In this document: positions 1 through 64,000 of the stretch, piece by piece
Layout of the letters: every line of letters begins with the position of its first letter
How positions within the stretch are numbered: position 1 is the first letter of the stretch
NCBI RefSeq assembly: GCF_000422945.1
Contig: NZ_AUHA01000002.1
Coordinates: forward strand, 1,364,001-1,428,000
Direction: 5' to 3'
Length of the DNA stretch: 64,000 nt
Source: Daejeonella oryzae DSM 19973
GTDB lineage: Bacteria; Bacteroidota; Bacteroidia; Sphingobacteriales; Sphingobacteriaceae
Made by a program: the position numbers and the translations under genes
The notes under the pieces: generated by a model
The model's input: the letters and a program-made list of their open reading frames with translations, nothing else
Database searches by the model: none
Told to the model about the DNA's origin: nothing

Positions 1-1
1 A

Positions 2-3000
2 ATAAATTATATTCCAGCCTCTTTTTGCATTTTAGATAATACAGCGTATACTATTAATCTAAGCGGTACCGGAGCATATACAGGTGGTAATTATACAGCC
101 ACATCCGGATTAGCCATTGACGCCTCGGGCACAATTACTCCAAATGCCAGCACAGCCGGCTTGCACACGGTAACGTATAATATTCCTGCATTCGGCCCTT
201 ACCCAAAATCAACAGTAACAACTGATGTCATTATTACTCCGGTGCCTACTGCATTTATCAGTTATTCAGGAGGCCCATTTTGTACTTCTGATGAAACTGC
301 ACAGACTGCTACTTTAACAGGGACCGGAGCTTTTTCCGGCGGAACATTTTCTTCAGATGCAGGTTTAGTTATTGACCCAATAACTGGGGCTTTCACTCCT
401 AACGGCAGTACTGGCGGAACCCATATTATAACTTATACAATTCCGGCTTCCGGCGGTTGTGCTGCTGTTCCAGTTACAACATCAGTAACTATTGTTACCA
501 GACCTGCTGCAACTCTCAGTTATTCCAGTTCATATTGTCTATCTATAACCTCAGCCCAATTTCCTGTTTTAACAGGAACTTCGGGAGGTACGTATAGTTC
601 ACCGGACGGGTTAATAATAGATGCAAGTACAGGTGCTTTTACTCCGGGTAATAATGCGGCTGGTAATTATACTGTCCTATATTCTATTCCAGCTTCAGGT
701 CCTTGTGGGATTGTTCAAATTACAGCAGATGTGTCCATCGTGGATTCTCCAACAGGAAGCATAAGCTATCCAGGTCAGCCATTTTGTACCGCAGATGTTC
801 CAAGGCCGGTGACATTGGTCGGTACTGGAGTTTATTTAGGAGGAACCTATTCTTCAACTCTGGGATTGAATATTAACTCTTCAACCGGGATTATTACTCC
901 TTCTACTAGCATTCCGGGAACTTACCTTGTAAAATATACCACTCTTAATTGTCCGGTAGAATTTACAACTTTCGTTGAAATAAACGGAGCGCCAAATCCT
1001 GTGATCACCTATTCGGGTACCCCTTTCTGCCAATCAGATGGATCTGCTAATCCAGCTATTTTAACAGGAGGTGATGTAAGTGGAATTTTTAGTGCACCCT
1101 TAGGTTTAAGCATAAACTCAGTAAATGGAGATATTACCCCAAGTACCAGCAATGCAGGGACATACACCGTGACTTATACTATTCCAGGATCAGGAACCTG
1201 TCCCGACATTGTTAAAACTACATTGGTAACTGTAACACCTGCTGTAGGAACACCAACAGCAATTACAATAGGAAATGGTTTAGAACCAACCTGTCAACTC
1301 GTAAATGGTACTACAACCACCACTTATGCAACATCAGTAACGAATAGCACCAGTTTAAATTGGTCATTAAGTAACTCTTCCGCAGGCGTAATATCTTCTA
1401 CAGGATTAATGACATGGGCAAATGGTTTTTCAGGTACAGTTAATATCCAAGTATCAGCAAATGGATGTAATGGTATATCATCTCCGGTGATCCGAACAGT
1501 TACTGTAACACCGACAGTAAGCACACCAACTGCAATAACAGTTGATGCAGGAATAGAACCTGCGTGTCAAATAGTATTACCTACAACAACAACCTATGGT
1601 TCAACTGCAAATAACAGCTTAAACTTGAATTGGTCAGTAAGCAATGCCGCAGCGGGTTCCATTAATTCATCCGGTATTATGACCTGGACAGCAGGCTTCT
1701 CTGGAACTGTGAATATTCAGGTTACGGCGAGTGGTTGTAACGGTCCATCAACACAAGTGATAAGAACAGTTAATATCACACCAACAGTAAGTACGCCCGC
1801 AGCAATTACAATTTCTGCAGGAACAGAACCTCCCTGTCAAATAACAGGATCCACTCCCACAACAACATACAGCACATCAGCAACTAATAATTCGGGCTTC
1901 AATTGGTCAATAAGCAATGCTGCAGCTGGTACTATTGATGCAATTTCAGGAGTAATGACATGGGCAACCGGATTCTCCGGCTCAGTAAATATTCAGGTAA
2001 TTGCAAATGGCTGCAATGGACCTTCTGCTCAGGTAATCAGAACAGTAATTATAACTCCTGCTGTAGGTATACCTACAGCAGTTTCAATTTTTGCAGGTAA
2101 TGAGCCAACCTGCCAGTTAACAAATGCAACTACTACTACCACATATGCAACAACTTCAACAAACAGCTCTGGTTTCAATTGGTCAATAAGTAATGCATCC
2201 GCAGGTTTTATTAATGCTTCCACAGGACTAATGACATGGACCAGCGGCTTTTCGGGTTCAGTAGATATTCGGGTAACCGCCAATGGTTGTAATGGTCCAT
2301 CTGCCCAAGTTTTTAGAACGGTGAATATTAGTCCGACAGTGGGAACACCCACACCGATCAGCATTAGCAGTGGAATCGAACCAGTATGTCAGTTAACAAA
2401 CGGAACTACAACAACAACGTATGCAACAACCACAACAAACAACACCGGATTCAACTGGACATTAAGCAATAATGCTGCAGGTTCTATTTCATCTGGAGGA
2501 GTTATGACATGGGCGAACGGTTTCTCAGGTACGGTATTTATTCAGGTAACAGCCAATGGCTGTAATGGTCCTTCTACAATGTCTTTAAGAAGAGTCACGA
2601 TTAATCCGCCTTTTACTCCTTCAATTACAGCATTACCTTCTTCTGTGATATGTTTAGGTCAGGCAGTAACCTTTAGTGCAAGTGGTTTCAGTGCTCTTGG
2701 AGATATATCAGGAGGTAGTTTTAATAATGCCAATCCTCCAGGATGGAGTGGCGACAATGCAAATAATAGCAATGGGGCCGATAATAGTGATTGGGGTGAA
2801 GCTAATGGTGGGAAATCATATAACGGTAAAATTTATAATAACCCCAATACCCCAAGCGGCGGTAAATTCATGATCGTTAATGGACTGACAAACTCCGCCA
2901 GTAACATCAGTATTTTATCATCACCTGTATTCAGTACTGTTGGAAGAATATCTGCAAGCCTTGAATGGTGGGAGGCTTATAATTTTGCTGCAGGTTCCAT

Positions 3001-6000
3001 CGGTAAAGTTGAGATATCCTTGGACGGGGGTGTTACTTATCAAGCCACTCCGTTGCTAATTTATCAGGGTGTATTAAATTCTCCATCAACAAATACTTTT
3101 ACTAAAGCTTCTATTGATTTGAATGCTTATTTAGGGCAGTCTAATTTAAAAATTCGTTTTTATTATCTGGGCACTACAGGAAGCAATTGGGCTTTAGATG
3201 ATGTGAATATAACTGGTTCATATCAAGCCATCTCTTATACCTGGCCACCAGGTTTTACAGTATCAGGTAATACAGCAACAATAACGCCTTTATCAGTGGG
3301 GACTTATACTTATAAACTAACTACGACTTACGGTGGATGTGCTTCTACAACAGCAAATTTTACTATTACTGTAAATCCTTTGCCAACAATTTCTTTGGCA
3401 ACTGCAAGTTCAGGAAATGTTATAGTATGTTATAGTACTGTCGGACAATTGGCTCCAATTATATATAGTGGTTCTAATTTAACTTCTCCAACCACATACA
3501 ACATTGTATGGTCTGCTGCAGCTATTTCTGCAGGTTTTGAAAATGTTAACGCGGCAGCATTACCTCTTGGTTCGCTTAATCTCTCTGTTCCGGCATCCGC
3601 AGCAGCGGGCACTTACACCGGAACAGTTACTGTTAACAATGGTAGCGGCTGTTCCAATGCCGGTAGTCCATTTAGTTTAACTATTAATCCGATGGCAACT
3701 TTGGGCGGAGTTTCCAGTGCTCCGGTTTGTAACGGTCCTTCCTTAACCGTTGATATTAACGGTTTACTGGCGAACAGTACTTCAACAATTATTTATACAC
3801 TTGGCAGTGCAAGTCCGGTATCTGTCTCCGGAATTGTATCTAATTCCTCCGGAATCGGAAGTTTTCCAATTGCTGTAACTGCTGCAAACAATGGGCAAAT
3901 TTTAACTATAAATTCTATAAGCAGTACTACAGCTTCTAATTCTGTAAGCTGCTTTACGCCACTTATTACCAACAATACCGTCACTTTATCAATATCCGAT
4001 GGTTATATCTGGACCGGGAACGGCGTAAACAATTTATGGACTAATGCTGCTAACTGGACGGTATGTGGTGTGCCGGGTAATGGGACAAGCGTTACAATAC
4101 CAGACGTTTCTAATAAAAATTACCCTATGCTGGATGTTGATTTTATCTCAAATAATTTCAACCTCCTGGGGAATGCAACCATAAAACTGAACGGCTTCAC
4201 GCTTACATTAGGAACTTCAACAGTATCTGTAATTAAGGAAGAGGGATCTGTAATTGGGAGTTCAACAAGCAATTTAATTCTTCAGGGAAGTTTTATAACA
4301 GATTTGAAATTTGACCAGACTGCAGACGGAATATCAAATTCATTGAAAAATATCACATTAAACAGCAATGGCCAAACGGTGAATTTGGGAAATCCACTTA
4401 AAGTTATAGGTAATCTAATTCCAACTACAGGAGTTTTATCTTCTAACGGAAATTTAACGATGGTTTCAACCGCGACCACCACCTCTAATATTGGAAGTTT
4501 TACGGCGGGTGCAGATGTGTCCGGAATTGTAAATGTCGAATCATGGTTAACCGGCGGTCCTGCAACCAATTCAGTTTCTACCAATGCAAACAGAGGAACG
4601 CGAACAATGTCATCACCTGTAAATGATGCGACAACATCGGTAGCCGTTTTTAAGCAATTGCAAGCATATATGTTTATAACAGGATCTGGTTCAGGCGGCT
4701 TTGATGTTTATCCTACCGACCCATTTGCTGAAACTCTTTTTACTTACAAAGAATCTGCTACGTATGACCAGGGAGCATTAGCTCAATATAATCTTATTCC
4801 CGATATAAATAACACACGAATCCCGGCGGGTTTGGGTTTCTTTTTGTACTACAGAGGCGATAAGTCTGACAATAATACGGCCGCAGGTTCAAAAGTTGTA
4901 TCTCCTTTTGATACTCCGGAAAGTATGTCTATTACTTACAGGGGGCAAATAAATAAAGGAAATGTAAATATGAATCTTTCTTATACTCCCAATTCGGGAT
5001 TAAGAGATCCTGAGTATAATGGATTTAACTTGGTTGGAAATCCCTATCCTGCTACAATCGACTGGACAAAAGTAACAAGGTCCAATAATTCAATAGTAGA
5101 TAATATGATAGCCATTATCAGACCCGGCGGCGGAATGATAACCTATAGCGGTGGAATTATAACTAATGGAGGGCAGGGTGCCATTCCTTCAGGAGCATCG
5201 GTTGCAGACCCTAATTATACACCCGAAATTCCGTACTATATCCAGCCCGGACAGGGATTTTATGTTAGAACAAGGGCGGCAAATTCATTTATAACATTTA
5301 CAGAAAATTCGAAAGCAATTTCTGTCGCCGGAGTTTCCACGGCTCCTGCAAGGTTATTAAGCAACGGGCTTGTCACTCAAAACTCATTACAGCCTAAAAT
5401 TTTGCGGCTTACACTAAAAGATGATTTTAATACCGACGAAACCGCAATTGTATTTAAAAAAGATTTTGATGCTTCATTTGGAGCTTTGGATGCTACTTAT
5501 CTGGCAGGAAGTTCTGTTACATTATCCAGCCAAACAAGTGATGGTAAAAATATGGCAATTAACTTTATGCCTGATATTAATGATGTATCTGAAATAGGGC
5601 TGACTGTAAATTCTGCCTCCAGCGGAAATTTGAAGTTGAATTTCTTAAATGTAATTGAATCGTTTGATCAACAGGTTTTTCTTAAAGATATATTTTTGAA
5701 TAACATCACAAATGTAAAAGAAAACCCTGTTTATGAATTCCTAATTGACCGTTCAAACTCTTTAACATTTGGTTCTGAAAGATTTAAGATAATTTTTAAA
5801 GAACCATTGGTTACCAAAGTCAAGTATTTTTCTTTTGTCGGAAAGGCTGTGAGGTTAGGCTCAGAATTGAAGTGGATTACTGATGGTGAGGTTAATAACG
5901 ATTATTTTGAAGTTGAACATTCCCGGGATGGAATATCGTATTCAACAATTGGAAAGATTAAAGGAGCAGGTAATACTTCGGTTAAAACCAATTATATTTT

Positions 6001-6373
6001 TCTGGATGAAAAGCCATATCAAGGGATAAATTATTACAGACTGAAACAATTTGATTTACAGGGTCAGTATACACATTCAGAAGTTATTACAATAACTAAT
6101 ATAAATCCTCTTAAAGCAAATTTCTCTGTATTTCCGAATCCAGCCAGAAATGAACTTAATTTAAAAATTGATCTGATATCAAATCAACCTATTCAGTTGA
6201 ATATTTACAATACAAGTAGTCAGAAAGTAATTACCCGGACGTTTACTTCATTAAATTATGGCGAATATTTTAAGCAGGATATAACGAGTTTAAATAGCGG
6301 GGTCTACATAGTTGAACTAATAGATTTGGGAAATAAAGAATTCATCAACCGTGCTAAATTTATAAAGGAATAA
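2..6373 (+). CDS. Giant T9SS-secreted repeat protein, 5'-truncated by window edge
   Basis: The frame is open from base 2, so the true start lies before the window; the TTG at 161 is internal. Visible layout: about five Ig-like units of roughly 82 residues (to about 1240), each with a YSG-x-PFC-like opening and a GT-x-x-xTYTIP-like end; five units of about 91 residues (about 1243-2605) carrying EPxCQ, NWS and CNGPS motifs; an Ig-like domain that seems interrupted by a jelly-roll segment ending WALDDVNI (about 2670-3220); a further Ig-like domain; a WTG...NW-type domain near 4005; then the module shared with the next three large genes (about 4440-5800). An FN3-like stretch and a T9SS type A sorting domain (FPNPARNEL, from about 6120) close the protein. 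Known for the family: the C-terminal domain directs export through the outer membrane and surface attachment. A surface adhesin is inferred; no catalytic motif is visible. Confidence 0.9.
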   Translation: MNYIPASFCILDNTAYTINLSGTGAYTGGNYTATSGLAIDASGTITPNASTAGLHTVTYNIPAFGPYPKSTVTTDVIITPVPTAFISYSGGPFCTSDETAQTATLTGTGAFSGGTFSSDAGLVIDPITGAFTPNGSTGGTHIITYTIPASGGCAAVPVTTSVTIVTRPAATLSYSSSYCLSITSAQFPVLTGTSGGTYSSPDGLIIDASTGAFTPGNNAAGNYTVLYSIPASGPCGIVQITADVSIVDSPTGSISYPGQPFCTADVPRPVTLVGTGVYLGGTYSSTLGLNINSSTGIITPSTSIPGTYLVKYTTLNCPVEFTTFVEINGAPNPVITYSGTPFCQSDGSANPAILTGGDVSGIFSAPLGLSINSVNGDITPSTSNAGTYTVTYTIPGSGTCPDIVKTTLVTVTPAVGTPTAITIGNGLEPTCQLVNGTTTTTYATSVTNSTSLNWSLSNSSAGVISSTGLMTWANGFSGTVNIQVSANGCNGISSPVIRTVTVTPTVSTPTAITVDAGIEPACQIVLPTTTTYGSTANNSLNLNWSVSNAAAGSINSSGIMTWTAGFSGTVNIQVTASGCNGPSTQVIRTVNITPTVSTPAAITISAGTEPPCQITGSTPTTTYSTSATNNSGFNWSISNAAAGTIDAISGVMTWATGFSGSVNIQVIANGCNGPSAQVIRTVIITPAVGIPTAVSIFAGNEPTCQLTNATTTTTYATTSTNSSGFNWSISNASAGFINASTGLMTWTSGFSGSVDIRVTANGCNGPSAQVFRTVNISPTVGTPTPISISSGIEPVCQLTNGTTTTTYATTTTNNTGFNWTLSNNAAGSISSGGVMTWANGFSGTVFIQVTANGCNGPSTMSLRRVTINPPFTPSITALPSSVICLGQAVTFSASGFSALGDISGGSFNNANPPGWSGDNANNSNGADNSDWGEANGGKSYNGKIYNNPNTPSGGKFMIVNGLTNSASNISILSSPVFSTVGRISASLEWWEAYNFAAGSIGKVEISLDGGVTYQATPLLIYQGVLNSPSTNTFTKASIDLNAYLGQSNLKIRFYYLGTTGSNWALDDVNITGSYQAISYTWPPGFTVSGNTATITPLSVGTYTYKLTTTYGGCASTTANFTITVNPLPTISLATASSGNVIVCYSTVGQLAPIIYSGSNLTSPTTYNIVWSAAAISAGFENVNAAALPLGSLNLSVPASAAAGTYTGTVTVNNGSGCSNAGSPFSLTINPMATLGGVSSAPVCNGPSLTVDINGLLANSTSTIIYTLGSASPVSVSGIVSNSSGIGSFPIAVTAANNGQILTINSISSTTASNSVSCFTPLITNNTVTLSISDGYIWTGNGVNNLWTNAANWTVCGVPGNGTSVTIPDVSNKNYPMLDVDFISNNFNLLGNATIKLNGFTLTLGTSTVSVIKEEGSVIGSSTSNLILQGSFITDLKFDQTADGISNSLKNITLNSNGQTVNLGNPLKVIGNLIPTTGVLSSNGNLTMVSTATTTSNIGSFTAGADVSGIVNVESWLTGGPATNSVSTNANRGTRTMSSPVNDATTSVAVFKQLQAYMFITGSGSGGFDVYPTDPFAETLFTYKESATYDQGALAQYNLIPDINNTRIPAGLGFFLYYRGDKSDNNTAAGSKVVSPFDTPESMSITYRGQINKGNVNMNLSYTPNSGLRDPEYNGFNLVGNPYPATIDWTKVTRSNNSIVDNMIAIIRPGGGMITYSGGIITNGGQGAIPSGASVADPNYTPEIPYYIQPGQGFYVRTRAANSFITFTENSKAISVAGVSTAPARLLSNGLVTQNSLQPKILRLTLKDDFNTDETAIVFKKDFDASFGALDATYLAGSSVTLSSQTSDGKNMAINFMPDINDVSEIGLTVNSASSGNLKLNFLNVIESFDQQVFLKDIFLNNITNVKENPVYEFLIDRSNSLTFGSERFKIIFKEPLVTKVKYFSFVGKAVRLGSELKWITDGEVNNDYFEVEHSRDGISYSTIGKIKGAGNTSVKTNYIFLDEKPYQGINYYRLKQFDLQGQYTHSEVITITNINPLKANFSVFPNPARNELNLKIDLISNQPIQLNIYNTSSQKVITRTFTSLNYGEYFKQDITSLNSGVYIVELIDLGNKEFINRAKFIKE

Positions 6374-6464
6374 TCTCAAGATTGGATATAGATTTTTCAT
6401 TTAAAAAAACAGAGAGGTAACTTAATATATAAACATTTCGTATAAAGCTCATATTGAATTTTAT

Positions 6465-8960
6465 ATGAGATCATATTCAAGATTTTTAATTCTCTTTATT
6501 TTCTCCAATATAATTTTTTCGGCAAATTCCTACCTGCAGGCAGCTTCTATTTCAATAATTACGGATACTAACTGGAGTAATATTACATCCGGGAGTGGTG
6601 CAGGCGGAAAGCCTACCGCAGCAGATTTTGTTACAGTAAAGAATAATGCATCGTTAACCATTGATGTTAGTAACGCTACCTGCCTAAGTTTAACAGTAGG
6701 AGAAGCAGGAGCTAATAATGGCGAAGGATTTTTGGTTTTTAAAGCAGGCTCGGTGTTAACTGTTGTTAATGATATAATTCTAGGTAAGAATGAACCTAAA
6801 TTCGGTTCTCTTGATATGACATTGGGTGGAACCCTTAGAGTAGGTCAAAGTTTTACTGCTCCTGATTTAGGAGAATTTACTCCCGGTTTAGGGACTATAG
6901 AATATTATGGTACTTACAATCAGCCTATATTAGGAACTGCAGCATTAGTTAATAATTATTACAATTTGATAATAAGCGGAGGTGTTACTAAAACTTTAAC
7001 GAGTTCTGTAAATGTAACCGGTAATTTAACTGTTCAGGCGAATACAACTTTAAATTCCAATAATTTTTTAACACTTACTTCAAACGCAAACTCCAATGCC
7101 GGTATTGGTCCCTTATTAAATGGTGCTGTCGTATCCGGGAATGTTAAAGTTGAATCGTGGTTTACCGGAGGAAATGCTCCTAATAATGCCATGCGGGGAA
7201 CACGCACCGTTTCATCTCCCATTAATGATACTTCAACTCCTTCCGTTTTTGAACAATTAAAAAATTATATGTTCATCACTGGAAACGGGTCAGGATTTGA
7301 GCCTGCACCAGCACCCAATTCTCCAACAATCTTAAAATACAATGAAACAGTAAGCTATGGGGCAGGTGCATCAGCTCAGTATTTGAATATCAACAGTACA
7401 AGTTCAAAATCAACTCCTGGCCTGGGATTTTTTCTTTTTTATCGGGGCAACCGCAGCAATTTATCCGGGAATAAATTGGTGCCCGTAAATGGTTCCTATG
7501 CAATTCCCGAAAGTTTTGCAGTTACTTATACTGGTCCCATAAATCAGGGCTCTGTCAATGTTCCATCTTTATCTTATACTTATCGAACAGAACATCCCAA
7601 CGATGCGGGATATAATGGTTATAATTTGGTTGGAAATCCATATCCTTCGACTATCAATTGGAATTCTTCAGGAATCATTAAATCAAATATTGAAGAGAAT
7701 TTAATATCTGTAATTAAACCGGGAGGAGGAATGATTACTTACAGTAATGGTGTTACTACAAATGGCGGTCCTCCCTTAACAGATACCTACGGAACTTCTC
7801 CAATTTCAACAAATTTGCCTTACATACAAACCGGACAAGGATTTTATATAAAAGCTAAAGGACCGGGAGCATTTGTAACTTTTACAGAAAATTGTAAAGC
7901 TGTAAATAATTCTCCTGCCAGATTGCTGACAACTTCAGATGATATTTTGATGTCAACCTCAAATTCTGTTAATGAGATGCCATCAGATATTTTAAGAATA
8001 TTTTTACAGGATTCGCAAAATCAAGATGAAACAGCTATTGTATTTAATGATAATTATCTTGCCGAATATGGTGACGCTGATGCTATATATTTTAACGGCA
8101 GTACAGTTTCATTATCGAGTTTATCTGCAGATGGAAAGAATTTAGCAATTAATTTTATGCCTTCTCTTAAAGCTGTGGATGAGATTAAATTAGCAGTAAA
8201 TGGTACGGCAAGTGGAAATTTAAAATTGATTTTTACTGAAATTCCGAAAAACTTTGCAGGAGAAATAGTTCTTAAAGATGAGTTTTTAAATACTTTAACT
8301 AATTTAAAAATAACTCCAGTTTATGAATTTTTAATTGATAAATCTAATCAAAATACTTTTGGAAGCAATCGCTTTAAAGTGATTTTTCAACCTGCCTTAA
8401 ATCCGGAAATGACAATTTTGAATTTCTCTGCCCTAAAAATTCAAAGTAACATCGATCTTTCCTGGGAAATAAGCAATCAGGTTAATACCAGCTATTACAT
8501 TGAGAAATCAACTGATAGTTTAAATTACTCGGTTATAGGAACTATCAACGCACAGAATTCTTCAACTTTGAATTTTGTATTTTCTGATACCTCGCCTAAT
8601 GTAGGTTTGAATTATTATAGGTTAAGATACGTGACTTTGGATGGTAAAACCAATTATTCAAAGACAATTCCTATTTACTTACTCGATAAACAATCCGATT
8701 CGAATTTTTCAATTCTCCTGTTTCCCAATCCGGCATCAGATGAAATAAAAATCCTTTTATCTCAAAATACTAACCCTTTCATTCAATTAAGTGTTTTTAA
8801 TATAAATGGTCAGCATCTTTCTGATTCTATAATTTCATCTATTAATCCAATCAAATTAAATGTCAATCATTTAAAGGATGGAGTGTATTTATTAAAAATT
8901 TCAGAACCCAAATCCAATAAGTTTTTAGGGTCAGTTAGGTTTATTGTTGGTAAAAAGTAA
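6465..8960 (+). CDS. T9SS type A sorted surface protein, paralogue 2
   Basis: This 831-residue secreted protein has a hydrophobic signal peptide (about residues 1-26) and a short N-terminal beta domain with a TNWSN motif. From about residue 195 it carries the module shared with its tandem neighbours, recognised by the motifs GTRTVSSPIND, YMFITGNGSG, LGFFLFYRGNR, GYNLVGNPYPST and IKPGGGMITYS. It ends with an FN3-like region (LSWEISNQVN...YYIEKS) and a T9SS type A sorting domain from about residue 747 (LLFPNPASDE...GVYLLKIS). It starts 91 bases after the previous gene on the same strand, so co-transcription is possible. It lacks the long repeat arrays of the first paralogue. The function of the shared module is unknown to me; extracellular location is well supported. 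Confidence 0.9.
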   Translation: MRSYSRFLILFIFSNIIFSANSYLQAASISIITDTNWSNITSGSGAGGKPTAADFVTVKNNASLTIDVSNATCLSLTVGEAGANNGEGFLVFKAGSVLTVVNDIILGKNEPKFGSLDMTLGGTLRVGQSFTAPDLGEFTPGLGTIEYYGTYNQPILGTAALVNNYYNLIISGGVTKTLTSSVNVTGNLTVQANTTLNSNNFLTLTSNANSNAGIGPLLNGAVVSGNVKVESWFTGGNAPNNAMRGTRTVSSPINDTSTPSVFEQLKNYMFITGNGSGFEPAPAPNSPTILKYNETVSYGAGASAQYLNINSTSSKSTPGLGFFLFYRGNRSNLSGNKLVPVNGSYAIPESFAVTYTGPINQGSVNVPSLSYTYRTEHPNDAGYNGYNLVGNPYPSTINWNSSGIIKSNIEENLISVIKPGGGMITYSNGVTTNGGPPLTDTYGTSPISTNLPYIQTGQGFYIKAKGPGAFVTFTENCKAVNNSPARLLTTSDDILMSTSNSVNEMPSDILRIFLQDSQNQDETAIVFNDNYLAEYGDADAIYFNGSTVSLSSLSADGKNLAINFMPSLKAVDEIKLAVNGTASGNLKLIFTEIPKNFAGEIVLKDEFLNTLTNLKITPVYEFLIDKSNQNTFGSNRFKVIFQPALNPEMTILNFSALKIQSNIDLSWEISNQVNTSYYIEKSTDSLNYSVIGTINAQNSSTLNFVFSDTSPNVGLNYYRLRYVTLDGKTNYSKTIPIYLLDKQSDSNFSILLFPNPASDEIKILLSQNTNPFIQLSVFNINGQHLSDSIISSINPIKLNVNHLKDGVYLLKISEPKSNKFLGSVRFIVGKK

Positions 8961-9270
8961 ACTCTGATTTATGCTGCTAGTTTGAAAATTTCCCGCAATG
9001 TGTAAATTTACTTCCCCGATGTGAGAAAGTATTTCCCATTTTTATAAATATTTATATTTTTTGATTCCCGAATATTTATAATTTATCCTCAGATTTCAAT
9101 CTTCTTTTTTTACTGAAAGTCAGAAAAAACATCTTTATTGACTCGGAATAAAGGCTTTAAAAAATAATCTATAAGAGTATATTAATTTGTTAAATCCAAC
9201 GGTATAAATACAAACCGGCAGGAATGAAAATTGTCTTATTGCGTGCGAAGAATAGAATATTCCAGAGCCT
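8961..9270 (+). other. 310-base intergenic region between paralogues 2 and 3
   Basis: This stretch is strongly AT-rich and holds no convincing ORF, RNA gene or exact TAnnTTTG promoter box. The nearest match is one mismatch away (TTAATTTG around 9183-9190). No strong hairpin followed by a T-run was found. It probably carries the promoter of the third paralogue. Confidence 0.5.
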
Positions 9271-12204
9271 ATGATAATTTTTACAAAGCCAAAAAACATC
9301 TTTTATATATTTTTACTGTTTAACTTATTTGTTTCATTTTCAACGTTTGCTGTTTCTATAACTTTTACCGGAAATGTTAACAACAATTGGGGAAATGCAG
9401 GTAATTGGTCGCCTGCACAGATTCCTACCTCCTCTGATGCAGTAATTATTCCAAATGGTGAAAACGTTACCATTGATATTGCTGTTGCTACTTGCAGTTC
9501 TTTAAATCAGATAGGCGATGTAACGATTTCTTCTACCAATTCTCTTTTAGTTACCGGAGTGGCAACCCTTGACCAGAGTGTTCTGACTGTTGGTAACGGA
9601 TATTTTTATGTAGGCGGTAATATGAATGTTATTGGAAATGGAAACGCAAATCAGGGGGTTTTAGCAGTAAGCAGCGGAACTGTTATAGTTAATGGCTCAA
9701 TTTATTTTTGGAAGGATGCAATTGGGACAACAGGAGGAAGCACTCAATACCGTCTTCTTGACATTAGCGGAACAGGTTCTATAACTTTGGGAGGCACCCT
9801 CGTAGGTAATAATGGTTCAGACGCTACAACCTTGGCAAAAACTAAGCCTGAATCATATATTTTTAAAGGCAATTCGGGTACTAATTATTGGAATGTTGCT
9901 TCTAATTGGAGTAATGGCTTAGTGCCAACAGTTGACAAATCCGTAATTATCCCATTTAATTTAACAGTTAACCTTGATGTAAATCCAACTGTAACGAAAA
10001 TTGATATGTATTCGGGTGCAGTCATCAACCTGGTTGATAAAACTCTAACATTAACTGGTAATTTAAATAATAACGGCGGAAACTTTTCGGGGAATACCGG
10101 AACTTTAAAGTTTTCGGGAACTTCAGTAGATCAGACTTATACAGGTAGTTCCTCAGCTACAGTTCCTAATATTTTAATTGACAAATCCGCTAAATCATTA
10201 GAATTGAATGGGGCTTTAAATGTATCTAACCTGGTAACAGTAACCAATGGTACTTTAAAGTCTAATGGCAACCTTACATTGCTATCATCCGCTTCAAGTT
10301 ATGCACAAATCGGTCCTTTAACGGCGGCAGGGGCAGTAGTTAGCGGTATTGTTAATGTTCAATCCTGGTTAACCGGGGGTGCAGCTACTAATTCAGTTTC
10401 ATCTAATGCGAACAGAGGAACACGGACGCTAAGTTCTCCGGTAAATGACTTGATTACGAGTATTCCAATCTATAAACAATTGCAGTCGAGTATGTATATA
10501 ACCGGGTCAGGTGACCCGGGATTTGATTTGCCCGGCTCTTCAGCTACAATTTTAACTTACAATGAGCCTGCAAAATATGAGGCGGGTGCGGCCGCACAAT
10601 ATACTCCAGTAACCAGTTTATCCACCAGATCTGCTAAAGGGCAGGGCTTTTTTCTTTTTTACAGAGGAAATCGGACTTCATCCACCGGAAAATTAAATCC
10701 TGTAAGCGGTACTACTTATGCCACCCCCGAAAGTTTCCCGGTTACTTACCAGGGAGTTGTAAACCAGGGAGATATAACTGTTGATTTGAGTTATACCAAC
10801 AATACAGGTCCTAATGACGCTGCCTATAATGGCTTTAACCTGATCGGTAATCCCTATCCGGCTACTATCGATTGGACAAAGGTTGTCCGTTCCTCTACTT
10901 CAAATATTGATAACATGGTTTCTGTTATTAAACCTGGAGGAGGAATGACCACTTATAGTGGTGGGGTTGTTGTTAATGGTAGAAGTGCTCTTCCTGCCGG
11001 AGCAACCGCACCATCTAATACAGCTAATAATTTTTACATTCAACCGGGTCAGGGTTTTTATGTTCGAGCCAGGGCTTCGGGAACTTCAATTACTTTTAAG
11101 GAAACATCTAAAGCTGTAACAGGTTCACCTCTCAGATTACTGCATATGCCGATCATCGGTCTGGATAAAGGTACTAATGCGAATCTGTCAGTTCCGGGAT
11201 CTAATTCAGCATTAGACGATGCACCAAAAGCAATTTACTTTGAGCTAAGTGATCAATTCCATAAAGAAGAGGCAGCTGTGGTTTTTGAGGATGGCAATGA
11301 TTCGGCTTTTGGTCCAAGCGATGCTACCTACTTTCCTGGAAGTACAGTAGCTTTATCTACCCTCACCAGTGATGGAAAAAATGTGTCTATTAACTTTATG
11401 CCTCAAATTAATGATGTTTCAGAAATTAGTTTGGTGGTTAACGCTTCTGTTGGCGGAGATTTTAAATTAAAATTTACTGATTTAAAAGCTGCAGGTAAAT
11501 TCCAGATATTGCTTCAGGATCAATTGCTTAACACTTCAATAGATGTTAAAGAAAATCCTGAATATAATTTCAGCATTGATAAAAAGAATCTGCTTTCTTA
11601 CGGTGCCGGCAGATTTAAAATTGTATTCAATCCGCCTGCTGTTGAAATTAAAATTTTCGAAGCGCTGGCTGTTAATCAAAGTGCAGAATTAAACTGGACA
11701 ACCAGCAGAGAAAAAGATAATGATCGTTTTGAGGTAGAGCGGTCGATAGACGGTGTCAATTTTGAAGTGATTGGTCAAGTTAAAGGATCTGCCAGTTCAC
11801 AAACTTTATTGGACTATAAATTTATTGATCAAAAACCATTCATCGGAAATAATTTCTATCGCTTAAAGCAGATTGAAACAAATAGAAATTTTGATTATTC
11901 AGAAACTTTAATGTTAAAATTTGAGAAATTGAACGGATTACCGTTAAATGATTCTAAGGGCTTAAATGTTTTTCCTAATCCGGCATCAAATGAAATTAGC
12001 GTAAATTTACCAACACTTTACGATAAGGATGTGCTTATTACTATCTTTAACACCTCTGGCGGTAGAGTGAAACAAATTCAGCTAGATCAACGTAATCCCA
12101 TATCTGCCGATGTTTCTAATTTAATGGGCGGACTTTATATTTTAGAATTGACAGATGCAAAAACGAATGAAGTTATTGGAAGGACGAAATTCATTAAGAA
12201 TTAA
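9271..12204 (+). CDS. T9SS type A sorted surface protein, paralogue 3
   Basis: The 977-residue protein has a signal peptide (about residues 1-27, ending STFA). Two consecutive NW-x-NAGNWS / YWNVASNWS domains of the type common in Bacteroidota surface proteins follow, with VIIP strands. From about residue 330 comes the module shared with its neighbours: GTRTLSSPVND, MYITGSG, GQGFFLFYRGNR, GFNLIGNPYPAT, IKPGGGMTTYS and QGFYVRARA. An FN3-like stretch (ELNWTTSREKDNDRFEVERS) precedes the T9SS type A sorting domain (NVFPNPASNE, from about residue 897; GGLYILELT). The motifs match the first paralogue most closely, including the shared WLTGGAATNSVS-like stretch. The last bases overlap the start of a small PID-CTERM-like gene. 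The role is inferred to be adhesion or matrix; no enzyme motif is seen. Confidence 0.9.
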   Translation: MIIFTKPKNIFYIFLLFNLFVSFSTFAVSITFTGNVNNNWGNAGNWSPAQIPTSSDAVIIPNGENVTIDIAVATCSSLNQIGDVTISSTNSLLVTGVATLDQSVLTVGNGYFYVGGNMNVIGNGNANQGVLAVSSGTVIVNGSIYFWKDAIGTTGGSTQYRLLDISGTGSITLGGTLVGNNGSDATTLAKTKPESYIFKGNSGTNYWNVASNWSNGLVPTVDKSVIIPFNLTVNLDVNPTVTKIDMYSGAVINLVDKTLTLTGNLNNNGGNFSGNTGTLKFSGTSVDQTYTGSSSATVPNILIDKSAKSLELNGALNVSNLVTVTNGTLKSNGNLTLLSSASSYAQIGPLTAAGAVVSGIVNVQSWLTGGAATNSVSSNANRGTRTLSSPVNDLITSIPIYKQLQSSMYITGSGDPGFDLPGSSATILTYNEPAKYEAGAAAQYTPVTSLSTRSAKGQGFFLFYRGNRTSSTGKLNPVSGTTYATPESFPVTYQGVVNQGDITVDLSYTNNTGPNDAAYNGFNLIGNPYPATIDWTKVVRSSTSNIDNMVSVIKPGGGMTTYSGGVVVNGRSALPAGATAPSNTANNFYIQPGQGFYVRARASGTSITFKETSKAVTGSPLRLLHMPIIGLDKGTNANLSVPGSNSALDDAPKAIYFELSDQFHKEEAAVVFEDGNDSAFGPSDATYFPGSTVALSTLTSDGKNVSINFMPQINDVSEISLVVNASVGGDFKLKFTDLKAAGKFQILLQDQLLNTSIDVKENPEYNFSIDKKNLLSYGAGRFKIVFNPPAVEIKIFEALAVNQSAELNWTTSREKDNDRFEVERSIDGVNFEVIGQVKGSASSQTLLDYKFIDQKPFIGNNFYRLKQIETNRNFDYSETLMLKFEKLNGLPLNDSKGLNVFPNPASNEISVNLPTLYDKDVLITIFNTSGGRVKQIQLDQRNPISADVSNLMGGLYILELTDAKTNEVIGRTKFIKN

Positions 12205-12415
12205 TAAGCTTAAGAAGGTTTATCTTTTCATTATAACTTTAATGTTCTGTACTCTTGCTTCCTCAACTTCAGTTTTTGCTCAATGTGATCCTTTTCTGGA
12301 CCCCTTTTGTACTGAACCTATCCCTCTGGATGGAGGTATTGTAGCTTTGGTAGCTGCAGGGGCAGCTTATGGTTATAAGAAAATAAAAAATAATACAAAT
12401 CCGCAAAAAGATTAA
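12167..12415 (+). CDS. Small PID-CTERM-like exported protein
   Basis: This protein of about 82 residues has an N-terminal signal peptide (core LFIITLMFCTLASSTSVFA), a short mature region with CDPFLDPFC, then PLDGG, a hydrophobic segment (IVALVAAGAAYGY) and a lysine-rich tail. That order matches the PID-CTERM proteins I recall from Bacteroidota, which have a P-I/L-D motif, one membrane segment and a basic end; here isoleucine is replaced by leucine. Start choice is uncertain: ATGs at 12155 and 12167 are both in frame and both lie inside the end of the preceding gene (stop 12202-12204), so translational coupling is likely. I prefer 12167 because it gives the shorter n-region. Known sorting-signal logic suggests membrane anchoring or processing; the partner enzyme is not in this window. 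Confidence 0.75.
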   Translation: MKLLEGRNSLRINKLKKVYLFIITLMFCTLASSTSVFAQCDPFLDPFCTEPIPLDGGIVALVAAGAAYGYKKIKNNTNPQKD

Positions 12416-12439
12416 TTTCTTTCTTAAATTTAAGTACCT

Positions 12440-12464
12440 GGTTTGGTTGTTACTTTCCCAAACC
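12440..12464 (+). terminator. Weak hairpin after the PID-CTERM-like gene
   Basis: The arms GGTTTGG and CCAAACC can pair across an 11-base loop, 25 bases after the stop of the small gene. No clear T-run follows, so termination is only a possibility. Confidence 0.35.
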
Positions 12465-12570
12465 TAAGTATATCTATACTTACACCCCGAATACCTTCTA
12501 AAAGATTTCTACCAACCATTATGAATTGAGACTCCCTAATCAGGATTCTTTTACTAATAATTATTTGTAC

Positions 12571-15500
12571 ATGCTTCAAGTCTCATGTATATATAAGGTT
12601 ATTTACGCGGCATTTTTGTGGCTGTTTTTACTGCCACAATATAATTATGCACTAACCATCTCCAGCCAGGCTAGCGGTAACTGGAGTAATGCCAATACCT
12701 GGGCAGGCGGAGTAATGCCAGCCAATAATGATGATGTAATCATCTCAACAGGAAATACAGTCAACCTGAATTTTTCATTGCCATCAACTTCCTCATTTCT
12801 TAGCCTCACCATCCAGCCTGGTGCTGCATTAATTGTAACAGTAAACAGCAGCACCTTACGTATTAAAGGAAATCTGATGAATAACGGCATTCTCAATTTG
12901 TGGCAGGCAAATAATTTGCAGGCTGATATAATTTTGTATGATAACAGTGTATGGTCAGGTAATGGATTTTGGAATTTATCAGGTTTAAACATTCAGGGAA
13001 ATAGTATTGAGTTTTCTTCTGGTTTGATATTGAATGTGAACGGAAGTATATCTGCCGGGGCTAACGGAAGTTTTAATAAACTTAACAAACACTCTACTAT
13101 TTCATTGGTGTTTAACGGTACTGCTAATTCAACCATACCTTCACTGGCGGCTAATTTTTACTATGGGAATATAACTGTTAACAAAGTTTCTGGCAATTTG
13201 AGTTTCTTACCTTCCGCATCAGATAATGATCTTAACTTTTCAGGTGATTTGGATCTTGTAAATACCAATGACCGGCTTATTATCAATGATTTCAACACTT
13301 TAAAGATTCATAAATCTGTAAGCGGATCAGGTGAAATTTCTGGTGGCGGAATTACCAGTTCTATAGTAATAGATAATGTGACTGCAACTGCCATTAATCC
13401 ACTGCGAGTCTCTTCTGGAGTTTCTTTCAAAAATTTTATTGTTAATCGTTCCGCAGGCGTTGTTCTGGCCAGTGGTTTTACAGTACGTGAACTTCTTGCT
13501 TTAAATAATCAAAGCCGCTTAACCCTTTCCAATCAAACCTTAAGTTTAGGTGCAAACGCATCACCACCCGCTCCCGGTATTTTTTCTGGGGATGGATATC
13601 TGGTAGGTTCCGCAGCATCTAGCATTTCTGTCAGAGGAAATAATCCAAACCCGACTTATTTGCGTTTTAGTCAGATGTCTTCACAGGAATATACTCTTAA
13701 TAATATGATTGTGGATAAAATAAGTGGTATTACCGGTCTTTTTAACGACTGTAATCTTAATATCACAGGCTTTATGGATGTGTATAATGATAATTCTTAT
13801 TCTATAGGTAAGGCAACACTCACATTTAATTCAGTCCCTCATTTTTTAGGGAACGGATCTTTAAAAGGTTCTGAGCAATCGTCTCTGGTAATTGCCGGAA
13901 ACGGAACAGCTTCATATTCACTTCAGTTTGATCAATCGACCTCCTCGGGACGCAGTTTGCAATATTATATACAAAGCAGAAATGCCATCATTGAGCTGAG
14001 TAATAAACTAGAAATAGTCGGGACTGTAAATCTCACAGGAAACTCATCACGACTTATTTCCAATGGAAACTTAACACTCTTATCATCGGCTGAAAGGAAT
14101 GCTGGTATTGCAGCCTTAAATAATTCTACTGATATTATCGGAGATGTAAACGTTCAATTATTTCTTACCGGAGGAGAAGGGATGCGTGGCACCCGGACAT
14201 TATCTTCTCCGGTTACAGCGGATGCACTTTTGCCTGTTTTTAAACAATTGCAGAGTTATATGTTCATTACCGGTAGCGGAACGGGCGGGTTTGATAATCC
14301 GGGCTCAGCACCGAGTTTATTTAAATATATTGAATCATCCAGCATTCAGGATGGAGCTTCAGCACAATATACTGCCGTTACAAATCTTAATAGTTCTCCA
14401 TTGCCGGCAGAAGGTTTCTTTTTAAATTTTAGAGGAGATCGGTTGAACAATCTAGCCAATAAACTGAATCCACCTTACGCAATACCGGAAAGTTTTCCGA
14501 TTACCTATACAGGCCCGATTAATAAAGGTGTTGTATATATTCCTGCCACGGTACTTACCTATACAAATAGAACAGAACACTTCGGCGATGCTGCTTATAA
14601 TGGTTATCATCTAATTGGAAATCCTTATCCCGCAACCATTAACTGGGAAACGGTTGTAAAAACCAACATGGAAAACATTGTTTCAATAATTAAACCCGGG
14701 GGCGGAATGATTACCTACAGCAACGGATTTGTAACAAACGGAGGACCGCCTTACAGCAATACAGAATCAAATGAAGTGGTTTCATCAGGATTACCGTTAA
14801 TACAGACCGGACAGGGTTTTTATGTAAAGGCCAAACCTGGAGGAGGCACAATAACATTTACAGAAAATTGCAAGAATTTAATTGCTCTGCCTGCACGCTT
14901 ACTTTATGATGGAAGGAAATTGCTACTAAAAAAATCGTCGCAAAATGATTTTGAAAACAAATCCACAAAATTTAATATCAAGGTAGAACTTGAAAATAAC
15001 AAAAATTCAGAGCAAACTATTGTTGTATTTGCTGATGGATTGGAAGCTAAATATGGTGAGGGAGATGCATCTTATTTCAGCGGCAGTTCCATTTCTCTTG
15101 CCAGTATCACAGAGGATATGCATGATGTAGCAATAAATTTTATGCCTGATTTAAGCATGGTTCAGGAAGTAAGATTAAAAGTTGATGCCGCATCCAGCGG
15201 AACTGTTAAATTCAATTTTACTGAATTGAATATTCCTGATAATTTTAATTTGCTTCTAAAGGATGAATATCTAAAAGCTTTAGTGCCCCTTATAAAAGGC
15301 TTAGTTTACCAATTTGAAATTGATAAAGCAATTTCCTCAACTTTTGGTATTTCACGATTTAGCTTAATCATTAACAAAAAGAAAGAGAATGTAAATCCCG
15401 AAATAGCCGTATATCCTAATCCGGTTAGAGATTTGATTAACGTTAAAATGCTTTCAAAAAAGGTCCCGATTCCTCAATTAAATATTTATGATATTTTAGG

Positions 15501-15630
15501 CGTCAAAAAATTAAGTACAATTGGATTTCAGCAGGATGTAAGCAATTTAACATCAGGTATTTACCTGATCGAAATAACTGATCTTGAAAAAAAGAAGAGT
15601 TTGGGAAGATTTAAGTTTTTAAAAGAATAA
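12571..15630 (+). CDS. T9SS type A sorted surface protein, paralogue 4
   Basis: I start this gene at the ATG at 12571 rather than the in-frame TTG at 12526, because 12571 places a hydrophobic signal peptide (IYAAFLWLFLLP) at the N-terminus. The product is about 1019 residues. It opens with a GNWSNANTWAGG domain, continues with a long beta-rich region, then has the shared module: GTRTLSSPV, YMFITGSGTGGFD, EGFFLNFRGDR, GYHLIGNPYPAT and IKPGGGMITYS. Unlike its three paralogues it lacks the FN3-like segment and passes almost directly from the module to the T9SS type A sorting domain (AVYPNPVRDL, from about residue 944; SGIYLIEIT). It meets the minus-strand kinase gene end to end, with only 17 bases between them. 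Confidence 0.88.
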   Translation: MLQVSCIYKVIYAAFLWLFLLPQYNYALTISSQASGNWSNANTWAGGVMPANNDDVIISTGNTVNLNFSLPSTSSFLSLTIQPGAALIVTVNSSTLRIKGNLMNNGILNLWQANNLQADIILYDNSVWSGNGFWNLSGLNIQGNSIEFSSGLILNVNGSISAGANGSFNKLNKHSTISLVFNGTANSTIPSLAANFYYGNITVNKVSGNLSFLPSASDNDLNFSGDLDLVNTNDRLIINDFNTLKIHKSVSGSGEISGGGITSSIVIDNVTATAINPLRVSSGVSFKNFIVNRSAGVVLASGFTVRELLALNNQSRLTLSNQTLSLGANASPPAPGIFSGDGYLVGSAASSISVRGNNPNPTYLRFSQMSSQEYTLNNMIVDKISGITGLFNDCNLNITGFMDVYNDNSYSIGKATLTFNSVPHFLGNGSLKGSEQSSLVIAGNGTASYSLQFDQSTSSGRSLQYYIQSRNAIIELSNKLEIVGTVNLTGNSSRLISNGNLTLLSSAERNAGIAALNNSTDIIGDVNVQLFLTGGEGMRGTRTLSSPVTADALLPVFKQLQSYMFITGSGTGGFDNPGSAPSLFKYIESSSIQDGASAQYTAVTNLNSSPLPAEGFFLNFRGDRLNNLANKLNPPYAIPESFPITYTGPINKGVVYIPATVLTYTNRTEHFGDAAYNGYHLIGNPYPATINWETVVKTNMENIVSIIKPGGGMITYSNGFVTNGGPPYSNTESNEVVSSGLPLIQTGQGFYVKAKPGGGTITFTENCKNLIALPARLLYDGRKLLLKKSSQNDFENKSTKFNIKVELENNKNSEQTIVVFADGLEAKYGEGDASYFSGSSISLASITEDMHDVAINFMPDLSMVQEVRLKVDAASSGTVKFNFTELNIPDNFNLLLKDEYLKALVPLIKGLVYQFEIDKAISSTFGISRFSLIINKKKENVNPEIAVYPNPVRDLINVKMLSKKVPIPQLNIYDILGVKKLSTIGFQQDVSNLTSGIYLIEITDLEKKKSLGRFKFLKE

Positions 15631-15647
15631 GTATAAATACCAATCAA

Positions 15648-16508
15648 CTATTTTACCCTCATTTCCCTCTCCATTACAAACTTATTCAGTTCTTCGATTG
15701 GATGTTTTAAAACCTTTCCTACTCTTACCTGGTTTTCGTGGCAAACTGTTTTAAGAACTTTAGAAAAATGATAGGCAATTGAACCTATAAAGTGAGTGGT
15801 ATAAATCTTATAATCAGGGTAAGATTTTATATTGCTGTTAATAAATTTTTCAAATCCATCATACAAGAGAGATTGAATGTATGGTTCTTCTAAATGGTCA
15901 CTCATGAACTTAGTGAAGGAAGCTAAAAAAAAGTTGGGTGCCGATTTGGTATACACCTCTTCAATTACAGACTCTTTATTTAGACCGTATGTTGAAAAGA
16001 ACTCTTTCTGCAAATTTTTGGGCATAGTATCATACAAATACCCTGTAATTAATTTTCTTCCAAAATAGGTTCCCGAACCTTCATCCCCTAATATATATCC
16101 CAAGCCATGAAGCCCGCTGTGAATTTCTACACCGTCAAAATAAGTGATATTTGAACCTGTTCCCAGGATACAACTTAATCCGGGCTGAGTGCCGCAAGTG
16201 GCATAAACAGCTGCAGAAAGGTCATTTTCAACGCTGATAAAGGCATTTTTAAACAGCACAGACAAGGCATTAGAAATTATCTCACGGCTATCCGGACTTG
16301 AACATCCTGCTCCAAAAAAATAAACTTCGCGGATTTCGTCAAGATATGGCTGTATCTCGGGAGTGTGTTGTAGAATTTTAATTATCTTTTTTTCAGATAA
16401 AAAAAAAGGATTGATTCCTCTCGTTCTGAATTGAATCGGGGTAGTTAGATCCGTAAAATTTAGAATCCAGTCGGCTTTTGATGAGCCGCTATCTGCAACT
16501 AAAATCAT
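15648..16508 (-). CDS. BadF/BadG-family ATPase, probable N-acetylglucosamine kinase
   Basis: The 286-residue cytoplasmic protein belongs to the ASKHA-fold BadF/BadG/BcrA/BcrD family. It shows the N-terminal phosphate-1 motif DSGSSKADW (residues 6-14), a second phosphate-like loop LGTGSN, and the GDEGSG motif seen in bacterial and eukaryotic N-acetylglucosamine kinases. By family, it would phosphorylate amino sugars such as GlcNAc recovered from cell-wall turnover or chitin. The length fits. It starts one base after the stop of the response regulator, so the two genes are almost certainly co-transcribed, which is an unexplained pairing. The exact substrate cannot be settled from sequence. Confidence 0.8.
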   Translation of the reverse strand: MILVADSGSSKADWILNFTDLTTPIQFRTRGINPFFLSEKKIIKILQHTPEIQPYLDEIREVYFFGAGCSSPDSREIISNALSVLFKNAFISVENDLSAAVYATCGTQPGLSCILGTGSNITYFDGVEIHSGLHGLGYILGDEGSGTYFGRKLITGYLYDTMPKNLQKEFFSTYGLNKESVIEEVYTKSAPNFFLASFTKFMSDHLEEPYIQSLLYDGFEKFINSNIKSYPDYKIYTTHFIGSIAYHFSKVLKTVCHENQVRVGKVLKHPIEELNKFVMEREMRVK

Positions 16509-16509
16509 T

Positions 16510-16908
16510 TTATATCTCTGCTAATGCCTGGCTGGTTAGAGGTTTACCAATGAATTTTGCTACTAATTTATTTTCTTTTACTCTTTTCATATCGCTAGGA
16601 TCTAAAGAAGAAGAGAGAATATAAATTTTAATCTGTCCCGGCTTTAACTCCGGAATGTTTTCTAAAGCCTTCAAAAATTCAAAGCCACTCATGTCGGGCA
16701 TCCTCAAATCTAAGAAAATTACGCTTGGAGTATTCAGGCCGGATAAAATACTTTCTTTTACAAATTCAATTCCCACCTTAGGAAAGTCTATAACCTTAAT
16801 ATTTTCTGCATAATTGCTTTTCTCTAATATCTTTCGATTAATTAGATTGTCGATATAGCTATCGTCAATTAATAAAGCATTTTTATGTTTAAATCTTTCC
16901 ATTAGCAT
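16510..16908 (-). CDS. Single-domain response regulator (REC only)
   Basis: This 132-residue protein is a bare CheY-like receiver domain with no output domain. Visible residues are the acidic pair D15-D16, the phospho-acceptor D67 in FLDLRMPDMSG, the Ser of the ILSS switch strand at about 99-100, and K122 in GKPL. Such proteins relay phosphate between histidine kinases and other proteins rather than binding DNA. No histidine kinase is encoded nearby. Two in-frame ATGs (16908 and 16902) are possible starts. It lies one base upstream of the BadF-family kinase. Confidence 0.9.
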   Translation of the reverse strand: MLMERFKHKNALLIDDSYIDNLINRKILEKSNYAENIKVIDFPKVGIEFVKESILSGLNTPSVIFLDLRMPDMSGFEFLKALENIPELKPGQIKIYILSSSLDPSDMKRVKENKLVAKFIGKPLTSQALAEI

Positions 16909-16987
16909 AGGCAGTCCTCTCGGTTAGAGATTCCTCTCTTATACGTGAGCTGAAAAGAATAAGTTTTATTTATTATTTATTTCTCAA

Positions 16988-18307
16988 TTACTGAAGAGAA
17001 AGTGTACCTGCTATTTGTTTTAAAGTTATTTCTGCGAGTTTGGCCAGATATTGAGCATTGGTGTAGCGGGCATTAGAATTAATGTAGTTTCGCTGCGCTT
17101 CTCTGAATTCAAGAGGAACCACGGTTCCCAGTCTGAATTTTTCAAGCGTGATATCCAGATTTTGTTTTGCCACATCCTGATTTTGTTTTTCAAGCTTTAC
17201 CAGTTCAATATTGGTAAGATATGTTTGATATAAGGATACAAGCTGCGCATTAATCGAGAGATTTGCTTTCTCATACAGAAGCCTGCTATTATCGATTTCA
17301 AGCCCGGCGACTTTCTCATTCTTCTTTTGCAGAAATCCGCTGAAAATATTAATAGAGGCCGAAACACCGTAATTTAATCCTCTTCCCCTGGATTCACGTG
17401 CGAACCCTAATTCTGAAGTGGAGTTGCTAAAATTATATCCTGTATTGAGGTTAATATCCGGATAACGGTTGGCCCTAACCTGCTTCAGATTTAACTCGGC
17501 AATTCGCTGATTTATGACGGCAGCCTGCAAGTTGGGATTTAAAGTAGCCGCATTTTTTTGAAGTTCATCTAAAATCAGATTATTGGAAATGATAATGGTA
17601 TCAGCAACTGTAAAATCAATATTTACATCTCGTGCTAAAAGTTCGTTTAAAATAGTTTTGGTGTTTCTGTACTGATCTTTTTGTCTTAGCAGATTTGTAG
17701 TATCAGAGTTAAGGTCAACACTTGCAGCCAGTACTTCAAGTTTGGCAGCCTTTCCAATCTGGTAACGGCTTTGAGAATTTTTAAGCCTGATCCGTGAAAT
17801 TTCAAGAGCGGTATTTAAAGCTGAAATTTGCTGCTGCTGCTGCACCAGATCATAGTAATTTGAAATTACATTCACTAGGGTTTGTTGTATGGTTTGACGA
17901 AGATTAGATTCTTCCAGTTTCTGTAATTCTTTTAACTGATCATAGCGGGCAAACATTTCAAAACCATCAAAAACTCTCCAGTTTAAAACAGGTCCGTAAG
18001 AAAGGCTTGAGTTTTTAGCTCCGTCTCTTTCCTGCAACTGTCCGCTGGATAAAGTCTGACTTGTATTTTGAATTGTATTATTGGTATTAAAATTTCCGGT
18101 TACAACCGGATACATTGCAGATAAGCCCTGGCTTACATTTGTTTTTCTGATATCCAGACTAACTGCATTTAACTTGATGTCGTAATTATTTTGAAGAGCT
18201 ATTTGCACAGCTTGTTCCAAACTCAACTGTTCTTGCGCATTGCTTTGAACAAAAAGAAAAATGAAGGAACCGGTTAAAATACTTTTTAAAAAGAAATTCA
18301 AATTCAT
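16988..18307 (-). CDS. TolC-family outer membrane efflux channel
   Basis: The 439-residue protein has a signal peptide (to about residue 24, SNAQ) and the two-fold helical repeat of the outer membrane efflux protein family, with LEQAVQIALQNNYDIKL near the mature N-terminus and long heptad-rich helices. It would form the trimeric outer-membrane exit duct for the RND pump encoded directly upstream (14-base gap). It is the last gene of the marR-MFP-RND-TolC operon. The substrate is unknown. Confidence 0.92.
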   Translation of the reverse strand: MNLNFFLKSILTGSFIFLFVQSNAQEQLSLEQAVQIALQNNYDIKLNAVSLDIRKTNVSQGLSAMYPVVTGNFNTNNTIQNTSQTLSSGQLQERDGAKNSSLSYGPVLNWRVFDGFEMFARYDQLKELQKLEESNLRQTIQQTLVNVISNYYDLVQQQQQISALNTALEISRIRLKNSQSRYQIGKAAKLEVLAASVDLNSDTTNLLRQKDQYRNTKTILNELLARDVNIDFTVADTIIISNNLILDELQKNAATLNPNLQAAVINQRIAELNLKQVRANRYPDINLNTGYNFSNSTSELGFARESRGRGLNYGVSASINIFSGFLQKKNEKVAGLEIDNSRLLYEKANLSINAQLVSLYQTYLTNIELVKLEKQNQDVAKQNLDITLEKFRLGTVVPLEFREAQRNYINSNARYTNAQYLAKLAEITLKQIAGTLSLQ

Positions 18308-18321
18308 AAGATTAATGCAGA

Positions 18322-21300
18322 TTATACCAGTTCTAATTCTTTCGCTTGAGGTTTTTCGCCTGTTGATTCAGGTAATGGTTTATGTGCTTTAGACCAGTAA
18401 GAGTAAAATGCCGGAATAACCAGCAGTGTAAGAACCAAAGAAAATAAGGTTCCGCCAATGATTACAATACCCATACTCATTCTGCTTTTTGCCGCAGCAC
18501 CTAAAGAAAGTGCAATTGGCAGCGCACCCAGCGCAATGGTTAAACTCGTCATTAAAATAGGTCTTAAGCGGGCTACTGCAGCTTCGCGAATTGCTTCCTG
18601 CACAGATTTGCCCTGCTCTTTAAGCTGGTTGGCAAATTCAACAATTAGAATCCCGTTTTTCGTGACCAGTCCGATGAGCATAATTGTTCCGATCTGACTA
18701 AATATATTCCAAGTTTGACCAAATAACCAAAGCGATAAAAATGCTCCAGCTACTGCCATTGGCACTGTTAGAATAATAATAAACGGATCAATAAAGCTTT
18801 CGAACTGCGCCGCAAGAATTAAATAAACAAGCAGCAAAGCAAGACCAAATGCAAATAAGGTATTTGATGAACTTTCTTGAAAATCTCTTGATTCTCCACC
18901 CAGATCTGTAGAAAACGATTCATCCAACACTTTTTCTGAAGCCTTATCCATGGCGTCAATACCGTCTCCTATACTATAGCCCGGTGCAAGACCGGCGGAA
19001 ACTGTAGCAGCCATAAACCGGTTATTATGATATAATTGAGGTGGAGTACTGGTCTCTTCAATCTGTACCAGATTATCAAGCTGTATAAGTTCGCCCCGCG
19101 TATTACGCACAAATATGGAGGTAAGATCTAAAGGGTCATTTCGGTTTTCCCGGTCATATTGTCCAATTACCTGATATTGTTTTCCGTTCATATTGAAATA
19201 AGAAAACCGCTGACCGCTTAATGCAAACTGTAATGTTTGGGCAACATCTAAAACAGAAACACCTATATTTTTAGCTTTTTCGCGATCAATAGAAATGTTA
19301 ATTTCAGGTTTATTGAATTTTAAGTTAACGTCAGTTACGGTAAAAGTTGGATCCTGACTAATAGTTTCCATAAAAACCGGTAGTTTTTCTCTTAATTTTT
19401 CAAAATTAGGAGCCTGGATAATATAATTTACCGGCAGACCGCCACGTCTGCTAACCGAAATTGTGGGTTGCTGAATAACAAATGTTTTTGCTTCAGTATA
19501 ACCGCTTGTGATTTTAGTCAGCTTTTGAGCAATTTCAGCCTGAGAACGTTCACGCTCGCCCGGTTCTGCAAGCCGGATACGCATAAAGCCTGTATTTGCT
19601 GCACCAGATCCGGAAAAACCCGGAGATGTAACGGTAAGATTTATTCGTTTTTCGGGAAGAGAATCCTCTACCATCTGGGTAAGTTTCAGAATAAAATCAT
19701 CTGTATATTCATAGGATGCGCCTTCCGGAGCGGTAATGCTCACGTTTACTGCTCCACGATCATCAATAGGCGCAGTTTCTTTCTGAAGTACAAACCAGAA
19801 CAATGCAATTGCACCTATACAGGTAATTAATATAGGATATGCCAGCCAGCGTTTTTCCAAAAAGCTGTTTAATGAATCGGCATAGCCGCTAGTCATTTTT
19901 TCGAAATAGGGTTCTGTTGCATTATAAAATTTGGATTTTTTCTGATCTGCTTTCATTAAATAAGCATTCAGCATGGGGGTTAATGTTAATGATACAAATG
20001 CCGAAATGAGAACAGCTGCACCAATTACGACCCCAAACTCCCTGAACAGCCTGCCCACAAATCCCTCTAAGAATATCACCGGAAGGAAAACTGCAGCCAA
20101 AGTTATGGAGATAGAAATTACAGCCAGAAAAATTTCATTTGATCCTTTAATGGCAGCTTCAAAAGGAGAGTACCCTTCTTCCAGTTTCTTGAAAATGTTT
20201 TCTGTAACCACAATTCCATCATCCACCACCAGTCCCGTAGCCAGTACAATGGCAAGCAGGGTAAGTACATTGATTGAAAATCCAAACAGGTACATAATGA
20301 AGAAGGTTGCTATAAGCGAAACCGGAATATCAATTAATGGCCTGAAAGCAATACTCCAATCACGGAAGAAAAGATAAATGATCAGGATAACAAGAATGAG
20401 AGAAATAATGATAGTTTCTGCAACCTCGATTACGGAGCGCTTTACAAAAATTGTATTGTCTAAAGCGATATCCAGTTTAAAATCTTTTGGAAGATCAACT
20501 TTTAGCTGTTCGTATCTTTTGTAAAATTCTTTCGAGATATCTAGATAGTTTGCACCGGGTTGCGGAACAATGGCCATACCGATCATCGGTGTGCCCGATT
20601 GGCGCAGCATGGTTTCTTCATTTTCAGGTCCTAAAACGGCAGTTCCTATATCGCGTAAGCGAACAATATTATCGCCGGCACTTTGTATAATCAGATTATT
20701 AAATTCCTCTTCATTGGAAAGATTTCCGATTGTTTTTACAGAAAGTTCCGTTGCATCGCCGGAAATTTTTCCGGAAGGTAATTCCACATTTTCGCGGTCT
20801 AACGCATTTTTAACATCCAGTGAGGTAAGTCTGTAGGAAGCCAGTTTATCCGGATCGATCCAGATACGCATGGCGTATTTTTTCTGACCCCAAATTTGCA
20901 CATTACTTACTCCGGGTATGGTTTGTAAACGCTGGGCGATTACATTTTCTGCATAATCACTTAATTCCAGCTGATTTCGTTTATCACTCTGTACCGTCAT
21001 GGAAATGATGGCGTCTGAATTGGCATCAGCCTTGGATACAACAGGTAAACCATCAATATCTTTTGGCAATTGCCTTACCGCTTGCGAAACTTTATCCCGA
21101 ACGTCATTGGCTGCGTCTTCCAGATTTTTGTCCAGATTAAATTCAACAGTAATAGAGCTGGAGCCCTGGTTACTTGCCGAGCTGATGTTTTTAATCCCGT
21201 CAATACTGTTAATCGCTTTCTCAAGAGGTTCTGTAATCTGTGATTCTATAATCTCGGAATTTGCCCCGGGATAATTGGTTCTTACAGATACAATAGGCGG

Positions 21301-21423
21301 ATCTATAGACGGAAACTCCCGAACGCCCAGATAATTAAATCCAATAACCCCGAATAATACCAGTACGAGATTCATTACTATGGCCAGTACCGGCCGTTTA
21401 ATACTGGTGGTTGATATGCTCAT
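18322..21423 (-). CDS. RND-family efflux transporter permease (HAE1/AcrB type)
   Basis: This 1033-residue inner-membrane pump has the standard AcrB layout: TM1 at the N-terminus (VLAIVMNLVLVLFG), a periplasmic porter loop, TM2-6, a second loop and TM7-12. The proton-relay aspartates are visible in GLVVDDGIVVTEN and the relay lysine in GLVTKNGILIVEF. The porter loop contains the family motif YPGANSE. It uses the proton gradient to export hydrophobic compounds, together with the adaptor 54 bases upstream and the TolC-like channel downstream. Family knowledge indicates the HAE1 drug class rather than the heavy-metal class. The real substrate is not predictable. Confidence 0.95.
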   Translation of the reverse strand: MSISTTSIKRPVLAIVMNLVLVLFGVIGFNYLGVREFPSIDPPIVSVRTNYPGANSEIIESQITEPLEKAINSIDGIKNISSASNQGSSSITVEFNLDKNLEDAANDVRDKVSQAVRQLPKDIDGLPVVSKADANSDAIISMTVQSDKRNQLELSDYAENVIAQRLQTIPGVSNVQIWGQKKYAMRIWIDPDKLASYRLTSLDVKNALDRENVELPSGKISGDATELSVKTIGNLSNEEEFNNLIIQSAGDNIVRLRDIGTAVLGPENEETMLRQSGTPMIGMAIVPQPGANYLDISKEFYKRYEQLKVDLPKDFKLDIALDNTIFVKRSVIEVAETIIISLILVILIIYLFFRDWSIAFRPLIDIPVSLIATFFIMYLFGFSINVLTLLAIVLATGLVVDDGIVVTENIFKKLEEGYSPFEAAIKGSNEIFLAVISISITLAAVFLPVIFLEGFVGRLFREFGVVIGAAVLISAFVSLTLTPMLNAYLMKADQKKSKFYNATEPYFEKMTSGYADSLNSFLEKRWLAYPILITCIGAIALFWFVLQKETAPIDDRGAVNVSITAPEGASYEYTDDFILKLTQMVEDSLPEKRINLTVTSPGFSGSGAANTGFMRIRLAEPGERERSQAEIAQKLTKITSGYTEAKTFVIQQPTISVSRRGGLPVNYIIQAPNFEKLREKLPVFMETISQDPTFTVTDVNLKFNKPEINISIDREKAKNIGVSVLDVAQTLQFALSGQRFSYFNMNGKQYQVIGQYDRENRNDPLDLTSIFVRNTRGELIQLDNLVQIEETSTPPQLYHNNRFMAATVSAGLAPGYSIGDGIDAMDKASEKVLDESFSTDLGGESRDFQESSSNTLFAFGLALLLVYLILAAQFESFIDPFIIILTVPMAVAGAFLSLWLFGQTWNIFSQIGTIMLIGLVTKNGILIVEFANQLKEQGKSVQEAIREAAVARLRPILMTSLTIALGALPIALSLGAAAKSRMSMGIVIIGGTLFSLVLTLLVIPAFYSYWSKAHKPLPESTGEKPQAKELELV

Positions 21424-21477
21424 ATCAATAAGTTTAAATTGTTATCAATTAATCAACAATTGGTAAAACCATCGCCT

Positions 21478-22566
21478 TTAGTTCTTTAAGATATTAATCA
21501 TAACGGGAGTTTCGGGTTTTAATGACATCATTCCGGTAGTTAATACCGTATCTCCAATAGAAAGCCCCGAAGTAACTAATACCGATTTATCTGTACGTGT
21601 TCCGGTTTCAACCATAACTTCCTGCGCTTTACCCTGTTTGCTTATAAAAACTTTTTTGCCTTTTAAAACCGGGATAATAGCCTCGGACGGGATCAATATA
21701 GCATCCTGAACATTCGAAAGCGGAAGGTCAATTTTAGCAAATGATCCCGGCAGGATTTGTCCGGAAGGATTATCTGCCCTGGCTTTAATCTGCAATGTTC
21801 TTGTGGTCATTTCTATGCTGGGTTCTATAGCATAAATATTAGCCTTATAAGTTCTGGATGAACCGGCTACGGAAAAATTAAGTTTGGTATTAATTCCTAT
21901 CTGCCCGGCATATTTTTCTGGAACCGAAAGTAGAATTTTAACCGGGTTTATACTCACCAGATTGGCTACAGATGTAGTGGGTATAAGATATTCGCCTACA
22001 GAAACATTTCTTAAACCAATTTTTCCGCTGAAAGGAGCCCGTATTTGTGATTTGGATAATTGAGCTCTGATTACCTGCGTTTGAGATTGTAAGGAGCGCA
22101 AATCGGCAAGCGCCACATCATAATCTTCTTTGCTGATTGCTTCTTTTTCTAATAATAATTTTGCCCTGTATTCGCTTTGCGAAGCCAGATTTTGTTTTGT
22201 TAAAGCCTGCGACAACTGAGCCTGCAATTCTCTGTCGTTTATTTTTAACAGCAATTGTCCTTTCTTAACAAAGCTTCCTTCCTGAAAGTATATTCCGGTA
22301 ACCAAACCCGGAATTTCACTTCTTAGCTGAACCTGCTCATTTGCTTCTATAGAACCCGATACCGATAAACTGTTGGCAAAACTTTCGGCTTTAACAACTA
22401 TTCCATTCACTCGTGTGGCAGGTGATGGACCGCCTTTCCCCATCACATTTGAGCCGGGTTTACCGGCGCCTCCCTTTCCTGGTCCGCTTCCCTGGGTTAA
22501 GCGGTAGATTATAAGGGCGCTAAAAATTAAACCTAAAGTGATGTAAACAATGTGTTTAGTCTTCAT
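21478..22566 (-). CDS. RND efflux periplasmic adaptor (membrane fusion protein)
   Basis: The 362-residue adaptor has an N-terminal membrane anchor (about residues 5-24), a glycine-rich linker rich in GKGG, then the lipoyl, hairpin, lipoyl and beta-barrel order of HlyD/AcrA-like proteins. The lipoyl half-motifs are EGSFVKKGQLLLKI and IRAPFSGKIGLRNVSVGEY. It links the inner-membrane RND pump to the outer-membrane channel. It starts 8 bases after the MarR gene and is followed by the pump gene. The anchor is a plain helix rather than a lipobox, unlike AcrA. Confidence 0.93.
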   Translation of the reverse strand: MKTKHIVYITLGLIFSALIIYRLTQGSGPGKGGAGKPGSNVMGKGGPSPATRVNGIVVKAESFANSLSVSGSIEANEQVQLRSEIPGLVTGIYFQEGSFVKKGQLLLKINDRELQAQLSQALTKQNLASQSEYRAKLLLEKEAISKEDYDVALADLRSLQSQTQVIRAQLSKSQIRAPFSGKIGLRNVSVGEYLIPTTSVANLVSINPVKILLSVPEKYAGQIGINTKLNFSVAGSSRTYKANIYAIEPSIEMTTRTLQIKARADNPSGQILPGSFAKIDLPLSNVQDAILIPSEAIIPVLKGKKVFISKQGKAQEVMVETGTRTDKSVLVTSGLSIGDTVLTTGMMSLKPETPVMINILKN

Positions 22567-22574
22567 ATGGGATT

Positions 22575-23030
22575 TTATATTTTTTTATATTCTAAAAATA
22601 TTTCGTTCGGTTTACTGTCTGATAAATTTTCCTGAATAACAGAAATTACCTCGTAAAAAGTTTTTACTTGTTCCTTGCTTAGCGTCTTCATCGACTTCTG
22701 ATTTAAATCAGAAATTACTTTGCGGATAACTGGTATATCTGTACGGGCTTTTTCGGTAAGTTTTATCAATTGTTCCCTTCGGTCATTCGGATTTTTTTCC
22801 CTGATTACATATCCCTTGCCACATAAATAATCAAGGATGGTAACCATATAAGATTTATCAACCTGTAATAATTCACTTAATGCTTTTTGAGTAAGAGATT
22901 CTTTATGATCATCTATGAGCACCAATATATACTGATATTTATCTATAGATAAATGTGAAGCTTCTTTTGAAAATAAGCTTAAGTATTTTTTGCTGACCGC
23001 AATTAATGAATGTGTTAAAGGTTCTTCCAT
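22575..23030 (-). CDS. MarR-family transcriptional repressor of the RND operon
   Basis: The 151-residue winged-helix protein has a MarR core: the recognition region LSELLQVDKSYMVTILDYL and the wing with DRREQLIKLT. I use the ATG at 23030; the longer form would begin at a TTG at 23045 that lies inside a probable promoter box. It is the first gene of the efflux operon (8-base gap to the adaptor). By family, it should bind an inverted repeat as a dimer and release it when an aromatic or drug-like ligand binds. A matching inverted repeat lies just upstream (23068-23086), consistent with autorepression. Confidence 0.9.
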   Translation of the reverse strand: MEEPLTHSLIAVSKKYLSLFSKEASHLSIDKYQYILVLIDDHKESLTQKALSELLQVDKSYMVTILDYLCGKGYVIREKNPNDRREQLIKLTEKARTDIPVIRKVISDLNQKSMKTLSKEQVKTFYEVISVIQENLSDSKPNEIFLEYKKI

Positions 23031-23042
23031 AAACTGTAAATG

Positions 23043-23050
23043 CAAAGCTA
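23043..23050 (-). promoter_or_regulatory. Probable -7 promoter box of the marR-efflux operon
   Basis: On the minus strand this reads TAGCTTTG, an exact match to the Bacteroidota -7 consensus TAnnTTTG, and ends 12 bases before the ATG at 23030. A TTG at the expected -33 distance was not found, so only the -7 element is supported. Confidence 0.5.
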
Positions 23051-23067
23051 TCAGGATACTTCACTAT

Positions 23068-23086
23068 TAGTTGATTGTAGCAACTA
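23068..23086. promoter_or_regulatory. Putative MarR operator upstream of efflux operon
   Basis: TAGTTG and CAACTA form a perfect 6-base inverted repeat separated by 7 bases. The size and symmetry suit a MarR dimer site. It lies 38-56 bases upstream of the marR ATG and just upstream of the probable -7 box, where binding would block transcription. It also lies between marR and the divergent M61 peptidase gene. Confidence 0.6.
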
Positions 23087-23134
23087 TTTTACAGCTTTAT
23101 GATAATCACCTCTTTTAATACTGTCATTTAAATC

Positions 23135-23142
23135 TATTTTTG
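23135..23142 (+). promoter_or_regulatory. Probable -7 promoter box of the M61 peptidase gene
   Basis: TATTTTTG matches the Bacteroidota consensus TAnnTTTG exactly and ends 19 bases before the ATG at 23162. No TTG was found at the -33 position. Confidence 0.45.
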
Positions 23143-23161
23143 TGAAAATCAATATAAAGTC

Positions 23162-24982
23162 ATGACTTATAAATTCAAACATTTTATCGCTATACTCTTT
23201 ATGGCAGCAATTTCATCCTTAGCTAATGCTCAAACTAAAATAGCTTTTGAGGTATCATTTACCGAGCCTCAGGCGCATTATGTAGATGTTGAAATGGAAG
23301 TTTCCGGTCTTAAGAAAGATCAGGTTGATATAAAGATGCCCGTTTGGGCTCCAGGTTCTTATCTGATCAGAGAGTTTGCAAAAAATGTAGAAAGCTTTAC
23401 TGCAAAAAATGCAAAGGGCGAATCTCTTCCTTTAGAAAAAATTAATAAAAATACCTGGAGAGTTAATACTCAGAAGAATGGTAAAGTAAAAATCAATTAT
23501 CGTGTTTATGCTTTCGAAATTTCGGTGAGAACCAGCTTTGTTGATGCATCTCATGCGTTTCTATCTCCTACAGGTATTTTTATGTATGTGGATGGAATGA
23601 TCAATAATCCGGCTACAGTTACAATTAATCCTCATAAATCATGGAGTAAAATTTCTACAGGTTTAGAAACGGTAAAATCTAAATCGAATACATTCTATGC
23701 TGAGAATTTTGATATTCTTTTTGATTCGCCTATAGAAGTTGGAAATCAGGATGTTTTTGAGTTTAACGCCTCAGGCGTTCGTCATGAAGTGGCCATGGTG
23801 GGCGGCGGTAATTATGATAAATCCCGTTTAAAGAAAGACATGGCAAAAATCGTGGAAGAAGAAACGGCCATTTTCGGGGTGAATCCCAACAAGCATTATG
23901 TTTTCATTGTACATCATTATTCATCGGGCGGCGGTGGTTTAGAGCACTTAAACTCTACAGTTTTAGGAGCTTCCAGATTAGGGTATACAAACGAAAACAC
24001 TTATAAAAATTTCTTGGGATTGGTTGCTCATGAATATTTCCATTTATGGAATGTGAAACGTTTACGTCCGGTGGCTTTAGGCCCCTTTGACTATGATTCT
24101 GAAAATTATACCAGTAATTTATGGATAGCAGAAGGTTTTACGGCATATTATGATAATTTGGTGGTTAGACGTGCTGATTTTCATACTGCAGGTAAATATC
24201 TGAATGCTCTGGAAGGCGATATAAATCTGGTTGAAAACCAGCCGGGTACACGCATTCAGTCTTTAAGCGAATCAAGTTTTGATGCCTGGATTAAAGGGTA
24301 TCGTCCGAATGAGAATTCAAGAAACACAACGATCTCTTATTATAATAAAGGTGCTTTGGTTGCAATGGTTCTGGATCTGGCCATATTAAATTCTACAAAG
24401 GGCAGCAAAAGACTGGATGATGTAATGAAAGCTATGTACGAGGAATATTTCGTTAAAAAAGGTCGTGGTTACACCGATGCTGAATTTAAAGCAATGGCCG
24501 AAAAAATTGGCGGCATTTCGTTAAATAGCATTTATGATAAATATGTAAATGGCACCGTGCCTATTGACTACCAAACGTATTTGAGTTATGCCGGATTGAA
24601 AATAGTAGATGAAGGAAACGCAGCAACTGATCCATTTTTAGGGGCTTCGGCAACTTTAAAGGATGGTAAACTGATTGTAAATAACGTTGTCCGCGGAAGC
24701 GCAGCATGGGATTCGGGCTTAAATGTAAATGACGAAGTGATTGCAATAGATGGTTACCGCGTTAATGAGTTAGATAAAACTGTTGCTTCAAAAAAGGTTG
24801 GAGACAATACAAAAATTCAGGTTTCCAGAGATGGTGCTTTATTAGAGCTGCAAGCCAGAATTACACGTAATCCTGCTAAAAAATACCGCATTATGCAAGC
24901 AGAAAATGCAAGTGCAGAGCAAATATCAATCAGAAATAAATGGCTCAATTTGAAAGATGAAAATGTTATGGGTTCAAAATAA
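23162..24982 (+). CDS. M61 family metallopeptidase with PDZ domain (glycyl-aminopeptidase type)
   Basis: This 606-residue exported zinc peptidase has a signal peptide (to about residue 23, LANA). A beta-rich N-terminal domain is followed by a thermolysin-like catalytic domain with HEYFH (H290, E291, H294) and the downstream glutamate E324 in AEGFTAYY. The NVKRLRP stretch after the zinc site is typical of M61. A C-terminal PDZ domain (about residues 495-575, with GSAAWDSGLNVNDEVIAIDG) probably handles substrate binding. By family, it trims N-terminal residues, with a preference for glycine or alanine, in the periplasm. It is divergent from marR and convergent with the small OMP gene, sharing a long hairpin terminator. 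Confidence 0.93.
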   Translation: MTYKFKHFIAILFMAAISSLANAQTKIAFEVSFTEPQAHYVDVEMEVSGLKKDQVDIKMPVWAPGSYLIREFAKNVESFTAKNAKGESLPLEKINKNTWRVNTQKNGKVKINYRVYAFEISVRTSFVDASHAFLSPTGIFMYVDGMINNPATVTINPHKSWSKISTGLETVKSKSNTFYAENFDILFDSPIEVGNQDVFEFNASGVRHEVAMVGGGNYDKSRLKKDMAKIVEEETAIFGVNPNKHYVFIVHHYSSGGGGLEHLNSTVLGASRLGYTNENTYKNFLGLVAHEYFHLWNVKRLRPVALGPFDYDSENYTSNLWIAEGFTAYYDNLVVRRADFHTAGKYLNALEGDINLVENQPGTRIQSLSESSFDAWIKGYRPNENSRNTTISYYNKGALVAMVLDLAILNSTKGSKRLDDVMKAMYEEYFVKKGRGYTDAEFKAMAEKIGGISLNSIYDKYVNGTVPIDYQTYLSYAGLKIVDEGNAATDPFLGASATLKDGKLIVNNVVRGSAAWDSGLNVNDEVIAIDGYRVNELDKTVASKKVGDNTKIQVSRDGALLELQARITRNPAKKYRIMQAENASAEQISIRNKWLNLKDENVMGSK

Positions 24983-25002
24983 TCAGAGCTCTTTCAAATA
25001 TT

Positions 25003-25046
25003 ATAAAACAGGAAAAGCTGCCTTTTGGCAGCTTTTCCTGTTTTAT
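25003..25046. terminator. Bidirectional terminator with 20-bp perfect stem
   Basis: Two perfectly complementary 20-base arms (25003-25022 and 25027-25046) flank a TTTT loop. The arms begin with A-rich and end with T-rich sequence. The hairpin sits between the convergent M61 peptidase and small OMP genes, so it can end transcription from both sides. Confidence 0.9.
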
Positions 25047-25058
25047 TGAATGGCTTAA

Positions 25059-25538
25059 TTAGAAAGTAAAACGAACGGATAATCCCAATCCGCGGGCATC
25101 AAATTCTGTATAAGGTGTTACAACTAAAGCTGGTTTCCAGTCTAAAGAAACGTTAATAGGAGCTTCGTCAAATTTGTAATCAAGTCCTAAAACACCGTCA
25201 ATACTTGCCAGCAAATCGCTGTCATCATTTCTTTTGTCTTTTCTCTGTCCAAGAGTTCCACCGGCTCCGTAATAATATCTTAAACCCTGTGCATTTGCAA
25301 AAGGCTTGTGTACTTCGTAAAGTCCGGTCAAACGGAAATACGAATAATTACCGCGGCTTTGAAAATTCAGAATAAAATCAAGTGCATCCTGGTTATTAAC
25401 GAATGTCTTAAAAGTAACTCCATTGGCTTCTCCAAAACGTCCACCTAAAGCATTCTTGTAAGTTTGCTGTGCTTGTGATTCTGTTTGTGATAACAGGATA
25501 ATAAATGCTGTAATGCTTAGTAAAAGTAATTTTTTCAT
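25059..25538 (-). CDS. Small outer-membrane beta-barrel protein, function unknown
   Basis: The 159-residue protein has a clear signal peptide (LLLLSITAFIILLS...SQAQ, cut near residue 24). Alternating beta strands follow, and the C-terminus ends in LSVRFTF, whose terminal Phe is typical of outer-membrane barrels inserted by BAM. Strand-like stretches include YSYFRLTGLYEVHKPF and LRYYYGAGGTLG. About eight strands would fit the length. It stands alone between a shared terminator and a 262-base gap. I do not recognise a specific family. Confidence 0.75.
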   Translation of the reverse strand: MKKLLLLSITAFIILLSQTESQAQQTYKNALGGRFGEANGVTFKTFVNNQDALDFILNFQSRGNYSYFRLTGLYEVHKPFANAQGLRYYYGAGGTLGQRKDKRNDDSDLLASIDGVLGLDYKFDEAPINVSLDWKPALVVTPYTEFDARGLGLSVRFTF

Positions 25539-25800
25539 AATGTGTTTTTAATTCGTTGCTGAGTTTTCAAATACAATGCCAGAACGCCTTTTTATAAAGA
25601 GTGTTGCTTGCCTGCTGCTAAAATCCTGAATTTTGCAATTCGTTTAATTCGTTTTAGGATGAAATAAAATTCTTAAATTTTTTAACTGAAAGCCTATGGT
25701 TTTTACCGATGTTTAGCTTTTATACAGAGTTTCAATTTTGCTCAATTACTATTTTTAATTAAATTGGCGAAGAGCTGAAAATTCCAAATCAAAATACATT

Positions 25801-27582
25801 ATGGCTGCTATAACCCGGATATTTGATCTGTTAACACATTTAAAAGAAAATTTTTCTAAGGATGATATTATAGCCGGAAAACAGAACGGTAACTGGAAAA
25901 GGTATTCTATAACTGAGTTTTTGCAGGAAACAGATAATGTAAGCCGGGGATTGATCAGTATAGGAATTCGAAAAGATGACAAGGTTGCAATCATGTCAGC
26001 AAACCGCCCGGAGTGGAATATTTGTGATTTTGGAATTATGCAGATAGGAGCAACTCAGGTTCCAATGTATCCTACTTTATCCGATAATGACATCCGCTTT
26101 ATTCTTAAAGACGCGGAGGTTAAAGTAGTTTTTGTATCCACCAAAATTCTTTATGATAAGCTCAATAGAATTAAAGCAGAACTGAATATTAATTTAAGCA
26201 TTTATACTTTTGATGAAATTCCACTGACAAGCAATTGGCAGGATTTGACCAGTATTGGCCGAAAAAACCAGGAAATTGATTTAAACACTTACAAAGATCA
26301 GATCACTTCTGATGATTTACTCACTCTTATCTACACTTCCGGAACAACAGGAACTCCTAAGGGAGTGATGTTAACGCATGGGAATTTAGTCTCTAATGTG
26401 CTTTCATCCTGCGTCATGTATCCCAAAGGATTTTCAAAAGCTGTCAGCTTTTTACCCATCTCCCATATTTTTGAGCGGATGGTTATTTATATGTATATCT
26501 ACCTGGGCGTATCTGTTTATTATGCCGAAAGCATGGATACCATTGTAGCAGATATCAATGAAATAAAACCTCATGGATTTACCACCGTTCCGCGTTTGCT
26601 TGAAAAAGTATACGACCGTATTGTGGCGAAAGGTTCCGAGTTAACAGGAGTGAAGCATAAATTATTTTTCTGGGCTTTAAACTTGGGATTGCAATATGAG
26701 CTTGATGGTAAAAACGGATTTTTATATGAATTGAAACTCGGAATTGCCAATAAACTTATTTTTAGCAAATGGCGCCAGGCTTTAGGCGGAGAAATTATGG
26801 CGCTGGTTTCCGGTGGTGCGGCATTGCAGCCACGTTTGGCCCGTATTTTCTGGGCGGCCAAAATGCCGGTTCTCGAAGGATATGGATTGACTGAAACTTC
26901 GCCGGTTATTACAGTAAACGGATTAAATAAAGGTGATACTATGTTTACCACTGTGGGTAAAACCATAAAAGACGTGGAAGTTAAAATTGCTCCCGATGGA
27001 GAAATATTATGCAAAGGCCCGAATGTGATGAAAGGCTATTACAAGCGCCCGGATCTCACTGCGGAAGTAATTGATGAGGATAACTTTTTTCATACGGGAG
27101 ATATTGGTGAACTAATTGACGGAAAATACCTCCGTATAACTGATCGTAAAAAGGAGATATTTAAAACAGCAGGTGGCAAATATATTGCTCCGGTAAGCCT
27201 CGAAAATAAATTTAAAGAATCACTGTTCATAGAGCAGATAATTGTGCTTGGAGAAAATCAGCGTTTCCCTTCAGCATTAATAGTTCCTGCATTTGCCTGG
27301 CTTAAAGAATGGTGCGCCAAAATGGAGATTCCTTATAATTCCAATGCCGAGGTGATTAAAAATCCCAGGGTGCTAACAAAATTCCAGTTAGAAATTGATC
27401 ACTACAATCAGGACTTTGGAAATTGGGAAAAAATTAAAAAATTTGAACTCCTTTCTCAGGAATGGAGTATTGAAGGTGGCGAACTGACCCCTAAATTGAG
27501 TTTAAAAAGAAAAATAATTTTAGATAAAAATAAAGATCTGATTGAAAAAATATACCGCAATTCCGAGCATGTCGAAATATAA
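25801..27582 (+). CDS. Long-chain fatty acid--CoA ligase (AMP-forming)
   Basis: This 593-residue ANL-superfamily enzyme activates long-chain fatty acids to acyl-CoA through an acyl-adenylate. The P-loop YTSGTTGTPKGVML, the adenylate motif GYGLTETSP and the hinge/C-terminal motif RITDRKKEIFKTAGGKY are all intact. The length and sequence style match the FadD15/FAA1-like group. No signal peptide is present, so it acts at the inner face of the membrane. It overlaps the gamma-glutamyltransferase gene by 14 bases and lies 2 kb before the beta-oxidation operon it would feed. Confidence 0.93.
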   Translation: MAAITRIFDLLTHLKENFSKDDIIAGKQNGNWKRYSITEFLQETDNVSRGLISIGIRKDDKVAIMSANRPEWNICDFGIMQIGATQVPMYPTLSDNDIRFILKDAEVKVVFVSTKILYDKLNRIKAELNINLSIYTFDEIPLTSNWQDLTSIGRKNQEIDLNTYKDQITSDDLLTLIYTSGTTGTPKGVMLTHGNLVSNVLSSCVMYPKGFSKAVSFLPISHIFERMVIYMYIYLGVSVYYAESMDTIVADINEIKPHGFTTVPRLLEKVYDRIVAKGSELTGVKHKLFFWALNLGLQYELDGKNGFLYELKLGIANKLIFSKWRQALGGEIMALVSGGAALQPRLARIFWAAKMPVLEGYGLTETSPVITVNGLNKGDTMFTTVGKTIKDVEVKIAPDGEILCKGPNVMKGYYKRPDLTAEVIDEDNFFHTGDIGELIDGKYLRITDRKKEIFKTAGGKYIAPVSLENKFKESLFIEQIIVLGENQRFPSALIVPAFAWLKEWCAKMEIPYNSNAEVIKNPRVLTKFQLEIDHYNQDFGNWEKIKKFELLSQEWSIEGGELTPKLSLKRKIILDKNKDLIEKIYRNSEHVEI

Positions 27583-29269
27583 AGTTTCTTTCCTGGTAAG
27601 CATCACAACTGTTGTTTTCCTTTTTGGTGCCTGTACAACCGGGCAATTAGGCCGTAAAAACAGTACTGAGTATTATAATGGGATGGTCGTTTCGGCTCAT
27701 CCTCTGGCTTCAAAGGTGGGGCTTAATATTTTAAAAAAAGGTGGCAATGCGGTTGATGCAGCTGTAGCCGTACAGTTTGCCCTGGCTGTGGTTTATCCAA
27801 ATGCAGGTAATATTGGAGGTGGCGGATTTATGGTTTACCGTTCTGCATCAGGTGAAATATCTACACTCGACTATCGTGAAAAGGCGCCGGCCGCTTCCAG
27901 CAGAGATATGTATCTGGATTCAGAGGGGAATGCCATAACAGATAAAAGCCTTTACGGACATCTGGCATCAGGCGTTCCGGGCAGTGTTGACGGAATGGTT
28001 AAAGCGCATCAGAAATATGGAAAATTAAGCTGGGCAGAAGTATTGCAGCCATCCATCGATCTGGCCGCAAACGGCTTTGCTTTAACAGAAAGGCAAGCCA
28101 ATGAACTGAACTCAAACGCAGCTGCATTTGCCAAATTTAATCCCGGGAAAGACTATTTTTTAAAATCAAAATGGATTGCAGATGATAAATTAGTACAGTC
28201 AGATCTGGCTAAAACCTTAACCCTAATCCGTGATAATGGCCGGGAAGGATTTTATGCTGGTGAAGTGGCTGATCTCATTGTAGCCGAAATGGCTTCAGGT
28301 TCGGGCCTGATCAGCAAAAAAGACCTGGCTGATTACCAATCTGTTTGGCGTGAAGCGATAACAGGCAATTATAAGGAATACCGTATTATAACAATGCCTC
28401 CTCCTTCTAGCGGCGGAATTGCCTTAATACAACTGCTGAAATTAGTTGAACCTTACCCGCTTAAACGCTGGGGATTTAATTCTGATTCAACAGTACAATT
28501 GATGGTTGAGGCAGAAAGAAGAGTTTACGCGGACCGGGCTGCTTATTTGGGCGATCCTGATTTCTTTAAAGTGCCTCAGCAAGCACTTATGGCCAGTTCT
28601 TATTCGCTATCGCGGATGAAAGACTTCAACTGGAATCAGGCTACGCCTAGCAATCTGATTAAAGAAGGGGTTATTGCTCCTAAAGAATCTGAGGAAACAA
28701 CACATTTTTCTATTGTCGATCGTGAGGGAAATGCCGTTTCAATTACGACTACACTGAACGGTTCTTACGGATCAAAAGTGATTGTTAAAGGAGCCGGATT
28801 TTTATTGAACAATGAAATGGATGATTTTTCTGTAAAGCCGGGTACTCCAAATATGTATGGTCTGGTTGGCGGCGAAGCCAATGCAATTTCCCCCGGCAAA
28901 CGTATGCTTAGCTCGATGACACCCGCAATTCTTGAAAAAGATGGAAAGCTATTCATGATAGTGGGTACGCCCGGAGGTTCTACAATTATAACCTCTGTTT
29001 TCCAAACGATACTTAATGTGGTGGAGTTCGATAAAAATATGCAGGCCGCAGTAAACGCTAAAAAGTTTCACCACCAATGGCTTCCCGATGAAGTTTTTGT
29101 TGAGAAAGGAACCCTGGATAGTTTAACCCAAATCAAACTTCAGAAAAAAGGATATAAAATAACCGAGCGTGGAGATATTGGAAGGGTGGATGCTATCCTT
29201 AAAACAAAATGGGGATATTACGAAGGCGGAGCCGATCCAAGAGGGGATGATTCTAAAATGGCCTGGTAA
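27569..29269 (+). CDS. ggt: Gamma-glutamyltransferase, lipoprotein form
   Basis: I start at the ATG at 27569 (not the TTG at 27542), because this gives a lipoprotein signal with lipobox FGAC; the product is 566 residues. It is an Ntn hydrolase that cleaves itself: the nucleophile is T377 in EETTHFSIVD, which becomes the first residue of the small subunit. The gamma-glutamyl binding loop LSSMTPAIL and GTPGGS are present, as is the N-terminal GGNAVDAAVA motif. It hydrolyses glutathione and other gamma-glutamyl compounds or transfers the glutamyl group, in the periplasm or at the membrane face. It overlaps the acyl-CoA ligase by 14 bases, so the two are probably translationally coupled. Confidence 0.93.
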   Translation: MSKYKVSFLVSITTVVFLFGACTTGQLGRKNSTEYYNGMVVSAHPLASKVGLNILKKGGNAVDAAVAVQFALAVVYPNAGNIGGGGFMVYRSASGEISTLDYREKAPAASSRDMYLDSEGNAITDKSLYGHLASGVPGSVDGMVKAHQKYGKLSWAEVLQPSIDLAANGFALTERQANELNSNAAAFAKFNPGKDYFLKSKWIADDKLVQSDLAKTLTLIRDNGREGFYAGEVADLIVAEMASGSGLISKKDLADYQSVWREAITGNYKEYRIITMPPPSSGGIALIQLLKLVEPYPLKRWGFNSDSTVQLMVEAERRVYADRAAYLGDPDFFKVPQQALMASSYSLSRMKDFNWNQATPSNLIKEGVIAPKESEETTHFSIVDREGNAVSITTTLNGSYGSKVIVKGAGFLLNNEMDDFSVKPGTPNMYGLVGGEANAISPGKRMLSSMTPAILEKDGKLFMIVGTPGGSTIITSVFQTILNVVEFDKNMQAAVNAKKFHHQWLPDEVFVEKGTLDSLTQIKLQKKGYKITERGDIGRVDAILKTKWGYYEGGADPRGDDSKMAW

Positions 29270-29418
29270 GTTTCAAAAGCATTATTTTTTCATATTAATA
29301 TCCGTTTTTCAGATATTTTTCTATTAAAGGTTTGATATAATTCTTCATTTTATCCGGTTGAAGGTTGCTTTCTGTACCTTCTTAAATTTCTTTGGGATGA
29401 AATAATATTTTCATAAAT

Positions 29419-29430
29419 TATGCTTGCATA
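29419..29430. promoter_or_regulatory. Operator copy 1, TATGC-NN-GCATA palindrome
   Basis: This 12-base site has perfect 5-base arms (TATGC, GCATA) around TT. It covers the -33 TTG of the promoter of the MarR-fad operon. A second copy with GT in the centre lies 37 bases downstream (centre to centre). Confidence 0.7.
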
Positions 29431-29454
29431 CTAAATTTCAATTCAATAGATTTG
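29424..29454 (+). promoter_or_regulatory. Consensus Bacteroidota promoter of the MarR-fad operon
   Basis: TTG at 29424-29426 and TAGATTTG at 29447-29454 are 20 bases apart, a full match to the primary-sigma consensus TTG-N19-21-TAnnTTTG. The ATG of the MarR gene is 22 bases beyond the -7 box. Confidence 0.8.
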
Positions 29455-29455
29455 T

Positions 29456-29467
29456 TATGCGTGCATA
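29456..29467. promoter_or_regulatory. Operator copy 2, TATGC-NN-GCATA palindrome
   Basis: The arms TATGC and GCATA are perfect around a GT centre. The site starts one base after the -7 box and covers the expected transcription start, a position where a bound MarR dimer would repress. Confidence 0.7.
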
Positions 29468-29476
29468 GTATATTAC

Positions 29477-29908
29477 ATGAAGCCTGAAGAAACCGTAGAC
29501 TACTTCTTAAAAATTGTTTGGCAAAGTGTTGCCAATAAATATAACCAGATCGCTTCTGAATATGGAATAACTCAGGCATTGGGTTATATGCTGATTAATA
29601 TTCATGAGGAGGGTACGGCAGTTTCGCAAATTGCCGCTTTGTCGGGTGTAAAGTCAACCAGCCTTTCCCGTATGTTAAAAAATATGGAGGAATTGGGTTT
29701 GATTTACCGGGAGGCTGATCCTTTGGATAAGCGTTCTGTTAAAATATTTTTAACAGATTTTGGCAAAGAAAAAAGACAGGTGGCAAAAGATGTGGTGCGC
29801 CGTTTTAATGAATATCTGAACAGTCACGTAACTGAAACCGAAAGGCTTAATTTAACAGAAAGTCTTAAAAAGATAAACCAACTAACATTAAACTATAAAC
29901 CTGAATAG
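29477..29908 (+). CDS. MarR-family regulator of fatty-acid degradation operon
   Basis: The 143-residue winged-helix protein has the MarR recognition region SQIAALSGVKSTSLSRMLKNMEELGLI and the wing DPLDKRSVKIFLT. Its stop is immediately followed by the ATG of the FadN-like gene (29908/29909), so it leads the beta-oxidation operon. The two TATGC-NN-GCATA palindromes on its own promoter are the obvious binding sites. By analogy with other acyl-CoA-responsive repressors, its ligand is inferred to be an acyl-CoA or fatty acid; nothing in the sequence proves this. Confidence 0.9.
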   Translation: MKPEETVDYFLKIVWQSVANKYNQIASEYGITQALGYMLINIHEEGTAVSQIAALSGVKSTSLSRMLKNMEELGLIYREADPLDKRSVKIFLTDFGKEKRQVAKDVVRRFNEYLNSHVTETERLNLTESLKKINQLTLNYKPE

Positions 29909-32314
29909 ATGAAACGAATAGTTAGAAAAGTAGCAGTACTGGGTTCTGGAATAATGGGTTCCCGCATTGCCTGCCACTTTGCCAATATTGGACTTGAAGT
30001 ATTGTTGCTGGATATTGTACCCAGAGAATTGAGTGCTGAAGAGCAGGCTAAAGGTTTATCGCTGGAAAACAAAAATGTACGTAACCGCATCGTAAATACC
30101 GCATTGGAAACAGCCGTTAAAAGCAATCCATCTCCCGTTTATACAAAGAAGGTTATCAATAAAATCACGACAGGAAATTTTGAAGACAATATGAAAGATA
30201 TTGCTTCCTGCGACTGGACCATTGAAGTGGTTGTAGAAAATCTGGATATTAAGAAAAAGGTATATGATGAGGTCGAAAAATACCGCAGGCCCGGTACGCT
30301 GATCACTTCAAATACGTCGGGTATTCCTATCCATTTAATGGCAGAAGGAAGAACTGCAGATTTTCAATCTCATTTCTGCGGAACTCATTTTTTTAACCCG
30401 CCGAGGTATTTGCGTCTTTTAGAAATTATTCCAACTCCTCAGACCAATGCTGAAGTGATTGACTTTCTGATGCATTACGGAGATAAATTTCTGGGTAAAA
30501 CAACTGTATTATGTAAAGATACGCCGGCATTTATTGCTAACAGGGTGGGAGTGTATTCTATTATGGCACTTTTGCACCTGGTCGAAAAAATGGATCTCAC
30601 AGTAGAAGAGGTAGATAAATATACTGGTCCGGCATTGGGTCGGCCAAAATCTGCAACATTCAGAACTACCGATGTGGTAGGCTTGGATACCATGATTAAT
30701 GTGGCCAACGGTTTATCGCAGAACCTTCCGGATGATAAGGCGCATGACCTTTTCCAGCTGCCAGGTTATGTAAAAAAGATGCAGGAGAATAAATGGCTCG
30801 GCGATAAAACCCGTCAGGGATTTTATAAAAAAGTAAAGGGCGAAGATGGGAAAAGTGAAATATTATCCCTTGATTTAAAAACCTTTGAATACAAACCACA
30901 GCAGAAAATAAAATCTGCTACGCTGGAGGCAACCAAAGCCGTAGAAAATCTTCAGGAACGTATGAAGGTTTTTTCCAAAGGAACCGATAAAGCCGGAGAA
31001 TTTTTCCGGACCTCATTTTTTGGTTTGTTCGAATATGTTTCCGACCGGATTCCAGAAATTTCTGATGAACTGTACCGGATTGATGATGCCATGCGTGCCG
31101 GCTTCGGCTGGGAACTTGGCCCTTTTGAGGTTTGGGATGCTTTAGGTATTCAGGAAGCTGTGGATGGAATGAAAAAGTACGGCAACGAAGCTGCTCAGTG
31201 GGTTCATGAAATGCTGGAAGCCGGTCATTCGTCATTTTATAAAGTAGAAAATGGGATTAAAAAATATTATGATATCCCAACAAAAACATACAAGGCTGTT
31301 CCCGGAGCGGATGCATTTATCATCCTGGATAATCTCCGTGATAACAAAACCGTCTGGAAAAACTCCGGTACAACCATTACTGATCTGGGCGACGGAATAC
31401 TGAATCTGGAATTTCACACTAAAATGAATACAATCGGTGGCGAGGTTATCCAGGGAATAAATAAAGCTATTGATCTGGCTGAGAAAGATTACCGCGGATT
31501 GGTTATTGGTAATGACGGGGCAAATTTTTCTGCCGGTGCCAATATCGGGATGATCTTTATGGCTGCTGTTGAACAGGATTGGGATGAGATAAATATCGCG
31601 ATTAAAATGTTCCAGAATACCATGATGCGTGTACGTTATTCATCTATTCCGGTAGTTGCTGCGGCGCATAATTTAACCCTTGGCGGAGGATGCGAACTTT
31701 GTCTGCATGCAGATTTTGTTCAAACCAATGCTGAAACCTATATGGGACTGGTAGAATTTGGAGTTGGTTTGATTCCGGGCGGAGGTGGCTCCAAAGAATT
31801 TGCTTTGCGTGTCTCTGATGATTTCCGTGAGGGACAGATTGAGCAGAATGCCCTTAAAGACCGCTTTCTGACTATCGCAATGGCCAAAGTTTCTACATCC
31901 GGAGAGGAAGCGTACGATCTTGGATATTTACAAAAAGGTAAATACGCTATCACCATGAACCGAAGCCGTTTAATTTCTGATGCAAAAGAAAAAGCACTAG
32001 AGCTGGCTGATGCCGGATATGTAACTCCTGTTCAGCGAAAAGATATCCGGGTATTGGGTAAACATGGGATGGGTATTGTTTATGCCGGCGCAAATTCTAT
32101 GTATGCAGGCAATTACATTTCGGAGCATGATAAAAAGATTTCTGAAAAATTAGGCTACGTAATGTGCGGTGGAGATTTGTCTGCTCCTGCCTTGGTAACT
32201 GAGCAATATTTACTGGATTTAGAGCGGGAAGTTTTTCTATCGCTTTGCGGAGAAAAGAAGACTTTAGAGCGTATTCAATCAATTTTGACTAAGGGTAAAC
32301 CTTTGAGAAATTAG
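29909..32314 (+). CDS. fadN: 3-hydroxyacyl-CoA dehydrogenase / enoyl-CoA hydratase fusion (FadN-like)
   Basis: This 801-residue enzyme carries out two steps of beta-oxidation: hydration of enoyl-CoA and NAD-dependent oxidation of 3-hydroxyacyl-CoA. The NAD-binding motif VAVLGSGIMGSRIA opens the dehydrogenase half, with THFFNPP and a duplicated C-terminal dehydrogenase domain to about residue 440. The hydratase/crotonase half follows, with the oxyanion-hole regions FSAGANI and NLTLGGGCE. This order (dehydrogenase first) is that of Bacillus FadN and the reverse of E. coli FadB. It lies between its MarR regulator and the thiolase gene. Confidence 0.93.
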   Translation: MKRIVRKVAVLGSGIMGSRIACHFANIGLEVLLLDIVPRELSAEEQAKGLSLENKNVRNRIVNTALETAVKSNPSPVYTKKVINKITTGNFEDNMKDIASCDWTIEVVVENLDIKKKVYDEVEKYRRPGTLITSNTSGIPIHLMAEGRTADFQSHFCGTHFFNPPRYLRLLEIIPTPQTNAEVIDFLMHYGDKFLGKTTVLCKDTPAFIANRVGVYSIMALLHLVEKMDLTVEEVDKYTGPALGRPKSATFRTTDVVGLDTMINVANGLSQNLPDDKAHDLFQLPGYVKKMQENKWLGDKTRQGFYKKVKGEDGKSEILSLDLKTFEYKPQQKIKSATLEATKAVENLQERMKVFSKGTDKAGEFFRTSFFGLFEYVSDRIPEISDELYRIDDAMRAGFGWELGPFEVWDALGIQEAVDGMKKYGNEAAQWVHEMLEAGHSSFYKVENGIKKYYDIPTKTYKAVPGADAFIILDNLRDNKTVWKNSGTTITDLGDGILNLEFHTKMNTIGGEVIQGINKAIDLAEKDYRGLVIGNDGANFSAGANIGMIFMAAVEQDWDEINIAIKMFQNTMMRVRYSSIPVVAAAHNLTLGGGCELCLHADFVQTNAETYMGLVEFGVGLIPGGGGSKEFALRVSDDFREGQIEQNALKDRFLTIAMAKVSTSGEEAYDLGYLQKGKYAITMNRSRLISDAKEKALELADAGYVTPVQRKDIRVLGKHGMGIVYAGANSMYAGNYISEHDKKISEKLGYVMCGGDLSAPALVTEQYLLDLEREVFLSLCGEKKTLERIQSILTKGKPLRN

Positions 32315-32354
32315 AGAGCATTAATTGATTTAGAAATTTATTAGTCAATAAAAA

Positions 32355-33533
32355 ATGGAAGAAGCATATATCATAGCAGCATATAGAACAGCAGTTGGCA
32401 AGGCCCCGCGGGGAGTATTCCGTTTTACACGTGCCGATGATCTGGCTGCAGAAGTTGTAAAACATTTAGTAGCATCAGTGCCGAATCTGGATAAAGAGCA
32501 AATTGACGACGTGATTGTTGGTAATGCAACTCCAGAAGGTGAGCAGGGTTTAAATGTAGCCCGGATGATTTCTTTAATGGGTTTAAATACCGAAAAAGTT
32601 CCCGGTGTAACGGTTAACCGGTACTGTGCTTCCGGACTGGAAACTATTGCTATTGCAACAGCTAAAATTCGGTCGGGGATGGCAGATTGCATTATTGCCG
32701 GCGGAGTAGAAGTGATGTCTGGAATGCCGTTTGGAGGATGGAAACTGGTGCCAAATCCGGATGTAGCTAAAAATCACCCTGAATGGTATTGGGGTATGGG
32801 CTTAACCGCCGAAGCCGTCGCGAAAGAGTATTCTGTTAGTCGCGAAGATCAGGATGAGTTTTCATTTAACTCTCATCAAAAAGCGGTTGAAGCTATTAAA
32901 AATGGACATTTAAAAGACGGAATTATTCCTATAACTATAAAGGAAAATTATCTCGACGAAAACCTGAAGAAAAAATCAAAAGAATTTTTGGTTGATACGG
33001 ATGAAGGACCGAGATCTGATACCACAATTGAAAAGCTTTCTAAACTAAAACCAGTGTTTGCTGCCAATGGCGTAGTTACTGCCGGTAATTCATCCCAAAC
33101 TTCTGATGGAGCAGCATTTGTTTTGATCGTTTCAGAATCAATGCTGAAGCAATTAAACGTTCAGCCGATTGCCCGCCTGGTAAGTTACGGTGTTGCCGGA
33201 GTTCCGCCACGAATTATGGGTATTGGTCCGATTGAGGCAATTCCTCTGGCTTTGAAAAAGGCCGGAATGAAACAGGAAGATTTGGATTTGATTGAATTGA
33301 ACGAAGCTTTCGCTTCTCAGTCACTTGCTATCATCCGCACATTGGGGCTGGATAAGGATAAAGTAAATGTGAACGGTGGAGCAATAGCTCTGGGTCATCC
33401 TCTGGGATGTACAGGTGCTAAATTGTCTGTACAGATTTTTAATGAATTAAAAAGAAGAGAAAAGAAATACGGAATGGTTACTATGTGTGTTGGCAGCGGC
33501 CAGGGCGCAGCAGGAATTTTTGAAATGATGTGA
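32355..33533 (+). CDS. fadA: Acetyl-CoA acyltransferase (3-ketoacyl-CoA thiolase)
   Basis: The 392-residue thiolase has the acylated nucleophile C91 in VNRYCASGLE, the catalytic histidine in ALGHPLGCTGA, and the second active-site cysteine in MCVGSGQGAAG. It cleaves 3-ketoacyl-CoA with CoA, releasing acetyl-CoA, the last step of beta-oxidation. It begins 40 bases after the FadN-like gene and is followed by the acyl-CoA dehydrogenase. A biosynthetic acetoacetyl-CoA role is less likely given these neighbours. Confidence 0.93.
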   Translation: MEEAYIIAAYRTAVGKAPRGVFRFTRADDLAAEVVKHLVASVPNLDKEQIDDVIVGNATPEGEQGLNVARMISLMGLNTEKVPGVTVNRYCASGLETIAIATAKIRSGMADCIIAGGVEVMSGMPFGGWKLVPNPDVAKNHPEWYWGMGLTAEAVAKEYSVSREDQDEFSFNSHQKAVEAIKNGHLKDGIIPITIKENYLDENLKKKSKEFLVDTDEGPRSDTTIEKLSKLKPVFAANGVVTAGNSSQTSDGAAFVLIVSESMLKQLNVQPIARLVSYGVAGVPPRIMGIGPIEAIPLALKKAGMKQEDLDLIELNEAFASQSLAIIRTLGLDKDKVNVNGGAIALGHPLGCTGAKLSVQIFNELKRREKKYGMVTMCVGSGQGAAGIFEMM

Positions 33534-33700
33534 TAAAATCTTTGAACGGGAAAATGAAATGAAGGGCTGACTAAGAGTTAAGAAATTATATTGATAGAAA
33601 GTGAAAACCCGGAAGAAACAAAAATAGGAAGGCGCTAAATTAACTTCAATATAATGTTGGAGATCCTTCGCTTCTCTCAGAATTAAAAAATAAAGACAAT

Positions 33701-35494
33701 ATGGAAACCACAGAAAAAAACAAATCAATAAAAGGCGGAGAATTTATTATTCGCGAAACTTCATGTGACGATATTTTTATTCCGGAGGAATTTGATGAGG
33801 AACAGCTGATGATCAAGAAAACCTGTGAAGATTTTCTTGAAAGTGAAGTTTATCCAAACCTGGAGCGGATTGATAATCAGGAAGAAGGTTTGATGCCATC
33901 CTTGATGGATAAAGCCGGAGAGCTGGGTTTGCTGGCAGTTTCAATTCCGGAAGAGTATGGCGGCTTCGGCAAAAATTTTAATACTTCAATGCTTGTTGCT
34001 GATACGGTTGGCCCGGGCTGTTCTTTCGCGGTAGCACTTTCAGCTCATACCGGTATTGGAACCCTCCCGATTCTTTACTATGGAGATAAGCAACAAAAAG
34101 ATAAATACATTCCTAAACTGGCTACCGGCGAATGGAAAGCAGCCTATTGTTTAACAGAACCAAATTCAGGTTCTGACGCAAATTCTGCTCGTACAAAAGC
34201 AAAACTGAATGCAGAGGGTACACATTACCATATTAACGGACAAAAAATGTGGATTACCAATGGTGGATTTGCAGATGTGTTTATCGTTTTTGCCAAAATT
34301 GATGATGATAAAAATCTTTCAGCTTTTATTGTTGAAAAGGATTTTGGAGGAATTTCCATGAATCCTGAGGAGCATAAAATGGGCATCAAGGGTTCTTCTA
34401 CACGTCAGGTATTTTTTAACGATTGCCCGGTTCCTGTAGAAAATCTTTTATCAGAAAGAGAGAATGGTTTTAAGATCGCAGTGAATATTCTCAATATCGG
34501 CCGTATTAAGCTGGGAGTTGCTGCTATCGGATCTTCCCGTCGGGTTTTAAATCAGGCAATTAATTATTCGAACGAGCGAATTCAGTTTAACCTGCCGATT
34601 TCAAAATTCGGAGCTATCCGCTATAAGCTTGCTGAAATGGCGACCCGTAATTTTGCCATTGAAAGTGCGGCTTACAGAGCTGGTCAAAATATTGACGATG
34701 CCTACGATGCGTTGCTTGCTGAAGGCATGGATCCGGCGAAAGCCAAATTAAAATCCACAGAAATGTTTGCCGTAGAATGTGCTATTTTGAAAGTGTGGGG
34801 TTCTGAAATGCTGGATTACATTGTGGATGAAGGAGTGCAGGTTTATGGAGGAATGGGATATTCGGCCGAAGCGCCCATGGATCGTGCTTATCGCGATAGC
34901 CGGATCAACAGAATATTTGAAGGGACCAATGAAATTAACCGGATGCTCATTGTAGATATGCTGCTGAAGCGTGCTATGAAAGGCGAGCTGGATCTGATGA
35001 CACCGGCTCAAGCCGTAGCCGGAGAATTAATGTCGATTCCAGACTTTGGTGAAGAGGATGATACGCTATTTGCGGCAGAGAAAAAGATTTTGGTAAATCT
35101 TAAAAAAGCCGGACTTATGGTTGCCGGTTCAGCGGTGCAAAAATTAATGATGACCCTGGGTAAAGAGCAGGAAATATTAATGAACATTGCCGATATTCTC
35201 GGATATGTTTATGTTGCTGAATCTACTATCCTACGGGTTGAAAAACTGGTTAAATTACGTGGAGAAGAAGCGTGTAAAGGACAACTGGATATGATGCGTA
35301 TCTATTTGCAGGAAACTGTGGATAAAGTTGCCCTTGCCGGAAAAGAAGCTCTTTATTCTTTTGCCGAAGGCGATGAGTTGAAAATGATGCTTGTTGGATT
35401 ACGTCGTTTTACAAAGGCCGAGCCTTTTAATATTAAAGAAACCCGCCAGCGTGTGGCACGCCAATTAATCGAAGCCAATAAATATTGTTTTTAG
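33701..35494 (+). CDS. Acyl-CoA dehydrogenase (long-chain, FadE-like)
   Basis: This 597-residue FAD enzyme catalyses the first oxidation of acyl-CoA. The N- and middle-domain motifs include AYCLTEPNSGSDA and WITNGGFAD. The C-terminal helical domain has VYGGMGYSAEAPMDRAYRDSR and FEGTNEINRM, which holds the catalytic glutamate region. The roughly 200-residue C-terminal extension beyond a standard 380-residue dehydrogenase resembles VLCAD-type enzymes, which suggests long-chain substrates. It follows the thiolase by 167 bases and is last in the operon before a strong terminator. Electrons would pass to ETF, which is not encoded in this window. Confidence 0.93.
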   Translation: METTEKNKSIKGGEFIIRETSCDDIFIPEEFDEEQLMIKKTCEDFLESEVYPNLERIDNQEEGLMPSLMDKAGELGLLAVSIPEEYGGFGKNFNTSMLVADTVGPGCSFAVALSAHTGIGTLPILYYGDKQQKDKYIPKLATGEWKAAYCLTEPNSGSDANSARTKAKLNAEGTHYHINGQKMWITNGGFADVFIVFAKIDDDKNLSAFIVEKDFGGISMNPEEHKMGIKGSSTRQVFFNDCPVPVENLLSERENGFKIAVNILNIGRIKLGVAAIGSSRRVLNQAINYSNERIQFNLPISKFGAIRYKLAEMATRNFAIESAAYRAGQNIDDAYDALLAEGMDPAKAKLKSTEMFAVECAILKVWGSEMLDYIVDEGVQVYGGMGYSAEAPMDRAYRDSRINRIFEGTNEINRMLIVDMLLKRAMKGELDLMTPAQAVAGELMSIPDFGEEDDTLFAAEKKILVNLKKAGLMVAGSAVQKLMMTLGKEQEILMNIADILGYVYVAESTILRVEKLVKLRGEEACKGQLDMMRIYLQETVDKVALAGKEALYSFAEGDELKMMLVGLRRFTKAEPFNIKETRQRVARQLIEANKYCF

Positions 35495-35530
35495 AGGCGA
35501 GAGCAAAATATACGATACTAGAGTTGAGAA

Positions 35531-35564
35531 AAAAATCCCCTGTTTAAATAACAGGGGATTTTTT
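35531..35564 (+). terminator. Rho-independent terminator of the fad operon
   Basis: A 14-bp perfect stem with core ATCCCCTGTT / AACAGGGGAT, a 5-base loop and a run of six T lie 36 bases after the acyl-CoA dehydrogenase stop. Confidence 0.93.
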
Positions 35565-35658
35565 ATGGGCAGTGTTTATTCTTAAATCTGTTATTTAATG
35601 CCTTAAATCTTTTTATTGTTAAAAAATGTTAATCCTTAGTAATTAACGTTTAAAAGGA

Positions 35659-35666
35659 TAAATTTG
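35659..35666 (+). promoter_or_regulatory. Probable -7 promoter box of the FKBP pair
   Basis: TAAATTTG matches TAnnTTTG and ends only 7 bases before the ATG at 35674, implying a nearly leaderless transcript. No TTG is found at -33. Confidence 0.45.
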
Positions 35667-35673
35667 CAACCGT

Positions 35674-36150
35674 ATGAAAGTGAGATATCTGTTTTTATTT
35701 TTTATTGCATTAACTATAACTATTAGTTCTTGTAAGAAAACTTCTTCTGTTGATCCTGAAAAGCAATTTGCAGCAGATGAAGTTCTGATTAAAGATTTTA
35801 TTGCAAAAAATAATATTACTGCCATTCGTCATGAAAGCGGAGTTTATTATCAAATAATTGCTCCGGGTTCCGGTAGTACCATTTATTCTGCAAATACGTC
35901 GGTTTCTGCCAAGTATAAAGGCAGATTGTTAAGCGGTTCTGTTTTTGATGAAGCCACTGCAAATCCTATTTCATTTAAATTGGGAGGAGTAATTGTAGGC
36001 TGGCAGATCGGAGTTCCTTTGATACAAAAAGGAGGCAAAATCCGCCTGCTTATTCCTTCTGCCTATGGTTACGGACAAAGTTCTGCCGGTTCTATTCCTG
36101 CTAACTCAGTATTGGATTTCGATATTGAATTAGTGGATGTTCAAAATTAA
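35674..36150 (+). CDS. FKBP-type peptidyl-prolyl isomerase lipoprotein, single domain
   Basis: The 158-residue lipoprotein has a lipobox ISSC (Cys at residue 20) and one FKBP domain (about residues 45-157). The active-site landmarks are kept: the Tyr of KYKGRL, the FD of SVFDEA, the Trp of VGWQIG, the Tyr of YGYG and the closing LDFDIELV. It would catalyse proline isomerisation during folding of exported proteins, anchored in the periplasm or at the outer membrane. It is followed after 10 bases by a two-domain relative whose second domain is similar, suggesting tandem duplication. Confidence 0.9.
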   Translation: MKVRYLFLFFIALTITISSCKKTSSVDPEKQFAADEVLIKDFIAKNNITAIRHESGVYYQIIAPGSGSTIYSANTSVSAKYKGRLLSGSVFDEATANPISFKLGGVIVGWQIGVPLIQKGGKIRLLIPSAYGYGQSSAGSIPANSVLDFDIELVDVQN

Positions 36151-36160
36151 AATAATTAGA

Positions 36161-37018
36161 ATGAGACATTTTTTAAAATATAGTCTGCCGGCTGTTTTCG
36201 TAGTGCTGTTTTTAACTGCCTGCGAAAAAGAATATGAGGGGATTGAGCAGATTGATGAACGCAAAATCCAGGAATATATCAAAGCCAATAATTTAAATTT
36301 AACTAAAGATCCTTCCGGTATTTATTATCAGATAATGGATTCAGGAACAGGGCAATTGGCTAAAAATTCGGAGAAAGTATTTTTTAATTACACAGCACGC
36401 TCCGTAAATGGAACTGAATATTTTCCTAAAGATCCGTATAGCGTTTACAGTGATTTTTTAGGATATGTCAGACCGGAAGGCTGGCGTTTAGCCCTATCAT
36501 TGCTCCCTAAAGGAGGTAAAATCAGGGTGGTGTTTCCTTCATCATTGGGGTTTGGAAGAAACGGTTCTTCACCGGTGAAAGGAAATGAAATTCTTGATAG
36601 TGAACTTGAATTGTATAATGTCAAAACTCAGGCAGAAATGGATGAATTTCTTATCCAAAAATATATGCAACAAAATTCATTACAGTTAACAAAACATTCA
36701 TCGGGAGTTTATTACCAGATACTGGCTCCTGGAACGGGAACAGAAATTGTTGATATTAATTCAACTATCACAATGGCATACACCGGAAAGCTGTTAAACG
36801 GTAAAATTTTCGATTCTGCAGCTATTGATAAACCTTTAACAAGCTCCTTAACTAATTTGATTAGAGGATGGCAGGAAGTAGTGCCCCTGATTACCAAAGG
36901 AGGTAAAATACGTATTTTGATTCCTTCTGCACTGGGGTATGGAAGCGCACCAAATGCTTCTATTCCGGGAAATTCTGTATTGGATTTTTCTATAGAACTT
37001 ACCAACGTAGTTAATTAA
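36161..37018 (+). CDS. Two-domain FKBP-type peptidyl-prolyl isomerase lipoprotein
   Basis: I start at the ATG at 36161, giving a 285-residue lipoprotein with lipobox LTAC. It contains two FKBP domains in series. The second (about residues 170-285) keeps the landmarks: AYTGKL, KIFDSA, RGWQEV, GYGSA and LDFSIEL. The first (about 40-155) is degenerate: the FD motif is replaced by EYFPKD, YGYG-like by GFGRN, and LDF by LDS, although EGW remains. The first domain is therefore probably a binding rather than a catalytic module. The gene follows the single-domain FKBP and ends at a bidirectional hairpin. Confidence 0.9.
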   Translation: MRHFLKYSLPAVFVVLFLTACEKEYEGIEQIDERKIQEYIKANNLNLTKDPSGIYYQIMDSGTGQLAKNSEKVFFNYTARSVNGTEYFPKDPYSVYSDFLGYVRPEGWRLALSLLPKGGKIRVVFPSSLGFGRNGSSPVKGNEILDSELELYNVKTQAEMDEFLIQKYMQQNSLQLTKHSSGVYYQILAPGTGTEIVDINSTITMAYTGKLLNGKIFDSAAIDKPLTSSLTNLIRGWQEVVPLITKGGKIRILIPSALGYGSAPNASIPGNSVLDFSIELTNVVN

Positions 37019-37037
37019 TAAAATTTATCAAGATATA

Positions 37038-37063
37038 AAAAGGCTCCTTTAGAGGAGCCTTTT
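37038..37063. terminator. Bidirectional terminator between FKBP and photolyase genes
   Basis: An 11-bp stem (AAAGGCTCCT-type arms) with loop TTAG and T-rich flanks on both sides lies between two convergent genes. The photolyase stop codon directly touches it. Confidence 0.9.
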
Positions 37064-38371
37064 CTATTTTGATAAAGCTTGTTTAAAAACTCTCAGAACT
37101 CGTTCCCTTGCAAATTTATGATCCACAATTGGCTGTGGATATTTAAAGGGATCATCAAACTCGGGGATCCATTTTTTTATATACTCCAGTTTGGGATCAA
37201 ATTTTTTCGTTTGCAACTCCGGACTAAAAACCCGGAAATAGGGAGCAGCATCATTTCCTGAGCCGGCAGCCCATTGCCAACCGCCAACATTGCTTGCCTG
37301 GTCATAATCCAACAGCTTACGGGCAAAGTAAGCTTCTCCCCATCGCCAGTCAATTAACAGGTGTTTAGTCAAAAAACTGGCCGTGATCATGCGTACCCGG
37401 TTGTGCATAAATCCGGTGGAATTCAATTCCCTCATTCCCGCATCAACTATCGGATATCCCGTTTTTCCTTCGCACCAGGCTTTAAATTCTTCCGCATTAT
37501 TTCTCCATTCTATCTGGTCGTACTGAGATTTAAACGCCGCATCAACTGTATAAGGGAAATGCCATAAAATCATCGCATAAAAATCTCTCCAGATCAATTC
37601 ATTCAGCCAGGTTTTCTCGCTTGCTTCAGTTGCCTTAGCAGCCAGTTCCCTGATACTAATTGTTCCAAAACGTAAATGCACACTGATACGCGATGTTCCT
37701 TTTATTGCTGGAAAATTCCGTGTTTCTTTATATCGCTCTATGATTTCTGAATAGCTTTTATCAGGATAGGAAATGGTGCTTTTTTCAAAACCTAAATTTT
37801 CAAGTGATGGAATTTGAAATGTAAGATCCTTATAAAAATTGTCGAAATATTTTTGAGAGGGATAAGGCTTAAGATAAAATTCATTTATTTTTTCAAGCCA
37901 TTTTCTTTTGTAAGGAGTAAATACCGTATAAGGTTTCTGATCATCTTTTACAATCTCACTCTTCTCAAAAATTACCTGGTCTTTGAATGTATGAAAACCA
38001 ATATTCTGATTTTCGAAAAATTCCAAAAGTGTCGAATCTCTCTTTCGGGCATAGGGTTCATAATCATGATTGCAGTAAATATTCTTTACGTTAAATTCCT
38101 TTATAATTTCTTTCCAGGCATTTTCTGCAGAATCATGTTTAACATATAATGAAGAGCCTGACTTTTCTAGCTCCGTATTTAAATTCTGTAAACAGAGATG
38201 AATAAAACTGACTCTCGCATCGTTTTTATCTTCCAGTTTAGACAGAATATTCCGGTCGAAGATGAACACAGGCAAAACCGGAATTCCGGATTTTAAGGCA
38301 TGAAACAAACCTGCATTGTCATTTAATCTGAGATCCCTGCGGAACCAAAAAATGTTTATTTCCCGGGTCAT
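37064..38371 (-). CDS. phr: Deoxyribodipyrimidine photolyase (cryptochrome/photolyase family)
   Basis: This 435-residue flavoprotein repairs UV pyrimidine dimers with blue light. The N-terminal antenna-binding Rossmann domain starts INIFWFRRDLRLNDN. The C-terminal FAD domain shows TSRISVHLRFG, the WLNELIWRDFY stretch, GYPIVDAGMREL, NRVRMITASFL and DYDQASNVGGWQW. The length is slightly short for class I CPD photolyases but all core motifs are present. It is the last gene of the eight-gene minus-strand run whose far end is divergent from a DASH cryptochrome. Light-responsive expression is likely but inferred. Confidence 0.93.
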   Translation of the reverse strand: MTREINIFWFRRDLRLNDNAGLFHALKSGIPVLPVFIFDRNILSKLEDKNDARVSFIHLCLQNLNTELEKSGSSLYVKHDSAENAWKEIIKEFNVKNIYCNHDYEPYARKRDSTLLEFFENQNIGFHTFKDQVIFEKSEIVKDDQKPYTVFTPYKRKWLEKINEFYLKPYPSQKYFDNFYKDLTFQIPSLENLGFEKSTISYPDKSYSEIIERYKETRNFPAIKGTSRISVHLRFGTISIRELAAKATEASEKTWLNELIWRDFYAMILWHFPYTVDAAFKSQYDQIEWRNNAEEFKAWCEGKTGYPIVDAGMRELNSTGFMHNRVRMITASFLTKHLLIDWRWGEAYFARKLLDYDQASNVGGWQWAAGSGNDAAPYFRVFSPELQTKKFDPKLEYIKKWIPEFDDPFKYPQPIVDHKFARERVLRVFKQALSK

Positions 38372-38413
38372 TTAACGTATTTTGATTGATGAATCTGAGG
38401 TCATAAATAGTTT

Positions 38414-39334
38414 TTATTCTTCACTATAAATATCCTTCAGAGCGGCTTCTACCGTGTTAAAATTAAACTGAAATCCTGCTGATTCAATTTTTTTTGAAGA
38501 TACTTTAGCACTTCCCAAAACGATGACACTCATTTCTCCCATTAATAATTTTAGTGCAAATGCCGGTACATTCGGTATTCTGATCTTTTTATTTAAAGCT
38601 GAGGCAATAGAAAGCATCAGATGATTATTGGTCACAGGATTTGGGGCTACCATATTATAAACACCTTCCAGATTTTCATTTTCTACCGCAAAACCATAAA
38701 GTCTTAATGCATCTGAATGGTGAATCCAGGAAACCCATTGTTTACCATCGCCCAAGCCTGCACCAAATCCGGCTTTTACGGGTTTATCCATTTCAGGTAA
38801 TGCTCCGCCCTCTGCGGCCAGCACCACGCCGGTACGAAATTTCACAATGCGAAGCCCCAGATCAGAACCTTCATCTACCGCATTTTCCCAGTCGATACAT
38901 GAATGAGCCAGAAAGTCATTGCCTGCAGAACTGTCTTCATTTAAAAGTTCGTCATCTCGATCGCCGTAAAAGCCAATAGCCGATGCAGATATAACTGTTT
39001 TTACCTGATGATTTTGTTTTTGTTTCAGAAGATTATATATCAATCGAATAGATTCAGTTCTGCTTTCGATAATCTTTTTTTTACGATTTGCGGTCCATCG
39101 TTTTTCAGCAATTCCTTCGCCCGCAAGGTGGATAATGATGTCCACGCCATCGATGCAGGTTTCATCAATTTGCTTATTATATACATCCCATTTAAAAACT
39201 TTTATTCTGGGATTGCCATGAGGTTCAGGATTGCGGCTTAAATGGTGCAGCCGATGACCTTGCTGCAATAAAAATCTGCTTAGAGGTTTTCCGATTAAGC
39301 CCGTTCCTCCGGTTAAAAGTATAGTTTTACTCAT
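38414..39334 (-). CDS. TIGR01777-family NAD(P)-binding epimerase/oxidoreductase
   Basis: The 306-residue protein begins with the extended-SDR nucleotide motif LLTGGTGLIGKPL. It contains the IHLAGEGIAEKRW and SASAIGFYGDR stretches of the TIGR01777/YfcH family and a C-terminal DUF1731-like region (PAFALKLLMGEM). The biochemical role of the family is unsettled; members often sit next to photolyase genes. It lies 42 bases upstream of photolyase and 190 bases downstream of the CBS gene, so it may have its own promoter. Confidence 0.88.
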   Translation of the reverse strand: MSKTILLTGGTGLIGKPLSRFLLQQGHRLHHLSRNPEPHGNPRIKVFKWDVYNKQIDETCIDGVDIIIHLAGEGIAEKRWTANRKKKIIESRTESIRLIYNLLKQKQNHQVKTVISASAIGFYGDRDDELLNEDSSAGNDFLAHSCIDWENAVDEGSDLGLRIVKFRTGVVLAAEGGALPEMDKPVKAGFGAGLGDGKQWVSWIHHSDALRLYGFAVENENLEGVYNMVAPNPVTNNHLMLSIASALNKKIRIPNVPAFALKLLMGEMSVIVLGSAKVSSKKIESAGFQFNFNTVEAALKDIYSEE

Positions 39335-39344
39335 GATTTTTCAG

Positions 39345-39388
39345 GCTTGCATTGTAATGAAATTATGTATGAATATGTTATTGCAAGC
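39345..39388. repeat. Inverted repeat GCTTGCA / TGCAAGC in intra-cluster gap
   Basis: Two 7-base complementary arms are separated by 30 bases, 11 bases upstream of the TIGR01777 gene start. The loop is too long for a terminator. A regulatory site is possible but unproven. Confidence 0.3.
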
Positions 39389-39524
39389 TTTATACCACTT
39401 ACGGAAAAAAGTGTAAAAACGCTTTAGCTGAAGCACCAAAATTTAACAATAATAGGTAAACCCGCTAATAGAAGAATGATTATCGATTCTATGTTAAAAG
39501 CAGGAATGCATACGGCCGCCGTTT

Positions 39525-39953
39525 TTAGCTGTTGATGTATTTTTCCAATTGCTCTATCGTTTTTTTCTGATCCTCGATTACAAAGCGGACAAGGTCACCA
39601 ATAGATACCATGCCAATAACTTTATCGTTTTGCAGAACAGGAAGATGCCTGATATGTTTTTCTGTCATCACCTTCATGCAATGATCTATGGTATCATCGG
39701 GAGTAATGGTAATGATATCTGAACTCATAATTTCTTTGATTTCAGTCTCCCTGGATGTTTTTCCTTTTAAAATGATTTTGCGTGCATAATCACGTTCTGT
39801 AAATATTCCTTCAAGTTTATCATTTTCAATAATCAGCAGTGCACTTATGTTTTTTTCCATCATTAATTCCAATGATTCGAATACAGATGTATTTCCATTT
39901 ACAGAAAAAATTAAGCCGGATTTGGTGTTGAGAAGATTTTTTACTGATTTCAT
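39525..39953 (-). CDS. CBS-domain pair protein
   Basis: This 142-residue cytoplasmic protein consists of two CBS domains (about residues 8-65 and 75-130), with GIFTERDYARK and HIRHLPVLQNDKVIGMVSIGDLV as the characteristic ends. Stand-alone CBS pairs bind adenine nucleotides and act as energy or redox sensors. It lies inside the photolyase cluster, 66 bases downstream of the DUF2867-type protein. What it regulates cannot be read from the sequence. Confidence 0.9.
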   Translation of the reverse strand: MKSVKNLLNTKSGLIFSVNGNTSVFESLELMMEKNISALLIIENDKLEGIFTERDYARKIILKGKTSRETEIKEIMSSDIITITPDDTIDHCMKVMTEKHIRHLPVLQNDKVIGMVSIGDLVRFVIEDQKKTIEQLEKYINS

Positions 39954-40019
39954 AAGAGTGTGTTTTCTTACTTAAATCTAAAGAAATATTATGATTACCA
40001 GATATTTAATCATTGAATA

Positions 40020-41459
40020 TTACTTGAATCTGGTGATCTGCTTTGCCATTCCATTAAATATAAATAAGTGGAATGGCCACATAAGATACCAGTAAACTCT
40101 TCCCCATAAACCATTAGGTCTGAAAGTAGCTATCTGGCTCAAAACCGAACTTCCGTTTCTTTCCAAAACTTTAAATTCAAGCCAGGCTTCTCCGGGGAGC
40201 TTCATTTCGGCATAAAGTAACAAGCGTTTATTCTGCTTATCTGCCAGTAAAACCCTCCAAAAATCCAGCGCATCACCTGCTTTGATATCTGCATTGCTGG
40301 TTCTTCCGCGGCGTGAGCCAATTCCTCCAACCATCCTGTCGAGTAAGCCGCGTAATTCCCATATCCAGTCCCAGTAATACCAGCCCCGGCTTCCGCCAAT
40401 GCTCCAAATGTTATCTAAAACTTCATCAGAAGTTCTGTTAAAAGGCATTTTTACCTTGTATTCCATCGTTCCGTTTTGCGGAACTCTTATCTGATCCATG
40501 AAAGACGTTTCCAGGTAGCCCCGGTTTAAAGCATCTTTCCAGCTGGAAACAATGGAGTTTTGTTCAATTTTTTCAAAAGCCAGAGTTAGAGCTTCGGTAT
40601 AGCTTAAACATTTCCTGGGAATCAGTTTTTTAATGTCATCGTTTTTGCAAATAACCTCGTTAACCATACTATCCACCAAACTCCGGGCGAGTTGATAAGG
40701 AACAGATGTTACAAAATATAGCCATAAGGACGATAGACGGGGAGTTAAAAAGGGCACGCCGATGATCCATCTTTTTAAATTCCTTACAGAAGCATACTTG
40801 GTAAGCATTTCCCGGTAGGTTAAAATATCCGGACCGCCTATGTCGAAGGTTTTATTAAAGGATTCTTCCATTCCAAGAACAGAAGTAAGATAAGCTACCA
40901 CATCACGTATAGAAATGGGCTGACAGCGGGTTTTTACCCATTTGGGAGCAATCATTACGGGCAGCTTTTCAACCAGATCGCGGATAATTTCAAAAGATGC
41001 ACTTCCTGAGCCGATAATTATTGCAGCCCGCAAAGTTGTACACGGAACTTTGCTGCTTTTTAAAATTCGCTCAACTTCAAACCGGGAGGTTAAATGTTTG
41101 GAGAGCTTGTCATCATTTACAATTCCGGTAAGGAAAATGAGTTGTTTACATTGCGTTTGCTCAATGGCCTGTACAAAGTTTTTGGCAGAATCTGATTCTA
41201 ATTTATCAAATGCATCGTTATTGGATGACATGGAATGAACCAGATAATAAGCCGCATCCAGATCAGCGGGTATATCTTTTAAAGTTTCGCTTTTTAAAAG
41301 GTCGCCTGTTATGATTTTAACTTTATCTCCAAAATCACTATCCTCTTTAAATCTGCGTTTATCTCTAACCATGCAAACCACTTCATGGCCCAGCTGTAAT
41401 AGAACAGGTAAAATTCGGGTGCCTATATATCCGTTTGCTCCGGTAAGAAGGATTTTCAT
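40020..41459 (-). CDS. NAD(P)-binding SDR with C-terminal DUF2867-like domain
   Basis: The 479-residue protein has an N-terminal atypical SDR domain (LLTGANGYIGTRILP; YYLVHSM; LTGIVND) to about residue 300. The C-terminal region resembles DUF2867, with WSIGGSRGWYYWD, DALDFWRVL and AEMKLPGEAWLEF. This arrangement is known as an uncharacterised Bacteroidota/Proteobacteria oxidoreductase type. The aromatic-rich tail suggests a lipid-like or membrane-linked substrate, which is inference. It is the fifth gene of the photolyase cluster, 34 bases after the ABC1 kinase gene. Confidence 0.85.
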   Translation of the reverse strand: MKILLTGANGYIGTRILPVLLQLGHEVVCMVRDKRRFKEDSDFGDKVKIITGDLLKSETLKDIPADLDAAYYLVHSMSSNNDAFDKLESDSAKNFVQAIEQTQCKQLIFLTGIVNDDKLSKHLTSRFEVERILKSSKVPCTTLRAAIIIGSGSASFEIIRDLVEKLPVMIAPKWVKTRCQPISIRDVVAYLTSVLGMEESFNKTFDIGGPDILTYREMLTKYASVRNLKRWIIGVPFLTPRLSSLWLYFVTSVPYQLARSLVDSMVNEVICKNDDIKKLIPRKCLSYTEALTLAFEKIEQNSIVSSWKDALNRGYLETSFMDQIRVPQNGTMEYKVKMPFNRTSDEVLDNIWSIGGSRGWYYWDWIWELRGLLDRMVGGIGSRRGRTSNADIKAGDALDFWRVLLADKQNKRLLLYAEMKLPGEAWLEFKVLERNGSSVLSQIATFRPNGLWGRVYWYLMWPFHLFIFNGMAKQITRFK

Positions 41460-41493
41460 TTGCAGTAGTTAATAGTATGATATAATTTAAATC

Positions 41494-42810
41494 TTATTTT
41501 AACATGAACCGGTCAACGTGCGGCTTATAGGTATCAGTTTTAACTTTCGCCCCCAGATCATGCAAAATGTTGTATAAACCAAAATTTGTTCGGTTAACAT
41601 ATATAAAATGCTTAACACCGCGGGCTTGTTTGAATTCAGGCATTTTTGAAATCTTTTCTCCATATCCATACAGTTTTTCGAAGTATTCAGTCTGGCTGAA
41701 ATCAAAACTATCAGACATATAAGGCTGGGCGAACAAAGAAATCATTTCCTTATACGCCTGGTAATAAAATTCAACCTGCTCCGGATTATCTTTGTCCTGA
41801 ATCATTTCCAATTCCCTGAATGCTTTAATGGTTTCTTCTTTGTTTTCTAAAAGATCAGTAGCCGTTAATGAAAAGAAAGGGTAATAAAAATCATCAGGCA
41901 TTTCTTTAATACACCCAAAATCGATGATTCCCAATTTCCCTTCTGCTGTAATCAGGAAATTTCCGGGATGCGGATCTGCATGCACAGCCCTCAATTCGTG
42001 CTGTTGAAAGTTGTAAAAATCCCATAGAGCCTGCCCGATCTGGTTTCTCAATTCCTGGGAGGGATTACTTTTCATAAATTCTTTCAGATGCTGTCCTTCA
42101 ATCCAGTCCATACTGATGATACGTTTGCTGGATAATTCAGGATAATAGGTTGGAAAAACAACATTTTTTAAGTCTCTGCAAGCTTCAGAAAATTCTATCG
42201 ACCGTTTAAGTTCCAGATCATAATCAGTTTCCTCCAGTAAACGTTCCTCCACTTCATTCATATAAATTTCCAGTTCTTTCTGACTCATGCCAAGTAATCT
42301 GAAAGCAAACGGTTTTACCATTTTAAGATCAGAAGAAATACTGTCGCCCACGCCCGGGTACTGAATTTTTACCGCCAGTTTTTTCCCGTAAAGGCTGGCT
42401 TCATGTACCTGGCCAATAGAAGCCGCATTTTTAGATCGGATATTAAACTGATCAAAAATCTCACTTGGAGTTTTACCGAAATATTTACTGAACGTCCGGA
42501 CAATTAGTGGTCCGGATAAGGGCGGAGCATTATATTGAGATAAGGAAAACTGGTCTACATACGCTTTAGGCAGAATGTTTTTATCCATACTCAGCATTTG
42601 GGCAACCTTAAGTGCACTGCCTTTTAATTCGCTTAAAGAGGCATAAATATCTGTTGCATTATCCAGATTTAATTCTTCTTTGCTTAAAGCCGGATTGAAT
42701 AGTTTTTTTGAATAATGTTTAATGTAATTTCCGCCAACTTTAAATCCGGTTTTTACGAAGCGGGCAGATCTTTCTGTTTTGGAAGTTGGAATACTGTTTT
42801 GTTCTTTCAT
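41494..42810 (-). CDS. ABC1/AarF (UbiB/ADCK-type) atypical kinase
   Basis: This 438-residue protein belongs to the ABC1 kinase-like family. It has the alanine-rich loop AASIGQVHEA, the invariant lysine in LAVKIQYPG, the catalytic loop VHADPHPGNF and the metal-binding IDFG. The N-terminal signature normally written KxGQ reads KVAQMLS here, with alanine for glycine. Members affect quinone or isoprenoid lipid metabolism. No membrane helices are evident. It sits between the TetR-like regulator (33-base gap) and the DUF2867-type SDR. Confidence 0.9.
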   Translation of the reverse strand: MKEQNSIPTSKTERSARFVKTGFKVGGNYIKHYSKKLFNPALSKEELNLDNATDIYASLSELKGSALKVAQMLSMDKNILPKAYVDQFSLSQYNAPPLSGPLIVRTFSKYFGKTPSEIFDQFNIRSKNAASIGQVHEASLYGKKLAVKIQYPGVGDSISSDLKMVKPFAFRLLGMSQKELEIYMNEVEERLLEETDYDLELKRSIEFSEACRDLKNVVFPTYYPELSSKRIISMDWIEGQHLKEFMKSNPSQELRNQIGQALWDFYNFQQHELRAVHADPHPGNFLITAEGKLGIIDFGCIKEMPDDFYYPFFSLTATDLLENKEETIKAFRELEMIQDKDNPEQVEFYYQAYKEMISLFAQPYMSDSFDFSQTEYFEKLYGYGEKISKMPEFKQARGVKHFIYVNRTNFGLYNILHDLGAKVKTDTYKPHVDRFMLK

Positions 42811-42843
42811 AATCCTGATTGGAATTCCTGTAAAGGAAAATTT

Positions 42844-43497
42844 TTAAAACTTCATGTTTTGTTTCATGCCGCCATTGTTCATCATAAACTTTCCATAATC
42901 AATCAGGCTATCCAGCGGGGATTTTTCAAACAAATCAAAAGTTACTGTAATGCCTTTCTCAATAGCTTCATCGGTTTTCTCAAAACCTGCGCTGTTATCT
43001 TTAGCCCAAAAATTAAGAATGAAACCAAATTGAACCCACAATGCGTCTTTATATTTATCGGAGAAAAACCGCCTGTCAGCAAGTTCACCGGACTCAATTC
43101 CCTGCTGTATGATATTTACCGCAAAATGTTCGAAAACTTTCTTTGCACCTTTTAAAACAGGAGGAGTTCCAAATGATTTTGGCGAATTATTCAGGCTATA
43201 CAGTACAAAACTTCTTCTGCTTTTTAATAATTCTATTAGTCCGTAAAAAAAGGCAAGTGCTTTTTCACGGGCACTGTATTGCTCCCAGATCTCCTGAGTT
43301 TGAACTTCAAAAAGAACTTTTCCGGTTAAATCCGTCCAGATAGATTCTTCAATTCCTTCAAAAGATCCAAAGAAATTGTAAAATTCTTCCTCTGTTAAAT
43401 TGTTCTCTTTTGCGAAAACGTACACCGATTTAGGTTTATCGCCCTGCGTTAAAACATAATCTATGTAAGCATTTTTTAATTCTTCTGCAGTTGTCAT
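42844..43497 (-). CDS. TetR-like transcriptional regulator
   Basis: The 217-residue protein has a divergent N-terminal helix-turn-helix (SVYVFAKENNLTEEEFYNFFGSF), which mirrors the TetR recognition helix, followed by an all-helical ligand-binding region. Similar proteins are annotated in Bacteroidota as having a TetR C-terminal domain. It is the only DNA-binding candidate inside the photolyase cluster. It lies 9 bases after the flavin reductase gene and 33 before the ABC1 kinase. Its operator was not identified. Confidence 0.78.
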   Translation of the reverse strand: MTTAEELKNAYIDYVLTQGDKPKSVYVFAKENNLTEEEFYNFFGSFEGIEESIWTDLTGKVLFEVQTQEIWEQYSAREKALAFFYGLIELLKSRRSFVLYSLNNSPKSFGTPPVLKGAKKVFEHFAVNIIQQGIESGELADRRFFSDKYKDALWVQFGFILNFWAKDNSAGFEKTDEAIEKGITVTFDLFEKSPLDSLIDYGKFMMNNGGMKQNMKF

Positions 43498-43506
43498 ATG
43501 ATTTAT

Positions 43507-44157
43507 CTAAATGTTTTGATTGTTAATGATCATTGGTTCTTTGCCGGGTTTGGCATATGCAAGCCGGCTTAACGGAGCTGTTGTATAATAACTATCCAGA
43601 CCTGCTACCGTAACACTTCCGGCCTGGTTTAAGTTTATAAAACCATCATCAGATAAAATGCCGTCTTCAAATTGAATCAGCTTAATTTCTCCGATTATTA
43701 TGTTGGTGTTATTTAATTCTACCGGGATAATCTGCTTTAATTCCAAACCAATTTTGATGTTCGATTCGCCTACAAAAGGTGCTGAGAAATCAGAAATATA
43801 CTGTTCTGTAAAATTGCAGTTTTTAAATTCAGAATCTCCCTCTGCATATCGGGCACTGGTTTGATGAGCATCTTTATAAAAAGATTCCCTCACGTTATTT
43901 AAGGTGTAGAATTTTTGTGAAATGATGTTTTTTAAAGTACTATGTTCGTTTCCATCAGGTCTTACTACCATACCGATGAGCGGCGGATTGGCACCTAAAT
44001 GAAAAATTGAATTAAAAACAGCAAGATTAGACCGGTCATCCGGACTTAGAGTTCCTACAAGCTGCAAACTTTTGAATCCTGAAATACTGTTTATAAGTGT
44101 AGACCTGAACCGATTGTCCAAGTTATTCAGGTCAGTATGTGAAAAAGTTTGTATCAT
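43507..44157 (-). CDS. Flavin reductase-like, FMN-binding split-barrel protein
   Basis: This 216-residue protein resembles the flavoredoxin branch of flavin reductase-like proteins: GFKSLQLVGTLSPDD near the N-terminus, NPPLIGMVVRP, and a second strand set ending LDSYYTTAPLSRLAYAKPG. By family, it would bind FMN and may reduce flavin with NAD(P)H. Its start is separated by one base from the stop of the SDR gene, so they form a tight translational pair. A link to supplying reduced flavin for the photolyases is tempting but speculative. Confidence 0.85.
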   Translation of the reverse strand: MIQTFSHTDLNNLDNRFRSTLINSISGFKSLQLVGTLSPDDRSNLAVFNSIFHLGANPPLIGMVVRPDGNEHSTLKNIISQKFYTLNNVRESFYKDAHQTSARYAEGDSEFKNCNFTEQYISDFSAPFVGESNIKIGLELKQIIPVELNNTNIIIGEIKLIQFEDGILSDDGFINLNQAGSVTVAGLDSYYTTAPLSRLAYAKPGKEPMIINNQNI

Positions 44158-44158
44158 A

Positions 44159-44866
44159 TTAAACTCTTAATGATGAAAGTCCGCCATCTACATGCAAAAC
44201 TTGTCCGGTAATCCATGTACTTTCATCTGATAACAGAAATAAGGAGGCTGATGAAATATCTTCAGCATTTCCAATTCTACCTAAAGGATGGCGCTTTGCA
44301 GAAACTTCTCTTTTCTCGGGTGAAGAAAGCAGAGCTGAAGCCAGTGGAGTATCTGTTAATGATGGAGCTATGGTATTTACCCGGATTCCTGAGAAGGCAA
44401 ATTCGGCAGAAAGTGAAATGGCCAGTCCTTCTACTGCACTTTTGGAAGCCGATACCGATGAATGAAAATTCATTCCGGTTTTAGCGGCTACGGTGCTGTA
44501 TAAAATGATGCTGGCATTCCCCGATTTTTTTAATTTATTGATTACCTGCCTGATTACTTTAACGGCTCCTAAAACATTTACACTAAAATCATTAATAAAA
44601 TCCTGGTCAGTTAATCTGCTGAAAGGCTTTAAGTTGATGGTACCCGGACAATAAACTACTCCGTCAAGTTTCTCAGGTAATTGCGAGTTTAAATCAGACA
44701 AGTCATCTGAAATATCCAGTTGGATTTTCTCACCAGGAAATGTTTTGCTGATATCTCTTGAAGTAGAAAATACTTCGGCTCCGCCTTCGATCAGCTTTTC
44801 AGCTATTGAAAAGCCAATGCCCGAACTTCCACCTATAATTAAATACGTTTTGCCTTCAAATTTCAT
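44159..44866 (-). CDS. SDR-family protein lacking the catalytic tyrosine
   Basis: The 235-residue protein has the classical SDR fold: TYLIIGGSSGIGFSIA (cofactor loop), the PGTIN region replacing NNAG, ILYSTVAAKTG (the serine strand), and the C-terminal GQVLHVDGGLSSL. The YxxxK active-site motif reads VSASK, so valine stands where the catalytic tyrosine should be; I checked this codon (GTA) in the DNA. The lysine is retained. A normal dehydrogenase mechanism is therefore doubtful. It is the first gene of the minus-strand photolyase cluster and is divergent from the DASH cryptochrome. Confidence 0.9.
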   Translation of the reverse strand: MKFEGKTYLIIGGSSGIGFSIAEKLIEGGAEVFSTSRDISKTFPGEKIQLDISDDLSDLNSQLPEKLDGVVYCPGTINLKPFSRLTDQDFINDFSVNVLGAVKVIRQVINKLKKSGNASIILYSTVAAKTGMNFHSSVSASKSAVEGLAISLSAEFAFSGIRVNTIAPSLTDTPLASALLSSPEKREVSAKRHPLGRIGNAEDISSASLFLLSDESTWITGQVLHVDGGLSSLRV

Positions 44867-45258
44867 ATTTTATTAAACTTACTGTTTATCACAAATCTGA
44901 CGAATTGCCTGTTTTCATCCTGTCTTTTTGTGTCATATTTATGTCGTTGTCAACTAAATATGTTAAAGCTTACATATTTATGATAATGAGATTAATTTGG
45001 AATCTCATCTTTCCACAATTAAGCACTCTAATAAATTTGTCAGCTATATAACAGGATATTTTCGAAATCCAAATCTTACACATTCATGATATTTTAAATG
45101 GTCATTATGTGCTTACTTTGAAATGGATTTATGGATTATTTGCTTATTAAATATTAAATGAATTACGGAATTGACAGTTATGTCGATTTTTAATTATATA
45201 ATTAGACGTGGATCAATAATGTGTAATTGGTTTAGCTTTAAAAATTTTATGAATTAGG
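44867..45258. promoter_or_regulatory. 392-base divergent control region of the photolyase cluster
   Basis: This AT-rich region separates the cluster from the DASH cryptochrome and has no ORF of note. A TTGACA element faces each gene: minus strand at 44953-44948 and plus strand at 45171-45176. The plus one is followed by TATAAT at 45197-45202, with a 20-base spacer. A lone TAAATTTG (-7-like) occurs at 45032-45039, 219 bases from the plus gene. No normal Bacteroidota promoter is placed close to either start. Confidence 0.4.
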
Positions 45259-46686
45259 ATGAGTGATAAAACTATTTTAGTTTGGTTCAGAAAAGATTTA
45301 AGAATTCATGATAATGAAATTTTGCTCGAAGCAAGCCGCAAAGCAGATTTCGTTATTCCTTTTTATTGCTTTGATGAACGTCATTTTCAACCAGCCTCGT
45401 TTAATACATTAAAAACAGGTGTTTTCAGAGCCCAATTTCTGCTTGAAAGTGTTGCTGATCTGAAACAATCGTTACAACAATTAGGAGGGGATTTATTGAT
45501 CTCTAAAGGCTTACCCGAAGAGATCATTCCGGCTCTGGTTCAAAAATATAAAGTCTGTGAAGTGTATCACCACCGCGAAGTGGCTTCAGAAGAAACAGGA
45601 GTTTCAGAGAACGTTGAACGGGCTCTGTGGAAACAAAAAATCAACCTGAAACACTTTATCGGGCATACATTATATCATAAAGAAGATCTGCCATTCCCGA
45701 TAAAAGATATTCCGGATGTTTTTACCACTTTCAGAAAAAAGGTAGAACGTGAAAGCAGGGTAAAGCCTTGTTTTGAAACACCTCAAATTATCCGCAAGCC
45801 CGCCAATTTGGAAAGTTCCAAAGTTCCGGATCTTTACGAGCTTGGATTTACCCAAAAGCCGGTTGCCGATCCGCGTTCGGCTATTGAAATTAAAGGAGGA
45901 GAATCAAATGGTACAGCCCGCTTGAAATCATATTTCTGGGATACGGATTCTTTAAAAAATTATAAAAATACCCGAAACGGATTAATTGGATCTGATTATT
46001 CCTCCAAATTTTCTTCCTGGCTCTCCCTTGGTTGCTTATCGCCGAGAGAAATTTATTGGGAAATAAAAAAATACGAGCGTGAGCGTATTGCAAATGATTC
46101 TACTTACTGGTTATCTTTTGAACTATTATGGCGGGATTATTTTCGCTTTATGTTTAAAAAACACGGAAATAAATTTTTCCAAAAAAGAGGATTTAAAGAT
46201 TCTTACCCGGAAGAGGCAGAAAATCAGGTTGAATTATTTGAATGCTGGAAATCCGGGCAAACCGGAATCCCATTTATAGATGCCAACATGCGTGAATTAA
46301 ATGCAACCGGATTTATGAGTAATCGTGGCAGGCAAAATGTGGCGAGTTTTCTGATAAAGGATTTAAAAGTTAACTGGACCTGGGGAGCAGCGTATTTTGA
46401 GGAGCAACTGATTGATTATTGTCCGTCAAGTAACTGGGGAAACTGGGCTTATGTAGCAGGAGTTGGAAATGATCCGCGAGACAACCGATATTTTAATGTG
46501 TTGAAACAGGCCAGAGAATACGATCCTTTAGGAGATTATGTGCGATTATGGATTCCGGAGCTTAAAAATATTCCCTTAGGCAAAATTCACGAACCCTGGA
46601 AATTGCCTGCAGATAGACTGGCAGATTATCAGGTAACTATCGGAAAATCATACCCAAATCCTCTTTCTGAAATTGTGTCCTATTAA
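45259..46686 (+). CDS. DASH-family cryptochrome
   Basis: This 475-residue flavoprotein has the photolyase/cryptochrome layout and the DASH-type features SNWGNWAYVAGVGNDPRDNRYF and GFMSNRGRQNVASFL. The N-terminus is ILVWFRKDLRIHDNEIL. It binds FAD, usually with MTHF as antenna, and DASH proteins repair dimers mainly in single-stranded DNA; some have signalling roles. It is transcribed away from the minus-strand cluster that ends in a classical photolyase, so the locus encodes both family types. Confidence 0.93.
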   Translation: MSDKTILVWFRKDLRIHDNEILLEASRKADFVIPFYCFDERHFQPASFNTLKTGVFRAQFLLESVADLKQSLQQLGGDLLISKGLPEEIIPALVQKYKVCEVYHHREVASEETGVSENVERALWKQKINLKHFIGHTLYHKEDLPFPIKDIPDVFTTFRKKVERESRVKPCFETPQIIRKPANLESSKVPDLYELGFTQKPVADPRSAIEIKGGESNGTARLKSYFWDTDSLKNYKNTRNGLIGSDYSSKFSSWLSLGCLSPREIYWEIKKYERERIANDSTYWLSFELLWRDYFRFMFKKHGNKFFQKRGFKDSYPEEAENQVELFECWKSGQTGIPFIDANMRELNATGFMSNRGRQNVASFLIKDLKVNWTWGAAYFEEQLIDYCPSSNWGNWAYVAGVGNDPRDNRYFNVLKQAREYDPLGDYVRLWIPELKNIPLGKIHEPWKLPADRLADYQVTIGKSYPNPLSEIVSY

Positions 46687-46879
46687 TATTATCTCGCATA
46701 ATAACTCCCTGTTTTCTTTACTTAAGGAATTTAAAATCGGGCGGATCTCTTTCTCCAATCAGTGAATTATATTTAGTTATTAAAAAAGCTAAAAGCCGGA
46801 TAACTTCTCTGCTAATAATTAAGCTGTTTAAAAAATTGAAATTCACTCGTTCTTTTAGCTGTTTCTAGGCTTAAAATCT

Positions 46880-46887
46880 TATTTTTG
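46880..46887 (+). promoter_or_regulatory. Probable -7 promoter box of sucA
   Basis: TATTTTTG matches TAnnTTTG exactly and ends 22 bases before the sucA ATG. There is no TTG at the -33 spacing. Confidence 0.5.
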
Positions 46888-46909
46888 TCCCGCAATAGAT
46901 ATTATTTAA

Positions 46910-49702
46910 ATGGATAAATTATCTTACATCAGCAACGCAAGTGCTGACTACATAGATTCACTCTATCAATCATATAAAGAAGATAATTCCTCAGTGGATT
47001 TTGGTTGGCAGAAATTTTTTGAAGGTTTTGACTTTGGCAGGGGATCTGAAGCCGGTACGGTTTCAGTAGAAACTCCTGATCATTTTTTGAAGGAAATCAA
47101 TGTTCTGAATCTGATTAACGGCTATCGTGAACGCGGCCATCTTTTTACAAAAACAAATCCTGTGCGCCAGCGCCGCCCGTATTTTCCGGGTAAAGAACTG
47201 GAAACTTTCGGTTTAAACAACCAGGATCTGGACACCGTATTTAGTGCAGGAATTGAAGTAGGATTAGGCCCGGCTAAACTTCGTGATATAGTAGAACTGG
47301 TGGAGCAAACCTACTGCCAGTCAATTGGAGCCGAATATAAATATATCCGTAGTCCCGAAAAGTTAAAATGGTTTGAGCAACGGATGGAAAGCGAGCGTAA
47401 TACGCCAAAATTTTCTATCGATACTAAAAAGAGAATACTCAGGAAATTAAATCAGGCTGTAGTTTTCGAGAATTTTCTGGGAACAAAATTTTTGGGCCAG
47501 AAGCGTTTTTCTTTGGAAGGTGCGGAGTCTGTAATACCGGCACTTGATTCTATTATAGAAAAAGGTGCTGATTTAGGTATAGAAGAATTTGTTATTGGGA
47601 TGGCGCATCGCGGTCGTTTGAACGTGCTTGCCAACATCATGAATAAAACCTATACAGATATCTTTTCTGAATTTGAAGGTAAGGGATACGATGCTAATTC
47701 TCCATTTGGTGGAGATGTGAAATATCACCTTGGTTTTTCAACCGATGTAGAGGTAGCTTCCGGTAAAAAAGTTCATTTGAGCTTATGTCCAAATCCTTCT
47801 CACCTGGAGGCAGTGGATCCTCTGGTTGAGGGAATGGTGCGTTCTAAAATAGATTTTAAATACGATGGAGATTATAAACGTATAGCTCCGATTTTAATTC
47901 ATGGCGATGCTTCTTTAGCAGGTCAGGGAATTGTATATGAAGTTTTGCAGATGGCTAAACTCGATGGTTACAAAACCGGCGGAACAATTCATCTGGTAAT
48001 TAATAATCAGGTTGGTTTTACTACCAATTTTAAAGATGCCCGGTCTTCTACTTATTGTACAGATCTTGCAAAAGTTACGCTTTCACCTGTTTTCCACGTA
48101 AACGGAGATGATGTGGAAGCATTGGTTTATGCCATCAACATGGCAGTGGAATATCGTCAGAAATATCATAATGATGTATTTATAGATGTTTTATGTTATC
48201 GTCGTTATGGCCATAATGAATCTGATGAGCCAAAATTTACACAGCCATTATTGTACAAAGCCATAGAAAAACACCCCAACCCAAGAGAGATTTATAACAA
48301 AAAACTCATGGATCAGGGAAGTGTTGATGCAAACCTGGCAAAGGAAATGGAGAAAGACTTCAGGGCCATGCTTCAGGAACGCCTGAATGAATCCAAGGAA
48401 GACAAAGATTTCTCAGAAGTGAATCCTGTTTTTTCTGGTGCCTGGAAAGGTCTACGCTTAGCTACTCCCCAGGATTTGATCCAGCCTTCTGATACGGTTG
48501 TTTCAAAATCTGATTTCCTGGAAATCGCAAATAAAATCACCAGTCTTCCATCCGACAAGAAGTTTTTCAGAAAAATTGAGAAATTATTTGAAGACCGTAA
48601 GCGCATGGTTGAAAATGAAACATTTGACTGGGCCATGGGCGAATTAATGGCTTATGGAACATTGCTTGAAGAAGGATTTAGGGTGCGTGTAAGCGGACAG
48701 GATGTGGAACGCGGTACATTTTCTCATCGTCATGCAGTTTTGACTTTGGAAGATTCTGAAGAAGAATATGTTCCTTTAGCCCAGCTGGAAGGTGGAAAAG
48801 CTAAATTCGATATTTTCAATTCCCATCTTTCTGAATACGGTGTTTTGGGATTTGAATATGGATATGCATTAGCTAATCCGCAATCGTTAATTATTTGGGA
48901 AGCTCAGTTTGGTGACTTTTTTAACGGCGCCCAAATTATTATAGACCAATTTATTGTTAGTGCAGAAACTAAATGGCAGCGTTCTAACGGATTGGTTATA
49001 TTGCTTCCGCATGGTTATGAAGGTCAGGGACCGGAGCATTCATCAGCCCGGATTGAGCGGTTTTTAGCAATGTGTGCCAGCGAAAATATTCAGGTTGCAA
49101 ATGCAACAACTCCGGCTAATTTTTTCCATTTACTACGACGCCAGCTCAAACGTGACTTCCGTAAACCTTTAGTTGTTTTTACACCGAAAAGTTTATTAAG
49201 AAGTGCGGCTTGCGTAAGTAAACTTGATGAATTTACTTCTGGTGGTTTTAAGGAAGTTATTGATGATTCGTTTGTAAAAGCGGCTGATGTTAAACGTGTA
49301 TTATTTTGCTCGGGTAAGATTTATTATGATCTTTTAGATAAACAGCAACTAGACAAGCGTAAAGATGTGGCAATTGTGCGCTTAGAGCAGCTATATCCTA
49401 TTCCGTATGATCAGTTGAACGAAATTAAAGCAAAATATAAAAAAGCCAAGCAATTTGTTTGGGTTCAGGAAGAACCTGAAAACATGGGTCCATGGCCTTT
49501 TATCAGCCGTAAATTCCGTGAATCAGAATTTAATTTTAAACTTATATCCCGTAAGGAAAGCAGCAGTACCGCCACCGGATATGCCAAACAGCATATTGCG
49601 CAACAATTAAGTATTATTGGCAAGGCGTTTGAAGATGCTGCTGGTCCTGAGATTAAAAAACAAATTCAAAAAGCAACTGACAAAGCTGTTAATATTGACT
49701 AA
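46910..49702 (+). CDS. sucA: 2-oxoglutarate dehydrogenase E1 component
   Basis: This 930-residue thiamine-diphosphate enzyme decarboxylates 2-oxoglutarate and passes the succinyl group to E2. The N-terminal extension ([25 protein letters not shown], split here only for reference to its YIDSLY core) is typical of E1o. The TPP region includes [11 protein letters not shown] and [13 protein letters not shown]. The transketolase-like second half has [21 protein letters not shown] and FTPKSLLR. The length matches the family. It is followed after 20 bases by the E2 gene sucB; the E3 (lpd) gene lies 10 kb away in this window. Confidence 0.96.
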
Positions 49703-49722
49703 AACGATATAATCAAAACCAT

Positions 49723-50946
49723 ATGAGTTTAGAAATCAAAGTTCCGCCAGTAGGTGAATCTATTTCAGAAGTAGTATTATCCAGCTGGATAAAAAAAGAC
49801 GGTGATTATGTAGAGATGGATGAAGTGATTGCAGAACTGGAATCGGACAAGGCCACTTTCGAATTAACGGCCGAAAAAGCAGGAACTTTAAAAACTATTG
49901 CAAATGAAGGTGACACACTTTTAATCGGAGCAACAGTTTGCCAGATTGAAGAAGGGGGCGCAGCTCCTGCTGCTTCTGCTTCAAAATCAGAAGAATCAAC
50001 TTCATCAAAAACACCGGAGAAATCAGAAGAAAAACCTGCTGAAAAACCGGAAACGTATGCTTCCGGAGTTCCATCACCCGCCGCTGCTAAAATTTTGGCT
50101 GAGAAAGGTGTGGATAGTTCTTCTGTAAATGGTTCTGGTCCCGGTGGCCGCATCACTAAAGAAGATGCAGTAAAATTTGAGAAGAAAGAAGCTGCAAAAC
50201 CACAGTCTGCCGCTACGTCGCCTCAACCTGCAGCAGTTGCCGGAGCAAGAGCAGAACGTCGCGAAAAGATGTCTTCGCTTCGCAAAACCGTAGCAAAAAG
50301 ACTGGTTACTGTTAAAAATGAAACGGCCATGCTGACTACTTTTAATGAAGTAGATATGCAGCCGGTTATGGAAATCAGATCTAAATATAAAGATAAGTTT
50401 AAAGAGAAATTTGGTGTTGGTTTAGGCTTTATGTCCTTCTTTACCAAAGCAGTTTGCGAAGCCCTGAAAGATTTCCCGGCAGTAAACGCTCGTATAGATG
50501 GTGAAGAAATTGTTTACAATGATTTTGCTGATATCTCTATAGCAGTTTCAGCGCCGAAAGGTTTAGTTGTTCCTATTATTCGTAATGCAGATTCTATGAG
50601 TTTGGCTCAAATAGAAAAAGCGGTAATGGAACTTGCCGGAAAAGCTCGCGAAAGCAAGTTAACACTGGAAGAAATGACCGGCGGAACCTTTACCATTACC
50701 AATGGTGGCGTATTTGGTTCGATGATGTCTACTCCAATTATAAATGCCCCGCAATCTGCAATTCTTGGAATGCACAATATTGTGGAGCGCCCGGTGGCTT
50801 TAAATGGTCAGGTTGTAATTCGACCGATTATGTACATCGCTTTATCTTATGACCACCGGATTATAGACGGTCGTGAATCTGTCGGATTTTTAGTTCGGGT
50901 AAAACAATTATTAGAAGATCCGGCCAGATTATTATTGGGCGTTTAA
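49723..50946 (+). CDS. sucB: Dihydrolipoyllysine-residue succinyltransferase (E2 of OGDH)
   Basis: The 407-residue protein has one N-terminal lipoyl domain with the lipoylated lysine in [12 protein letters not shown] Ser/Glu/Pro-rich linker, a peripheral-subunit-binding domain ([12 protein letters not shown]...GRITKED) and the catalytic acyltransferase domain follow, with the active-site motif [12 protein letters not shown] near the end. It transfers succinyl groups from E1 to CoA and forms the core of the complex. It is co-transcribed with sucA and ends at a strong hairpin. Confidence 0.96.
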
Positions 50947-50956
50947 TTGATCTCAT

Positions 50957-50986
50957 AAAAATAACCCCGTTAACGGGGTTATTTTT
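50957..50986 (+). terminator. Rho-independent terminator of sucAB
   Basis: A perfect 12-bp stem (core TAACCCCG / CGGGGTTA) with loop TTAA is followed by a T-run, 10 bases after the sucB stop. Confidence 0.93.
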
Positions 50987-51016
50987 TAGCTACTATTTTA
51001 AAATCTGATTCTAAGC

Positions 51017-51418
51017 ATGTCCACCGCAGATTTCAACGCAGAATTCTTTCTGAAATTCGTCAAATTTGGAATAGTGGGCTTCTCGGGAATTTTTGTTGAT
51101 TTTGGAATAACGTTTCTGTGCAAAGAAAAACTTAAGATTCAGAAATATGTAGCCAATTCGCTTGGTTTTACTGCGGCAACTATATCAAATTATATATTAA
51201 ACAGATTCTGGACTTTCCAAAGCCATGATAAGGCGCAATTGCTGCAGTTTGGAAAATTTTTTGGAATTGCATTAATTGGGTTGGTTTTAAATAATCTGCT
51301 CATCTACCTTTTTAATGATAAGCTTAAGTTTAATTTCTATCTGTCAAAAGTATTTGCGATTGCCATTGTATCTGTCTGGAATTTTTTTGCAAATTACCTT
51401 TACACTTTTGCCGGATAA
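51017..51418 (+). CDS. GtrA-family membrane protein
   Basis: This 133-residue integral membrane protein has four predicted helices and the GtrA opening FLKFVKFGIVGFSGIFVDFGI, with NYILNRFWTF before the third helix and NFFANYLYTF at the end. GtrA-like proteins are thought to move lipid-linked sugars (undecaprenyl-phosphate sugar) across the membrane. It is followed after 10 bases by an ArnT-like glycosyltransferase, an arrangement suggesting that the translocated lipid-linked sugar feeds that enzyme. Confidence 0.88.
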   Translation: MSTADFNAEFFLKFVKFGIVGFSGIFVDFGITFLCKEKLKIQKYVANSLGFTAATISNYILNRFWTFQSHDKAQLLQFGKFFGIALIGLVLNNLLIYLFNDKLKFNFYLSKVFAIAIVSVWNFFANYLYTFAG

Positions 51419-51428
51419 ATAGATATTG

Positions 51429-53138
51429 ATGGATCAAAAACTTAAGAACTCATCCAATCTGTTCGTTATTTTTTTATTTGGCTGGACGCTGATTAATGCC
51501 GTTCAGGCAGGTTTCATGGAACTCCATCCGGATGAAGCCTATTACTGGATCTATTCCCGTTTTCCGGACTGGGGATATTTTGATCATCCGCCCATGGTTG
51601 CTTTTTTTATCAAAGCGGGCGATGCACTGTTTCAGTCCAAATTTGGATTGCGTTTACTCACAATCATCAGCAATACCCTTTCAGTCTACTTATTATGGCA
51701 GATTTTAAGAAAATATTCAACGGATGTAAAGCTCTTTATAATCCTTTTCTCTTCCATACTTATTTTCCATATTTATGGATTTATCACCACACCAGATTCT
51801 CCCTTATTCTTTTTTAGTATACTTTTCTTCTACGTTTATCAGCGCTATGCCGCAGAAGATAAGATTACCTTAGCAATCTGGCTGTCGTTAATTATTGCGG
51901 CCATGTTCTACAGTAAATACCATGGCGTTTTATTGGTTTTCTTTACAATTCTGTCCAATTTAAAACTATTTAAAAGGCCCTCATTTTACCTGATTATTCT
52001 ATTGGTTGTTATTTTGTTTGCCCCTCATATTTACTGGCAAATTCAAAATGGATATCCTTCTATATATTATCATTTGATTGATCGATCTGCAAAACCTTAC
52101 AAATTTGAATATACCAGCGATTATCTTTTGGGGCAGCTGTTAATTGCAGGTCCGCTGGTAGGGTGGTATTTGTATAAATCGGCAGTATCGGTTTCAAATA
52201 AAGATATCTTTATCAGGGCTATAAAATTTAATTTTTACGGCATCTTTTTATTCTTTTTACTGAGCACTTTCAAAGGCAGGGTAGAACCTCACTGGACGCT
52301 CATTGCATTTCCTCCATTATTCATTCTGAGTTTCATTTACATCTCTCAAAAAACTGAAATTCTTAATTGGTTCTATAAGCTTGCTTTTGTCAATATTGCG
52401 GTTATTTTAATAATGCGTCTGGTGGTTATTATTCCCTTGCCGGGGATTCAGAATTTTAAGCAGGTGGCTTATTATTATGGCGCCGAAAACTGGGCTAAAC
52501 AGATTAAATCTTTAGCGGCTGATAAGCCGGTAGTTATTTTGGGAGGTTTTCAGGAAGCATCCCAATATAATTTTTACAATAGAACCTTATCAGGATTTGC
52601 TTACGACAGTCGGTATTACCGTAAAAATCAGTTTGACATATGGCCTCTTGAAGATAGCCTGAGAAACAAAAAGGTGTATTATGTAAACTCTGAAAGTCAT
52701 GGCGTAAAAGTGATTCAAGACACTATTCTAACCTCCAAAGGCGATTTTTACGGCAGATGGATTGATGATGTTCGCCTGTTTCAAAAGGTAGATATAAGTA
52801 CACAGCTTCCCGGGAATTTCTGGAAGGCTTCCAGCTTCAGGAAACTTAAATTGAAAATTTACAATCCGTATAATCAGAGTATCAGCTTTTCTAATAAAAA
52901 CCAGAAATGGGACTGTTTTCTGGAATTCGGCTTTATGGAAAAGGGAAAGATTAACGAATTCAAGCCGGTAATTAGTAATTTCGATAAATTGATAATAGCC
53001 TCAAAAGAATCAGCAGAGATCTCGGCCGTCATCCGGTCTCCGGTAAAATCAGGTGAGTATAAACTGATTTTTTCAATAAGAACAGACCCTTTCCCCGGTT
53101 CAAGAAATAGCCGGATGATACCTGTTACCATCAATTAA
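51429..53138 (+). CDS. GT39/ArnT-like membrane glycosyltransferase
   Basis: I use the ATG at 51429; a TTG directly precedes it. The 569-residue protein has about 10-12 membrane helices and the catalytic acidic loop HPDEAYYWIYSRFPDWGYFDHPP after the first helix, as in dolichyl-phosphate-mannose protein mannosyltransferases and ArnT. The C-terminal region (about residues 350-569) is soluble and would lie in the periplasm. It would transfer a sugar from a polyprenyl-phosphate donor to a lipid, glycan or protein acceptor. GtrA precedes it and a secreted protein follows after 16 bases. Donor and acceptor are unknown. Confidence 0.9.
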   Translation: MDQKLKNSSNLFVIFLFGWTLINAVQAGFMELHPDEAYYWIYSRFPDWGYFDHPPMVAFFIKAGDALFQSKFGLRLLTIISNTLSVYLLWQILRKYSTDVKLFIILFSSILIFHIYGFITTPDSPLFFFSILFFYVYQRYAAEDKITLAIWLSLIIAAMFYSKYHGVLLVFFTILSNLKLFKRPSFYLIILLVVILFAPHIYWQIQNGYPSIYYHLIDRSAKPYKFEYTSDYLLGQLLIAGPLVGWYLYKSAVSVSNKDIFIRAIKFNFYGIFLFFLLSTFKGRVEPHWTLIAFPPLFILSFIYISQKTEILNWFYKLAFVNIAVILIMRLVVIIPLPGIQNFKQVAYYYGAENWAKQIKSLAADKPVVILGGFQEASQYNFYNRTLSGFAYDSRYYRKNQFDIWPLEDSLRNKKVYYVNSESHGVKVIQDTILTSKGDFYGRWIDDVRLFQKVDISTQLPGNFWKASSFRKLKLKIYNPYNQSISFSNKNQKWDCFLEFGFMEKGKINEFKPVISNFDKLIIASKESAEISAVIRSPVKSGEYKLIFSIRTDPFPGSRNSRMIPVTIN

Positions 53139-53154
53139 AAATATAATAGCCTAA

Positions 53155-54168
53155 ATGAAATATATTTTAACTGTTTTTCTCTTAGTTACAAGCCTGGTTT
53201 CGATAAATGCCCAGCACCTTGAAGGAAATATTTCTCTGCATGCTTTTGCTGATAATAGGGAATACGCAAATTCCAACAGGTTTTCGCAAACCATTTTCGG
53301 AGCCCGGTTTTCTCCCGAAATTGGCCTACTCATTGACTCTGTTCACCGCATCCGGGTGGGCTTTAATGCGCTGCATGAGTTTGGTTCTCCAAAATTTGCT
53401 GCTAAAATAGATCCCGTAATTTATTACCAGTATCAGAAAGATAAATGGGATTTTTATATCGGCTCGTTTCCCAGACAAAATTTATTAACAGATTATCCCC
53501 GGGTTATTTTTAAAGATACACTCACGTATTATCGTCCCAATATAGAAGGTATGCTGGCTAAATTTCAAACCCGCCATGGAAATGAAAAAGTTTGGATAGA
53601 CTGGACCAGCAGGCAAACTGATCTGGATAGAGAAACATTTCTGTTCGGCATTTCCGGTAAATATCAAACCGGAATATTTTTTACAGAGCACTATGCCATG
53701 ATGTTTCACAATGCAGGGCCAGGTATTGATATTCCCGGAGATCATATTCAGGATAATGGTGCTGCCGCTATAAAACTTGGAATAGATCTTAGCGATAAAA
53801 CTTTACTGGATAGCCTCACTTTTAATATCGGAGGTGTCATGTCTTTTGAACGTACCCGCAACGTTAGCGACTGGCAAACTCCAAAAGGATATTTACTTGA
53901 AATGCACGCCGCCTATAAGCGTTTTGCTTTCAGCAATTCCTTTTATCAGGGCAATGGCCACCAGCTTATTTATGGCGATCAGTTTTATACTGCCAAAACC
54001 TATAACAGGTCTGATTTTTTTTATACTCCAATCAAATACAAAAACATAGAAGGTCAGTTCATATTCTCATTTCATTTTTTAGAGGGCGAAGTGGATAATC
54101 AGCAAGCATTTAGTTTGCGATATAATTTGTCAGGTTCAAAAAACCTCAAACGACAAAGCAATTATTAA
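53155..54168 (+). CDS. Putative outer-membrane/secreted protein, function unknown
   Basis: This 337-residue protein has a signal peptide (LTVFLLVTSLVSINAQ, cut near residue 20). Its beta-strand-rich body contains many Tyr/Phe/Trp residues (VIYYQYQKDKWDFYIGSF; FFYTPIKYKN; GQFIFSFHFL), as in a porin-like barrel. It ends in NY rather than the usual terminal Phe. It follows the GT39 gene by 16 bases and is probably in the gtrA-GT39 transcription unit, suggesting a shared cell-surface role. I do not recognise the family. Confidence 0.7.
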   Translation: MKYILTVFLLVTSLVSINAQHLEGNISLHAFADNREYANSNRFSQTIFGARFSPEIGLLIDSVHRIRVGFNALHEFGSPKFAAKIDPVIYYQYQKDKWDFYIGSFPRQNLLTDYPRVIFKDTLTYYRPNIEGMLAKFQTRHGNEKVWIDWTSRQTDLDRETFLFGISGKYQTGIFFTEHYAMMFHNAGPGIDIPGDHIQDNGAAAIKLGIDLSDKTLLDSLTFNIGGVMSFERTRNVSDWQTPKGYLLEMHAAYKRFAFSNSFYQGNGHQLIYGDQFYTAKTYNRSDFFYTPIKYKNIEGQFIFSFHFLEGEVDNQQAFSLRYNLSGSKNLKRQSNY

Positions 54169-54207
54169 CAATTCAGCATCGTTTTTGACTTTTTTTTAAC
54201 AAATATT

Positions 54208-54219
54208 CGTATTAATACG
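54208..54219. repeat. 12-base perfect palindrome upstream of OMP gene
   Basis: CGTATTAATACG is self-complementary and lies 25 bases upstream of the TAAATTTG box of the next gene. It could be an operator; nothing else supports that. Confidence 0.3.
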
Positions 54220-54243
54220 GATGCTTATTTTTTAATGATTTTT

Positions 54244-54251
54244 TAAATTTG
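54244..54251 (+). promoter_or_regulatory. Probable -7 promoter box of the 280-residue OMP gene
   Basis: TAAATTTG matches TAnnTTTG exactly, 52 bases before the ATG at 54304. No TTG at the -33 spacing. Confidence 0.45.
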
Positions 54252-54303
54252 TATAAACTCTTATTAAGAGAAAAATTTCAACAATATTTAAAATTCAATA
54301 AAA

Positions 54304-55146
54304 ATGAAAGAGCGATTTTTTCTGCTCGTAATTATCTATTTAGCGTCTTTATTATCAGCAGGAGCTAGTCCGGCTTCAGACAGCAGCCGTGTGACTGGAG
54401 TAAGTGATAATTTTCCTGAAATTAAAAAATCCGGCAAATGGTTCGTTCAAGCCGGATTTAACTGGTCCGATTACAGCAAAACGGATATTCGGTTTCGTGG
54501 TAATGGCTATGATTTTACGTTGCAAAATGTAAAAGCTCAGGATCAGCCCTACAAAGGAAGTTTACAATACAACTTTCATGTGGGTTATTCTCTGAATGAA
54601 AAATACAGTGTTATTTTAGGCTGGGATCATATGAAATATGTGATGGATGTTCCGCAGCAGGTTCCTATTAACGGGTTTATTGAATCTTCCGTTTCGAATC
54701 CATCTATTTCAAGCGGACAATATCAAGGTGTTTATAGTGGAGAAACGATAACCATTAATCCCGATTTTTTAACCCTTGAATACACAGATGGCCTGAATTA
54801 TATTAAGTTAGGGGCACAAAGACAGGATGAAATCTGGACTTCTGCGAAAGGTAAATCCTCGTTAAAGTTTACCGGCGGCTTGTCGGGCGGACTTATTATT
54901 CCCCGTGCTGATGTACGATTGTTTACAGTAGGAGATAATAATAAATTAAACGTAGCCGGATGGGCGGCATCTGCAAATGCAGGATTGAAATTTAAATTCA
55001 GCAGAGATTTATATTTCCAGGGAAATTTAGAAGGGGGTTATACCAATCTGAATAATGTGCATACTACCGGAAGAAATGAAGTAGATAAAGCAAGTCATCA
55101 TTTTCTTTTTCTACAGAATTACTGGTTGTTTGGATTTCAATTTTAA
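54304..55146 (+). CDS. Outer-membrane beta-barrel protein, function unknown
   Basis: The 280-residue protein has a signal peptide (to about residue 22, SAGAS). The mature part is rich in alternating aromatic strands (GKWFVQAGFNWSDYSKT, YNFHVGYSLNEKYSVILGW) and ends WLFGFQF with a terminal Phe, the usual signal for barrel insertion. The strand pattern suggests 8-12 strands. It has its own promoter-like box, a preceding palindrome, and a short gap to the convergent head-GIN gene. No specific family recognised. Confidence 0.75.
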   Translation: MKERFFLLVIIYLASLLSAGASPASDSSRVTGVSDNFPEIKKSGKWFVQAGFNWSDYSKTDIRFRGNGYDFTLQNVKAQDQPYKGSLQYNFHVGYSLNEKYSVILGWDHMKYVMDVPQQVPINGFIESSVSNPSISSGQYQGVYSGETITINPDFLTLEYTDGLNYIKLGAQRQDEIWTSAKGKSSLKFTGGLSGGLIIPRADVRLFTVGDNNKLNVAGWAASANAGLKFKFSRDLYFQGNLEGGYTNLNNVHTTGRNEVDKASHHFLFLQNYWLFGFQF

Positions 55147-55150
55147 TCCG

Positions 55151-55184
55151 AAAAAAAAGTGTCCGATAGTTCATACCGGACACT
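55151..55184 (-). terminator. Terminator of the head-GIN gene
   Basis: Read on the minus strand, an 8-bp stem AGTGTCCG / CGGACACT with an 11-base... loop of ten bases is followed directly by eight T. It starts 26 bases after the stop of the minus-strand gene. On the plus strand there is no T-run, so it mainly serves the minus gene. Confidence 0.88.
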
Positions 55185-55209
55185 ATATATAAACCGTAAC
55201 TGATGCTAA

Positions 55210-55953
55210 TTACATTTTTGTAATATTCCCTGAGCCGTTTTTGATTTTGCTAACCTGAGCATTGCCGCTGTAGCGAATATTCCCCGATCCGCTTACCATG
55301 GCATCCAGGGTTTTTTCTGCCTTAATGCTCACATTTCCGGAGCCGCTAACTTTAACATCCGAATCTATAGTACTGAAATTGCGCCCTTCAAAATTCCCGG
55401 AACCGCCAATCTTGATAATGGCATGTTTGGCGTTACCGCTGATCATCATTTTACCGGAACCACTAATGTTTCCCAAATATTCATTTGCGTTGGCAGTTAA
55501 AGAGATGCTTCCTGAGCCGCTTAAAGTGTTCGTTAATTTTTCTGATTTAACGGTCCCCTCAACTTTAATATCTCCCGAACCACTCAGTGTAATGCTATTT
55601 AGTGATTTTGCAGTTACATAAACAGTTACTTTTCCCGAATTTCTTTTCCAGTTCCAGCCTGTATTGTGTTTTTTGTTGCGGATTTTTAGAACACCGTTTT
55701 CTACCACTGTTTCAATATCTTTCAATAAATCTTCATCACCTTCGAGTTTTAAACTTTCTGAGGCACCCATTTTAACCTTTACATCATAACTTCCCGAAGA
55801 AGAAATTCCATTAAAACCAGAAACCTGACGCTCTTCGGTCGATAAAATCTTTTTGCTATTGTGAATGGTTAATAAGGTGTTAGCCGAGCTGCTGGTTACT
55901 GATGTTGCAAGTAATACAGCCGAAAGTGCAAAAGAGAGTGTTAACGTTTTCAT
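55210..55953 (-). CDS. Head-GIN (DUF2807) domain protein, putative adhesin
   Basis: This 247-residue protein has a signal peptide (to about residue 24, SSAN). Its repetitive body belongs to the DUF2807 head-GIN family: strands separated by recurring SGSG-type turns (LSGSGDIKVEG, LSGSGSISL, ISGSGKMMI, VSGSGNVSI, VSGSGNIRYSG), ending in NGSGNITKM. It opens with the EERQVSGFNGISSSGSYDV stretch typical of the family. The regular spacing predicts a right-handed beta-helix. It is likely surface-exposed or periplasmic; adhesin function is a database label, not proof. It is monocistronic with its own terminator. Confidence 0.9.
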   Translation of the reverse strand: MKTLTLSFALSAVLLATSVTSSSANTLLTIHNSKKILSTEERQVSGFNGISSSGSYDVKVKMGASESLKLEGDEDLLKDIETVVENGVLKIRNKKHNTGWNWKRNSGKVTVYVTAKSLNSITLSGSGDIKVEGTVKSEKLTNTLSGSGSISLTANANEYLGNISGSGKMMISGNAKHAIIKIGGSGNFEGRNFSTIDSDVKVSGSGNVSIKAEKTLDAMVSGSGNIRYSGNAQVSKIKNGSGNITKM

Positions 55954-56091
55954 CCGAATAATTTTTAATTCTGTTTAAACTGTGTTTGCCAGATTGAAAT
56001 CAATTTGAAATCAATGATGGCTTGTCGATAATAAGACGACATCACTACTACAGAAGTTGCATCAGCATCTAAATTATTTGCAGAAAAAATA

Positions 56092-56123
56092 AGATGCGAT
56101 CACAGATCAGTGATCGCATCTTT
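56092..56123 (-). terminator. Terminator of the M1 peptidase gene
   Basis: Arms of 13 bases (AAGATGCGATCAC / GTGATCGCATCTT) around a six-base loop are followed, on the minus strand, by a T-rich run. The hairpin begins 17 bases after the M1 peptidase stop. Confidence 0.9.
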
Positions 56124-56140
56124 GGATGTTTGAAAAAACC

Positions 56141-57784
56141 TTAGCGGGTCTCTTTCTTAGAGTTTACATAAAAGCCGTTAGAGATAGAAATTGAATTTGA
56201 ATTGATTCTTTCTGTTTTGATTTGCTGACCAGGATGCAGCAAAATATCTTTATTGCCAGCTTTAATTAATACAGGCATATCAAAGCCGTCAATAACATTA
56301 TCCCATTTGTATGACAGCTTTTTTCCGGATATTTTATAATTCAAAACCGGGATTTTGGTTGTTCTCAAATACTGATCAAATATGGGTTGAAGCTTAATTC
56401 CCGATTTTTCGATGATGTAATTCTCAATATCTTTTGATTCAGACGTTTTCAATCCAAATTCAGAATTTAAACCCCGCAATATTTGCTTCCATTTCACATC
56501 ATCATTAATTACTGATCTGATAGTTTGCAGCATATTTGCTCCTTTATAATACATATCACCGGAGCCTTCTGTATTTACATGATAAGGTCCGATAATGGGT
56601 TTATCATTACGGATGCTTTGCCTGACTCCTTCAATGTATTTTGTGCCCGCTTCTTTCCCATTTTTGCACTCCACGAATAAACCTTCCGAGTACATGGTAA
56701 AAGCTTCATGCATCCACATATCGGCAATATCTTTCGAGGTGATATTGTTGCCAAACCATTCGTGTCCGCTTTCGTGAACGATGATGAAATCCCAGGTCAT
56801 CCCCAATCCCGTTCCTGAAAGATCCCGACCACGGTAACCTTTTAAATAATTATTTCCATAGGCCACCGCACTTTGATGTTCCATGCCCAGATAAGGAGTT
56901 TCTATCAGTTTATAACCATCCCGGTAAAACGGGTAAGGGCCAAACCAGTTTTCAAAACAGGTAAGCATTGGCTTTACATCGGCATTGAAATGTATTTTAG
57001 CCTTCTCCAGGTTTTCCTGCAATACGTAAAAATCGAGGTCCAGATTTCCGTTTTCTCCGGCAAACGTATCAGAGAAATGAGCATAATCAGCAATGTTTAC
57101 CGAAACAGTATAATTATTAATGGGATACGATACAAACCAATTAAACTGGGTAAAACCATCAGCCATTTTTTTGCTTGAGCGAAGACGGCCGTTACTTACA
57201 TCAGTTAAACCCGGAGGTACAGCCACACTTATAAGCATGCTGTCTACTTCATCAGACTGGTGATCTTTTGTAGGCCACCAGGAGCTGGCGCCAAAACCCT
57301 GACAGGCCACCGCCACCCATGGTTTACCCGATTTATCTTTTGAAAAAACAAAGCCACCATCCCAGGGAGCATTTTTTGCAATCACCGGATTTCCCTTATA
57401 GTATACCGTAAATTGTTCTGAGGAACCTTTTTTTATTACCTGTGGGAAATCAACAAAAACAGCATTAAATTCTCTTTTAAAATTTAAAGGTTTCCCCTGA
57501 AATTCAACTTTGTCAATCTCCAGATTCTCAAAAAGATCAAATTGTAGTCTGCTGAAATCCTCTGTGGCTGTAAACTTAAACAAGTTAGAGCCGCTGATGT
57601 ACTTTTGATCATTATCCACCTTCACATCCAAATGATAATAATTTATATCATAACAGTTACGCAATGCAGTTAAATTTCCACGTAAAGAATCGGCACGTGA
57701 AAATGCCTGTTGCTGAATATCCTGAGCAAAACCATAAGTTTTAGCAAGGATTAACAGGGTTATAAGGAGCAGTTGTTTTTTCAT
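56141..57784 (-). CDS. M1 family metallopeptidase (aminopeptidase N-like), exported
   Basis: The 547-residue zinc peptidase has a signal peptide (to about residue 20, YGFAQ). An N-terminal beta saddle domain is followed by a thermolysin-like domain with HESGHEWFGNN and the third zinc ligand in WMHEAFTMYSEG, the M1 signature HExxH-18-E. The exopeptidase GAMEN motif corresponds to LGMEHQ here, as in some Bacteroidota M1 peptidases. The C-terminal domain is short compared with E. coli PepN. It would remove N-terminal residues from peptides in the periplasm or outside. A TATGTTTG promoter box lies upstream. Confidence 0.93.
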   Translation of the reverse strand: MKKQLLLITLLILAKTYGFAQDIQQQAFSRADSLRGNLTALRNCYDINYYHLDVKVDNDQKYISGSNLFKFTATEDFSRLQFDLFENLEIDKVEFQGKPLNFKREFNAVFVDFPQVIKKGSSEQFTVYYKGNPVIAKNAPWDGGFVFSKDKSGKPWVAVACQGFGASSWWPTKDHQSDEVDSMLISVAVPPGLTDVSNGRLRSSKKMADGFTQFNWFVSYPINNYTVSVNIADYAHFSDTFAGENGNLDLDFYVLQENLEKAKIHFNADVKPMLTCFENWFGPYPFYRDGYKLIETPYLGMEHQSAVAYGNNYLKGYRGRDLSGTGLGMTWDFIIVHESGHEWFGNNITSKDIADMWMHEAFTMYSEGLFVECKNGKEAGTKYIEGVRQSIRNDKPIIGPYHVNTEGSGDMYYKGANMLQTIRSVINDDVKWKQILRGLNSEFGLKTSESKDIENYIIEKSGIKLQPIFDQYLRTTKIPVLNYKISGKKLSYKWDNVIDGFDMPVLIKAGNKDILLHPGQQIKTERINSNSISISNGFYVNSKKETR

Positions 57785-57866
57785 TCTGAGATTTTTATAA
57801 AATGCTTATTTAAAATCTAAAGTCTTTTTGATCTTTTTTAGAAAAAGAACGATGGAATTTCTAATA

Positions 57867-57874
57867 CAAACATA
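57867..57874 (-). promoter_or_regulatory. Probable -7 promoter box of the M1 peptidase gene
   Basis: The minus strand reads TATGTTTG, matching TAnnTTTG, 82 bases upstream of the ATG at 57784. No TTG occurs at the -33 spacing. Confidence 0.4.
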
Positions 57875-57911
57875 GAATATTCCACCGTCAGGTTTAGTTT
57901 AAATAAGCTGG

Positions 57912-59777
57912 TTAGTTTAGTACGCTAACCTGTAATGAAGATGCGTTTTTTCCCTCGTGATAAATTCGATGAGTTGCTTTTTGAAAATCTTTTTCATCTG
58001 CATTATAAATATCCAGAAATTTTTGAGGGTTGCGGTCAACCAGAGGAAACCATGAATTCTGTACCTGAATCATTAAGCGATGGCCTTTTTTAAAGGTATG
58101 GGCTACATCAGGAATATTGTATTTCACTTCAGTGATCTGGTTAGGAACAAAAGGCTCCGGTTTCTCAAAGCTGTTTCTGAATTTTCCACGCATCACCTCG
58201 CCGCGAACCAGCATTTGGTATCCACCCATTTGCACATTCATTGGATTTGGGTCATTGTTGGGATAATCATCCGGATATACATCTATTAATTTAACAACAT
58301 AGTCGGCATCTGTTCCGCTGGTGGAAACCATTAATTTAGCTATTATCTCGCCAGCAAGGGTTATGTCTTCCGTCAGGATTTCTGTTTGATAAACCATTAC
58401 ATCCGGACGGCGGGATGCAAACCGCTGATCATTGATCATGTATTCGCGGGTACGTCTTAAATGCACTCCGTCTGTATAAGGTACCGGTTTGTTCGGATCA
58501 CTAATGTATTCATCAAAACTTTCATCCGCAGAAGGAGCATCAAATGATAATTTTCCGTCGGCATGGAAATAAAGCGATTTCTGGGCTACATTTTTTGGAG
58601 GCCAGGTATCAAATTTTTTCCATTCATTAGATCCTGTTATGAAAATCATTGCTTCGGGAAGATTTGCCGAAGGCTTATCTTTTAATAAATTCTGGAAAAA
58701 AGGAAATTCTACATTTTGCTGATACCAGGTACTTGTTGCCTGTCCAAAATCTATGTCTCCAAAATACTGACCCGTTCCTCTTGCCCATCCGCCGTGAAAC
58801 CATGGGCCCATCACCAGCATATTCCGGTTTTTAGGATTTTGTTTTTCGATGGCTTCGTAGGTACGTAGAGCTCCGAAGGTGTCTTCTGCATCAAAAAATC
58901 CGCCGACTACCATGGTTGCTGGTTTTACATTGGTTAATTGAGGACGAATATTGCGGGCTTTCCAAAATGAGTCATAATTCGGATGAGCCATCAGGTCATT
59001 CCAGAACTTGATACTGTCTGCAAAATATTTGGCCTTAACATTTTTCAAAGGTCCCAGATCCATAAAAAATTTGTAGTTGTCCTGAACCGGAAACTTAAAG
59101 GGCTTTGGCCCTTTATCCGGAGTTATTGGTACTGGTCTTGGAACACCAAAACTGGAGTAAAATGAAAATGCATCAATCATCATAAACGCACCATTATGAT
59201 GAAAATCATCACCTATAAACCAATCTGTAACCGGAGCCTGCGGAGAAACTGCTTTTAATGCAGGGTGAGCGCCGGGTAAAGAAGCTGTAGCATAAAATCC
59301 CGGGTAAGAAATTCCATAAATACCTGCCCTGCCGTTATCTGTACTAAGATTTTTTACAAGCCAGTCAACAGTGTCATACGTATCAGTGCTTTCATCAATA
59401 TCTTTTTTTGATTTTTTTTTAGGGTTGTGCGGTCTTACGTCTTCAAATTCCCCTTCACTCATCCATTTGCCGCGAACATCCTGATACACAAAAATATATC
59501 CCTCACGGGCAAAAAGCATAGAAGGTCCGAGGCTCGTTTTATATTGATTCTCTCCGTATGGTGAAACCGTATAAGGAGTACGGTTTAACATGATCGGGTA
59601 CTTTTTCGATTTATCTTTTGGGGTATAGATAGAAGTAAAAAGTTTGATCCCATCCCTCATAGGAACGTACTTTTCCACTTTGTCATAATTCTCACGTATA
59701 TATAAAGAATCTTGGTTTATCTGCGCCAGCACCGGGAGGCTGCAGATAAGAAATAATAATAGAAAGATTTTTTTCAT
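57912..59777 (-). CDS. CocE/NonD-family (S15-like) hydrolase, exported
   Basis: This 621-residue alpha/beta-hydrolase has a signal peptide (to about residue 18, PVLAQ). The nucleophile elbow is GISYPGFYA. Further motifs are YVFQDVRGKW-like (seen as FVYQDVRGKWMSEGEF), MVVGGFFDAEDTFGA with the acid, and GPWFHGGWARG with the histidine. A C-terminal jelly-roll domain typical of X-Pro dipeptidyl-peptidase and cocaine esterase relatives follows (TDADYVVKLIDVYPDD). Likely activities are release of X-Pro dipeptides or ester/acylase hydrolysis in the periplasm. It is upstream of the M1 peptidase on the same strand. Confidence 0.92.
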   Translation of the reverse strand: MKKIFLLLFLICSLPVLAQINQDSLYIRENYDKVEKYVPMRDGIKLFTSIYTPKDKSKKYPIMLNRTPYTVSPYGENQYKTSLGPSMLFAREGYIFVYQDVRGKWMSEGEFEDVRPHNPKKKSKKDIDESTDTYDTVDWLVKNLSTDNGRAGIYGISYPGFYATASLPGAHPALKAVSPQAPVTDWFIGDDFHHNGAFMMIDAFSFYSSFGVPRPVPITPDKGPKPFKFPVQDNYKFFMDLGPLKNVKAKYFADSIKFWNDLMAHPNYDSFWKARNIRPQLTNVKPATMVVGGFFDAEDTFGALRTYEAIEKQNPKNRNMLVMGPWFHGGWARGTGQYFGDIDFGQATSTWYQQNVEFPFFQNLLKDKPSANLPEAMIFITGSNEWKKFDTWPPKNVAQKSLYFHADGKLSFDAPSADESFDEYISDPNKPVPYTDGVHLRRTREYMINDQRFASRRPDVMVYQTEILTEDITLAGEIIAKLMVSTSGTDADYVVKLIDVYPDDYPNNDPNPMNVQMGGYQMLVRGEVMRGKFRNSFEKPEPFVPNQITEVKYNIPDVAHTFKKGHRLMIQVQNSWFPLVDRNPQKFLDIYNADEKDFQKATHRIYHEGKNASSLQVSVLN

Positions 59778-59989
59778 ACTCTTTTTAAGTTTATTGCTAG
59801 GCTAAGTTAAAGCAAACTCAAGCATTTCCAAATTTCGTTTAGTTGTTGTGCATGAAGCTTGTCAGTAATTTCTTTGTGATTTGATTGTGCCGGATAATCA
59901 TACTAATTAACTATTGATAAATAAGATCATCCATATTTTTCTAAGGATTTGATAATTCATAACTTTAACGCGATTTAAAATCTCCTTAC

Positions 59990-61393
59990 ATGCAATACGA
60001 CGTAGTAGTAATAGGCAGCGGACCGGGCGGATATGTTGCCGCAATCCGTTGTGCTCAATTAGGTTTGAAAACAGCCATTATAGAAAAATATAACACTTTC
60101 GGAGGTACCTGCTTAAATGTGGGATGTATCCCATCAAAAGCTTTGTTAGATTCTACAGAACATTACCATAATGCGCTCCATAATTTTAAGGAGCATGGTA
60201 TAAATCTGAAAGATTTGAAGCCTGATCTGAGCCAAATGGTAAAGCGGAAAAATGAAGTTGTAGAGCAAACTACCGGTGGCATCGCTTTTCTTTTCAAAAA
60301 GAATAAAATAACTTCTTACCAGGGGACAGGATCATTTGTAGATAAAAATACAGTTAAAATAACTTCAGATGCCGGTAAAGAAGAAACTGTAACCTCCAAA
60401 AATGTAATCATAGCTACCGGATCAAAACCTACAGAATTACCTTTTCTAAAAACCGACGGCAAACGCATAATCACTTCTACTGAAGCCCTGAATCTTAAGG
60501 AAATTCCAAAACATATGGTACTGATAGGTGGAGGAGTAATTGGTTTGGAGCTGGGTTCAGTATATGCCCGTTTGGGTTCAAAAGTTACTGTAGTAGAATT
60601 TATGGATTCTATAATCAGCACAATGGATAAAACTCTGGGTAAAGAACTCCAAAAATCCTTGTCAAAGCTGGGAATGGAATTTAAACTAAGTCATAAAGTA
60701 ACAGGAGCAAGTGTAAAAGGAAACACGGTTACGGTTACGGCCAATAATGCCAAAGGCGATGAAGTTATTATCGAAGGAGATTATTGTCTGGTAGCCGTCG
60801 GTCGTACAGCTTATACTGCAGGACTTGGATTAGAAAATGTAGGCATCAAAACGGAAGATCGAGGAAATAAAATCCCAACAAATGATCATCTGGAAACCTC
60901 TATTCCGGGAATTTATGCAATTGGTGATGTAATTACAGGTGCCATGCTGGCTCACAAAGCCGAAGATGAAGGAACCTTTGTTGCAGAAGTTATTGCAGGT
61001 CAAAAACCTCATATCAATTACAACTTAATACCTGGTGTAGTTTACACCTGGCCGGAGGTAGCCAGTGTAGGTTATACCGAAGAACAGTTGAAAGATCAGG
61101 GCAAAAAATATAAAAGCGGTTCATTTCCTTTCAAAGCAAGTGGCCGGGCTCGTGCAAGCATGGATACCGAAGGGTTTATCAAAGTTTTGGCCGATGCCGA
61201 TACCGACGAAATTTTAGGAGTTCACATGATCGGTCCCCGCGTTGCAGACGTAATTGCCGAAGCGGTAGTCGCCATGGAATTCCGTGCATCAGCAGAAGAT
61301 ATTGCACGTATTTCCCACGCACATCCAACTTATACTGAAGCATTCAGAGAAGCCAGTATGGCCGCTACAGAAAACAGGGCTATCCATATTTAA
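59990..61393 (+). CDS. lpdA: Dihydrolipoyl dehydrogenase (E3)
   Basis: The 467-residue flavoenzyme has the FAD motif VVIGSGPGGYVAAI, the redox-active disulfide GGTCLNVGCIPSKAL (two Cys five apart), the NAD-binding GGGVIGLELGSVYARLG, the second FAD motif TSIPGIYAIGDV, and the C-terminal catalytic His-Glu region HAHPTYTEAFREA. It reoxidises dihydrolipoamide of E2 and would serve the SucAB complex encoded 10 kb upstream and other 2-oxoacid dehydrogenases. It stands alone with a symmetric hairpin behind it. Confidence 0.95.
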   Translation: MQYDVVVIGSGPGGYVAAIRCAQLGLKTAIIEKYNTFGGTCLNVGCIPSKALLDSTEHYHNALHNFKEHGINLKDLKPDLSQMVKRKNEVVEQTTGGIAFLFKKNKITSYQGTGSFVDKNTVKITSDAGKEETVTSKNVIIATGSKPTELPFLKTDGKRIITSTEALNLKEIPKHMVLIGGGVIGLELGSVYARLGSKVTVVEFMDSIISTMDKTLGKELQKSLSKLGMEFKLSHKVTGASVKGNTVTVTANNAKGDEVIIEGDYCLVAVGRTAYTAGLGLENVGIKTEDRGNKIPTNDHLETSIPGIYAIGDVITGAMLAHKAEDEGTFVAEVIAGQKPHINYNLIPGVVYTWPEVASVGYTEEQLKDQGKKYKSGSFPFKASGRARASMDTEGFIKVLADADTDEILGVHMIGPRVADVIAEAVVAMEFRASAEDIARISHAHPTYTEAFREASMAATENRAIHI

Positions 61394-61398
61394 TCAAA

Positions 61399-61430
61399 AA
61401 TTGCTGAGGTGTAATCGCACCTCAGCAATT
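61399..61430 (+). terminator. Hairpin after lpdA
   Basis: A perfect 13-bp stem (AATTGCTGAGGTG / CACCTCAGCAATT) with a six-base loop lies 6 bases after the lpdA stop. The following sequence is only moderately T-rich, so it may be a weak terminator. Confidence 0.7.
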
Positions 61431-61445
61431 CTCCGTATTTAATCT

Positions 61446-61886
61446 ATGTCAGTACTCCAGAATACGCTTATAGTATTAATAACCCTTGCGGGGATGGAAG
61501 CATTTTCATGGATAATTCATAAATATCTTTTCCATGGTCCGTTATGGTTTATACATAAAACGCACCACCGCAAGCAGCATACATTTTTTGAATTAAATGA
61601 TATTTTTAGTCTGGCCTTTGCTTTTGCAGCATTACTGCTGATGTATAAGGGAAGGGAAATTTTTGATTACAGATTCTGGATAGGCTCCGGAATATCGCTT
61701 TACGGAATCATTTATTTTATATTTCATGACGGTTTTATTCATAACCGGTTTAAATCTTTCAAAACTTCCAATACTTATTTATTAGGAATCAGACGGGCGC
61801 ATAAAATTCATCACAAGTCGCTTTCCAAAATGCCTGCTTCGGAATTCGGCTTGCTAAGCGCTTCCAGAAAATACTTTAGAAAATAA
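61446..61886 (+). CDS. crtZ: Beta-carotene hydroxylase (CrtZ type, fatty acid hydroxylase superfamily)
   Basis: This 146-residue membrane di-iron enzyme shows four histidine clusters in the CrtZ order: HKYLFH, HKTHH, HDGFIH and HKIHH. Four hydrophobic segments surround them. It hydroxylates the beta-ionone rings of beta-carotene to give zeaxanthin. The closest alternative is a fatty acid or sterol hydroxylase of the same superfamily, but the small size and HDGxxH favour CrtZ. No other carotenoid gene is in the window; the neighbours are lpdA and murB. Confidence 0.88.
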   Translation: MSVLQNTLIVLITLAGMEAFSWIIHKYLFHGPLWFIHKTHHRKQHTFFELNDIFSLAFAFAALLLMYKGREIFDYRFWIGSGISLYGIIYFIFHDGFIHNRFKSFKTSNTYLLGIRRAHKIHHKSLSKMPASEFGLLSASRKYFRK

Positions 61887-61910
61887 TCTCAACCGTTTTA
61901 TTCATTCTTT

Positions 61911-62927
61911 ATGATCTCTATCCACGAAAATTATTCGTTAAAATCTCTGAATACCTTCGGGGTTGAAGCTCGTGCTTTATGGTTTACCGAAATATGCAGC
62001 GAGGCTGATCTGACAGAACTATTTAGTGATGCCAAATGGAATTCTGTTGAGCGGCTCATTTTGGGAGGTGGAAGTAATATCCTTTTTACTAAAGATTTTG
62101 AGGGCCTGGTTATCCGCATCAGTATTCCCGGCATCCGGAAAGAATCTGTAGGAAATGAAATATTGGTGACGGCCGGGGCCGGAGTAGTATGGAATGATCT
62201 AGTAAATTATTGTGTAGACCATCATCTGGCCGGAATGGAAAACCTGAGTCTCATTCCCGGATCTGTAGGGGCATCGCCCATTCAGAATATTGGTGCTTAT
62301 GGAGTTGAACTGAAGGATGTTTTTCATTCATGCAAAGCATTTGAAATCTCTTCCGGGAAAATCAGAATATTTTCCAGAGAGGAGTGTGAGTTCAATTATC
62401 GCGACAGCATATTTAAAGGCAACTTAAAAGGAAAATATATTATTACTGAAGTTACGTATAAGCTATCCGCTGAATTTCATCCCCAGGTAAGTTATGGAGC
62501 CATCACCCAGGAACTTCAAAAGAGAGGCATTTTTAATCCGGGTATAAAAGATATTTCTGAAGTGGTATCTCATATCCGGGTAAGTAAGCTTCCGGATCCT
62601 GCAACGATAGGGAATGCGGGCAGCTTCTTTAAAAATCCATTGGTCACTTTAAACCAATTTGAACAATTGCAGTCTATTTTTCCAGACATTGTATTCTATA
62701 AAATAGGCAATGACCAGGTGAAGCTTGCAGCTGGCTGGTTAATTGAACAATGTGGCTGGAAAGGCCGGGTTGTAAAAAATACCGGTACATGGAAAAATCA
62801 GGCCCTGGTACTGGTAAATCATGGTCAAGCCACTGGTATTGAAGTATTAAATGTATCTGAAGATATAATTAATGATGTTAGGAAACGCTTCAATATTATC
62901 TTGGAACGCGAAGTGAATATTTTTTAA
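61911..62927 (+). CDS. murB: UDP-N-acetylenolpyruvoylglucosamine reductase
   Basis: The 338-residue FAD enzyme reduces enolpyruvyl-UDP-GlcNAc to UDP-MurNAc with NADPH. Motifs seen are the N-terminal YSLKSLNTFGVEA, LGGGSNILF (FAD), IPGSVGASPIQNIGAYGVE, YRDSIFKG (which places it in the type I group, as in E. coli) and NAGSFFKNP with the catalytic serine. Peptidoglycan precursor synthesis takes place in the cytosol. It begins 24 bases after crtZ and is not near a division/cell-wall cluster in this window. Confidence 0.95.
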   Translation: MISIHENYSLKSLNTFGVEARALWFTEICSEADLTELFSDAKWNSVERLILGGGSNILFTKDFEGLVIRISIPGIRKESVGNEILVTAGAGVVWNDLVNYCVDHHLAGMENLSLIPGSVGASPIQNIGAYGVELKDVFHSCKAFEISSGKIRIFSREECEFNYRDSIFKGNLKGKYIITEVTYKLSAEFHPQVSYGAITQELQKRGIFNPGIKDISEVVSHIRVSKLPDPATIGNAGSFFKNPLVTLNQFEQLQSIFPDIVFYKIGNDQVKLAAGWLIEQCGWKGRVVKNTGTWKNQALVLVNHGQATGIEVLNVSEDIINDVRKRFNIILEREVNIF

Positions 62928-63047
62928 GGTATAAATACGTAGAGAAACTCACACAGTATTTACACAATTGCATCACATATTTCATAAAGTTTGAGATTAG
63001 TCTGTGAATAGGCACAGGGTTTGTTTAAATTTAAATACATTCTACTT

Positions 63048-63063
63048 AAACAACATGTTGTTT
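63048..63063. repeat. 16-base perfect palindrome upstream of the ECF sigma gene
   Basis: AAACAACATGTTGTTT is fully self-complementary and lies 50 bases upstream of the sigma-factor ATG, running into a T7 tract. It could be an operator or a short terminator of murB. Three CCTAAA copies follow at 63081, 63087 and 63094, in the leader of the next gene. Confidence 0.45.
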
Positions 63064-63113
63064 TTTTGAATACGAAAAACTATTTGTTTACCTAAACCTA
63101 AAACCTAAACAAA

Positions 63114-63653
63114 ATGACTAAAATCGAATTCAACACCTTGGTTATGCGGCAAGCGAGTTCATTAAAAATGTACGCTCTTCATTTCACTCATGATGCCGAC
63201 GACGCTAATGACTTAGTGCAGGATACTATGTTAAAAGCCATCACATACTATAACAAGTTTAAGGAAGGAACCAATTTAAAAGGATGGTTATATACCATCA
63301 TGAAGAATACGTTTATAAATAACTATCGCCGCTTTGTAAAAATCAGTTCTTTTGTAACCAAGTCTGATGATATATCTTCTGCTAACCTGGTATTCAGCTC
63401 AACTAAAAATCAGGGAGAGTCAAAATTTATCATGGATGATATTAAAAACGCCATGAGCAAGCTTCCTCAGGAATATTATGTTCCCTTTACAATGTATTTC
63501 GAAGGCCATAAATACCATGAAATTGCAGATCATCTTACAATCCCGATAGGGACAGTTAAAACACGAATTCACGTAGCACGCAAGCTTCTAAAAAAAGGAT
63601 TAAAGCCTTACGATACAGCTTGTAAAAAAGTAGCTTACGCAGAACTCGATTAA
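63114..63653 (+). CDS. RNA polymerase sigma factor, ECF subfamily
   Basis: This 179-residue protein has sigma region 2 (LKMYALHFTHDADDANDLVQDTML, then LKGWLYTIMKNTFINNYRR) and region 4 (ALSKLPQEYYVPF-like, seen as MSKLPQEYYVPFTMYFEGHKY...GTVKTRIHVARKLL), with no region 3. It would redirect RNA polymerase to a stress or surface regulon. No FecR-like or other anti-sigma gene directly follows; the next gene is on the opposite strand. The short basic C-terminal tail (KKGLKPYDTACKK) is of a kind seen in many Bacteroidota sigma factors. Confidence 0.92.
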   Translation: MTKIEFNTLVMRQASSLKMYALHFTHDADDANDLVQDTMLKAITYYNKFKEGTNLKGWLYTIMKNTFINNYRRFVKISSFVTKSDDISSANLVFSSTKNQGESKFIMDDIKNAMSKLPQEYYVPFTMYFEGHKYHEIADHLTIPIGTVKTRIHVARKLLKKGLKPYDTACKKVAYAELD

Positions 63654-63685
63654 AGAGCCCCTTTCTAAACATCATAATAATAATA

Positions 63686-63707
63686 GGGTCAGGTTTACAC
63701 CTGGCCC
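63686..63707. terminator. Terminator between ECF sigma and SRPBCC genes
   Basis: The stem GGGTCAGG / CCTGGCCC (one G-T pair) has a six-base loop and is followed by TTTGCTTTTT on the plus strand. The opposite strand has a weaker T-run, but convergent use is possible. Confidence 0.75.
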
Positions 63708-63722
63708 TTTGCTTTTTATAGT

Positions 63723-64000
63723 TTATTTCTTTTCTGAAAGTTGTTTCAGATTTTTAAGTCCCTCCTCAAAATCTTTGCCTATCATCTGGTCCATAAACAG
63801 GCCCATCCAATTTTCCATAGCATTGGTATTAACTCCGCTCATTTCCCATATAACTGTAGTTCCTTTAGATGAAGGGCTTAATTTAAAATTATTTTGAGCT
63901 ATGCTTTTAAAAGGATCGGTAAATGTGAGCTGAAAATTTACCGAGGAAAATGGCTGAACATTCATGATCTCCATTTTACCTTTACCGGATTCTTCACCGC
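63723..64000 (-). CDS. SRPBCC-family protein, N-terminus beyond window
   Basis: The frame is open to the right edge, so only the C-terminal 92 or so residues are present; the internal ATG at 63974 is not the true start. The visible part shows the SRPBCC (START-like, polyketide-cyclase/dehydrase) ending: a strand GKGKMEIMNV, TDPFKSIAQNNFKLSP, the TTVIWEMSG strand, and the long C-terminal helix GKDFEEGLKNLKQLSEK. Such proteins bind a hydrophobic ligand in a deep cavity; the ligand is unknown. It is convergent with the ECF sigma gene. Confidence 0.85.
   Translation of the reverse strand, partial: GEESGKGKMEIMNVQPFSSVNFQLTFTDPFKSIAQNNFKLSPSSKGTTVIWEMSGVNTNAMENWMGLFMDQMIGKDFEEGLKNLKQLSEKK

Follow-up and report, generated by a model that had tools for sequence, protein, structure and literature searches.

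The window, i.e., the whole 64,000-nucleotide stretch of Daejeonella oryzae DSM 19973 DNA analysed here, contains a plus-strand operon headed by a gene for a MarR-family regulator of 143 aa (29477-29908; Pfam MarR_2, 1.1e-10, above cut-off). It is followed by genes for a FadN/FadB-type 3-hydroxyacyl-CoA dehydrogenase/enoyl-CoA hydratase of 801 aa (29909-32314; Pfam 3HCDH_N, 3HCDH, and ECH), a FadA-type thiolase of 392 aa (32355-33533; Pfam Thiolase_N/C, NCBIfam TIGR01930 above cut-off), and a FadE-type acyl-CoA dehydrogenase of 597 aa (33701-35494; NCBIfam NF058590, the Bacillus-type FadE, 815 bits against a cut-off of 600). The best NCBIfam model for the FadN/FadB-type protein was Staph_FadB, with 580 bits and under the cut-off of that model. 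These assignments support the beta-oxidation operon that an earlier note on this DNA had placed 3' of the promoter.

The winged-helix MarR domain of the regulator scored over the gathering thresholds of both Pfam MarR_2 and Pfam MarR, and an AlphaFold2 model of the protein (pLDDT 92.5) had DNA-bound MepR (4lln) among its closest solved folds, with a TM-score of 0.81 at 24% identity. None of the named NCBIfam MarR equivalogs passed its cut-off: the best reached 47 bits against 240, and BilQ 46 against 125. The closest named loci belong to Daejeonella lutea and related metagenome-assembled genomes, with about 84% MarR identity. The window holds a second MarR gene on the minus strand (22575-23045), which heads an apparent RND-type efflux operon; no TATGCNNGCATA was found near it with up to two mismatches.

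Upstream of marR lies a promoter of the form TTG-N20-TAGATTTG, with the -33 element TTG at 29424-29426 and the -7 element at 29447-29454, both on the plus strand. It conforms to the layout of the primary sigma factor of Bacteroidota, TTG-N19-21-TAnnTTTG, its -7 element fits the sigma-A consensus TAnnTTTG (PMC9723704), and TTG-N19/20-TAnnTTTG is conserved in the orthologues. Two exact TATGC-NN-GCATA palindromes, whose starts are 37 bp apart, flank this promoter as putative operators without strand assignment: TATGCTTGCATA at 29419-29430 (site 1), which contains the TTG of the -33 element, and TATGCGTGCATA at 29456-29467 (site 2), which begins two bases past the end of the -7 box. If the -7 box lies at -12 to -5, as in a flavobacterial map of transcription start sites (PMC9723704), +1 would be at about 29459; site 1 would then span about -40 to -29, whereas site 2, covering the inferred start point, would span about -3 to +9. 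The earlier note had described both palindromes and this promoter, and each was recovered exactly as described. In one Daejeonella subgroup, a further conserved block, AAAGCTAAGCTTAA, lies about 110 bases upstream of marR, 5' of the promoter.

The window contains no exact match besides these two palindromes, and dinucleotide shuffles of it gave a mean of 0.09 exact matches and never two. Short 5-2-5 repeats do arise randomly once mismatches are allowed, as the window contained 25 with up to two mismatches where 30 were expected. That the palindromes are due to chance, or reflect only DNA or RNA structure, is nevertheless a negligible prospect given the excess of exact matches over shuffles and the fixed promoter position, which is conserved over the family and the class. 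Genome-wide sites were located by pattern searches and by retrieving the regions around matches. The exact motif occurs at seven places in the whole window genome, and only the two at marR have a promoter-like position; four lie inside coding sequence, and one is intergenic but unlike an operator.

MarR-like genes were detected in 46 of 60 related genomes; fewer of them had a clear orthologue (E below 1e-20). The motif TTTGNTATGCNNGCATA was present in 20/20 genomes of the genus, where the reversed-pattern control gave 0, and in oriented upstream regions site 2 directly followed TAnnTTTG in all members of the genus and most members of the family. At the 78 named loci, 45 carried the site, always right after the -7 box; 60 permuted half-sites each matched at most one of these loci, and the site was absent from 1300 other segments of 250 nt. 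Beyond the family, we found 11 MarR orthologues with 34-47% identity, all followed by FadB, and nine of these marR-fadB pairs were preceded by a perfect site. The upstream region of one remaining locus (L120) ends at the contig end, and the other (L127) matches 8 of 10 positions. In these distant relatives the position of the site within the promoter varies.

The site occurred in all 44 named loci with fadB adjoining marR vs. 1/34 without, although this contrast does not amount to many independent tests, because loss of the site together with loss of the fad genes maps to a single event on the MarR tree. A palindrome in the regulator's own promoter is a trait of the MarR family, and it is present at this locus. 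Together, the conservation in the genus, at the named marR-fadB loci, and at class level supports the reading of the motif as a putative MarR operator. The search of orthologous promoters that the earlier note had proposed thus left its reading standing, as did the geometry that it had taken to indicate autorepression, with site 1 over the -33 TTG and site 2 over the inferred start.

The 34 of 78 loci where marR has no fadB downstream are mostly from Mucilaginibacter. The loci inspected share the same neighbourhood (gamma-glutamyltranspeptidase, marR, two FKBP-type genes, photolyase, and epimerase), which indicates that the fad genes most likely dropped out. Among 11 such genomes tested, fadN was absent in eight and located elsewhere in three. 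These three Mucilaginibacter genomes (L267-L269) have no site before the relocated fadN, which suggests that the site tracks linkage to marR and not fadN itself. By eye, fadN-fadA in two of them (L267 and L268) adjoins apparent genes for ETF, a thioesterase, and an acyl-CoA-binding protein. The orphan marR of Mucilaginibacter is apparently leaderless, with a start codon derived from the decayed left operator half TTATGCGAAGCAGTG (L200-L216 and others, around position 4001).

The earlier note had also predicted tight, possibly looped or cooperative binding from the twin arrangement. An exact second site accompanied the core site in 10 of 46 promoters, and at least 8 of 10 positions matched in 19; the offset was only ever 36 or 37 bp. 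The twin sites and promoter layout are also found before marR-fadB in one genome from a different family. This recurrence is what a looped or cooperative repression complex would have in its favour. However, the spacing is locked to that of the promoter, since one copy overlaps the -33 box and its partner adjoins the -7 box, with an N19 or N20 spacer between the two boxes. The helical phasing of looped or cooperative repression was not found either: 36-37 bp corresponds to about 3.5 turns, which would place two dimers on opposite faces of the DNA and argues against looping or simple cooperativity. Moreover, 36 of the 46 promoters are without an exact second site, and the twin trait switched state no fewer than seven times along the MarR tree, many forks of which are weak. 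We therefore consider looped or cooperative repression quite unlikely, and this part of the earlier prediction was not supported. The twin is a recurrent yet optional design that is not essential: site 2 is the conserved core, and site 1 an auxiliary site kept in only part of the relatives. Exact twin sites were also seen in Mucilaginibacter rivuli (L260, 4400-4448), where marR-fadN is still present.

The motif also precedes genes away from marR. In most genomes of the genus, a conserved site lies between a gene of the penicillin-amidase family and a gene for a TonB-dependent receptor; in the window genome this site has one mismatch. When all one-mismatch sites of the window genome were examined one by one, 45 were coding, and the others, except for that TonB-receptor site, had no convincing lipid-gene target. 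Another conserved site is found some 64 bases upstream of a gene for a membrane Fe-S protein, which is followed by a CCG-domain protein; this site is missing in the window genome and in genome G013. The Fe-S and CCG proteins resemble ETF:quinone oxidoreductases of the EMO type (PMC8805022), and going by their domains our guess is that they are a candidate ETF:menaquinone oxidoreductase of Bacteroidota. In Pedobacter, the motif precedes genes for TonB receptors and a FadL-family porin.

Recurrent targets in Mucilaginibacter include acyl-CoA dehydrogenases, thiolase, acyl-CoA carboxylase, IcmF, and 3-oxoacid CoA-transferase, as well as fumarylacetoacetase-like and homogentisate-dioxygenase-like genes (tyrosine catabolism), ilvD, an M1 peptidase, and ccmC. 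Intergenic sites made up 10/12 (G064), 8/14 (G066), 5/10 (G075), and 6/11 (G073) in the genomes whose sites were taken completely or almost completely; the Mucilaginibacter share is partly biased, as three genomes were sampled preferentially at sites with A/T-rich centres. Upstream of ilvD, the motif is located at a distance of about 240 bases in Mucilaginibacter and 450 bases in Daejeonella, within a conserved leader that may hold an attenuator or terminator. The functional coherence of genes such as those for acyl-CoA dehydrogenases, thiolase, and carboxylase bears out the use of the motif for finding the regulon, as the earlier note had suggested.

Many of these recurring matches fall on the -33 region or on the start, which suits repression. 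Two sites in Daejeonella are upstream of the -33 element, that of the TonB receptor at about -52 to -60 and that of the Fe-S gene at about -43, and both are associated with weaker -7 boxes. An activator would also fit there, so that the MarR protein could have a dual role in which it represses its own operon and activates the receptor and Fe-S oxidoreductase genes. Against this, in 8/8 fad-less Mucilaginibacter genomes tested this Fe-S gene has its site 0-8 bases before the ATG, a position for a repressor. We regard the dual role as unlikely. These upstream positions, the missing Fe-S site in the window genome, and the mismatch at its TonB-receptor site count against the repressor reading given below.

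It is also conceivable that the motif is bound by another transcription factor, with marR merely as its neighbour, since acyl-CoA genes at a distance from marR are widely preceded by the motif. However, throughout the class the site is deeply coupled to the promoter of marR-fadB, fadN has no site where it no longer adjoins marR, and a symmetric 12-bp site together with the predicted fold suits a MarR dimer. A different factor is thus very unlikely.

Taken together, the best reading, which we hold to be probable, is that of an acyl-CoA-relieved MarR autorepressor of marR-fadN-fadA-fadE, with the same site placing other acyl-CoA genes under its control. On sequence grounds, we infer that this MarR binds the sites and that it represses rather than activates. 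A MarR dimer would bind TATGCNNGCATA and repress its own promoter, and hence the entire marR-fadN-fadA-fadE transcript. The dimer on site 2 would cover the start point and, in the window genome, a second dimer on site 1 would cover the -33 element. As one dimer at either place would suffice to block RNA polymerase, what the second site contributes is most likely greater occupancy and not a loop. The operon would most likely be induced when a fatty acyl-CoA, or some other acyl-CoA intermediate, lowers DNA binding; the precedents of CouR and FerC, and the substrates that the targets have in common, make an acyl-CoA the likely releasing ligand. Other acyl-CoA catabolic genes would come under the same regulator through the same site, in line with marR being a member of an acyl-CoA catabolic operon and with the motif preceding other acyl-CoA genes, both seen in the DNA itself.

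We found no earlier description of this regulator or motif in the open-access literature. For Proteobacteria, the transcriptional regulation of fatty-acid and amino-acid acyl-CoA breakdown has been well mapped, whereas we found no description of it in the open-access literature for this group of Bacteroidota. Since it is found again upstream of related genes and in distantly related bacteria, the motif marks a small control network for the burning of acyl-CoA compounds in the group, one that is apparently undescribed. We lean slightly towards the broader view that one MarR protein, whose 12-bp operator has been retained in many families of the class, is a main switch for the catabolism of acyl-CoA compounds in this part of Bacteroidota, with a regulon that moves between fatty-acid oxidation (Daejeonella and Pedobacter) and the catabolism of branched-chain and aromatic amino acids (Mucilaginibacter, in which the regulator persisted after its own fad operon was lost). 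This suggests a regulon being rewired after loss of its founding operon. The 12-bp motif, fixed within a Bacteroidota promoter, supplies a regulator, an operator, and a set of targets that can be tested directly.

The operon is of the same type as fadNAE of Bacillus subtilis, with the gene order fadN-fadA-fadE and a FadE that matches the Bacillus-type model. In the Daejeonella operon a MarR gene comes first; the FadR of Bacillus is a TetR-family protein. In Proteobacteria, degradation of fatty acids and branched-chain amino acids is controlled by FadR (GntR), PsrA and FadP (TetR), LiuR (MerR), and LiuQ (TetR), which share the kind of target genes but belong to protein families other than MarR, according to the portion of PMC5343134 drawn on here. 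The MarR member given in that portion is HmgS, for tyrosine degradation, and the regulators described there include no MarR protein for fatty-acid degradation.

Within the MarR family, MepR is close in fold to the Daejeonella model but regulates multidrug efflux. FabT senses an acyl chain, as acyl-ACP (PMC5487221); however, it governs fatty-acid synthesis and not degradation, and acyl-ACP strengthens its binding. CouR is a repressor relieved by a CoA thioester, with an inverted repeat over its promoters (PMC4737184), and FerC is likewise a MarR repressor relieved by a CoA thioester (PMC5487221). CouR, FerC, and HcaR serve another pathway, hydroxycinnamate catabolism, and their similarity to the Daejeonella protein, whose ligand is putative, is at the family level only. 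Like it, all three nevertheless combine a MarR-family regulator with a catabolic operon.
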